Below, in pieces: positions 1 to 36,593 of a DNA stretch of 36,593 nucleotides (position 1 is its first letter; each line of letters begins with the position of its first letter). Source of the DNA: Chloroflexi bacterium OHK40 (GTDB taxonomy: Bacteria > Chloroflexota > Chloroflexia > Chloroflexales > Chloroflexaceae); contig SFCB01000165.1 in assembly GCA_004367505.1 (NCBI GenBank), positions 1 through 36,593 on the forward strand, written 5' to 3'. A program made the translations under genes and the position numbers. The notes beneath the pieces are model-generated. The model ran no database searches. It was given only the letters and a program-made list of their open reading frames with translations, and was not told the origin of the DNA.

Positions 1-38
1 CCGCCGCCGACGATCACGACCGGGAGTTGCGCAGTCAT
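1..38 (-). CDS. Partial gene: N-terminus of a probable nucleotide-binding (Rossmann) oxidoreductase
   Basis: Only the first 12 codons are inside the window, reading MTAQLPVVIVGG. The hydrophobic strand followed by glycines (VVIVGG) is how FAD- or NAD-binding Rossmann folds usually begin, so a flavoprotein or dehydrogenase is the natural guess. A ribosome binding site (GGAAGAGAG) lies about 4 nt before the ATG, which supports a real start. It follows cpaF on the same strand but is separated from it by a strong hairpin. The rest of the gene is outside the window, so the function is open. Confidence 0.45.
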   Translation of the reverse strand, partial: MTAQLPVVIVGG

Positions 39-60
39 GGGGCTCTCTTCCGCAAAGGGA

Positions 61-83
61 CAGACGCCCCGCCGGGGCGTCTG
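61..83 (-). terminator. Hairpin after cpaF; copy of the dispersed AGACGCCCC repeat
   Basis: A perfect 10-bp stem (CAGACGCCCC / GGGGCGTCTG) with a GCC loop stands between the cpaF stop and the next start. It can act as a terminator for cpaF, although the following TCCCTTTG is only a weak T tract. The same stem recurs at 29223-29243 and 29288-29308, so this is also one member of a repeat family. Confidence 0.6.
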
Positions 84-112
84 TCGATTCGGGGCCAGTG
101 AGAAGTCGGCGC

Positions 113-1603
113 CTACCAGCCGCGCTTCTGGCCGGGGATCTGCGCGCCGAAGATACTCGGCGGCAGCTTGAACCCGTGGGACTCGAGGCGGGGTGTGAAG
201 CGGGGGCGCACACCGGTGGGCCGCAACTCGGCCTGGATCTTGCCCTCGGGCGTCTTGCCCAGGATCTCGAGCTTGAAGATATCCTGCAGCACGACCGTCT
301 CGCCCTCCATACCCTGCACCTCGGTGATATAGGCGACCTTGCGCTGGCCGTCCTCGAGACGGGTCTGCTGGACGATCACATCGATGGCGGAAGCGATCTG
401 CTCGCGGATCACCTTGAGCGGCATATCCATGCCGGCCATCAGCGACATCGTCTCCATACGTGCGAGGGCATCGCGGGGGGTATTGGCGTGGAGGGTGGTC
501 AGGGATCCGTCGTGGCCGGTGTTCATGGCCTGGAGCATATCGAGCGTCTCGCCGCCACGGCACTCGCCGATCACGATCCGCTCGGGGCGCATACGCAGCG
601 AGTTGATGACCAGATCGCGGATCGTCACACGGCCGGTACCGTCCACCTCCTGGGGTTTCGCTTCCAGGCGCACCACGTGATCCTGGGCGAGTTGCAGCTC
701 AGCGCTATCCTCGATCGTGACGATGCGCTCGTCTTCGGGGATGAAGTTGGAGAGCACATTGAGCAGGGTGGTTTTGCCGGAGCCGGTACCGCCAGCAACG
801 ACGATATTGAGGCGGCTGATCACACAGGCGCGCAGGAACTCAGCCATCTCCGGGGTCATCGAGCCGAAGCGGATCAGGTCATCGACCTTGAGTTTATTCT
901 TGGAGAACTTGCGGATGGTGATCGTCGATCCATCGATGGCGCATGGGGGGATGATCGCGTTGACGCGGGAGCCATCGGGGAGGCGCGCATCGACCATGGG
1001 CCACTTGCGATCGATGCGGCGACCGAGGGGGCGAATGATCCGGTCGATCACCTTCAGCACGTGCTCATCGTTGGCGAAGCGCACAGGGGTGAGGCGGAGC
1101 TTGCCCTTCTGCTCGATGTAGATCCGGTCGGGGCCGTTGACCATCACCTCGGAGATCGAGTCATCGTTGAGGAGTTGCTGGATGGGTCCGAAGCCCATCA
1201 GCTCGTCGCAGACCATGGTAAAGAGTTGCTTGACCTGGTCGCTGCTGAGGTTCACGCCGGCCTGCTGATAGATACGGGCGAAGCGCTCCTGGAGCATGCG
1301 TTCGGTCTCGGGAGAGCGCTTCAGCTCGGTCTGGTTGCCGAGGGAGGCCTGGATGCGATCGACAATCCAGAGCGAGAGCTCGAGCATCCGCTGCTGGTCG
1401 GATGGAGCGACGGGGTCGCTGACAGTCGAACCACCCGTAGCCTGGCCGGCGAGGAGCGAGGAGCGCTGGTCGACCGTAGCGGCCACGGGGATACTGGCAG
1501 CCACAGGCTCAGGGGGGGCGGCGATGGTGGTGATGGGGGTCGTGGAGGCGGGAGCCCCCTCGCCGGGCTGGGGTGCGCCGCCGAGGCGCTTGAGCAGGGA
1601 CAT
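113..1603 (-). CDS. cpaF: CpaF/TadA-family secretion ATPase
   Basis: This 496-residue protein is a type II/IV secretion system ATPase of the CpaF (TadA) branch, which powers assembly of Flp/Tad-type pili or related secretion from the cytoplasmic face of the membrane. The first ~70 residues are a Pro/Ala/Thr-rich, probably disordered tail. An N-terminal domain with the CpaF signature (GFGPIQQLL, ISEVMVNGPDRIYIE) follows. The Walker A motif GGTGSGKTTLL is near residue 270 and the Walker B region RPERIVIGECRGGE is near 345-355, followed by the TLHANTPRDAL histidine motif. The start is fixed by an AGGAGGA ribosome site 6 nt upstream, which overlaps the stop codon of the preceding AAA ATPase gene; the two are surely co-transcribed. 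Pilin, TadB/C and secretin genes are not in this window, so the substrate is unknown. Confidence 0.93.
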   Translation of the reverse strand: MSLLKRLGGAPQPGEGAPASTTPITTIAAPPEPVAASIPVAATVDQRSSLLAGQATGGSTVSDPVAPSDQQRMLELSLWIVDRIQASLGNQTELKRSPETERMLQERFARIYQQAGVNLSSDQVKQLFTMVCDELMGFGPIQQLLNDDSISEVMVNGPDRIYIEQKGKLRLTPVRFANDEHVLKVIDRIIRPLGRRIDRKWPMVDARLPDGSRVNAIIPPCAIDGSTITIRKFSKNKLKVDDLIRFGSMTPEMAEFLRACVISRLNIVVAGGTGSGKTTLLNVLSNFIPEDERIVTIEDSAELQLAQDHVVRLEAKPQEVDGTGRVTIRDLVINSLRMRPERIVIGECRGGETLDMLQAMNTGHDGSLTTLHANTPRDALARMETMSLMAGMDMPLKVIREQIASAIDVIVQQTRLEDGQRKVAYITEVQGMEGETVVLQDIFKLEILGKTPEGKIQAELRPTGVRPRFTPRLESHGFKLPPSIFGAQIPGQKRGW

Positions 1604-1613
1604 GCGAATCCTC

Positions 1614-2981
1614 CTAGCCGAGCTTGACGAAGTAGGCCTCGCAGGCGCGGTCGATCAGCTCCTTGGTCATCGCGGGAGGGATACCACGGTACTTTGCCTC
1701 ATCGAGGATCTGGTCGCAGAGATCGCGGGGGTGGCAGGCGCGCAGCTCACGGCCAACCTTCATGTAATGCTCCTGGATCAGGTGGCGCAGCCCTTCATCG
1801 CTGTAGGGGATCTGCTTGGCCTTGCAGACGAGCTGGAAGATCGCGCGGAACTCCGCCGGTGACGGGTTGGGGACCTCAATCTTGTGGCGGATGCGCCGCA
1901 GGAAAGCGTCGTCCACCAGATCCTTGGGGTTGAGGTTGGTGGAGAAGACGATCAGCACATCGAAGGGGATCTGGATCTTCTTGCCGGTCTGGAGGGCGAG
2001 GAAGTCGAACTTCTTCTCGAGCGGTACAATCCAGCGGTTGAGCAGATCCTGGGGGCGGTTCTTCTGGCGACCGAAGTCGTCGATCAGGAAGAGGCCGCCG
2101 TTGGCCTTCATCTGGAAGGGGGCCTCGTAGATCTTGCTCACCGGGTCGAAGATCAGCTCAAGCTGCTCAAGGATGAGCTCGCCACCGACGACGACACGGG
2201 GGCGTCGGCAGACGATCCAGCGGGCGTCGGGGAAGTACGTGGCCGCGGCCTGGCTGGCGAAGGGGGAGGCGGGCTCGCGGTGGCCCACCTGATTCTGCTG
2301 CACGACCTGGTGGTTCAGCGGATCAAAGACTTTGATGATCTGGCCGTCCACCTCGACGGCGTAGGGAATGAGGACATAGCCGCCGAGCATACTGGCGATG
2401 CCCTCGGCGATCGTCGTCTTGCCATTGCCGGGCGGCCCATAGAGGAAGAGCGAGCGCGCCGAGTTGGCTGCGGGGCCGATCTTATCGAGCATGCGCTCAT
2501 TGATCACGATATGGCTGAAGGCCTGGCGGATCACGGCCTGCTCGATCGTCAGGTCGCCGATCTGCTGGCGCTCGACCATCGCAATATACTGATCCAGGGG
2601 CACGGGAGCCGGCCCGGCATACTGGTTGCGGTCGAGCACCTCGTGGACTTTCACACGGCCCTTGTTGGTGATGATGTACTGGAAGGAGCGCTCGCTGAAG
2701 CCACCCTCGGCGCCAATAATGTCCACATACTCTTCGAGCTTCAGAAACTCGAGCACGCGGTCGATCACATTGAGGAAGGGGAGCTTCGTCATCTCCTCCA
2801 GGCGCTGCCCGGTGATCGCGCCGGTAAAGTAGACGATCTTCAGGACAAGATCATTCAGGAAGCCCATGGTCAGGCCCGTTTCGGCGATCGAGGCGGGCTG
2901 CGGTGGAATATCAGGCATTCTGGCGCTATCGCGGGGGGATGCTGACTGCGCCGTCGCGATCTCGTGTAGACGGAAAGTCAT
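1614..2981 (-). CDS. AAA-type ATPase of the Tad neighbourhood
   Basis: A 455-residue AAA ATPase. A helical, winged-helix-like N-terminal part (residues ~40-140; GFLNDLVLKIVYFTGAITG) precedes the ATPase core, with Walker A GPPGNGKTT near residue 180, Walker B GLFLIDDFGR near 295 and a sensor-like VFSTNLNP stretch. The C-terminal helical lid runs from ~370 to the end. I chose the ATG at 2981 because AAGGAGG lies 4 nt before it; an open frame extends further upstream but its composition is not coding-like and it lies across the promoter. Only 10 bp separate it from cpaF, so the two are likely partners in one process, for example regulated pilus assembly. That role is inferred from position; the family has no specific assignment that I can name. 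Confidence 0.85.
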   Translation of the reverse strand: MTFRLHEIATAQSASPRDSARMPDIPPQPASIAETGLTMGFLNDLVLKIVYFTGAITGQRLEEMTKLPFLNVIDRVLEFLKLEEYVDIIGAEGGFSERSFQYIITNKGRVKVHEVLDRNQYAGPAPVPLDQYIAMVERQQIGDLTIEQAVIRQAFSHIVINERMLDKIGPAANSARSLFLYGPPGNGKTTIAEGIASMLGGYVLIPYAVEVDGQIIKVFDPLNHQVVQQNQVGHREPASPFASQAAATYFPDARWIVCRRPRVVVGGELILEQLELIFDPVSKIYEAPFQMKANGGLFLIDDFGRQKNRPQDLLNRWIVPLEKKFDFLALQTGKKIQIPFDVLIVFSTNLNPKDLVDDAFLRRIRHKIEVPNPSPAEFRAIFQLVCKAKQIPYSDEGLRHLIQEHYMKVGRELRACHPRDLCDQILDEAKYRGIPPAMTKELIDRACEAYFVKLG

Positions 2982-3124
2982 CGGGCCTCCTTGGCGATGT
3001 CGAGCCACACGGTGTTCGGCGGTGCCGGGTGCTAGAACGCCGTATGCCGCGCCTGTACCGGGCCGGGTGCCGGACGACGAGGACGTCACCACGACGCCCT
3101 GCGACGCGCTGAGCGTGCTGCTAT

Positions 3125-3154
3125 AGTATAGCGAGGGGGAGGGGGGGTGGCAAG
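3125..3154 (-). promoter_or_regulatory. Sigma70-like promoter for the AAA ATPase-cpaF operon
   Basis: On the minus strand TTGCCA (3154-3149), a 17-nt C-rich spacer and TATACT (3130-3125) form a near-consensus promoter. It would start transcription about 140 nt before the AAA ATPase start codon, leaving a long leader. Confidence 0.7.
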
Positions 3155-3187
3155 CCCACAAACACGGAACAGCGGGTGTTCGTGGGC
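3154..3187 (-). terminator. Hairpin terminator candidate after the TPR gene
   Basis: Arms at 3154-3165 (GCCCACAAACAC) and 3176-3187 (GTGTTCGTGGGC) pair over 12 positions with one mismatch around a 10-nt loop. The hairpin lies about 55 nt past the TPR stop codon and abuts the -35 box of the next promoter, so it separates the two transcription units. There is no long T tract. Confidence 0.45.
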
Positions 3188-3240
3188 CTGCTGGTTGGCA
3201 CTTCAAGCTGTTTGGGGGGCCTGCTCGTCCGGCGGGGCGA

Positions 3241-4083
3241 TCACTCCTCGAGGTTTTCGTCCTCGTCGCCCATATCCTGGTCGATCTCTTCGAGGCCGAG
3301 CTCCTCTTCCTCATCGCCGCCGATGAACTCCTCCTCGATCGTGCTATCGTCGTCGGTGGAGTCGTCGTCTTCGATCGCGTCTTCGTACTCCTCGTAGCGG
3401 AGGCCGGAGACATAGGTTGCGCCCTCGCCGAGCTTACCCGGGAAGGAGATCCGGTTGCGCTGGCTCGGGTCCTGGTAGGTCTCGCGGATGAGCAGACGCA
3501 CCGTACGCGGGTCGGTCTGGGCAATCGCGGCGAGGTAGCGGTTGCCACCACTGATCAACTCGGCGAGCCGCTGGCCGAGCTTGGGCTCAAGGCGACCGAT
3601 GGTATTGCCGTCGGCATCGATGACATAGACCGTCCTGCCCTCGACGCGGAACTCCATCTTCTCGCCGGTAATCAGGGCATCGACGGCGGGACCCCGCTGG
3701 AGGTCGATCAGGGTCGTAATGGCGGTGCGGCCCGTCTCGGTGATGAACATGCGCAAATCCACCTGCTGGCGGGCCTTGCGGTTGGCCTGACCACTCTCGA
3801 AGCCACGGGCGATCAGGGCATCAAGGCGGGCAAGGTTCTTGCGCGCGATCGTATTGGTAGGGTTGAGTCGCAGGGTCTGCTGATAGGCGTCGTGGGCCTC
3901 GGCGTACTGGCCGAGCTCCATCAGCGCCTTCCCGAGCCGGTTGTAGGTATCGGGGTCCTCGCCGGTGGCGAGGATCTGGCGATTCGTCTCGACGGCCTCT
4001 TCCCAACGGTTCGTCGCGGCGAGCTCCACAGCTTTCTCCTGGAGCCGGCGGCGAATACGCATCTTCTCATCTTGCTTGGCCAA
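3241..4083 (-). CDS. Tetratricopeptide-repeat protein with acidic C-terminal tail
   Basis: A 280-residue cytoplasmic protein with no signal peptide. A basic start (LAKQDEKMRIRRRL) leads into TPR helices at about residues 15-85 (RWEEAVETNRQIL, DTYNRLGKALMELGQYAEAHDAY, LRLNPTNTIARKNLARL). A middle domain of ~130 residues contains VYVIDADGNTIGRLEPKLGQ and is unassigned. The last ~50 residues are almost entirely Asp/Glu. The chosen start is the TTG at 4083, since AAGGAGAG stands 9 nt upstream and no ATG in the right place has such a site; the ATG eight codons later (MRIRRRL) is the alternative. TPR proteins usually scaffold other proteins, and the acidic tail suggests binding of a basic partner. 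The exact job is unknown. Confidence 0.8.
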   Translation of the reverse strand: MAKQDEKMRIRRRLQEKAVELAATNRWEEAVETNRQILATGEDPDTYNRLGKALMELGQYAEAHDAYQQTLRLNPTNTIARKNLARLDALIARGFESGQANRKARQQVDLRMFITETGRTAITTLIDLQRGPAVDALITGEKMEFRVEGRTVYVIDADGNTIGRLEPKLGQRLAELISGGNRYLAAIAQTDPRTVRLLIRETYQDPSQRNRISFPGKLGEGATYVSGLRYEEYEDAIEDDDSTDDDSTIEEEFIGGDEEEELGLEEIDQDMGDEDENLEE

Positions 4084-4201
4084 GGGTTCGCTCTCCTTAA
4101 CATAGGCTCGCCCGGTGCGGCGCTGCTGCGGGGGAACGCGGCTGGCGATGGATGGGGCCGAACGCGACTGGCGGCCGACCACCCTGATCATACGTGGTGA
4201 A

Positions 4202-4259
4202 GACGCCCCATCGGGCGTCGCAGCGGGACCGTGATCCAGCGGGATCACCGTGGTGATCC
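4202..4259 (-). terminator. Cluster of three hairpins after miaB
   Basis: Directly after the miaB stop, GGATCACC (4242-4249) pairs with GGTGATCC (4252-4259). Part of the same sequence (4242-4248) can instead pair with GTGATCC at 4231-4237, so the two stems exclude each other. Further on, GACGCCC and GGGCGTC (4202-4219) make a third stem, similar to the dispersed AGACGCCCC repeat. Together they probably end miaB transcription. Confidence 0.5.
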
Positions 4260-4260
4260 G

Positions 4261-5610
4261 CTAGCGTAACGCACCCTGGAGCGCCCACGGGCTCGTCTGC
4301 GTGATCTGCACTGTCACCAGGCGACCGGTCAGGTCGTCGGGGTGGGGAAAGAAGACGAGCTTGTTATTCGGGCTGCGACCACGCCACTTCCCTTTGCTCT
4401 CGCCCTCCACCAGCACCTCGACCGTATGGCCGAGGAAGGCGGCATTGCGCTCTGTCGCGATACGCTCCTGAAGGCGTTCGAGCTCGCGGCGGCGGGCCTC
4501 CTTCTCTTCCTCGGGCACAGCGAGCGCCGCGTCCTGCTCCAGATCGGCGGCGAGGGTGCCAGGGCGGGAGGAGAAGGCAGCGATATGCACCTTATCGAAG
4601 CGCAGCTCCTCGCAGAGGGCCATGGTCTGCGCGAAATCCTCCCGCGTCTCGCCCGGATGACCAACAATAATGTCGGTGGTGAGGGAGACATGGGGGATGC
4701 AAGCGCGGATGCGAGCCACGAGAGCCCGGTAGCGAGCGGCGGTGTAGCCACGGCGCATCAGCTTAAGCAGCCGATCGGAGCCAGCCTGGACCGGCAGGTT
4801 TATATCGGGCATGCAGCGGGGCAGCCGCGCGACCGTCTCGATGAGGCGGTCGGTCATCCAGGCGGGGTGCGAGGTGAGGAAGCGCAGGCGCTGCAGGCCG
4901 GGGATCGCGTGGACGGCTTCGAGCAGATCGGCGAGCTGGGGGCGACCAGGCAAGTCGTGGCCCCAGGAGTCAACGATCTGGCCGAGCAGGGTAATCTCAC
5001 GGGCGCCCCGGGCGACGATACGGGTGCACTCCTCGACGAGCTCATCGAGGGGGCGGGAGCGCTCGCGGCCGCGTCGCAGCGGAATCACGCAGTAGGCGCA
5101 GCTCATGTTGCAACCGTACTGGATGGGCACGTGCACCGCCACAGGCGGGTGCGCCCAGCTCGCGACGGGCAGAGCCGGCTCGTCGAGAGAATAGACCGGG
5201 TTAGGCGCCAGGGCGAGCACCTCGTCGACGGCGGACGGCGCGACGAAATGGTCGACCATGGGTAGCTGGCGCTCGAAGATCGAGCGGTTGTCGGGGCCGA
5301 CCATGCATCCCCAGAGGACTACCCGGGTATCGGGTTGCGCGCGCTTGACGCGCACGAGCTCACCGAGTTTGCCGAGAATGCGCTCCTCGGCGCTGGCGCG
5401 CACGCTACAGGAGTTGAGCACAATAAAGCTCGCGTCCTCGGGGCGCTGTGCGGGGCTATAGCCCACCCCCTGGAGGGCCGCCTCAAGGCGCTCGGAGTCG
5501 GACACATTCATCTGGCAGCCGACCGTCCACACATAGTAACGCCGCGAGCGCGGGGTAGCGTCGCGGTCGGGCCGGGGGGCTGCTTTCTCGAGGAAAATAA
5601 GATCTTGCAT
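4261..5610 (-). CDS. miaB: tRNA-2-methylthio-N6-dimethylallyladenosine synthase MiaB
   Basis: MiaB is a radical-SAM methylthiotransferase that adds a methylthio group to i6A37 of tRNAs reading UNN codons. The 449-residue protein has the full layout. The N-terminal methylthiotransferase domain has three cluster cysteines, C32 (GCQMN), C68 (NSCSVR) and C102 (WGCM). The radical-SAM cluster is C167-x3-C171-x2-C174 (CNMSCAYC), and a C-terminal TRAM domain covers the last ~70 residues. The usual QNVNSYG motif is GQIVDSWG here, which argues for MiaB over RimO/MtaB only weakly, but the lengths and the NSCSVR motif fit MiaB. There is no clear ribosome site before the ATG; a GGGACAG heptamer repeat occupies that place. 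Confidence 0.9.
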   Translation of the reverse strand: MQDLIFLEKAAPRPDRDATPRSRRYYVWTVGCQMNVSDSERLEAALQGVGYSPAQRPEDASFIVLNSCSVRASAEERILGKLGELVRVKRAQPDTRVVLWGCMVGPDNRSIFERQLPMVDHFVAPSAVDEVLALAPNPVYSLDEPALPVASWAHPPVAVHVPIQYGCNMSCAYCVIPLRRGRERSRPLDELVEECTRIVARGAREITLLGQIVDSWGHDLPGRPQLADLLEAVHAIPGLQRLRFLTSHPAWMTDRLIETVARLPRCMPDINLPVQAGSDRLLKLMRRGYTAARYRALVARIRACIPHVSLTTDIIVGHPGETREDFAQTMALCEELRFDKVHIAAFSSRPGTLAADLEQDAALAVPEEEKEARRRELERLQERIATERNAAFLGHTVEVLVEGESKGKWRGRSPNNKLVFFPHPDDLTGRLVTVQITQTSPWALQGALR

Positions 5611-5632
5611 AGGGAACAGGGGACAGGGGACC
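5611..5632. repeat. GGGACAG heptamer repeat (copy 1)
   Basis: Three near-tandem units (GGAACAG, GGGACAG, GGGACCG) lie immediately before the miaB start codon. The same heptamer, in either orientation, recurs at 9109-9139 and 20729-20746, always between genes. Confidence 0.55.
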
Positions 5633-5658
5633 GTTCGATGAACGCCGTCCTCCGTGTT

Positions 5659-6282
5659 CTACCAGACGATAATCGGCAATCCGTACTCAATGCTCTTGTC
5701 GGCGGCGGTGCGCAACAACTCGAGGCAGCGGTAGGCCTCGGCGTTATGGCTCACGCCGGCCTGGATCAGCAGGGGGGCGAGCTCAGCCAGTTCAGCCTGG
5801 AGGCGATATGAGGAGCCGAAGAAGGCGCTGTCTTCCTCGCCGTCCTCATTCTCAAAGTTGAGCCACACGGGCTGAGCGAAGTCGGCGGGGAGATAGTAGC
5901 TGTTAATGCCCTGCAGGTTGATCAGGTGGGCATACCGTGTCTTCGCGAGCTCATCCCAGATATCGGTGACCGCCCGGTCCAGGTCTTCGTAGATCACGGG
6001 GCCATCTTCGATCACCTCGGCGATATCGTCGCCGCGCTCGAGGCGGGCCGCGAGCCGGGAGAGCTGGTAGAGCGCGCCCATGTTCTCAAGGCCGCCCTCC
6101 CAGACCTCGGTGCCCGGCTGGCTCAGCAGATCCACGTCGATGCCTTCGTCGCGGAGTTGATCCTGCACAGCCGAGATCGAGTCGTATTCTTCGGTGTATT
6201 CGGCGCGGTTCTCATCGGGCCGCACCGTAATCATCGAGCCGACCACAAGGTCAAGCTCGGTGGGCTGATCATTTTCGCTCAT
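5659..6282 (-). CDS. Conserved acidic protein of unknown function
   Basis: A 207-residue soluble, acidic protein without recognisable catalytic motif, signal peptide or membrane segment. Three points suggest an alpha-helical protein: a charged opening (MSENDQPTELDLVVGS), an aromatic/acidic patch in the middle (LPADFAQPVWLNFENEDGEE), and a helical C-terminus rich in Leu/Ala/Glu. The start is well supported by AAGGAGGAGCG directly before the ATG and by an extended -10 promoter about 30 nt upstream. It is followed by miaB after 48 bp on the same strand, which may place both on one transcript. I do not recognise the family and assign no function. Confidence 0.75.
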   Translation of the reverse strand: MSENDQPTELDLVVGSMITVRPDENRAEYTEEYDSISAVQDQLRDEGIDVDLLSQPGTEVWEGGLENMGALYQLSRLAARLERGDDIAEVIEDGPVIYEDLDRAVTDIWDELAKTRYAHLINLQGINSYYLPADFAQPVWLNFENEDGEEDSAFFGSSYRLQAELAELAPLLIQAGVSHNAEAYRCLELLRTAADKSIEYGLPIIVW

Positions 6283-6313
6283 CGCTCCTCCTTCCGAGCG
6301 CGCAGTAGCCTTC

Positions 6314-6322
6314 AGTATACCA
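6314..6322 (-). promoter_or_regulatory. Extended -10 promoter of the 5659-6282 gene
   Basis: On the minus strand TGGTATACT (6322-6314) is an extended -10 element. No good -35 box stands 17 nt upstream. The predicted leader is ~25 nt and holds the AAGGAGGAG ribosome site. Confidence 0.6.
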
Positions 6323-6409
6323 CATCTGGCCCGGTCGCCATGCGAGGGGGAGAGGGGATATAGCAGTGGGACGCTCGCCATCGTGCGGATACTGCGCGCC
6401 ATGCATCCG

Positions 6410-6448
6410 GAATACCACCTGACTTCGCAGCAGGTGGTGTCGGTATTC
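6410..6448. promoter_or_regulatory. Inverted repeat upstream of superoxide dismutase
   Basis: ACCACCTG (6414-6421) and CAGGTGGT (6431-6438) are perfect 8-bp arms with a 9-nt spacer. Outside them GAAT (6410-6413) and ATTC (6445-6448) extend the symmetry past a 6-nt bulge. The site lies 43 nt before the dismutase start, where an operator or leader hairpin would be expected. No regulator can be named. Confidence 0.45.
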
Positions 6449-6490
6449 GCAGAGACTACACCACACTGGTCATTGGCAAGGAGGAAGGCT

Positions 6491-7237
6491 ATGACAACGC
6501 GAATGGGGCGCCGCCAGCTGCTGGCTCTGGCCGGGCGCGGGCTGGGCAGCGCGGTTGTGCTCTCGGTGATGGGAGGGTTGCGGCCCGCGGTGGCTCGTGC
6601 CGCTGGCGACCCGCTGCCCGCCGTGCTGCCCCCGTTGCCCTACGCATACGAGGCGCTGGAGCCCTTCATCGATACCCAGACGATGATGCTCCACCACACG
6701 CGCCATCATGCCGCGCTCGTCACCGGGCTGAACAACGCTCTCAGCCCCTACCCGGAGCTGCAAGCCCAGAGCCTTGGTGATATGCTGGCGAACCTCGACG
6801 ATCTGCCTGCCGCCATCCGCACAGCGGTGCGCAATAACGGTGGCGGCCACATGAACCACAGTATTTTCTGGGCGACGATGGCGCCGAGCGGTGCTGGCGG
6901 TGGCGGTGAGCCCGTGGGGGCCCTGGCAACGGCGATCACCGTGCAATTTGGCTCGGCAGGGTACCTCAAGTCGCTCATCAACGCCGCCGGCGCCAGTCGC
7001 TTCGGCAGTGGCTGGACCTGGCTGGCCTGTGACTCTGCTGGCAAATTGTACGTTTACAGCACCCCCAACCAGGATAGCACCTACATGTCTGGCCACACCT
7101 CGCTTCTTGGCATCGATGTGTGGGAGCATGCCTACTACCTGCGCTACAACAACCGCCGGGCCGACTATCTGAACGCCTGGTGGAACGTCGTAAACTGGTC
7201 TGCCGTAAACGCACGCTACGAGACGGCCTTGCGGTAG
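6491..7237 (+). CDS. Exported Mn-type superoxide dismutase
   Basis: A 248-residue Fe/Mn-family superoxide dismutase (2 superoxide to O2 and H2O2). Residues 1-38 form a twin-arginine-like signal (GRRQLL, a hydrophobic stretch, then VARAAG), so the enzyme is probably folded with its metal in the cytoplasm and then exported. Metal ligands are visible as H68 (MMLHHTRHH), H123 (HMNHSIFW), D209 and H213 (DVWEHAYY). Gln in NQDS (residue 194) with Gly-rich GGGHMNH is the Mn-type pattern; cambialistic use cannot be excluded. The ATG at 6491 follows AAGGAGGAAGGCT; an in-frame ATG at 6383 would bury the signal. It stands alone, with a terminator behind it and an inverted repeat ahead of it. Most dismutases of this family are cytoplasmic, so export is notable. 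Confidence 0.92.
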   Translation: MTTRMGRRQLLALAGRGLGSAVVLSVMGGLRPAVARAAGDPLPAVLPPLPYAYEALEPFIDTQTMMLHHTRHHAALVTGLNNALSPYPELQAQSLGDMLANLDDLPAAIRTAVRNNGGGHMNHSIFWATMAPSGAGGGGEPVGALATAITVQFGSAGYLKSLINAAGASRFGSGWTWLACDSAGKLYVYSTPNQDSTYMSGHTSLLGIDVWEHAYYLRYNNRRADYLNAWWNVVNWSAVNARYETALR

Positions 7238-7276
7238 GGTCGCTTACCGACTGTTGGGGCCAGTTACTATAGACGG

Positions 7277-7302
7277 AGCGCCCACACGGGCGCTTCTTTG
7301 TT
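7277..7302 (+). terminator. Intrinsic terminator of the dismutase gene
   Basis: A perfect 7-bp stem, AGCGCCC / GGGCGCT, with an ACAC loop is followed by TCTTTGTT. It lies 40 nt past the stop codon. Confidence 0.75.
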
Positions 7303-7407
7303 GGTGCCCGCTGGGGAGCGCTGGGCGATACCATGGCGGTACGGAGCCTTAGCAGGCGTGGGTAGACCGCCGGGTTTGTCCCCACTCAGCCGCGCCAATT
7401 GGCCTTA

Positions 7408-7436
7408 TTGTCCCGCCAGGGGGGGTATGGTAAAAT
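7408..7436 (+). promoter_or_regulatory. Promoter of pdxS-pdxT
   Basis: TTGTCC (7408-7413), a 17-nt spacer and TAAAAT (7431-7436), with TG one base before the -10 box, make a strong sigma70-like promoter. The leader is ~90 nt and contains a small stem TCGCCC / GGGCGA near 7456-7472. Confidence 0.72.
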
Positions 7437-7534
7437 CAAAGTGCGTGGTACTCGAATCGCCCGAGCGGGGCGAGATTGAAACAGGTCTGGCCGCTGCCGC
7501 GCTAAGAGACGGTGGGCCGGGCAAGAGGTGGATG

Positions 7535-8416
7535 ATGGAAAAGTCTACCTGGACGACCAAGGTAGGCCTTGCGCAGATGCTCAAGGGCGGCGTGATTATG
7601 GATGTTGTCACGCCCGAGCAGGCGCGCATCGCCGAAGAGGCGGGCGCCGTGGCGGTGATGGCGCTGGAGCGCGTTCCCGCCGACATCCGGGCCCAGGGCG
7701 GTGTAGCGCGCATGAGTGATCCGGAGCTGATCGTCGCGATCAAAGAGGCGGTAACCATCCCGGTGATGGCGAAGGCCCGGATCGGTCACTTCGTTGAGGC
7801 GCAGGTGCTTGAGGCGCTCGGGATCGATTATATCGATGAGAGCGAGGTACTCACGCCGGCCGACGAGGAGCACCACATCAACAAGCATAAGTTCAAGATT
7901 CCCTTTGTCTGCGGCTGCAAAAATATTGGTGAGGGGCTACGCCGTGTGGCGGAGGGCGCCGCGATGCTGCGCACCAAGGGCGAGGCCGGCACGGGCAATG
8001 TCGTGGAGGCGGTGCGCCATGCGCGGGCCGTCTACAGCGAGATTCGCCGCCTGCAGAGCATGGGCGAGGACGAGTTGTTCGTCTATGCCAAGCAGATTCA
8101 GGCCCCCTACGAGCTCGTACGCCAGGTTGCCGAGGCGGGCCGCTTGCCGGTAGTGAACTTTGCTGCGGGCGGTATTGCCACCCCTGCCGATGCCGCGCTG
8201 ATGATGCAACTCGGTGTGGATGGTGTGTTTGTGGGCTCGGGGATCTTTAAGAGCGGGGATCCGATGAAGCGGGCCCGCGCAATTGTTGAGGCGACCACCC
8301 ACTACAACGACCCCGAGATCATCGCGGAGGTGAGCAAGGGCCTGGGCGAGGCGATGGTCGGCATCAACCTCGAGCAGATCCCGGCGGAGCAGCGGATGGC
8401 GCAGCGGGGCTGGTGA
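7535..8416 (+). CDS. pdxS: Pyridoxal 5'-phosphate synthase subunit PdxS
   Basis: PdxS builds pyridoxal phosphate from ribose 5-phosphate, glyceraldehyde 3-phosphate and ammonia, the ammonia being delivered by PdxT. The 293-residue protein is the standard length and nearly collinear with the family: catalytic D23 (GVIMDVV) and Schiff-base K80 ([10 protein letters not shown]), the [10 protein letters not shown] loop, and the phosphate site [12 protein letters not shown]...GVFVGSGIF. Two adjacent ATGs exist (7532 and 7535). I chose the second, which gives a better spacing from the AGAGGTG ribosome site. pdxT follows after 85 bp, as usual for this deoxyxylulose-independent vitamin B6 route. Confidence 0.97.
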
Positions 8417-8501
8417 CGACGGGAGCGCAGCGGGTTGACGGGGGCTCGTGATGGCTAGAGCACTCGATCGAACCTCTGGCAGCCAGTATCTGTAAGCGAC
8501 T

Positions 8502-9074
8502 ATGACGATTGGTGTGCTCGCCCTGCAGGGCGACTTTCGGGAACATATCGAGGTGCTGCGGCGCATAGGCGCCCGGCCAATCGAGGTGCGCCTCCCGCAA
8601 CATCTGGCCGCAGTCGAGCGTCTGATCATTCCGGGCGGCGAGAGCACGACGATTGGCCGGTTGCTGAACCGCTACCAGTTGCTCGAGCCCATCCGGGCTC
8701 GCGCTGGGCGTGATCTGGCCGTCTGGGGGACATGTGCCGGGGCCATCCTGCTGGCCCGGGAGGTACTCGATCAGAAGCAGGGGGGCCAGCCGGGCATCGG
8801 TGTGATGGACATCCGCGTGCGCCGGAACGCCTTTGGGAGCCAGCTCGACAGCTTCGAGGTTCCGCTGGTGGCGCCGGTGTTTGGCGAGGCCCCCTTGCCA
8901 GGGGTCTTCATCCGTGCCCCACAGATCGTCGGCGTGGGCCGTGGGGTCGAGGTGCTCGCCGAGGTGCCCAATGGTGGGATCGCTGCCGCGCGGCAGGGCC
9001 GGCTGCTCGCCACGACCTTCCACCCGGAGTTGACGGACGACGACCGGGTCCATCGCTATTTTATGGAGCTGTAA
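8502..9074 (+). CDS. pdxT: Pyridoxal 5'-phosphate synthase glutaminase subunit PdxT
   Basis: PdxT hydrolyses glutamine and channels the ammonia to PdxS. The 190-residue class I glutamine amidotransferase shows all landmarks: the N-terminal [12 protein letters not shown], the oxyanion/substrate motif PGGEST (44-49), nucleophile C78 in WGTCAG, and the H174/E176 pair in FHPEL near the C-terminus. There is no strong ribosome site before the ATG. It lies 85 bp after pdxS on the same strand and is most likely read from the same promoter. Confidence 0.96.
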
Positions 9075-9108
9075 CGCAGGGCATCAGGCAGGTGGCAGGG
9101 CGAGCGCT

Positions 9109-9139
9109 CCCCTGTCCCATCCTCCTGTCCCCTGTCCCC
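9109..9139. repeat. GGGACAG heptamer repeat (copy 2)
   Basis: CTGTCCC units at 9112-9118, 9125-9131 and 9132-9138, the inverse of the GGGACAG unit before miaB, stand between pdxT and the next start codon and leave no room for a normal ribosome site. Confidence 0.55.
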
Positions 9140-9143
9140 ACCC

Positions 9144-10157
9144 ATGATCCGCTCAGTCGCGCCGGGCGACCTCTGGTCGCTGCGACGGAAGCCTCGCAAT
9201 CAGGTTGTCCTCTACACCGAGGGGCTGCTGGCCAATGCGCACAGGCCGGCGTGGCTCGCGTTGCGCTGCCTGCTCCAGGGTAGTGGTCGTGAGCTTGGGA
9301 TGGCGGTGTACCCGTACCGGAACGGGGCGGCGGTCGTCCAGGCGGTGGGGCGGAGCGGGCGTCTCGAGCAGGATATCGTCTATCTGGCTTCGGTGGGCGC
9401 GCGTCCCGCCAGCGCCCCGAGCGACTACGAGCTCTGGTACCGGCTGCTCGAGCGGCTCACGGCGCAGGCGGGCCACACCCAGGTGCAGCGGCTCTACGCC
9501 GCGGTGCCGGTTCAGCACAACGAGGTGCGGGAGATCTTCCGCCAGACGGGCTTTCAGGCCTTTGCCCATAGCAGCATTCTGCACCTTTCCGGTCCCGATT
9601 GGGATCAGGGCACGAGCCTGGCCCCGATGCGCCACCAGTCGCGGCGCGACCACTGGGCAATCCATAAGCTCTACGGCTCCATTACCCCACGGCAGGTGCA
9701 GCACGCCGAGGTGCGCAACGCCCGCCACTGGGCTCTCCCGATGCCGAGTGCCTGGCGCCGTGTGCGGACGCAGGCGTGGGTGCTCGGCCCCGACGACGAC
9801 CTGACCGCCTACCTCCGCCTCGCCAGTGGCCCGTCTGGTCACGTCTTCAGCCTCCTGATCCGGCCCGACGCTCGCGATGCCGCCGTGGACGTGCTGCGCT
9901 TCGGGCTTGCGCAGCTCAGCGACACCCGGCCGGCTTACCTGCTGCTCCGCGAGTACCAGGGCGAGTTGCTCGCCCCGGCCGAGAACCTCGGCTTCCAGCC
10001 CATCGGCGAACAGGCGCTCCTTGTGAAGAGCACCGTCGTCCCTGTTCGCCGGCCGCTGCTCGTGCCTGCGCTCGAGCCCGGCCTGGAGCCGCGGTTGCCC
10101 GCCCCCAGGATCTCCACGCCGAGAGAGGACTCACAACCCTATGTCAGAACGACGTGA
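9144..10157 (+). CDS. GNAT-like acetyltransferase-fold protein of unknown substrate
   Basis: A 337-residue soluble protein that resembles two degenerate GNAT halves. Residues ~20-160 contain a beta/alpha pattern ending in [22 protein letters not shown], like the last strands of an acetyltransferase. Residues ~190-310 repeat the pattern ([22 protein letters not shown], then [17 protein letters not shown]). The classic acetyl-CoA loop (R/Q-x-x-G-x-G/A) is not obvious, so activity is uncertain. The last ~30 residues are Pro-rich. Its 3' end overlaps the R3H ATPase gene by 17 bp, which implies translational coupling and perhaps a shared role. No ribosome site is visible; a heptamer repeat lies directly ahead. 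Confidence 0.65.
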
Positions 10158-11817
10158 TGTCACCAACGATATCCAGCTGCTGCTTAATGCGCTCCCCGCG
10201 CATATTCAGGAGGCGATCACCACTGGCGAGGATGACCCGGCAGACTTGCTTGAGATCGTGATGGACCTGGGCCGGCTGCCTGAGGCACGCTACCGTGACA
10301 AGGAGCGCTTTCTGAGCGACCGCGAGGTTACCCAGGAGGAGATCGACGCGGTGATCAGCCGGATCGGCGAGTTTGGCGAAGACAATCGTGCTGGTATCCC
10401 GCGCACGCTGCATCGCATCTCCGGCATCCGCAACCGCCGGGGCACGGTGATCGGCCTCACCTGCCGGGTGGGCCGGGCGGTGTTTGGCACTGTGGCGATC
10501 ATCCGCGACCTGGTGGAGACGGGGCAGAGCATTCTGCTGCTCGGCAAACCTGGCACCGGCAAGACAACCCTGCTGCGGGAGACGGCCCGCGTGCTGGCGG
10601 AGGAGCTCCGCAAGCGCGTGGTGATTGTTGACACTTCGAACGAGATCGCGGGCGATGGCGACATCCCTCACCCCGGGATCGGGCGTGCCCGGCGCATGCA
10701 GGTGCCTCGCCCCGCCGAGCAGCATGCCGTGATGATCGAGGCGGTGGAAAACCACATGCCCGAGGTGATCGTGATCGACGAGATCGGCACCGAGCTTGAG
10801 GCCATGGCCGCCCGCACCATCGCCGAGCGCGGCGTGCAACTCGTCGGTACCGCCCATGGGAACACCCTCGACAACCTCATGGTCAATCCGACCCTCTCCG
10901 ATCTGGTTGGGGGCATCCAGGCCGTGACGCTGGGCGACGAGGAGGCCCGCCGCCGTGGCACCCAGAAGACGGTGCTGGAGCGTAAGGCCCCGCCTACGTT
11001 CGATGTGCTCGTGGAGATCCAGAACTGGGACCACGTGACGGTGTATGAGGATGTCGCAGCCGCAGTGGATGCCATCCTGCGGGGTGAGGACCCGCCCGCC
11101 GAAGAGCGGCGGCGCGACGCCGATGGGGTGCTGCACTCGACGCCGGTCCATCGTGAGGTGATCGATGCGCCGGCCCTCGGCCGGCGCGGCCCCGGCCAGC
11201 GCGGTGGCATGGAGCGCGGCGGCAATCAGATGGCGCGGGGCGGTGAGCGGATGGGCACCAGTGGGCCGCGCATGCGTGAGCGCAACGGCGGAGGGAGCAA
11301 CGGCAGCGCGGTTGGGCAGCCCACCCAGCGGATCTTCCCGTTTGGCGTCAGCCGGAACCGGCTGGAGACCGCGATCGAGCGGCTGCGCGTACCGGCCGTG
11401 ATCGTTCGCGATATGAAAGACGCCACACTGGTGATGACGCTAAAGAACTATTACCGGCAGAGCGCCCAGCGCCTGCGCCAGGCCGAGGAGCAGGGCGTGC
11501 CGGTGTATGTGCTGCGCAACAACACGATCTCACAGATGGAGCGACAGCTGGCCCACGTCTTCAACCTGCGGGAGCCTGACAATGATGAAAGCCCGCTCTC
11601 GGCTCGCCGGAGCGATGACAGTGGGGTTGTCGAGGAGGCTTTGCTGGAGGTGGAGCAGGCGATCACCCAGGTGATGAACGGTGAGCGCTCGGCTGTCGAG
11701 CTCGCGCCCCGCAGCAGCTACATCCGCCGCTTGCAGCACCAGATGGCCGACCGCTACAACTTGCGCTCGGAGAGCCGGGGCGAGGAGCTTAACCGGCGTG
11801 TGAAGATCTTTCGGTAA
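10141..11817 (+). CDS. Ycf45/SpoIIIAA-like AAA ATPase with R3H nucleic-acid-binding domain
   Basis: A 558-residue ATPase of the Ycf45 group, found in cyanobacteria, plastids and Chloroflexi. An N-terminal helical part (1-110) precedes a RecA/AAA core with Walker [14 protein letters not shown] near residue 135 and Walker [14 protein letters not shown] near 205-215, followed by [17 protein letters not shown]. Residues ~345-395 are a Gly/Arg-rich stretch ([18 protein letters not shown]) like RGG RNA-binding tails. A helical domain comes next, and the C-terminus carries an R3H motif ([17 protein letters not shown]). Single-stranded nucleic acid binding is expected from the R3H and RGG parts; the biological role in this phylum is unknown. 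GAGAGGA lies ~12 nt before the ATG, inside the preceding gene. Confidence 0.88.
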
Positions 11818-12213
11818 CGGGGCGCAGCGCGGTGCGGTGAAGGGCCTGTCACGGGCGATCACGGTGCCAGGCTGCTCCGCGTCTCGCCCTGGAGGGCCAC
11901 ATCCGCCGTGTCTCGGGGAGCAATACGGTGTTGGGCGCGTGGTTGGCCACGAGGCCCTGCGGCGCAGCGCTCCTTTGGCGATTGGCGCTGCGCCGACAGC
12001 ACGCGCAAACTACGCCCGTACGGCTCGCCGGTCGGACGGTGGAGCGCCCATATCTGTTCACAGGCCGCCTGGAAGCCAGGGTGACGTGTCCTGCACGACC
12101 GGCGAGGGCCGCGTACCCTCGCTTGCCACCGTTGTACAAGAATGGCGATGAGCGGGTATAATAGCCCGTACAGGTAAAAGTCGGGTTGTACGGCGCAGCA
12201 CGGTTGCTCAGCT
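11818..12213. other. 396-bp gap with a 10-bp hairpin; no gene seen
   Basis: No convincing coding sequence is present; the short open frames here have atypical composition and no ribosome sites. A perfect inverted repeat, GGCGCAGCGC (11961-11970) and GCGCTGCGCC (11985-11994) with a 14-nt loop, may end the upstream transcript. No tRNA, tmRNA, RNase P or SRP RNA signature was recognised. The tmk promoter lies at the right-hand end. Confidence 0.5.
12132..12162 (+). promoter_or_regulatory. tmk: Promoter of tmk
   Basis: A perfect TATAAT (12157-12162) is preceded by TTGTAC (12132-12137) with a 19-nt spacer, longer than ideal. The predicted leader to the tmk ATG is ~45 nt. Confidence 0.65.
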
Positions 12214-12900
12214 ATGGGCGTGTTCATCACCTTTGAGGGCCCGGAAGGAAGCGGCAAAAGCACTCAGGCGCGGCTGCTCTACGAGCGGCTGCAGGCTACC
12301 GGCTATCCGGTAATCCTCACCCGCGAGCCGGGTGGTACGCGAATCGGCGAGATGATTCGCCGCATCGTGATGGATTTGCGCCATACTGAGATGGCCCCCA
12401 CCACGGAGACGCTGCTCTTCTCAGCGGCCCGGGCCCAGCTGGTGAGCGAGCTCGTGCGCCCCTACCTCAACACCGGTGGGATCGTGCTCTGCGACCGGTA
12501 CGCAGACTCAACGTTCGCCTACCAGGGCTATGGCCTTGGCCGCGATCTCGATGAGCTCCAGGCGATCACGGCGGTGGCCACCGGTGGCCTGATGCCGGAT
12601 CTCACCTTCTACCTCGACCTCGACGTGGAGGCGGGCCTGCGTCGTAAGCAGGCGGCCCGCGAGCGTGCCGACACCGTGGGGGCCGGCTCGGCCCAACGCC
12701 CTGAGTGGAACCGGCTTGACGCCCGCGACCTGGCCTACCACCAGCGTGTGGCTGCCGGCTTTGCCGAGTTGATGCGCCGCGACCCGGCCCGCTGGCGGCG
12801 GCTGCCCGCAGAGCAGCCCGTGAGCGAACTGGCCGAGCAGATCTATCACGAGGTCGAGCCGCTCTTGCGCCGTGTCGCGCTGCTAGGATCACAGGGATGA
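12214..12900 (+). CDS. tmk: Thymidylate kinase
   Basis: Tmk phosphorylates dTMP to dTDP for DNA synthesis. The 228-residue protein has the P-loop at 9-17 (GPEGSGKST), the dTMP-binding TREPGGT motif, CDRYADSTFAYQG (the DRY/DRF substrate motif) and a lid region around residues 145-160. It has its own promoter with a perfect -10 box. The ribosome site is weak (no clear GGAGG before the ATG). Its stop codon overlaps the start of the next gene by 4 bp (ATGA), as in Firmicutes, where tmk is followed by the c-di-AMP receptor gene. Confidence 0.96.
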   Translation: MGVFITFEGPEGSGKSTQARLLYERLQATGYPVILTREPGGTRIGEMIRRIVMDLRHTEMAPTTETLLFSAARAQLVSELVRPYLNTGGIVLCDRYADSTFAYQGYGLGRDLDELQAITAVATGGLMPDLTFYLDLDVEAGLRRKQAARERADTVGAGSAQRPEWNRLDARDLAYHQRVAAGFAELMRRDPARWRRLPAEQPVSELAEQIYHEVEPLLRRVALLGSQG

Positions 12901-13223
12901 AACTGATCCTCGCCATCGTCCAACACCAGGATGCCAGTACCCTCGTGGACGCCCTCACCGAGCAGGGCTACCGCGTGACGCGCCTGAGCAGCCAGGGCGG
13001 TTTCCTCCGTGAAGGGAACGTGACGCTCATGCTCAGCGTGGAGGACCATCAGGTCAACGCGGTGATCAAGGTGGTGCGGGAGCACTGCTCGACGCGGACC
13101 CGCTACGTATCTCCGATGCCGCCGATCGCCGAGTCAGGCGAGTTCTATCCGCCCGCGCCGCTCGAGGTGCAGGTTGGTGGGGCGACGGTCTTTGTGCTTA
13201 AGGCCGAAACGGCGAAGCTGTGA
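12897..13223 (+). CDS. darA: Cyclic-di-AMP receptor of the PstA/DarA (YaaQ) family
   Basis: A 108-residue PII-like protein, the normal length for PstA/DarA trimers that bind cyclic di-AMP. It opens with MKLILAIVQHQDASTLVDALTEQGYRV-type strand-helix, has the glycine-rich turn SSQGGFLREGN that contributes to the ligand pocket in known structures, and ends in a hydrophobic strand (GGATVFVLKAE). The ATG overlaps the tmk stop, so it is translationally coupled to tmk. Its presence implies c-di-AMP signalling in this organism; no diadenylate cyclase gene is in the window. Confidence 0.9.
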   Translation: MKLILAIVQHQDASTLVDALTEQGYRVTRLSSQGGFLREGNVTLMLSVEDHQVNAVIKVVREHCSTRTRYVSPMPPIAESGEFYPPAPLEVQVGGATVFVLKAETAKL

Positions 13224-13292
13224 GCGAGCCTGGGGATGGCAATGGGAGGGATCTCCATCCAACCACGGGCATAGGGCGGCTCCAGAGACGGT

Positions 13293-13310
13293 GACGCAGC
13301 ACGCTGCGTC
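13293..13310. terminator. Hairpin after the darA gene
   Basis: GACGCAGC and GCTGCGTC form an 8-bp perfect stem with only AC between them, 70 nt past the darA stop. There is no T tract, so termination here is a guess; it may equally be a leader structure of the following gene. Confidence 0.35.
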
Positions 13311-13354
13311 CATCCGAGGCGCCGACAGCGCATTGTGGTTTCAAAAAGAGGAAT

Positions 13355-13879
13355 ATGGACGCAATTCAGGACTTTTTAGCTAACCTCGTGCCCTTGCTCC
13401 AGGTGCTCGGGATCTTCCTGGGCGCATATCTGGTGTTGCTGTGGGCAGCTTCGGTGCTCTGGGCCTACCGTGACATCCGCCGGCGCAGCGAGGATGTCTC
13501 GGTGCAGGTACTGGCGGTGAGCCTGGTGCTGCTGCTCCCCTTTGTGGGGATCCCACTGCATCTGATCTTGCGCCCCCCACAGACTCTGGCCGAGAAGTAT
13601 GAGCGCTCGCTCGAGGAAGAGTACCTGCGGCGCGACATCGAGGAGAAGTATGTCTGCCCCGAGTGCCAGCGCCCGATCGAGCCCGACTTCATCCTCTGCC
13701 CCCACTGTCAGACGTCGCTGCGTCGCCGTTGTCTGAGCTGCAACCGGGTGGTCGATCTGACGTGGAGCATTTGCCCCTATTGCGGTGACGATGGTGTGGC
13801 CCCGGGCAGCCGTCAGGCGCCGACGGTGGCCGGCGCTGTCTACCCCGCGCTCGCCCGCCCCGAAGAAGTGACACGATAG
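13355..13879 (+). CDS. Membrane protein with double zinc ribbon
   Basis: A 174-residue protein with two N-terminal membrane helices (about residues 10-35 and 48-72, the second in VQVLAVSLVLLLPFVGIPLHLIL), a charged helix (EKYERSLEEEYLRRDIEEKY) and a cytoplasmic double zinc ribbon with four CxxC knuckles: CPEC, CPHC, CLSC and CPYC. Such DZR modules bind zinc and usually mediate protein or nucleic acid contacts. AGAGGA lies directly before the ATG. It follows tmk-darA after 131 bp. The specific function is unknown. Confidence 0.82.
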   Translation: MDAIQDFLANLVPLLQVLGIFLGAYLVLLWAASVLWAYRDIRRRSEDVSVQVLAVSLVLLLPFVGIPLHLILRPPQTLAEKYERSLEEEYLRRDIEEKYVCPECQRPIEPDFILCPHCQTSLRRRCLSCNRVVDLTWSICPYCGDDGVAPGSRQAPTVAGAVYPALARPEEVTR

Positions 13880-13950
13880 CGATATGTGCGACGATGGGGG
13901 GCGACGCCGCGCCTGGTGGTAGCTCGCTCTCCTGGTACAGGATGCCGGCC

Positions 13951-14925
13951 ATGCCCCCAGCGATTTCCGATGTCCCTGGCGTCCTCGTCGGCCACGCCCA
14001 TGATGCCGATGCCCTCACCGGGGTGACAGTGGTGCTTACGCCCGATGGGGCAGTGGGTGGGGTTGATGTGCGGGGTGGGGCGCCCGCCACCCACGAGACC
14101 GACCTGCTGCGCCCGGAGAATGCGGTGCAGGAGCTCCACGCCGTGGCGCTCTGCGGTGGGAGCGCGATGGGTCTGGCGGCGGTGCAGGGGGTGGTACGCT
14201 GGCTGCGGGAGCACGGCTACGGGCTCGACGTGGGCGCGGCCCGGGTGCCGATTGTGCCGGCTGCGGCGATCTTCGATCTGGCGATCGGTCACGCTGACGC
14301 CTGGCCCGATCCCGAGATGGGCTACGCCGCCTGCGCTGCGGCCGGCCACTCGGACGCCATGGGCTGTGTAGGTGCCGGCATGGGCGCTACGATCGGGAAG
14401 GCCCTCGGCATGCCTTTCGCCATGAAGTCCGGCCTGGGCACCTGGAGCGAGACCCTGCCGGACGGTACCGTGGTGGGCGCCCTCGCCGTTGTGAACCCCT
14501 TCGGTGATGTGTGGCGCGAGCACGGCGGCTTGATCGCCGGTACTCGGCACCCGGAGCGCCCTGGCCTCGCCGATACCATGGCTCTCCTGCGCGACCCGCG
14601 CCTGCTGCTCGCCTTTGGCGGGGCCAGGGGCCAGGATCTGGCCAATACGACCCTGGCGGTGGTTGCCACCAATGGGCGCCTCACCAAGGCCCAGGCTAGC
14701 AAGGTGGCCCAGATGGCCCACGACGGGCTCGCCCGGACCATCCGCCCCGTGCATACGCCCTTCGATGGCGACACGGTCTTCGCGCTTGCCACGGGCCAGC
14801 GCGAGGCGCCGCACCTGGTGGTCCTCGGCGCGGTTGCCGCCGATGTACTCGCCCGAGCCATCGAGCTCGCCGCGCTCGCCGCGACGCCCCTCGGTGGGCT
14901 GCCGGCTGCGCGCGATCTGGCGTAG
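13951..14925 (+). CDS. DmpA/P1-family (S58) self-processing peptidase
   Basis: A 324-residue member of the DmpA/ornithine-acetyltransferase fold (Ntn-like hydrolases that cleave themselves to expose an N-terminal Ser/Thr). Family hallmarks are the opening ISDVPGVLVGHA, the glycine-rich ALCGGSAMGL near residue 70, VVGALAVVNPFGDV, and the processing region NTTLAVVATNGRLTKAQ at about residue 230, where the nucleophile Thr is expected. Known members act as aminopeptidases or beta-peptidases; the natural substrate cannot be read from the sequence. I prefer the ATG at 13951 because it matches the usual family start; 13942 and 13894 are in-frame alternatives. It converges with the helicase gene on the other strand. 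Confidence 0.85.
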   Translation: MPPAISDVPGVLVGHAHDADALTGVTVVLTPDGAVGGVDVRGGAPATHETDLLRPENAVQELHAVALCGGSAMGLAAVQGVVRWLREHGYGLDVGAARVPIVPAAAIFDLAIGHADAWPDPEMGYAACAAAGHSDAMGCVGAGMGATIGKALGMPFAMKSGLGTWSETLPDGTVVGALAVVNPFGDVWREHGGLIAGTRHPERPGLADTMALLRDPRLLLAFGGARGQDLANTTLAVVATNGRLTKAQASKVAQMAHDGLARTIRPVHTPFDGDTVFALATGQREAPHLVVLGAVAADVLARAIELAALAATPLGGLPAARDLA

Positions 14926-14954
14926 AAGTTCCGAGACACGGCGGATGTGGCCCA

Positions 14955-17900
14955 CTAGGTAAACAGCACCTCCACATCCTCGCGGGTGAGTGCTTTGAAG
15001 ACCCCGCCATCGGTGGCGATCAGCTGGGACACCAGGGCGCGCTTGTGCTCCTGGAGGGTGAGGATCTTCTCCTCGACGCTGTCGCGGGTGACCAGTTTGT
15101 AGACAAAGACGGGCCTGGTCTGCCCGATGCGGTGGGTGCGGTCGGTGGCCTGAAGCTCCACCGCCGGGTTCCACCACGGGTCGACGTGGATCACATAGTC
15201 GGCGGCAGTAAGGTTCAGCCCTACGCCCCCGGCCTTCAGGCTGATCAGGAAAAAGGGCAGTTCCGGGGTGGACTGGAAGCGATCCACCTCCTGCTTGCGC
15301 TGGCGGGTGGCGCCGTCGATGTAGGCATAGGGGATGGCGCGCGCATCAAGGGCCTCGCGGATCAGCGCCAGCATCTGAACGAACTGCGAGAAGATCAGCG
15401 CCTTGTGCCCCTCCGCCCGCAGGGTGTCGAGGGTCTCCAGCAGTAGCTCGAACTTCGCCGAGGCGCCGCGAAACTGCTCGTCCACCAGGCGGGGGTGGTT
15501 GCAGATCTGGCGCAGGCGGAGCAGGCCCTCGAGGATCTTCATGCGCGCGTCGTCGAGGCCGTCGTCGTCAATCAGGCCGAGCAACAGGGCCCGATAGTAG
15601 TCGCGGGTCTTCACGTAGAGCTTGCGCTGGGCCGGCTCCATCTCCACCACCAGCAGTTCCTCGTTGCGGGGCGGCAGGTCCGGCGCCACCTGATCTTTGG
15701 TGCGGCGCAGCATGAAGGGGTAGACCATCTGGCGCAGGAAGCGCGCGCTGGTCTCGTCTTGCTTCCGCTCAATCGGGGTGGCGAACTCCTCGCGGAAGTA
15801 GTCCAGGTTGCCGAGCAGGCCGGGGTTGAGGAAGGCAAACTGGGACCAGAGCTCAAGCGTGCTGTTCTCCACCGGGGTGCCGGTAAGCACGAGGCGGTGC
15901 TCAGCCTGTAGGTGCCGGACGGCCCGGGATGTTTCGGCGAGCGGGTTCTTGATCGCCTGGGACTCGTCGAGGATGGCGTAGTGAAAGCGATAGCCGCGCA
16001 GCAGCTCGATATCGCGCAGCATCACGCCGTAGGTGGTAAGCACCAGATCGTGCTGGGCAAAGTCGAGGGCGGCGCTGATGCGACCCTGGTCGGCGTGGAT
16101 GTAGACGCGCAGGCCCGGGGTGAATCGGGCTGCCTCCCGCTCCCAGTTGAAGAGTAAGGAGCGCGGCATCACGATCAGGCTGGCGGGGGGGCGGGGCTGC
16201 TCCTCATAGCGCGCCTGGAGGTACGCCAGGGTGACGATCGTCTTGCCGGTGCCCATATCGTCGGCCAGGCAGCCACCGAATCCGTAGTCGCGGAGAAAGT
16301 GGAGCCAGTCGTAGGCCGCCTGCTGGTAGGGTCGAAGGGTGCCGTTAAAGCCCTGGGGCAGTGGCCTGGGCTCGATGCGGTCGAAGGAGCGCAGGCGCGT
16401 GCGGCGCTCGGCGAAGACCGCGTCGGATTGGGCCCGGTCGGCTGTGGCGAGGGCCTGGTCGAGCAGGGCGAGGTGATGGGCAGAGACGCGCATCCCCTGG
16501 GGGCGTTCCTCGGCGAAGGCGAAGAGGTGGCGGTAGCGCTCGACCCACTCCTCGGGAATGGCGCCCAGTGAGCCGTCGGCGAGCTTCACGAAGCGTTCAC
16601 GGCGCCGGATGGCGCGCTTGAGCTCCTTAAGGGGCAGGAGCTGGTCGCCGAACTGTACCACGGCCTCAATATCGAACCAGTCGATGCCGGAGTTGACGTT
16701 GAAGCTGATCGTCGGGCGGCTGCGGTTGATCCGAGCGAGGGTGAGGGCCTCCTCGCCGAAGACGGTGAACCCGGCGGCGGCGAGGCGGGGCACCTCGCGC
16801 AGGAGGAAATCGGCGGGCGCAAGGCTCTTGCGTAGCACCTGTTCGTGGGGCGCCATGCCGCGCTTGAGGCCAAAGGATGGTAGCTGGGCCCAGGCCACCT
16901 GCTCGGCCTCGGGGTCACGGCGGATGCGGGCGAGAGTGGTGGTGCCGGGGATGCGGCGGGTGCTGCTGGCGGGCAGGTGCTTCTCGTAGGTGAGCTCGAA
17001 CGGTCCGTACCCGAAGCGCAATTCAGCCAGAAGCTGGCCCTCTCGCTCGCTGAGATAGATCCGTGGCTCGGCGGGGGCCTCCACCTGCTCCCAGCGTACC
17101 AGATCACCCTGGATGGGCAGTTGCTCGGTGAGCGGCACGAGATAGCGCTCCAGAAAGTCGGCCTCCTCGGCGGCGGGGATGTGCAGACGCGGGTGGTTGG
17201 TGAGAACTTCGGGGCCGACGGGGGTGTTTGCCAGGCGAAAGAGCTGGTTGTCGGCGAGGAGCCAGAGTGGCTCACGAGTGACGATGGTGGTGCTGCCGGG
17301 GCGGAGGGCGAGACGGCGGCCATCGAGGGCCACCTGGAACTGGGCGTTCAGGTCGGCGCCATCACGGGCCAGCTCCAGCTCCACGCGGGCCGGCTGGTCG
17401 TGGACGACGATGCGACCGCCGGCGGTGGGGCTGTACTCGTCGCCGACGTAGACGAGGCAGCCGGGGAGCATCGCAAGGACGGCGCCGAGGGCTCTGCCGC
17501 CGCCGTACCAGTAGCCGTAGCTGCCTCCGGCGATGGCGTTGTTGGCGGCGGCCACGGCGCCGAGGGGCATGGTGGGGTAGCTCTCGGGGCTCACCTGGCT
17601 GCGCATCGGCTTGAGCTGGGCTTCGTGGCTGCCGCGCGCAATCGCCGCAGCAATCGTGTCGGCGTCGCCGCCGTGATCGGGGGGCAGTAATTTGCCCGTA
17701 AGGCTGTAGGGGGCAACCATCCAGGCCTGGCCGCGCTCCTGGAGGCTGAAGACGATCACATTGCCGCTGGGGGGTGGGGCGCTGCGGCGAGCGGGGGGCT
17801 GGACGGCCCGCTCCAGGATGGTGCGCCACACGCTCGGTGGGTGGGCGCGCAGGTAGTCCTGCAGGGCCTTGAGAGCAGCGACCTTGTGCCGGCACTGGCC

Positions 17901-18143
17901 CCACCCGTAACTGCGGCTACAGCTGCAGCCGACGTTGACGAAGTTGCCGGAGAGCGAGATGACCACCCGCGCAGCCTCGCCGGCGGGTTCAGCAACGCGC
18001 ACGACCGCGCGCGTGGGCGTACTCTGGTCGACCGCCGCGCGGCCCTGGTGGTAGAGCTCATCACCCTGCCGGAGGATCAGCGACGGAAACCCCAGCAGCA
18101 GCTGATCCACGGGGAGCGTGTCGGCGGTCAGCACAAAGAGCAT
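14955..18143 (-). CDS. SWIM zinc-finger SNF2-family helicase/ATPase
   Basis: A 1062-residue Swi2/Snf2 DNA-dependent ATPase. A SWIM zinc finger sits at residues 73-86 (C73-x-C75-x8-C84-x-H86), a motif thought to bind DNA or protein. A long middle part (~100-570) is a bacterial SNF2-associated domain. The motor follows: motif I DDMGTGKT near 630, motif II DESQ near 725, TGTPVENS (motif III), then the helicase C-terminal lobe with [20 protein letters not shown] and the motif VI stretch [14 protein letters not shown]. Bacterial members are linked to transcription recycling or DNA repair, but the role here is inferred only. The AGG before the ATG is a weak ribosome site. It is divergent from the lipoprotein gene. 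Confidence 0.92.
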   Translation of the reverse strand: [1062 protein letters not shown]

Positions 18144-18209
18144 GGCAAACCTGATTTATACTATTGCGTACACCTTCAGTGTAGCCGGGCGCAGGCCCGT
18201 GGTCAACTC

Positions 18210-18238
18210 TCGACAAACCGCGCAAGCTCAGGTACAAT
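18210..18238 (+). promoter_or_regulatory. Promoter of the lipoprotein gene; predicted leaderless start
   Basis: TCGACA (18210-18215), a 17-nt spacer and TACAAT (18233-18238) match a sigma70-like promoter. Transcription should start near 18245, only about 4 nt before the ATG, and no ribosome site is present. Confidence 0.65.
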
Positions 18239-18248
18239 CCTGCACCTT

Positions 18249-20078
18249 ATGAAAGCCTTTCCAATCCTTCTGATACCTCTCGTCGCGCTGGCCCTGACGG
18301 CCTGCCAGATCGAGGGGGGTGTGGCCCGGCCCACGGCGGCGGCCCTGGCCCCCACAGCGCCGGAGCTCACGACGGCGCCTGCGGCTACGCCCGTGGCAAC
18401 CACGGCCGTGACGGCCGAGCCGGCAACTTCTGCGCCGATCGTGGACGACAGCGGGCTGCGGATCGGCCTGCTGGCCGACCCAGGCGATCTCCTGCCCTAC
18501 CACGACGATGCCGCTGACGAGCGCGCCACCGCGCCGATCAGTGAACTGCTCTTCCCCACTCCCCTGCTGCCGGTTGGCTATACCTACACCGCCACGGGCG
18601 TGCTCGAGCGCGTACCAACAGTGGAGAACGGCGATGTGGTGATCAGTACGGTAGAGGTCTTCCTCGACGCCGCCGGTGCGATCACTACCACCACCACCAG
18701 TGTGATCACCCAGGTGCAGCAGATCAGCGTCACCTACCGCTGGAATCCGGAGTTGGTCTGGTCGGATGGGACGCCGGTGACGGCCAGTGACTCGCTCTTC
18801 GCGTTCGAGCTTGCCCGGCGTACCAACCTGGGCCAGGAGGCGGCGGCCAGGCTGGCCCTGCTCCAGAGTTACGAGCGCCTGGACGACCATACCACCCGGG
18901 CCGTGCTGAAGCCCGACTATACCGACCCGGCCTACCTGACGATGTACTGGACGCCGCTTCCACGCCACCTGCTGGAGGCGCGGGACCCGGCTGAGTTGCG
19001 CACGGGCGACTATGCCCTGCTGCCGGTAGGCTACGGGCCATACATGGTAGCGCAGCGCGACCAGGGCAGCCTGCGGCTCCAGCGGAACCCCCATTACCGG
19101 GGTGCGGCCGCGAACTTCGAGCATGTGAGCTTCATCTTCCGCGATAGCGTCGATCTGCTGCGCAGCTCGGTGGCCGGGGGCAGCCTCGATGTCGCGGTGC
19201 TGGACCAGCCCTCGCCCGAGGCGCTGGCGGCTATCCGTGCCGACAGCGATGCGGGGGCTATGCAGGTGAGCGCGGTGGCCAGCCCGATCTGGGAGCACCT
19301 CGACTTCAACCTCGATGTGCAGGCGCTCCAGGACATCCGCGTGCGGCGGGCGATCGCCCACGCCATCGACCGCGAGGCCATGGTGCGTGAGTTGCTCGGC
19401 GGTTACGGTCGAGTGCTCGACAGCTGGATCGTTCCCGAGCAATGGGCCGCCGCGCCGCAAGACCAGCTCACCAGGTACCCGTATAACCCCGACGAGGCCC
19501 GCCGCCTGCTGGACGAAGCGGGTGTGCTCGACAGCGATGGTGATGGGTTGCGGGAGTTCGGCGGCCAGCCATTCGCGCTGAGCCTGGTGACGACTCAGAG
19601 CTCGCCGCTGCGCCTGGCTGCCGCCCAGCGCATCGCTGCCGATCTACAGGCAGTGGGAATCGGCCTCTCGGTACAGGAAGTTCCCACGGCGGCGCTCTAC
19701 AGCCCCGAGGGGCCGCTCTTCCGGCGTAGCTTTCAGCTCGCGCTCTTCGCGTGGATCGCCGGGCCCGACCCGCGAGGCTGGGAGCGCTGGAGCTGTGCGG
19801 GTGTGCCGAGTGAGCAGAATGGCTGGACGGGCAACAACTTTCCCGGGTGGTGCTTCTTCGAGGCCGACCGGGCCATTCGCCTGGCGACCACGGCGCTGAA
19901 CCAGGAGGAGCGAGTATCGTCCTACCTGCGTCAGCAGCAACTCTTCACCCAGGAGTTGCCAGTGCTGCCCCTCTTCCAGCGGATCGATGTCACCGTCGCG
20001 AATCCGGCCCTGAGCGGCGTCCGGGCCGACCCAACCGCGCCGATCACCTGGAACCTCGCAACCTGGGCGCGCCAATGA
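18249..20078 (+). CDS. Family 5 (oligopeptide/dipeptide) substrate-binding lipoprotein
   Basis: A 609-residue extracytoplasmic solute-binding protein for an ABC importer. Residues 1-19 are a lipoprotein signal with lipobox LTAC (lipidated Cys19), followed by an Ala/Thr/Pro linker to ~65. The SBP_bac_5 fold is clear: YRWNPELVWSDGTPVTASDSLF, GYGPYMVAQRDQGSLRLQRNP, VRRAIAHAIDREAMV and YNPDEARRLLDEAG. Near residue 115-160 there is a Thr-rich insert (ITTTTTSVITQ) within an otherwise typical N-lobe. No permease or ATPase genes adjoin it, so it is an orphan binding protein and its ligand is unknown. It has its own promoter and probably a leaderless mRNA. Confidence 0.9.
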   Translation: MKAFPILLIPLVALALTACQIEGGVARPTAAALAPTAPELTTAPAATPVATTAVTAEPATSAPIVDDSGLRIGLLADPGDLLPYHDDAADERATAPISELLFPTPLLPVGYTYTATGVLERVPTVENGDVVISTVEVFLDAAGAITTTTTSVITQVQQISVTYRWNPELVWSDGTPVTASDSLFAFELARRTNLGQEAAARLALLQSYERLDDHTTRAVLKPDYTDPAYLTMYWTPLPRHLLEARDPAELRTGDYALLPVGYGPYMVAQRDQGSLRLQRNPHYRGAAANFEHVSFIFRDSVDLLRSSVAGGSLDVAVLDQPSPEALAAIRADSDAGAMQVSAVASPIWEHLDFNLDVQALQDIRVRRAIAHAIDREAMVRELLGGYGRVLDSWIVPEQWAAAPQDQLTRYPYNPDEARRLLDEAGVLDSDGDGLREFGGQPFALSLVTTQSSPLRLAAAQRIAADLQAVGIGLSVQEVPTAALYSPEGPLFRRSFQLALFAWIAGPDPRGWERWSCAGVPSEQNGWTGNNFPGWCFFEADRAIRLATTALNQEERVSSYLRQQQLFTQELPVLPLFQRIDVTVANPALSGVRADPTAPITWNLATWARQ

Positions 20079-20106
20079 GATGGGGCCACCCTACCCGCAT
20101 GGGTGG

Positions 20107-20147
20107 TTGACGCATTGTGTCCAGCGCGGGTACACTCCCATGTACCC
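20107..20147 (+). promoter_or_regulatory. Promoter of the CBS gene with an inverted repeat over the -10 box
   Basis: TTGACG (20107-20112), an 18-nt spacer and TACACT (20131-20136) form the promoter. GGGTACA (20128-20134) and TGTACCC (20141-20147) are perfect 7-bp arms with a 6-nt spacer, covering the -10 box and the predicted start of transcription. This is a classic position for a repressor operator. Confidence 0.6.
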
Positions 20148-20185
20148 TCGTTCACAAAGCTTGCAGCTCCGAAAGGAACGCGTGT

Positions 20186-20608
20186 ATGGAGCGGACGGTC
20201 GGTGAGGTTATGCACCATGGCGTGCTCACGTGCAAGCGCGACACCCCCATCCAGGATGTGGCCCGGCAGATGTCGGAGCACGATGTGAGCGCACTGGTAG
20301 TTGTGAGCGACGACGGCCACATGATCGGGCTGATCTCGCGCACCGACCTGGTCAATGCGCGGCTCTACGAGCAGTACTGGAAGCACTGGCGTGGTCTCAC
20401 GGCCGGCCATATTATGGTCACCGATGTGGTTTCGGTCCACGTCGGCGATACGCTGCAGCAGGCGAGCCGGCTGATGATGGAGCGGCGCATCCACCGGGTG
20501 GTGGTGGTCGAAGAGGATAGCGGCGGCCTGAAGCCGATCGGGATCGTCTCCGTGACCGACGTTGTGCGCGATATCGCCCGTGACGATCTGGAGGACGCCG
20601 AGGCGTAG
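20186..20608 (+). CDS. Two-CBS-domain protein
   Basis: A 140-residue protein made of two CBS domains only (about residues 1-58 and 70-134): TVGEVMHHGVLTCKRDTPIQD...ISRTDLVNARL, then AGHIMVTDVVSVHVGDTLQQ...VSVTDVVRDIA. Paired CBS domains form a Bateman module that senses adenine nucleotides or S-adenosylmethionine; stand-alone forms usually regulate a partner. AAAGGAACG lies ~8 nt before the ATG. It is a single-gene unit with its own promoter and a likely operator. The partner is not evident from the neighbours. Confidence 0.9.
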   Translation: MERTVGEVMHHGVLTCKRDTPIQDVARQMSEHDVSALVVVSDDGHMIGLISRTDLVNARLYEQYWKHWRGLTAGHIMVTDVVSVHVGDTLQQASRLMMERRIHRVVVVEEDSGGLKPIGIVSVTDVVRDIARDDLEDAEA

Positions 20609-20678
20609 GGGATTGCCCATCGTCAGGCAGGCTTCGGGTGATCTCACATCCGGCTTGATGGGGTGTATCGGCGGGGAG

Positions 20679-20705
20679 GCGCGGAGGGGTCGCACGCCCC
20701 TGCGC
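20679..20705. terminator. Hairpin between convergent genes
   Basis: AGGGG (20685-20689) and CCCCT (20697-20701), flanked by pairing GCGC tracts past a 2-nt bulge, make a modest hairpin between the CBS gene and the convergent membrane-protein gene. It may serve both directions. No T tract is present. Confidence 0.3.
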
Positions 20706-20728
20706 AATCCGGCAGTGCGCCTTGGGTA

Positions 20729-20746
20729 AGGGGACAGGGGAGAGGA
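20729..20746. repeat. GGGACAG heptamer repeat (copy 3)
   Basis: AGGGGACAGGGGAGAGGA contains the same GGGACAG core as the copies at 5611-5632 and 9109-9139, here in a convergent intergenic space. Confidence 0.4.
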
Positions 20747-20803
20747 CCGCGGCAGCAGCAAGCCCTGGATGCGCCCAAACGGTCAAGCGGCCTGAAACAT
20801 GCC

Positions 20804-22834
20804 TCACACGTGGATGTAGTCCCGAATCGTTACGATCCACGTCACCAAACCGGCCCCGATGATCGCCGCGATTGCTGCCCACGCCGCTAGCTGACCCGGG
20901 CGCCCGCGTTGCCAGAGGGCATCGAGCGCCACCCCCGCGCCGAGGCACAGGGCGGGGTAGAGAAAGATTGCCCAGCGCACCCCCTGACCGGCAACGACCA
21001 GCAAGGCGAGGGTGAGCGCGGCGCCTAGCCACCAGGCCGCGAGCAGGGTCCGTACTGGCGCCGCGCCCGGTGCCCGCCGCCGCGCGAGGAGGAGCGCACC
21101 CGCGATCGCCAGCGGCCCGATCAGTGGTGGCAGCGCAACGCGCCGGTCCTCGGGGGGGGCGAGGCCAAGCAGGGCGAGTGCCGTGTCGGCCACGATGCGC
21201 AGCGGGGGGGTGCCTGCCACCCCGGTGCTCCCGGCACGCTCGCCGAGCGTCGCCAGCATGCTCGGCGCGGTGTAGTAGAGCAGCAGGGCGAGCCCGAGGC
21301 CCGCCGCCGCCCCGAACGTGAGGCGCGCCGGGTCGATTGGCGTTGCCCGCCCCCGCAGCCGGCCCGCCCAGCCCAGAGCCCACGCGGCCACGAGCAGCGC
21401 GCCCACCGAGAGCGTGACGCCGGAGTGGCCGAGGAGCCCCAGGGCCACGGCCACGACAAGAGCGATGGGGATGGGCACACTGCTTGTGGTGGCAGAGCGC
21501 CAACCCTCGCCAACAAGCCCGAGCCCGAGTAGCGCCAGGAGCGGTAGCACCAGGGCCTGGCCGCCCAGGTTGGCGTACTCGCCGATCGAGAAGGCCTCGA
21601 GGGCCGGCGTAGGCAGGAGGTAGCAGGCCGCGCCGAGCAGGGCCGCCCGTTGCCCCAGGCCCGCCCGACGAGTGAGCGCCCAGATCAGCAGGAGTGCCAG
21701 GCTGTCGAGCAGGGCGGTGCCCCCCTGGACCAGGAGGCGCCGGGAGCCATCCCCTGCCGCAAGGATCTGGCCTGGCAGGAGCACGAGGTAGAGCCCGGGG
21801 GGGTAGGGCGCCTGGCCGCCACCTGCGTCGCTCGGCAGCCCCGCGCTGAAGAAGACCTGCCCGAGTGTGACGCGGTAGAGATTGTTGGCATTGAAGCCCA
21901 GGTCGCTGAAGCGGGCATGGGGGTGGAGCATCCCGGCCATGCGCAGCGCGAAGGCTAGCAGGGTGAGGCCGAGGACCGGGGTAAGGGCGGCGCACCGTGG
22001 GCCCCGTGTGAGCGTCCAGACCACGGCGCCAGGTGCGGCGCAGCCCAGGGCGAGGAGCCCCAGGGCCGGTGCGACAAGCGTCAGGGCCGGGCGCGCGCCG
22101 GCGAGGGCGAAGGCCCCACCAGCGGCTGCGCCCCCGGCGAGGGCGAGCGCGCCACCCAGCCCGGCTCCAAAAGCGAGCGCCATCCCGTACACAACAAGTG
22201 TAGTGAGTGTGAGCCAGCCCAGCATCGGCCAGGCCGGCGCGCGCAGGCCGCCGCCCGCCGTCTGGAGGCGCACCTCGTGGAGTACAAAGCCCAGTTCGCG
22301 CGGGTCGCCCGGTGCCGCATAGGGCGTAGTGCGCATCGTGATGCGCACTACGCCCCGGTGATCGGCGGGAACGAGCAGCCGGTAGCGGCGCGGCTCGCCC
22401 GCAGGCAGGCTCACATCGAGCGGCAGTAAGGTACCTGCCGTCCAGACGCTCGGTGTGGGCACACCGTCGGGGCGGCCGCTGCGCGCCAGCAACTCCACGA
22501 GATAGCTGCCGCCGCCCGCCCCTGGCACCAGGAGCGTCGTCTCGGCACTCGTCCAGCGCAGGGGGCGTTCGCCGGTGCGCTGCAGGAGCTCAAACCACCA
22601 GATCTGGCGCTCACCGCCGGGATCGGCCGGGTCGGCCAGCCGATCGGGTGGCTCGGAGCCATTGATGCCCAGGAGGAAAGGGGCGTCGTCGTCCCGGCGC
22701 AGCAGGGCCAGATCGCCGCCAACACGGATGATCTGGTGAAGGGGGAACTGATAGGCGATGACCCAGAGGCACAGCGCGAGCAGCAGCAGAAAACCTGCGG
22801 CCAGCAGCTCGGGTTGCCAGGTGGTCCTGCGCAC
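20804..22834 (-). CDS. Large polytopic membrane protein, possibly GT-C-like
   Basis: A 676-residue integral membrane protein. One N-terminal membrane helix (~10-30) is followed by a large soluble, probably extracytoplasmic domain (~35-205). About a dozen Leu/Ala/Gly-rich membrane helices then fill ~210-670. Within the membrane part, an extracytoplasmic-looking loop NNLYRVTLGQVFFSAGLPSDAGG...YPPGLYLVLLPG recalls lipid-linked-sugar glycosyltransferases (GT-C fold), but I see no decisive catalytic Asp/Glu motif. The start is GTG at 22834, 6 bp after the stop of the preceding gene, so the two are coupled. Placement at the end of a methyltransferase/flippase-like operon supports a role with envelope lipids or glycans; this is inference. 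Confidence 0.72.
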   Translation of the reverse strand: MRRTTWQPELLAAGFLLLLALCLWVIAYQFPLHQIIRVGGDLALLRRDDDAPFLLGINGSEPPDRLADPADPGGERQIWWFELLQRTGERPLRWTSAETTLLVPGAGGGSYLVELLARSGRPDGVPTPSVWTAGTLLPLDVSLPAGEPRRYRLLVPADHRGVVRITMRTTPYAAPGDPRELGFVLHEVRLQTAGGGLRAPAWPMLGWLTLTTLVVYGMALAFGAGLGGALALAGGAAAGGAFALAGARPALTLVAPALGLLALGCAAPGAVVWTLTRGPRCAALTPVLGLTLLAFALRMAGMLHPHARFSDLGFNANNLYRVTLGQVFFSAGLPSDAGGGQAPYPPGLYLVLLPGQILAAGDGSRRLLVQGGTALLDSLALLLIWALTRRAGLGQRAALLGAACYLLPTPALEAFSIGEYANLGGQALVLPLLALLGLGLVGEGWRSATTSSVPIPIALVVAVALGLLGHSGVTLSVGALLVAAWALGWAGRLRGRATPIDPARLTFGAAAGLGLALLLYYTAPSMLATLGERAGSTGVAGTPPLRIVADTALALLGLAPPEDRRVALPPLIGPLAIAGALLLARRRAPGAAPVRTLLAAWWLGAALTLALLVVAGQGVRWAIFLYPALCLGAGVALDALWQRGRPGQLAAWAAIAAIIGAGLVTWIVTIRDYIHV

Positions 22835-22840
22835 GCGTGG

Positions 22841-23236
22841 TTACCCGTTCCCTGAGCCCCAGGTGATCACCACCACCCCGACCACAACGATCAGGGCGCC
22901 GATCAGCTTGGCCGGGGTGATCGTCTCACCGAGGAGGTAGCGGGAGGGGATCAGGATCAGCACATAGTTGAGTGCCAGCAGCGGGTAGGCGAAGGAGAGA
23001 TTGACCCGCGAGATCACCCCGAGCCAGAACAGGGCCCCACCAAAGACGAGGGCGAAGCCGGCGACCACGCGCCAATCGGTGAAGGTGGCCCAGAGTACCG
23101 CCGGGTCGAGCGAGAAGGCGCCGACACGGGCGCTTACCGCGTTGACGCCGAGCTTGAGTAGCACCTCGCCGACGACGGTCAGGGCGCTGGCGGTGATCAG
23201 CAGGGCGAGGACAGGGAGCATGGCGAAGGCTTTCAT
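22841..23236 (-). CDS. Four-helix EamA/SMR-type membrane protein
   Basis: A 131-residue protein with four predicted membrane helices (about 5-25, 55-78, 83-103 and 110-129), the size and layout of a single EamA half or a small multidrug resistance protein. The sequence NLSFAYPLLALNYVLILIPSRYLLGETITPAKLIGALIVVVGV is like the last helices of ArnE/ArnF and other short EamA proteins, which flip undecaprenyl-linked sugars. In known transporters such halves dimerise. The ATG at 23236 is used; 22 bp separate it from the methyltransferase upstream. A lipid-linked flippase is the best guess, with drug export the alternative. Confidence 0.75.
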   Translation of the reverse strand: MKAFAMLPVLALLITASALTVVGEVLLKLGVNAVSARVGAFSLDPAVLWATFTDWRVVAGFALVFGGALFWLGVISRVNLSFAYPLLALNYVLILIPSRYLLGETITPAKLIGALIVVVGVVVITWGSGNG

Positions 23237-23258
23237 CTATCACACCCAGGTTGCCAGA

Positions 23259-23897
23259 TCACCAGGCTTCCCGGCGCAGCACGTAGACCGCATAGTCGCA
23301 GATCCCGCTACGCATCCGGTACATCTTCTCGCTGGCGAAGTTCGTGCCGAACAGGCTCAGGTAGTCGGAATCACTGCGGATGTGACCTCCACGGTCGATG
23401 GCGTGCATCAACTGGCCAGCGGGGTTCTCCCCGGCGGGGGGCGGAACATCCTCCATGACCAGGACGGTACCACCGGGGCGGAGCACGCGGGCGAGCTCGG
23501 CCATGGCCTCGCGAGCGATCGGGTCGGGCAGATGGTGTAGCACGCCGAGCACGAGGGCCGCGTCGAAGCTGCCATCGATGAAGGGCAAACGCTCGCCGGT
23601 GCTGGCTACGAAGCTGCCGGGCCGATGGCGCGCGGCGAAGCGCAGATAGCCCGTGGAGGGGTCGGCGCCAACGTAGCGTGCGGCGGGGAACTCACCGGCG
23701 AACTCACCCGTGCCGCAGCCGAGATCGAGGAAGCGGCGCCCGTCACCGGCCCAGGGGCGCAGCTCGCGGGCGATCGCCATGCGTTCGCCGGTAAAGCCGG
23801 CCTCAACCACCCAGCGCAAGGTATTCCAGAGGCGCGGCGCGGCGCTCACGCGGTCGAGTGTACGCTCGATGGGCGAGGAAAGCGCGGAACGATCCAT
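23259..23897 (-). CDS. Class I SAM-dependent methyltransferase
   Basis: A 212-residue type 11 methyltransferase. The SAM-binding motif I is FLDLGCGTGEFAGEF (near residue 57), followed by the acidic loop YVGADPSTGYL, a motif near GSFDAALVLGVLHHLPDP and post-motif LRPGGTVLVMEDVPPP. The C-terminal part (YAVYVLRREAW) closes the sheet. The ATG at 23897 is preferred, because GGAG lies 8 nt upstream; an in-frame ATG six codons earlier lacks this. It is the second gene of a four-gene operon. The acceptor is unknown: a lipid, sugar or quinone would all fit. Confidence 0.85.
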   Translation of the reverse strand: MDRSALSSPIERTLDRVSAAPRLWNTLRWVVEAGFTGERMAIARELRPWAGDGRRFLDLGCGTGEFAGEFPAARYVGADPSTGYLRFAARHRPGSFVASTGERLPFIDGSFDAALVLGVLHHLPDPIAREAMAELARVLRPGGTVLVMEDVPPPAGENPAGQLMHAIDRGGHIRSDSDYLSLFGTNFASEKMYRMRSGICDYAVYVLRREAW

Positions 23898-23967
23898 GGC
23901 GTTGCTCCACCGCAAAAGGCTGCGACAAACGTTCAGCTAGCACGCCGGTCAGGCAGGCCGCACCACG

Positions 23968-24792
23968 CTAGCGGCGCAAGGAGAGCTCCGTGCCAGCCGG
24001 ATCGCCAGGGTGCGTCTGTCGGCGTGGGGCGGGCACCATCACCCGCGCGAGCTTGCCGCTATGGGCCAGGCACATGATCGAAAGGCCAAAGGGCAGTGAG
24101 CCGCCGAGGCTGAGCCATGCCGCCTCGACGGCCATCGGAGCACGCAGCACGGCGTTGAGTGGCCTGGCCGGCATCTCCATCGCGGACTCATCGCCCCGGT
24201 CGGGCGTGAGGCGCTCCAGGAGGCGTGCTGTGGCGGGCAGTGGGAAGAGCAGGCTAAGCACATAGCTACAGCGCTCGACGAAGAAACCGGCCGACTCCAG
24301 CAAGGAGCGCACCTCGCTGGCCGTGTAGCGGCGCCGGGTATGGACGTGTCGATCATGGCGGGAGCGGAGCCACTCGTAGGCCGGCAGGCGGATCAGCAGG
24401 CGGCCGCCGGGCCGCAACACGCGGCGGGCCTCGGCGAGGGCCGGGGCCTCGTCGGGCACGGCGCGGTGGTAGAGCACATCGAAGGATGTCACCAGGTCGA
24501 AGCTGTCGTCGGCAAAGGGCAGCGCCAGCACCGAGCCTCGGGTGAAGCGGCCGGGGAGCCGCCCGGCCACCAGTTCGGCGGCCTCTGCGGCGTAGTCCAG
24601 GCCCACGACCTCGCCGTAGCGGCGCAGGAACAGCGCGTCGCCGCCGGTGCCGCAACCTGCGTCGAGGATGCGCAAACCCTGACGCCCGGTGTACAGTGGG
24701 TCGAGCAGGGCGGCGGTGATGGCGCGCATGCCGCCGTACCACCAGTGGCGCAGCTCCACCGCCGCCATCGTTGTATACTCGCTCTTCTCCAT
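23968..24792 (-). CDS. Class I SAM-dependent methyltransferase, first gene of operon
   Basis: A 274-residue methyltransferase. After an N-terminal helix with ELRHWWYGGMRAI, motif I is ILDAGCGTGGDALFL (near residue 42), then VVGLDYA, SFDLVTSFDVLYHRAVPDE and LRPGGRLLIRLPAYEWL. The HWWY opening and the C-terminal hydrophobic part (LSLLFPLPATARLLERL) are seen in methyltransferases that sit in surface-polysaccharide or glycolipid clusters. The start codon lies about 4 nt after the predicted transcription start and has no ribosome site, so the mRNA looks leaderless. It is followed by a second methyltransferase 70 bp on. The substrate is not known. Confidence 0.86.
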   Translation of the reverse strand: MEKSEYTTMAAVELRHWWYGGMRAITAALLDPLYTGRQGLRILDAGCGTGGDALFLRRYGEVVGLDYAAEAAELVAGRLPGRFTRGSVLALPFADDSFDLVTSFDVLYHRAVPDEAPALAEARRVLRPGGRLLIRLPAYEWLRSRHDRHVHTRRRYTASEVRSLLESAGFFVERCSYVLSLLFPLPATARLLERLTPDRGDESAMEMPARPLNAVLRAPMAVEAAWLSLGGSLPFGLSIMCLAHSGKLARVMVPAPRRQTHPGDPAGTELSLRR

Positions 24793-24803
24793 ACCGGGGG
24801 CAG

Positions 24804-24832
24804 ACTATACCAGATGGGTGCGGGTGACGCAA
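24804..24832 (-). promoter_or_regulatory. Promoter of the methyltransferase operon; predicted leaderless start
   Basis: On the minus strand TTGCGT (24832-24827), a 17-nt spacer and TATAGT (24809-24804), with TGG just before the -10 box, form an extended -10 promoter. Only 11 nt separate the -10 box from the ATG at 24792, so the leader would be ~4-5 nt. Confidence 0.65.
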
Positions 24833-25029
24833 ATGGGCTAGCTGTGGTACCATGGCTATAAGATCCCGTTCGCCCCACGTTCTATCTTACATCGCCCACC
24901 GCCGTATGGCGCCAGGCCTGCGGCCACACTCAACCACCGCGCTGCATCGGGGCTGGAATGCGGGAGCCGCACTGCCTGCGGTCCAAATACTTGCTGCGGT
25001 GTGCCATGCCGCCGCGGCCTTCTGCCGCC

Positions 25030-28000
25030 ATGAGCCTGCTGCCGTTTCTGCCGTACCAGATCGCCGCTGAGCTCATGCGCCAGCCGGTCACGCTTCCCGA
25101 GGGACTTACCCGGCGTCTTGAGGCCGTTGTGCTCTTCGCCGACATCTCGGGTTTTACGCCGATGAGCGAGGCCCTTGCCCGCCTCGGCCAGGCCGGCACG
25201 GAGGAGCTCACCGACCATATCAATGCGGTCTTCGCAGCCATGATCGACCGGGTGGCCTCCTCTGGTGGGATGGTGGCCTCCTTCGGCGGCGACGCGCTCA
25301 CTGCACTCTTCCCGATCGCGGGCGGCGGTGCCGCCCGGGCAGCGCAGTGCGCCCATGATATGCAGCGGCTCATGCAGGCCTATGGTCAGGTCGATACCAG
25401 GGCGGGCCGCTTCACGCTTGCGATCAAGATCGGCCTCGCCGCCGGGCCGGTGCTCTCGGCCGTGGTGGGTGATCCAGCCCTGCGCCTACAGAGTGTTCTC
25501 GCCGGCACTGCGCTTGACCATGCGGCGGAGGCGGAGCACCTCGCTCACAGCGGCGAGGTGGTGATGCACCCCGGCCTGGCGACGCTCCTGCCCGGCCTGG
25601 CCGTGCTCGAGACCCGCTCCGGTTACCTGGTGGCCTCCGGAGTCGCCGTCGCCCCACCTCGTGCTCCGCTGCCGCCCTTGCCCGCCCCTGCCGCTGAGCT
25701 CCAGCCTACCCTCGCCGCCTTCGTCCACCCGGCAATCGCGCGCAGGCTTGCCGACGATCGCGCCGGTCTGGTGAATGAGCACCGGAGCGTGAGTGTGCTC
25801 TTCGTTGGCTTCGATGGGATCGACTACGACGGCGATCCTGGGGCCTACGACCGTCTGCAGCGCTACGTGGCTGCCGTGACCCGTGAGGTGGAGCGCTACG
25901 GCGGCGATCTGAATAAGCTCGATTTTGGCGACAAGGGGAGCAAGTGTGTCGTGGTGTTCGGCGCGCCCGTGGCCCACGAGAATAGTGCTGAGCGGGCGAT
26001 GCATTGCGCCCTTGCCCTGCGGGATCTGCCGGGGCCGGCAGCCAGAATCGGTATCGCTGCCGGCCTTGTGTACTGTGGGCTGGTGGGCGCCACGCTGCGC
26101 CGTGAGTACACGGTGATGGGCGACACGGTGAACCTCGCGGCGCGGCTGATGCAGGCAGCGGCGCCGGGCGAGATTGTGGTAGCCAGTGGGGCCCACCGCC
26201 CCGTGGCTGAGCAGTTCATCTGGGAGCCGCTGGAGCCCCTGCCGGTGAAGGGCCGCTCGCGCCCGGTGACCGTCTACCGCCTGCTTCGTGCCCGCGAGCG
26301 CTCCGACCAGCACTACGAGCCGGCCTATAAGCTGCCCATGGTGGGCCGTGAGGCCGAGATGCAGCTCATCGAGCAGCGCCTCGAGCTTGCCCTGCGCGGC
26401 CAGGGCCAGGTGCTTGGAGTGGCCGCCGAGGCTGGGATGGGCAAGTCGCGCCTGGTGGCTGAGGTAGTCCGGATGGCTGCCCGCCGGGGTGTGACGGTGC
26501 TCAGTGGCGAGTGCCTCTCCCACGGGGTGAGCGTCAGCTACCTCCCCTGGCACAGCCTGCTGCGCGGGCTTTTTGGCATCAACTCGGCCTGGAGCGCCGA
26601 GGCGCAGCTGCGGCATCTCCGGCACCAGATCGCCGCCGTGGATCAGCAGATCCTCGCTCGCCTCCCCCTGCTTGCGGTGGCCCTCAATCTGGAGATTGGT
26701 GAGACCGACCTGACGCGCTCGCTTGATGCGCGGGTGCGCAAGGATGCGCTGGAAACAACCGTGATCGCTTGTGTCCGCGCGATCACCGGCGGGCGCCGCG
26801 CGGGGCGTGAGGCGGCGGCCACGCCCTCGCCCACGCTGATGGTGATCGAGGATTGCCACTGGATCGACCTGCTCTCCCACGATCTGCTGGAGGTGGTGGC
26901 CCGCTCGATCGTGGATCGGCCCGTGCTGCTCCTGCTGGCTTACCGCCCGCCCGAGCGCGACGATGGTCGCCTCCGGGTGACCCGCCTCCCCCACTTCACC
27001 GAGGTGCGGCTGCGCGAGTTTAGCCTGCGTGAGACGGAGTGGCTGATCGGGCTCAAGTTCGGCTACCTCTTCGGCGCCAGGGGTGTGCTACCCGCTAGCT
27101 TCGTTCAGCGCATCACCGAGCGTTCTCAGGGCAACCCCTTCTACATCGACCAGATGATCAACTATATCCAGGACCAGGGTATCAGCCCGGCCGATGCCAC
27201 GGCTCTGGAAGCGGTGCGCTTGCCCGACAGCCTGCGCGCGCTGATCATCAGCCGGATCGATCGGCTCTCTCCACAAGAGCAGGCGACGCTGAAGGTTGCC
27301 AGCGTGCTCGGGCGCGCCTTCCGCGCGAGTTGGCTCGGGCAGATCTACCCGCCTCTCGGTGGCCCCGAGCAGGTGCGCGGTCTGCTAGAGGCGCTCAGCC
27401 GGCTCGACCTGACATCCCTGGAGCGCGACGGGCCCGAGCAAGAGTACCTCTTTAAGCACGTGGTCACCCAGGAGGTGGCCTACGAGAGCCTCACGCTCTC
27501 TACCCGTACGATGCTCCACGGAGCGGTCGGTCGTTTTATCGAGCGCCAGTTTGCCGGTGATCTGGAGCGCTACCTTGATCTGCTGGCCTTTCACTATGGT
27601 CGCAGCGATGATAGCGCCAAACAGCGCCAGTATTTTGCCCTCGCCGCCGACGCGGCCCGGGTGGCCTATGCCAATGCGATCGCCCTCGACTACTACCGTC
27701 GTCTGCGGGCGCTGCTCCCCCCCGATCAGCAGACCGGCGCCCTGTTGCGCGAGGCCGAGGTGCTCCAGCTAGTGGGCCGCTGGAGCGAAGCCGAGGCGGC
27801 CGTGGGCGAGGCGATCACCATCGCTGAGCAGGCCGGCGATGACGCCACGATCGCTCGCTGTCGCACCGAGCAGGCCCACCTCCTGGCGCTGCGCGGCGAT
27901 TATGACGCCGCGATCGCCCTGATCGACGAGGTGATGCCGGTCTGGGAGCAACTCGACGATCCCTCCGGCCACTACGAGGCGCTCTGGGTGCTCGGCACGG

Positions 28001-29067
28001 TTCTGATTGATCTCGGTGAGTACACCCGTGGGCTACGCCAGCTGGAGCATACCCACGAGATCGCGGTGCGCCTGGGCGACAGGCGCCTGATCGCCCGCTC
28101 GATCGGCTCGATGGGCCTGGTCTACGTGGAGATCTCCGACGACGAGATGGCGCTCTACTGCCTGGAGCGTAGCGCCGCGATGGCGCAGGAGTTCTCCGAC
28201 TGGGGCTTGCTGGCCCGCACGCGGGGCGGGATCGGCTTCGTCCTGCTGCGGCAGCATCGCGCTCCCGAGGCGCTGGCGATCTTCCATGAGTTGCTGCTGC
28301 GGGCTGCCGAGATCGGCGACCGGCGCTTTGTGGCCCGTTTCGCGCGGGAGATCGGCCGGTGCCACCAGTTGATGGGCGATATGACGGGCGCGCTGCGCTG
28401 CTATGCGTTGCAGGTTGCCGTTGGCCTGGAGCTCGGCGAACGGCGCGATCTGAGCATCGGCCTCGGGTTTCTCGCCAGTGCCTACGCGCAGCTCGGCGAC
28501 GCTCGCCGGGCAGCCCGGGTGGGGGATCTGGCCGTGGCGCTCTGCGATTCGATCCGGCTCGTCTACTGGAGCTGTGAGTTTCGCTACGAGCGAGCCCGCC
28601 TCGCCGATGGCCAGGGCGAGCAGGCGCTGGCGGCCAGGCTCGCCGAGGAGGTGATCCGCTCTGCCGGCGCTTCTGGCTGCAACCGGCCGGCTCGCCTGGG
28701 CGCGCAGCTCCTGGCGGCCCGGCTTCGCGTGGCCGATGGCCTTGATCCGGCTGTGGCTGTAGACGGGATCGAGGCGCTCGATGAGGAGTGGTACGGCGCG
28801 GAGGAGCGGGCTGCAATCCGGTACACAGTCTGGAAGATCGACCCCACGCGCGAGGATGCGCGCGTGGAAGCGGCTCGCCTCTACGCGGCTTGCGCTGCCG
28901 AGCGCCCCACTGCCGCAACGCTGGCCCGCCGCGCTGAGCTCACCGGTTCGGCGCCTGCACTCCCTGCGCTTCCCGAGCTTCCTGAGCTGATCGCCCGCCA
29001 GCACTACGATCTCGCGGCACTGATCGATCAAGCCGAGGCGCTGGTAGGCGCACCGGCGCGAGACTAG
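25030..29067 (+). CDS. Soluble adenylyl-cyclase-like protein: two cyclase domains, P-loop ATPase and TPR-like repeats
   Basis: A 1345-residue cytoplasmic protein with the layout of mammalian soluble adenylyl cyclase. The first class III cyclase domain (~25-210) has metal-binding D38 (LFADISGF) and D88 (FGGDAL). The second (~250-430) starts SVSVLFVGFDG, has DFGDKGSK...VFGAP, and carries the transition-state Asn/Arg motif GDTVNLAARL near 365-375. Thus catalytic parts are split between the two. The P-loop AEAGMGKSRL is at ~467-476, followed by an AAA/STAND-type region with VIEDCHWID (Walker B). TPR-like helices fill from ~850 to the end. The ATG at 25030 gives the usual short lead-in; 25006 and 24958 are alternatives. 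It probably makes cAMP in response to a signal gated by the ATPase. It is divergent from the methyltransferase operon. Confidence 0.88.
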   Translation: MSLLPFLPYQIAAELMRQPVTLPEGLTRRLEAVVLFADISGFTPMSEALARLGQAGTEELTDHINAVFAAMIDRVASSGGMVASFGGDALTALFPIAGGGAARAAQCAHDMQRLMQAYGQVDTRAGRFTLAIKIGLAAGPVLSAVVGDPALRLQSVLAGTALDHAAEAEHLAHSGEVVMHPGLATLLPGLAVLETRSGYLVASGVAVAPPRAPLPPLPAPAAELQPTLAAFVHPAIARRLADDRAGLVNEHRSVSVLFVGFDGIDYDGDPGAYDRLQRYVAAVTREVERYGGDLNKLDFGDKGSKCVVVFGAPVAHENSAERAMHCALALRDLPGPAARIGIAAGLVYCGLVGATLRREYTVMGDTVNLAARLMQAAAPGEIVVASGAHRPVAEQFIWEPLEPLPVKGRSRPVTVYRLLRARERSDQHYEPAYKLPMVGREAEMQLIEQRLELALRGQGQVLGVAAEAGMGKSRLVAEVVRMAARRGVTVLSGECLSHGVSVSYLPWHSLLRGLFGINSAWSAEAQLRHLRHQIAAVDQQILARLPLLAVALNLEIGETDLTRSLDARVRKDALETTVIACVRAITGGRRAGREAAATPSPTLMVIEDCHWIDLLSHDLLEVVARSIVDRPVLLLLAYRPPERDDGRLRVTRLPHFTEVRLREFSLRETEWLIGLKFGYLFGARGVLPASFVQRITERSQGNPFYIDQMINYIQDQGISPADATALEAVRLPDSLRALIISRIDRLSPQEQATLKVASVLGRAFRASWLGQIYPPLGGPEQVRGLLEALSRLDLTSLERDGPEQEYLFKHVVTQEVAYESLTLSTRTMLHGAVGRFIERQFAGDLERYLDLLAFHYGRSDDSAKQRQYFALAADAARVAYANAIALDYYRRLRALLPPDQQTGALLREAEVLQLVGRWSEAEAAVGEAITIAEQAGDDATIARCRTEQAHLLALRGDYDAAIALIDEVMPVWEQLDDPSGHYEALWVLGTVLIDLGEYTRGLRQLEHTHEIAVRLGDRRLIARSIGSMGLVYVEISDDEMALYCLERSAAMAQEFSDWGLLARTRGGIGFVLLRQHRAPEALAIFHELLLRAAEIGDRRFVARFAREIGRCHQLMGDMTGALRCYALQVAVGLELGERRDLSIGLGFLASAYAQLGDARRAARVGDLAVALCDSIRLVYWSCEFRYERARLADGQGEQALAARLAEEVIRSAGASGCNRPARLGAQLLAARLRVADGLDPAVAVDGIEALDEEWYGAEERAAIRYTVWKIDPTREDARVEAARLYAACAAERPTAATLARRAELTGSAPALPALPELPELIARQHYDLAALIDQAEALVGAPARD

Positions 29068-29081
29068 TGCAGTCCGCCGGC

Positions 29082-29156
29082 AGACCCTTGCCGGTTGCCG
29101 GGAGCGTGGGCATCTCGCCTGCATCCAGCCGGGGCGGGCGAGACGCCCGCGCTCCC
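29082..29156. repeat. Palindromic dispersed repeat (copy 1)
   Basis: Arms at 29100-29119 and 29137-29156 pair over 20 bp (two G-T type mismatches) around a 17-nt loop starting TGCATCCAGC. The flank from 29082 (AGACCCTTGCCGGTTGCC) also recurs at 32478. The element resembles REP/MITE-type non-autonomous repeats. Confidence 0.7.
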
Positions 29157-29170
29157 AGGGCGCACCCCGG

Positions 29171-29358
29171 TGGGGACGCGGAGAGACGCCCCGATGGGGA
29201 CGCGGAGAGCCGCGCCAGGTAGAGACGCCCCATTGGGGCGTCTGTACAGGATGCCCCGGTGGGGACGCGGAGAGCCGCGCCAGGTAGAGACGCCCCCGTG
29301 GGGCGTCTGTACAGGATGCCCCGGTGGGGACGCGGAGAGCCGCCCCCGTGGGGCGTCT
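29171..29358. repeat. 65-bp tandem repeat array with embedded hairpins
   Basis: A 65-bp unit beginning TGGGGACGCGGAGAGC occurs in full at 29195-29259 and 29260-29324, with shortened copies at 29171 and 29325. Each full unit holds a 9-bp perfect hairpin (AGACGCCCC / GGGGCGTCT, stems at 29223-29243 and 29288-29308). The last hairpin (29342-29355) ends 3 nt before the stop codon of the FAH-like gene and may act as its terminator. Confidence 0.85.
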
Positions 29359-30405
29359 TTACGATGCGGGATCGATGATGTTCCGCAGCGTGCCCAGGCC
29401 CGTTACCTCCAGTTCCACGACGTCGCTACGCTCCAGCCATGGCCCGAAGCCGCCGGTGGCCTCCAGCAATGTGCCGCCGGGCACCGGGCCTGCGGCGATC
29501 ACGTCGCCGGGCTCAAGGCTCGTGCCGCGGCTGGCGTGGGCCAGAAGCGCGGGGAAAGGGTAATACTGGCTGGCGGCAGTGGCCCGCGAGCGCTCGACCC
29601 CGTTCACGCGGGCGACCAGGCTGACGCTGAGGCGGCCCTCGTCGTCGGTGTAGAGTTCCAGTTCGTCGGGGGTGACGAGCCACGGGCCAAGCGAGGTGGC
29701 GAAATCGCGCGATTTGGCTGGCCCGGCGCCGAGGGTGCGTTCGAGCTCCTCGGCGTCGCGGTTGTACCAGATATTGGTGATCAGGTAGCCAGCGATCGCG
29801 GCGGTAGCCTCGTCGGGGGAGAGATCGCGGCCGGGCTGGCCCAGTACACAGGCCAGGCTGAGTCCGTAATCCAGCTCCTCGGCCGACGGCACCGGCACGG
29901 TGGCGTCGGGGCCAAAGACGGCGGCGTGGTTGGCGAAGCTGAAGCTGGGGCCTCGGTACCAGGCAGCGGGGAGGCTCAGGCCGCGCAGGCTGCGGGCCGC
30001 GATCGCATGTTCCTCGAAGGCCTCGTAGACGCGCAGGCTCGCCGGGCGAGGCAATGGGGCGAGCAGGCGCACCTGGCTGAGCGGTAGGAGCATCGCCGCG
30101 CCGCCGATCGAGAGGCTGCCCGCCAGGCTTGCCGGGAGCTCGTCGAAGCCTGGCTCGTCCAGGCTCAGCCCCCCGAACTCGGGCTCGGCGCCCACCATCT
30201 GGGCAACGGCCGCCACGATATCGGCGGCGGCATCGAGGTTTACCTCATCCTGGTCGGCCCGGAGCAGGCTGAGCATATCCCAGCGCAGGCCCTCGGCCTC
30301 CTCGATCAGTAAGGGCGCGGCGGCGGCCAGGTCGATCACCGACTCGCCGAGGAGCGCACCGGCGCGGGGTGGACCTTCGGGCGGTACGAAGGTGACAAGT
30401 TTCAT
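29359..30405 (-). CDS. Fumarylacetoacetate-hydrolase-family protein with lost metal ligands
   Basis: A 348-residue member of the FAH family, by overall pattern a C-C bond hydrolase or decarboxylase: RVYEAFEEHA near residue 125, SFSFANHAAVFGPDATVP, ELDYGLSLACVLGQPGRDL, GPAKSRDFATSLGPWLVTPDEL, and a C-terminal GDVIAAGPVPGGTL. The family normally binds Mg/Mn through an ExE pair (LDYExE), an Asp in NDxSARD and an Asp before the catalytic His (RDFYAFEEH). Here these read DYGLS, NIWYNRD and RVYEAFEEH, so the four acidic ligands appear replaced by Gly, Ser, Ile and Val, while the catalytic His and the GPAKS lysine remain. It lies near hpd but has its own promoter and no leader. It may be a pseudoenzyme or have a new activity. 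Confidence 0.82.
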   Translation of the reverse strand: MKLVTFVPPEGPPRAGALLGESVIDLAAAAPLLIEEAEGLRWDMLSLLRADQDEVNLDAAADIVAAVAQMVGAEPEFGGLSLDEPGFDELPASLAGSLSIGGAAMLLPLSQVRLLAPLPRPASLRVYEAFEEHAIAARSLRGLSLPAAWYRGPSFSFANHAAVFGPDATVPVPSAEELDYGLSLACVLGQPGRDLSPDEATAAIAGYLITNIWYNRDAEELERTLGAGPAKSRDFATSLGPWLVTPDELELYTDDEGRLSVSLVARVNGVERSRATAASQYYPFPALLAHASRGTSLEPGDVIAAGPVPGGTLLEATGGFGPWLERSDVVELEVTGLGTLRNIIDPAS

Positions 30406-30411
30406 GCCGGT

Positions 30412-30441
30412 ATTATACGGGCAGACCGCTCGATCCATCAG
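30412..30441 (-). promoter_or_regulatory. Promoter of the FAH-like gene; predicted leaderless start
   Basis: On the minus strand a perfect TATAAT (30417-30412) stands 6 nt before the ATG at 30405, so transcription would begin at or next to the start codon. The best -35 candidate is CTGATG (30441-30436) with an 18-nt spacer. No ribosome site exists. Confidence 0.6.
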
Positions 30442-30458
30442 CCTCGGGGGCCACGAGT

Positions 30459-32252
30459 CTACAACACGGAGCGCAGGTGGGTCGCCAGGCGCAATGCCAG
30501 CGCGGCGAGCGTGAGGGTGGGGTTGGCCGCCGGCGAGGAGGGAAAGACCGCGAGATCGCATGCGTAGAGGTTCTCGTAGGCGCGAAACTTCAGGTTGGTG
30601 TCTACCACGCCTTCGGGACCCATGCGCAAGGTGCCAACCTCGTGGGCAACGCCGCCCATAGGTGCCCGTACCAGGTTCAGGGTGCCACCCGGCAGGGGTA
30701 CGGCGCCGAGCAGCCCGAGGATCTGATCCCGCAGGGTGTTGATCTCGGCCCACTCCGCCCCACTGATCGGTGGCTCCCGCATCGTCACCACTGGCTTCAT
30801 GAAGGACGGTCCCGGCTGGGCCAGGCCGTTCTCGTTCAGCAACGGGGCATCGAAGAGCACCACCAGCTCGCAGAGCATCAGACCACCGCGTGCGGCGATG
30901 GCAGCCCCCAGGATCTCCGGGTCGACGAAGCGCCCCTGGTTGAAGTCGCTGCCAAGCTCCAGTACGACATTGTAGCGGTGGTGGTAGCTGCGCGGCGGCC
31001 CGGCCTCGGTGCGGGCGTCGCGGTGCTGTAGCAGCAGCTTGGCGGCGGCGTCGGCCCGGTGCAGCGGCGCTCCAGCAGGCAGCGCGAAGTGCGTGAAGAA
31101 GATCGGGTGGTCGGTGATACCCGCGCCGATCATCCCGCTCGGGTCGTTCAGGCCACTCAGCAGAGCCAGCTTGGCGCTCTCTACGGTGCCGGCCGCCAGA
31201 ACCACGGCGCGCGCGCGATAGGTTCGCTGCGTGTCGGCGATCAGGTCGTGGGCCAGCACGCCCGTGGCGCGCCCGCCTTCGGTGAGGATCGCCACGGCGG
31301 CATGGTTCAGGTTGATGGTGAGTTGCTGATTGCCGCTTGGCCCGCCGGTCAAGCGCGATTCCATCAGCAGGTCGGCGGTGGAGAAGATACCGGCGGGGAT
31401 GGTGTTCAGCTGCGGCTGCGAGTGCTGTACCGCCATCGGGGCGCCCATCACTACGTAGTCGGGCATGGCGCGGGTGAGCTCTGCGCGCACGCGGCGCTGA
31501 TAGTCGCTGTCGAGCTGAGAGCGCTTGAGTAGCTCTTCGGCCAGGGTGTAGCCGTGATCTTCCAGGTACCAGCGCACCTCCTGGGGCCACGTCTCCAGTT
31601 CCCACCAGCTCATCCGTGGGATGAGGCCACCCCAGAAGACGCTGCGCCCGCCGAGGTTGAATCCCTGGCCGCCCTGGTAGGCCGAACCCGGCCCGTTGAC
31701 GTAGTTCGTCACCTTGAAGTCGTCCCACAGGTGCCAGATGTGCTTGTCTACTCGCGGCGCGAGGGTGTGCTGGCGCGGCAGGTTGCCCACATGGCCTGGC
31801 ACCAGGTAGCTGCCAGCCTCGAGCACCAGCACATCGAGCCCCAGATCGGCCAGCTGGTCGGCCAGGATGCCGCCGCCGACGCCGGAGCCGATGACGATCA
31901 CATCGTATTCGTGGTTCGGGTCGAGGTTTGGCGAAAAGAAGCGCTGCTGGATGAAGCCGTTCTCTACGAGCAGTTCGCCGATCGGCGGGAAGACCACCTG
32001 GCCGGGGCCGTAGGTGTAGGTGGCGCCGTCGGTGGGCTGGAGAAAGAGGTTGCCACCCTCCATCCAGTACTGGCCCTCCAGCACGAACTTGAAGAACATG
32101 CCCCCGGCGTAGCGCGCTGAGTCCAGGCGAAAGATCCAGGCGTCGTTCTCGTACACGCCGCCGAGGTCGTTCTGCCAGCCGTCAACGTCGCTGCGGATGG
32201 TCACCGACAGGTCCGGGCGGTAGCGGATGGTCTGAAAGCGAATGGTGAACAT
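30459..32252 (-). CDS. GMC-family flavin oxidoreductase with N-terminal beta domain
   Basis: A 597-residue glucose-methanol-choline oxidoreductase, an FAD enzyme that oxidises an alcohol. Residues 1-85 form an extra domain (VTIRSDVDGWQNDLGG, FFKFVLEGQYWMEGGNLFLQP) resembling starch/glycogen-binding beta sandwiches (CBM20/48-like). The FAD dinucleotide fold starts at ~117 (VIVIGSGVGGG), with GGRSVFWGG further on, and the C-terminal catalytic pair is H537 (AHEVGTLRMG) and N577 (PAANPTLT). There is no signal peptide. The start at 32252 has GGAGGTG 6 nt upstream, and that site lies inside a strong leader hairpin. The substrate is unknown; the extra domain suggests a carbohydrate or polymer-linked alcohol. 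FAH-like gene and hpd flank it, each with its own promoter or terminator. Confidence 0.87.
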   Translation of the reverse strand: MFTIRFQTIRYRPDLSVTIRSDVDGWQNDLGGVYENDAWIFRLDSARYAGGMFFKFVLEGQYWMEGGNLFLQPTDGATYTYGPGQVVFPPIGELLVENGFIQQRFFSPNLDPNHEYDVIVIGSGVGGGILADQLADLGLDVLVLEAGSYLVPGHVGNLPRQHTLAPRVDKHIWHLWDDFKVTNYVNGPGSAYQGGQGFNLGGRSVFWGGLIPRMSWWELETWPQEVRWYLEDHGYTLAEELLKRSQLDSDYQRRVRAELTRAMPDYVVMGAPMAVQHSQPQLNTIPAGIFSTADLLMESRLTGGPSGNQQLTINLNHAAVAILTEGGRATGVLAHDLIADTQRTYRARAVVLAAGTVESAKLALLSGLNDPSGMIGAGITDHPIFFTHFALPAGAPLHRADAAAKLLLQHRDARTEAGPPRSYHHRYNVVLELGSDFNQGRFVDPEILGAAIAARGGLMLCELVVLFDAPLLNENGLAQPGPSFMKPVVTMREPPISGAEWAEINTLRDQILGLLGAVPLPGGTLNLVRAPMGGVAHEVGTLRMGPEGVVDTNLKFRAYENLYACDLAVFPSSPAANPTLTLAALALRLATHLRSVL

Positions 32253-32254
32253 AG

Positions 32255-32297
32255 CGCACCTCCGGGAGAGATTGCATCTCGTTACCCCGGAGGTGCG
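32255..32297 (-). promoter_or_regulatory. Leader hairpin hiding the ribosome site of the GMC gene
   Basis: CGCACCTCCGGG (32255-32266) and CCCGGAGGTGCG (32286-32297) are perfect 12-bp arms. In the mRNA the 3' arm contains the GGAGGTG ribosome site, 2 nt before the start codon, so folding would block translation. The 19-nt loop holds a second small stem (GAGAT / ATCTC). It could be an RNA thermometer, a ligand- or protein-controlled switch, or a DNA operator. Confidence 0.65.
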
Positions 32298-32311
32298 ATG
32301 TGTGCGGGTGC

Positions 32312-32338
32312 GGGGCGTTCCTTTTGAAGGAACGCCCC
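32312..32338. promoter_or_regulatory. Perfect 12-bp hairpin upstream of the GMC leader switch
   Basis: GGGGCGTTCCTT (32312-32323) and AAGGAACGCCCC (32327-32338) pair perfectly around a 3-nt loop, 14 nt ahead of the ribosome-site hairpin. If transcribed, the two stems stack in tandem in the leader. There is no T tract after it on either strand. Confidence 0.55.
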
Positions 32339-32477
32339 CCACGCCAGTTTTTGCCGGATGGCTCGCTAGCTGCTCACCACGGTAATTGTGCGGGATTGCG
32401 AACCTGCTGAGATTCCCTGATGAGACGGTCTGTACCGGCAGGACCAGGGCGGTGGGCCATGAGTGCCGCCGTCCGGA

Positions 32478-32534
32478 AGACCCTTGCCGCTTGCCGGGAG
32501 CGCGGGCGTCTCGCTCGCCCCGGCTGGATGCAGG
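32478..32534. repeat. Palindromic dispersed repeat (copy 2, loop inverted)
   Basis: Positions 32478-32515 match 29082-29119 at nearly every base, but the following 19 bases (32516-32534) are the reverse complement of the loop in copy 1. The right arm is missing or replaced by a different GC-rich hairpin. Confidence 0.7.
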
Positions 32535-32551
32535 TGGGGGCAGGCCGCTGG

Positions 32552-32578
32552 CCCCCGCTCCCAGCACGGGAGCGGGGG
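32552..32578. repeat. 11-bp perfect hairpin
   Basis: CCCCCGCTCCC (32552-32562) pairs with GGGAGCGGGGG (32568-32578) around a 5-nt loop. It replaces the expected right arm of the neighbouring palindromic repeat. Confidence 0.5.
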
Positions 32579-32639
32579 AAGGCTGCCCGCCAGGATGCGG
32601 CAAACCGCCACTCGTCTGCCCGAGCTGTCAGCCCCTGAA

Positions 32640-32655
32640 CCCCGCGCAGGCGGGG
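32640..32655 (-). terminator. Terminator candidate of hpd
   Basis: A 6-bp stem CCCCGC / GCGGGG with a 4-nt loop stands 15 nt after the hpd stop codon. It lacks a T tract. Confidence 0.35.
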
Positions 32656-32670
32656 GGAGAGCCAGGCGCG

Positions 32671-33771
32671 TCAGAGGTTCCCGCGCCGGGCCTGCTCGCG
32701 CTCGATGGCCTCGAAGAGCGCCTTGAAGTTGCCTTTGCCGAAGCCCCGGCTGCCCTTGCGCTGAATAATCTCGATGAAGAGCGTGGGCCGGTCCTGCATG
32801 GGCTGGCTGAAGATCTGTAGCAGGTAGCCCTCCTCGTCGCGGTCCACGAGGATGCCGCGCTCCTGGAGCGCCTGGCGGCTCTCATCGATCCTGCCGACGC
32901 GGCTCTCCAGATCGTCGTAGTAGGCGGGCGGTACCTTGATAAAGGGGATCCCCGCGCTGCGGAGGGCATCGACAGTGGCGCAGATATCGCCGGTGGCGAG
33001 GGCGATGTGCTGTACGCCGGGGCCGCCGTAGTACTCGAGATACTCCTCGATCTGGCTCTTCTTGCGGCCCTCGGCGGGCTCGTTGATCGGGAACTTGATC
33101 TTGCCGGTGCCGTTCTGCATCACCTTCGACATCAGGGCCGAGTACTCGGTGGAGATATCCTGGTCGTCGAAGTGGACGAGTTGCCGAAATCCCAGCACGT
33201 CGCGGTAGTAATTCACCCAGCGTTCCATGTGGCCGAGCTCGACGTTGCCGACGATGTGGTCGATCGCGGCGATGCCGGTTTCGGGAACGGGGGGGCGCTC
33301 CTCGATCGCGCGGTAACCGGGCGCAAAGGGGCCTTCGTAGCCGTCGCGCTCGATGAAGCTATGTACGGTATCGCCGTACGTGCGGATGGATGCCTTGACG
33401 ATCCGGCCGTGGGCATCCTCGACGACGGTGGGCTCCAGCGCGCTCTCGGCGCCGTTCCGCAGGGCCGCCTCGTAGGCTGCCACGGCGTCGCGCACGCGCA
33501 GGGCGATGTCCTTGACGCCATCGCCGTGGCGGGCGATGTGCTCGCCGATCGGGTGGCCGGGTGTGAGCGGGGCGGTGAGCACAAAGCGCACGTTGCGGCG
33601 CTGCAGGACGTAGCTCGCCCGATCGCGCACGCCGGTCTCCAGCCCGGCATAGGCTACCGGTGTGAGCCCGAGGGTGCTGCGGTAGAAATGGGCCGCCTGG
33701 CGCGCGTTGCTGACGTAAAACTCGACGTAATCGATCCCGAAGAGGTCCAGCGGGTCGGGTGCAGACGCCAT
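32671..33771 (-). CDS. hpd: 4-hydroxyphenylpyruvate dioxygenase
   Basis: Hpd converts 4-hydroxyphenylpyruvate to homogentisate with Fe(II) and O2, the second step of tyrosine breakdown and also the entry to plastoquinone/tocopherol-type quinones. The 366-residue protein shows two vicinal-oxygen-chelate halves and all three iron ligands: H172 (IDHIVGNV), H255 (GVQHIALAT) and E334 (LFIEIIQR). The conserved C-terminal helix (GFGKGNFKALFEAIEREQ) and KIKFPINEPAEG are intact. AAAGGAG lies 7 nt before the ATG. It follows the TrmB-like regulator by 61 bp and is most likely read from that gene's promoter. Homogentisate dioxygenase is not in the window. Confidence 0.96.
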   Translation of the reverse strand: MASAPDPLDLFGIDYVEFYVSNARQAAHFYRSTLGLTPVAYAGLETGVRDRASYVLQRRNVRFVLTAPLTPGHPIGEHIARHGDGVKDIALRVRDAVAAYEAALRNGAESALEPTVVEDAHGRIVKASIRTYGDTVHSFIERDGYEGPFAPGYRAIEERPPVPETGIAAIDHIVGNVELGHMERWVNYYRDVLGFRQLVHFDDQDISTEYSALMSKVMQNGTGKIKFPINEPAEGRKKSQIEEYLEYYGGPGVQHIALATGDICATVDALRSAGIPFIKVPPAYYDDLESRVGRIDESRQALQERGILVDRDEEGYLLQIFSQPMQDRPTLFIEIIQRKGSRGFGKGNFKALFEAIEREQARRGNL

Positions 33772-33832
33772 TGTCGTACTCCTTTCGTCGGGCACATCGT
33801 AGATGGCCGGTGCCCCCGGGGCGACCAGGGGC

Positions 33833-34645
33833 TCATGACACTGGTTGGCCGCCTCCCCAGAGGCCCTCGAAGGCGATCGTGAGTGTCTGGGCGAGGCCGG
33901 GATGGGTGACACAGAGGGCGGTGAGGCTCGGGGTGCCGGTGATCGGGTCTTGCAGCGAGAGCAGGGCGGCGCGGCCGTCGTAGAGGTTGCACTTGATTGG
34001 CAGGCTCTCGGCTACACGGGCTTCCTGGCCCCAGCGCTGGAACTGCCGCACCCACCCGGCCAGCTCCGGATCGTCCAGGAGGCTCCGCTCGTAAAGCGCC
34101 CGATAGCGTACGCCGCGCTCGCGGGGCACACGCACTTCGGCGAAGTTCTCCTCGCGGCCACCTACCAGCGGCGCCTTGAAGAGGACGCAGATCTCGTGTT
34201 CGGCGGCCTGCGCCAGGCTCACCGCCCGTTCGGCAACTCGCCGCCGGTCCAGGAGTACATCGACATAATCGAGGGGATCGGCTACGTCGCTGCCGGCGGC
34301 GAAGGCGGGTGTGAGCAGATCGACGAGGGCGGCGGCCTGGGCACGGGCCCGCTCCTGGGCAGCCTCGAACTCCTGGCGCTGCTTGTCGAGCAGGGCGGGA
34401 ATGGCCACCGCCGGGTCAACCGCGTAGTAGTGGCGCTGGCCGCTGCCGTGGCGCTCGATGCAGAGGCCCCTGGCGCTGAGGGCGGCCAGCACGTCGTAGA
34501 TGCGCTGGCGCGGAACGCCGGCGTAGGCCGCGACCTGGGCCGGCGTGTAGCCCCGGCGGCTCAGCAGCGAACTGTACGCCGCCGCCTCGTAGCGCGTGAG
34601 CCCCAGGGCCACTAGCCGGTCGATCGTTTCCTCCCCAGCGTCCAT
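33833..34645 (-). CDS. TrmB-family transcriptional regulator, likely regulator of hpd
   Basis: A 270-residue DNA-binding protein. Residues ~10-75 form a TrmB-type winged helix (LVALGLTRYEAAAYSSLL, TPAQVAAYAGVPRQRIYDVLAALSARGL), followed by a coiled-coil helix (~95-115, KQRQEFEAAQERARAQAAAL) and an effector domain (~130-265) with a PLD-like pattern (VSLAQAAEHEICVLFKAPL). The ATG at 34645 has AGGA 7 nt upstream; an ATG nine codons earlier lies inside the operator region and is less likely. Its own promoter carries a perfect 26-bp palindrome, so self-regulation together with hpd is expected. TrmB proteins were first known as sugar-sensing regulators; here the ligand could be tyrosine-derived, by inference. 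Confidence 0.87.
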   Translation of the reverse strand: MDAGEETIDRLVALGLTRYEAAAYSSLLSRRGYTPAQVAAYAGVPRQRIYDVLAALSARGLCIERHGSGQRHYYAVDPAVAIPALLDKQRQEFEAAQERARAQAAALVDLLTPAFAAGSDVADPLDYVDVLLDRRRVAERAVSLAQAAEHEICVLFKAPLVGGREENFAEVRVPRERGVRYRALYERSLLDDPELAGWVRQFQRWGQEARVAESLPIKCNLYDGRAALLSLQDPITGTPSLTALCVTHPGLAQTLTIAFEGLWGGGQPVS

Positions 34646-34662
34646 GGTGTTTCCTGTGCTAT

Positions 34663-34688
34663 ATGTCACCACTCATGAGTGGTGACAT
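34663..34688. promoter_or_regulatory. 26-bp perfect palindrome: operator of the regulator-hpd operon
   Basis: All 13 base pairs match around the centre at 34675/34676; each half begins ATGTCACCACTCA from its outer end. The palindrome overlaps the last bases of the -10 box and the predicted transcription start, so a bound dimer would block the promoter. The most likely ligand is the TrmB-like protein encoded next to it. Confidence 0.8.
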
Positions 34689-34715
34689 GATACGGTAGCG
34701 CCAGCACTGTGTCAA
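34687..34715 (-). promoter_or_regulatory. Promoter of the TrmB-like regulator and hpd
   Basis: On the minus strand a perfect TTGACA (34715-34710), a 17-nt spacer and TATCAT (34692-34687) form one of the best promoters in the window. The leader is ~35 nt. Confidence 0.78.
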
Positions 34716-34759
34716 GCCCGGAAACCGATCTCCCCGGGCTTGAGCAACCTCCCTGGGCG

Positions 34760-34775
34760 TGCATCCAGCGGGGGC
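34760..34775. repeat. Fragment of the palindromic repeat loop (copy 3)
   Basis: Sixteen bases beginning TGCATCCAGC match the loop of the repeat at 29120-29135 with one mismatch. The arms are absent, so this is a remnant or a chance match. Confidence 0.35.
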
Positions 34776-34849
34776 CGGAGCGACGGGAAGCACGCACCCT
34801 TATGGTCCGCGCTGTGCGCTCCTCAGGACGCGCATCCGCCGAGGTTGCA

Positions 34850-35539
34850 TCAGTCCTGACTGGCGTCTGGGAGCTCACAGGAATGGTCGGCGGCTTGCGA
34901 CACACCGGGTGGTGTGTCGCGCAGCCAGTAGATCCCGTTGGCCCGGTCCATGTAGCGGTGGTCTACGAGCAAACGGCGGAAGGTGGCGAAGTCCTCGTGG
35001 TGGATCTTCAGGAGCTCGTTGACCTCCCGCTCCGGGTAACGGCGGCCGGGCTCAAATCGAGCGGCGAGCCAGCGCAGCACCGACTGGAGCCGTTCGGGGC
35101 GGGTGGGGATCTGGATGAGCCGCTCACCGCGTAGGTATCCGCGGAGGAAGCGCCGCTCCGCTTCGTCGAGGTCTGCGGCGTGGGCCGCGTCGTGGCGGTT
35201 CGGCGTCGTGAGCAGATCGCGGCTGAGGCGCTGCAGCGCGCCGTTGAGCTCGCGCAGGCGCTGGCGGTTGAGCCGGCACAGGATCCGGCCGTTCTCCTGG
35301 CTCACGGCAATGATCTCCAGGAAGATCAGGCGGCCAAGTGGGCCACGGCTGAACGACGGCGGCACCCTGAGCTCGGCCGCAAGGTCGGGCAGGCTGCGCT
35401 CGCCAGCGTGGAGCGTGGCCACGATCCTGAGCATCATCGGGTCGAGCAGGGCCTGCATCGCCATCAGCAGGACGCGGCGCTCGTCGAGATCGGGGTTATC
35501 GCTCACACGTTTGAATGAAAGATCGTTGCTCGGGTTCAT
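34850..35539 (-). CDS. ArsR-like HTH protein with C-terminal DUF2087 domain
   Basis: A 229-residue probable transcription regulator. Residues ~20-100 look like an ArsR-type winged helix (LLDPMMLRIVATLHAGERSLPDLAAELRV followed by a recognition helix and ICRLNRQRLRELNGALQ). Residues ~155-215 are the DUF2087 domain, with FEPGRRYPEREVNELL and FRRLLVDHRYMDRANGIYWL. The ATG at 35539 is chosen because GAGAGGA lies ~9 nt upstream; an earlier ATG at 35626 would read through a region with no coding character. It lies downstream of trpG but is separated from it by two hairpins, so it is probably a separate unit. No target is evident. The 3' end of the gene contains a 10-bp perfect inverted repeat at 34897-34920. 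Confidence 0.85.
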   Translation of the reverse strand: MNPSNDLSFKRVSDNPDLDERRVLLMAMQALLDPMMLRIVATLHAGERSLPDLAAELRVPPSFSRGPLGRLIFLEIIAVSQENGRILCRLNRQRLRELNGALQRLSRDLLTTPNRHDAAHAADLDEAERRFLRGYLRGERLIQIPTRPERLQSVLRWLAARFEPGRRYPEREVNELLKIHHEDFATFRRLLVDHRYMDRANGIYWLRDTPPGVSQAADHSCELPDASQD

Positions 35540-35624
35540 CAGGTTGTTCCTCTCGTGAGCGTGGTTCGATACCAGGGTTTCCGGCACGGGGATGCGGTAA
35601 GGCGCGGGTAGCCGGGCATACAAC

Positions 35625-35655
35625 AAGGCCGTGGGGCTGATGCACCCACGGCCTT
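35625..35655 (-). terminator. Intrinsic terminator or attenuator hairpin
   Basis: AAGGCCGTGGG (35625-35635) and CCCACGGCCTT (35645-35655) make a perfect 11-bp stem with a 9-nt loop. Read on the minus strand it is followed by GTTGTATG, a modest T-rich tail. It lies 86 nt before the DUF2087 start, so it may terminate trpG-side transcripts or attenuate the downstream gene. Confidence 0.6.
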
Positions 35656-35811
35656 CCGGTAACTTCCTGGCTGGCTACTGCCGCCTCAGCACGCGGAATA
35701 TGGGCACACTACGGCCATGAGTGGCGCGCGCGGCCCTCCCCTCCGATCCGTTCTGATCAGCTCCGCGATCGAGCGCTGGTTGTCGGTGTAGCTTCGCATA
35801 CAGGCAGCGTA

Positions 35812-35831
35812 GCATGGCGGGGGCGCCATGC
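35812..35831 (-). terminator. Hairpin after trpG
   Basis: GCATGGCG and CGCCATGC form a perfect 8-bp stem with a four-base homopolymer loop, about 75 nt past the trpG stop codon. There is no T tract. Confidence 0.4.
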
Positions 35832-35906
35832 GGATCGGTCCGGGGATGGAGCGAATGCCTTCGCGGCCCCGGCTCGGGGGCACGGCCATCCGGGTTGCGG
35901 ACGACG

Positions 35907-36473
35907 CTAGGCTGCCAGGAACCTGTGCAGCAGCTCCTTCCCGCACTGGGTCATGATCGACTCGGGGTGGAACTGTACTCCCTCGATCGGGTAGCTCCGG
36001 TGCCGCAGCCCCATGATCAGTCCGTCGTCCGTCCAGGCCGTTACTTCCAGCTCCGCCGGAAGGTCGTCGCGGCGCACAATCAGCGAGTGGTAGCGTGTAG
36101 CCGTGAGCGGGTCCGGCAGTCCGGCGAACACGCCCTGGCCCGCGTGATGGATCGCCGAGAGCTTGCCGTGCATCACTGTGGGCGCCCGTACCACCGTGCC
36201 ACCGAAGGCCGCGCCGATCGCCTGGTGGCCAAGACAGACCCCGAGAGTAGGCACCTCAGGCCCGAGCTCGCGCACGATCGCGACACTCACCCCTGCCTCA
36301 GCCGGGGTACACGGCCCTGGGCTCACAACGATCCGATCCGGCCGTAGCGCCGCCGCCGCCGCCACCGTGATCGCGTCGTTGCGCCGCACATCTACGGTTG
36401 CGCCGAGCTCGCTCAGGTACTGGAAGAGGTTGTATGTGAACGAGTCGTAATTATCGATCAGCAGCACTCGCAT
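35907..36473 (-). CDS. trpG: Anthranilate/aminodeoxychorismate synthase glutaminase TrpG/PabA
   Basis: This 188-residue class I glutamine amidotransferase supplies ammonia for anthranilate (tryptophan) and, in many bacteria, 4-amino-4-deoxychorismate (folate). Motifs are intact: [13 protein letters not shown] at the start, [13 protein letters not shown], the nucleophile Cys near residue 79 in [21 protein letters not shown], and the H/E pair in GVQFHPESI near the C-terminus. GGAGG lies 6 nt before the ATG at 36473. The synthase subunit (trpE/pabB) is not inside the window, though it may lie upstream, so TrpG and PabA cannot be told apart here. Confidence 0.94.
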
Positions 36474-36593
36474 GGTACGCCTCCGTTTGCAGACTCTATC
36501 ACCTAAGTTTGGCCCCAATTAGCGACACGATGCCACAGGGGAGGATACTGTTGCGGAAAAGCCGATGATGGACCATACCTGTTCTAGGGCTCG

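Follow-up and report, generated by a model that had tools for sequence, protein, structure and literature searches.

RNA thermometers of the ROSE and fourU types hold the ribosome site in a weak helix, which contains mismatches or AU and GU pairs. In phage T4, the ribosome sites of gene e, soc, 49 and I-TevI are sequestered by hairpins in the leader (PMC3014915). Hairpin-cluster intrinsic terminators keep close to the end of coding sequences, with 98% of the sites located within 80 nt of a stop codon (PMC8355165). Here, we analyzed the leader of a gene for a GMC family FAD oxidoreductase in a Chloroflexales-like bacterium, in which two perfect hairpins precede the start codon and one of them is predicted to cover the ribosome site.

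Two hairpins ahead of a GMC oxidoreductase gene

The window, by which we mean the whole stretch of DNA analyzed, is a complete 36.6-kb contig of a 6.9-Mb genome in 301 contigs. On its minus strand, the genes are arranged in the order TrmB-like regulator, 4-hydroxyphenylpyruvate dioxygenase (HPPD), GMC oxidoreductase and FAA-hydrolase-family gene, with a 418-nt gap (GC content, 69%) between the HPPD and GMC genes. The ATG of the GMC gene was confirmed by comparison, as all eight homologues with upstream sequence start at the same MFTI/MFRI codon. Two perfect 12-bp stems, HP1 and HP2, precede this gene and are separated by 14 nt (32298–32311), exactly as the original prediction had described them (Table 1). 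HP1 has a 3-nt loop and forms part of a 16-nt repeat with 94% complementarity, and HP2 is embedded in an 18-nt repeat, 89% complementary, that extends to the start codon. The pairing of GGAGGTG with an upstream complement, which had also been predicted, was found in HP2 and was present in the predicted fold; six bases lie between the GGAGG core (32259–32263) and the ATG. Folding of the region as RNA gave −73.1 kcal/mol compared with −49.6 ± 4 kcal/mol in dinucleotide shuffles (z = −5.9; computed on the plus strand, with the minus-strand fold yielding the same stems), and both stems were present in the minimum-energy and centroid structures. In the predicted fold, the GMC ribosome site, which serves an authentic start codon, is paired stably with a segment of its leader, as in a sequestering hairpin.

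Two further observations concern the same strand. In the FAA-hydrolase-family gene, six bases separate a TATAAT from the ATG at 30405, which suggests that this gene is expressed downstream of the GMC gene from its own promoter, as a leaderless or near-leaderless mRNA. A perfect 16-bp stem with a 2-nt loop was observed at 22322–22355 of the window, within an apparent minus-strand coding frame.

Table 1. Coordinates of the features at the GMC oxidoreductase locus
Feature	Position	Strand	Description
FAA-hydrolase family gene, downstream of GMC	29359–30405	−	own TATAAT, 30417–30412
GMC family FAD oxidoreductase gene	30459–32252	−	597 aa, ATG at 32252; PF05199, PF00732
HP2 3′ arm, CCCGGAGGTGCG, with the ribosome site	32255–32266	−	sequence, predicted fold
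Shine-Dalgarno GGAGGTG in HP2 3′ arm	32257–32263	−	opening energy 18.6 kcal/mol
HP2 apical part, 19 nt, with extra 5-bp helix GAGAT-GCA-ATCTC	32267–32285	−	predicted fold
HP2 5′ arm (anti-ribosome-site), CGCACCTCCGGG	32286–32297	−	sequence, predicted fold
HP1 3′ arm, AAGGAACGCCCC	32312–32323	−	sequence; no T-tract after
HP1 5′ arm, GGGGCGTTCCTT (read on minus strand)	32327–32338	−	sequence
Terminator-like hairpin without T-tract	32539–32591	−	about 80 nt behind HPPD stop codon
HPPD gene, upstream, same direction	32671–33771	−	TIGR01263, 451.9 bits

Our preferred reading, to which we give somewhat less than even confidence, is that HP2 silences the translation of long or read-through RNA, and that the productive RNA lacks the 5′ arm or a factor opens the helix. 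An RNA starting upstream of 32297, either by read-through from HPPD or from a promoter higher in the gap, would carry the 5′ arm of HP2, and pairing of this arm with GGAGGTG would block the translation of GMC. GMC would then be translated from RNA without the arm, generated by a start or a cleavage inside the hairpin; a factor opening the HP2 helix would be the alternative to such a short RNA. HP1 would be a stable upstream hairpin helping to separate the two transcription units, probably as a terminator without a U-tract or as a stabilizer of the 5′ end. The HPPD gene is a possible source of RNA reading into the leader, and read-through is plausible because this gene lies upstream in the same direction and is associated with terminator-like hairpins lacking U-tracts. 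Confidence in silencing is limited because it presupposes both transcription through HP2 and an internal start, which we infer. The perfect stem over the ribosome site, predicted to be closed at all temperatures modeled, argues for silencing, and so stable a stem leaves the switching on of GMC unexplained unless a start inside HP2 exists.

Promoters, rarity and conservation at the locus

The genome has recognizable TTGACA-17-TATAAT promoters, usually 10–90 nt ahead of the start codon, and the promoter of the TrmB-like gene (34715–34687) matches at 11 of 12 positions. In the 418-nt gap before the GMC gene, no sigma-70 promoter was recognizable and no match exceeded 7/12. One of the four matches at that level, ATCGCA-17-TGCAAT (32299–32271), would start RNA within HP2 and drop the 5′ arm, but a score of 7/12 is no better than chance or than the rest of the gap. 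That this was the best placement of a promoter from which RNA would start inside HP2 counts against silencing. The paired DNA operators of the original prediction are retained as an unlikely alternative, in which a regulator binds the two inverted repeats and their folding as RNA is incidental. Long perfect palindromes adjoin the −10 box at other promoters of this genome, HP1 is a 27-bp near-continuous palindrome and about three helical turns separate the arms of HP2, all of which would suit operators; however, there is no recognizable promoter beside either repeat, both repeats are GC-rich and have no second copy in the genome, and it would be a coincidence that the ribosome site is covered so exactly. 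An evident example of such a palindrome nearby is a perfect 26-bp sequence, ATGTCACCACTCATGAGTGGTGACAT, at 34663–34688. It overlaps the −10 box in front of the TrmB-like gene, is present as a single copy in the window and is likely an autoregulatory operator of that gene. An operator common to this palindrome and the GMC leader was rejected, as the sequences differ and the window contains the palindrome only once.

The rarity of the hairpins was assessed on about 780 kb of the 6.9-Mb genome, with some counts made on 420 kb. Gene calling was simple (longest open frames with high GC3), and some of the sampled starts are not real, which blurs the background but does not create the HP2 outlier. 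Perfect stems of at least 12 bp with loops of 3–25 nt numbered 20 in 420 kb, compared with 4 in Markov-shuffled sequence. Such stems thus occur about once per 17–20 kb, so that a single perfect 12-bp stem is not extraordinary in this genome. Two perfect stems of at least 12 bp within 100 bp of each other were found only at the GMC leader in about 780 kb, and HP2 is an extreme outlier. When 203 starts with a ribosome site were sampled in 420 kb, no other site was covered by a stem longer than 8 bp, in contrast to the 12 bp of HP2. Opening the HP2 ribosome site requires 18.6 kcal/mol, whereas 193 other starts with a Shine-Dalgarno site (780 kb) had a mean of 4.1, a standard deviation of 2.3 and a maximum of 10.7 kcal/mol, and shuffled leaders (n = 300) reached no more than 13.5 kcal/mol. 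A search of the genome for a second copy of the hairpin pair returned only the GMC leader, and a dispersed palindromic repeat of the REP or MITE type was rejected on this ground.

Separately, short perfect palindromes with a core such as GGGACGCAGC...GCTGCGTCCC or GACGCCCC...GGGGCGTC were seen to recur in the genome (L072, 1549–1592; L090, 2559–2594; L082, 15713–15738; L095, 9436–9463 and 10851–10879; window, 59–85), and these are possibly a family of dispersed palindromic repeats.

Homologues of the GMC gene were found at nine loci (49–62% identity) in a collection of 85,000 species, eight of them with upstream sequence. Among 158 genomes of the class, only three carried a true GMC homologue, including the window's own genome, and the only close homologues within the class were in two MAGs of the same GTDB family, which makes the source probably a member of Chloroflexales. 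The conservation of the stems in relatives that the original prediction called for was absent: neither HP1 nor HP2 was present in any of the eight leaders, but these homologues are only 49–62% identical, and in both same-family relatives the genes upstream are another pair, patatin-like and PAS-GGDEF (names from sequence reading alone). Opening the SD-like sites of the homologues costs 2–8 kcal/mol, and a clear SD is lacking in some of them. The hairpins thus appear particular to this lineage at the available sampling, with relatives too distant to be decisive. In another family member (L038, about 3900–3975), the start of the GMC homologue is preceded at about 110 nt by a long hairpin, almost perfectly paired (AAAGAACAGCGAACAAAG...CTTTGTTCGCTGTTCTTT), with T residues after it; this is probably a terminator.

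The lack of hairpins in all eight homologous genes weighs against silencing and favors the reading, in our view also improbable, that the hairpins are incidental, with HP1 as a terminator-like hairpin without a U-tract and HP2 the product of chance or of a fold-back mutation with no regulatory role. In the 780 kb, most intergenic stems of at least 12 bp lie directly behind stop codons, usually without a T-tract, and for these reasons they look like terminators without U-tracts; HP1 by itself is similar. Such stems are common in the intergenic DNA of this genome, and transcription may begin below the 5′ arm of HP2. Against this, about 330 nt, with another terminator-like hairpin among them, separate HP1 from the HPPD stop codon, and HP2 is the most extreme of all the ribosome sites sampled. 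A canonical intrinsic terminator was rejected, since no minus-strand T-tract follows HP1 or HP2 and the terminator scan was negative.

A regulated switch, in which a ligand, protein, small RNA or upstream translation opens HP2, would fit the long structured gap, the sequestered site and the tandem hairpins, and is nevertheless decidedly unlikely. The Rfam search of the leader gave no match at the gathering threshold (permissive matches were far below it and mostly to eukaryotic microRNAs), and a known riboswitch or cis-regulatory RNA family was rejected accordingly. Translational coupling to a leader peptide was likewise rejected, because no ORF with a ribosome site enters the 5′ arm of HP2; a 28-aa ORF at 32460–32374 stops before both hairpins. 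The predicted fold offered no evident alternative partner to the anti-ribosome-site arm, and a simple opening factor would have to overcome about 18 kcal/mol. An RNA thermometer melting upon warming would account for a stem over the ribosome site but is hardly credible, as the stem is perfect, GC-rich and without weak pairs, and the probability that GGAGGTG is unpaired is 0.0001 at 37°C and only 0.003 at 80°C in the energy model. Of the translational control proposed originally, sequestration of the ribosome site is strongly supported as a structural prediction, whereas the thermometer gained no support and no known metabolite-switch family matched.

The comM element of Chloroflexales

The pattern CACCTCC-N-GGAGGTG-N-ATG was searched for in the 158 genomes of the class. 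Besides the GMC locus, three genomes of one genus carried an identical 13-bp ribosome-site hairpin directly before comM (yifB). From 50 comM leaders of the order, a two-part element, CGTAWCYT-N14/15-CGGTAYA, was identified about 25–55 nt before comM (L160–L166, L168, L170, L177, L182, L185, L190 (G000:C36), L194, L196, L197 and others). Both boxes were cleanly found in 18 loci, always with a spacing of 14 or 15; the remaining assignments among the comM leaders were either artefacts of the regular expression or loci lacking the element. The spacer complements the ribosome-site region of its own gene. Its pairing with its own leader averaged −17.7 kcal/mol, compared with −13.1 ± 0.76 kcal/mol after spacers and leaders had been permuted across loci, and none of 20,000 permutations was as good (18 non-redundant loci; as these include related species, the significance is overstated).

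In 31 genomes, the element occurred more than 50 times, compared with fewer than 10 for a reversed control, and 26 sites were in a single genome (G012). In the window's own genome it precedes recJ (L210), ssb (L211) and a PLD-like gene named by eye (L212), and in relatives it precedes recA (L242, G012), radC (L237, G006) and ssb (L213, L214, L249). At 33 sites of this regulon type, the complementarity between spacer and leader was weaker (P = 0.0016). The fixed spacing suggests an alternative sigma factor promoter or an activator site of a competence or DNA-repair regulon, and the position before repair and recombination genes, with the excess over the reversed control, suggests a competence or DNA-damage regulon. 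Should CGGTAYA prove to be a −10 element, comM would follow the logic of T4 gene e. No Rfam family covers the element, and a literature search found no description of it. The result points to an arrangement that may be under selection in Chloroflexales, a group with little-studied gene regulation, and the comM element is probably more interesting than the GMC hairpins.

The comM leaders bear on the GMC gene in two ways. Because their spacers complement their own ribosome-site region, stems over ribosome sites may be used in this group, which argues for silencing by HP2. Inspection of the GMC gene did not reveal the promoter-like motif itself, whose three exact matches in this genome lie elsewhere, and this argues against silencing. 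A wider and doubtful reading is that, throughout the order, an anti-ribosome-site arm built into or just before the promoter shields chosen genes from read-through, with GMC as one case and comM as a conserved one. If so, only RNA from a gene's own promoter would be translated.

Comparison with known systems

The GMC leader is a real and locally extreme feature of a known kind. It probably represents ordinary leader control, for which silencing of long RNA by HP2 offers a plausible mechanism. As in the hairpin-cluster terminators (PMC8355165), stable adjacent hairpins lie in a gap and a U-tract is not required; unlike them, HP1 and HP2 lie 330–420 nt behind the HPPD stop codon and directly ahead of a start codon. 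The ribosome site is in a helix, as in ROSE and fourU thermometers, but HP2 is perfect, GC-rich and closed below 80°C in the model. In the comM (yifB) leaders, which belong to the same order, the ribosome site likewise pairs with an upstream arm directly before the ATG. The comM genes differ in having CGTAWCYT-N14/15-CGGTAYA with the spacer as 5′ arm, and the sequences are unrelated.

The likeness to T4 gene e, soc, 49 and I-TevI is that a helix would sequester the ribosome site in RNA started upstream, and that a start inside the hairpin would free it. Unlike the T4 leaders, the GMC leader belongs to a chromosomal metabolic gene and has two tandem hairpins and no recognizable promoter inside the hairpin. 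If the helix works as predicted, it would provide a clean chromosomal, non-phage case in which one class of transcript keeps the ribosome site shut while another leaves it accessible.
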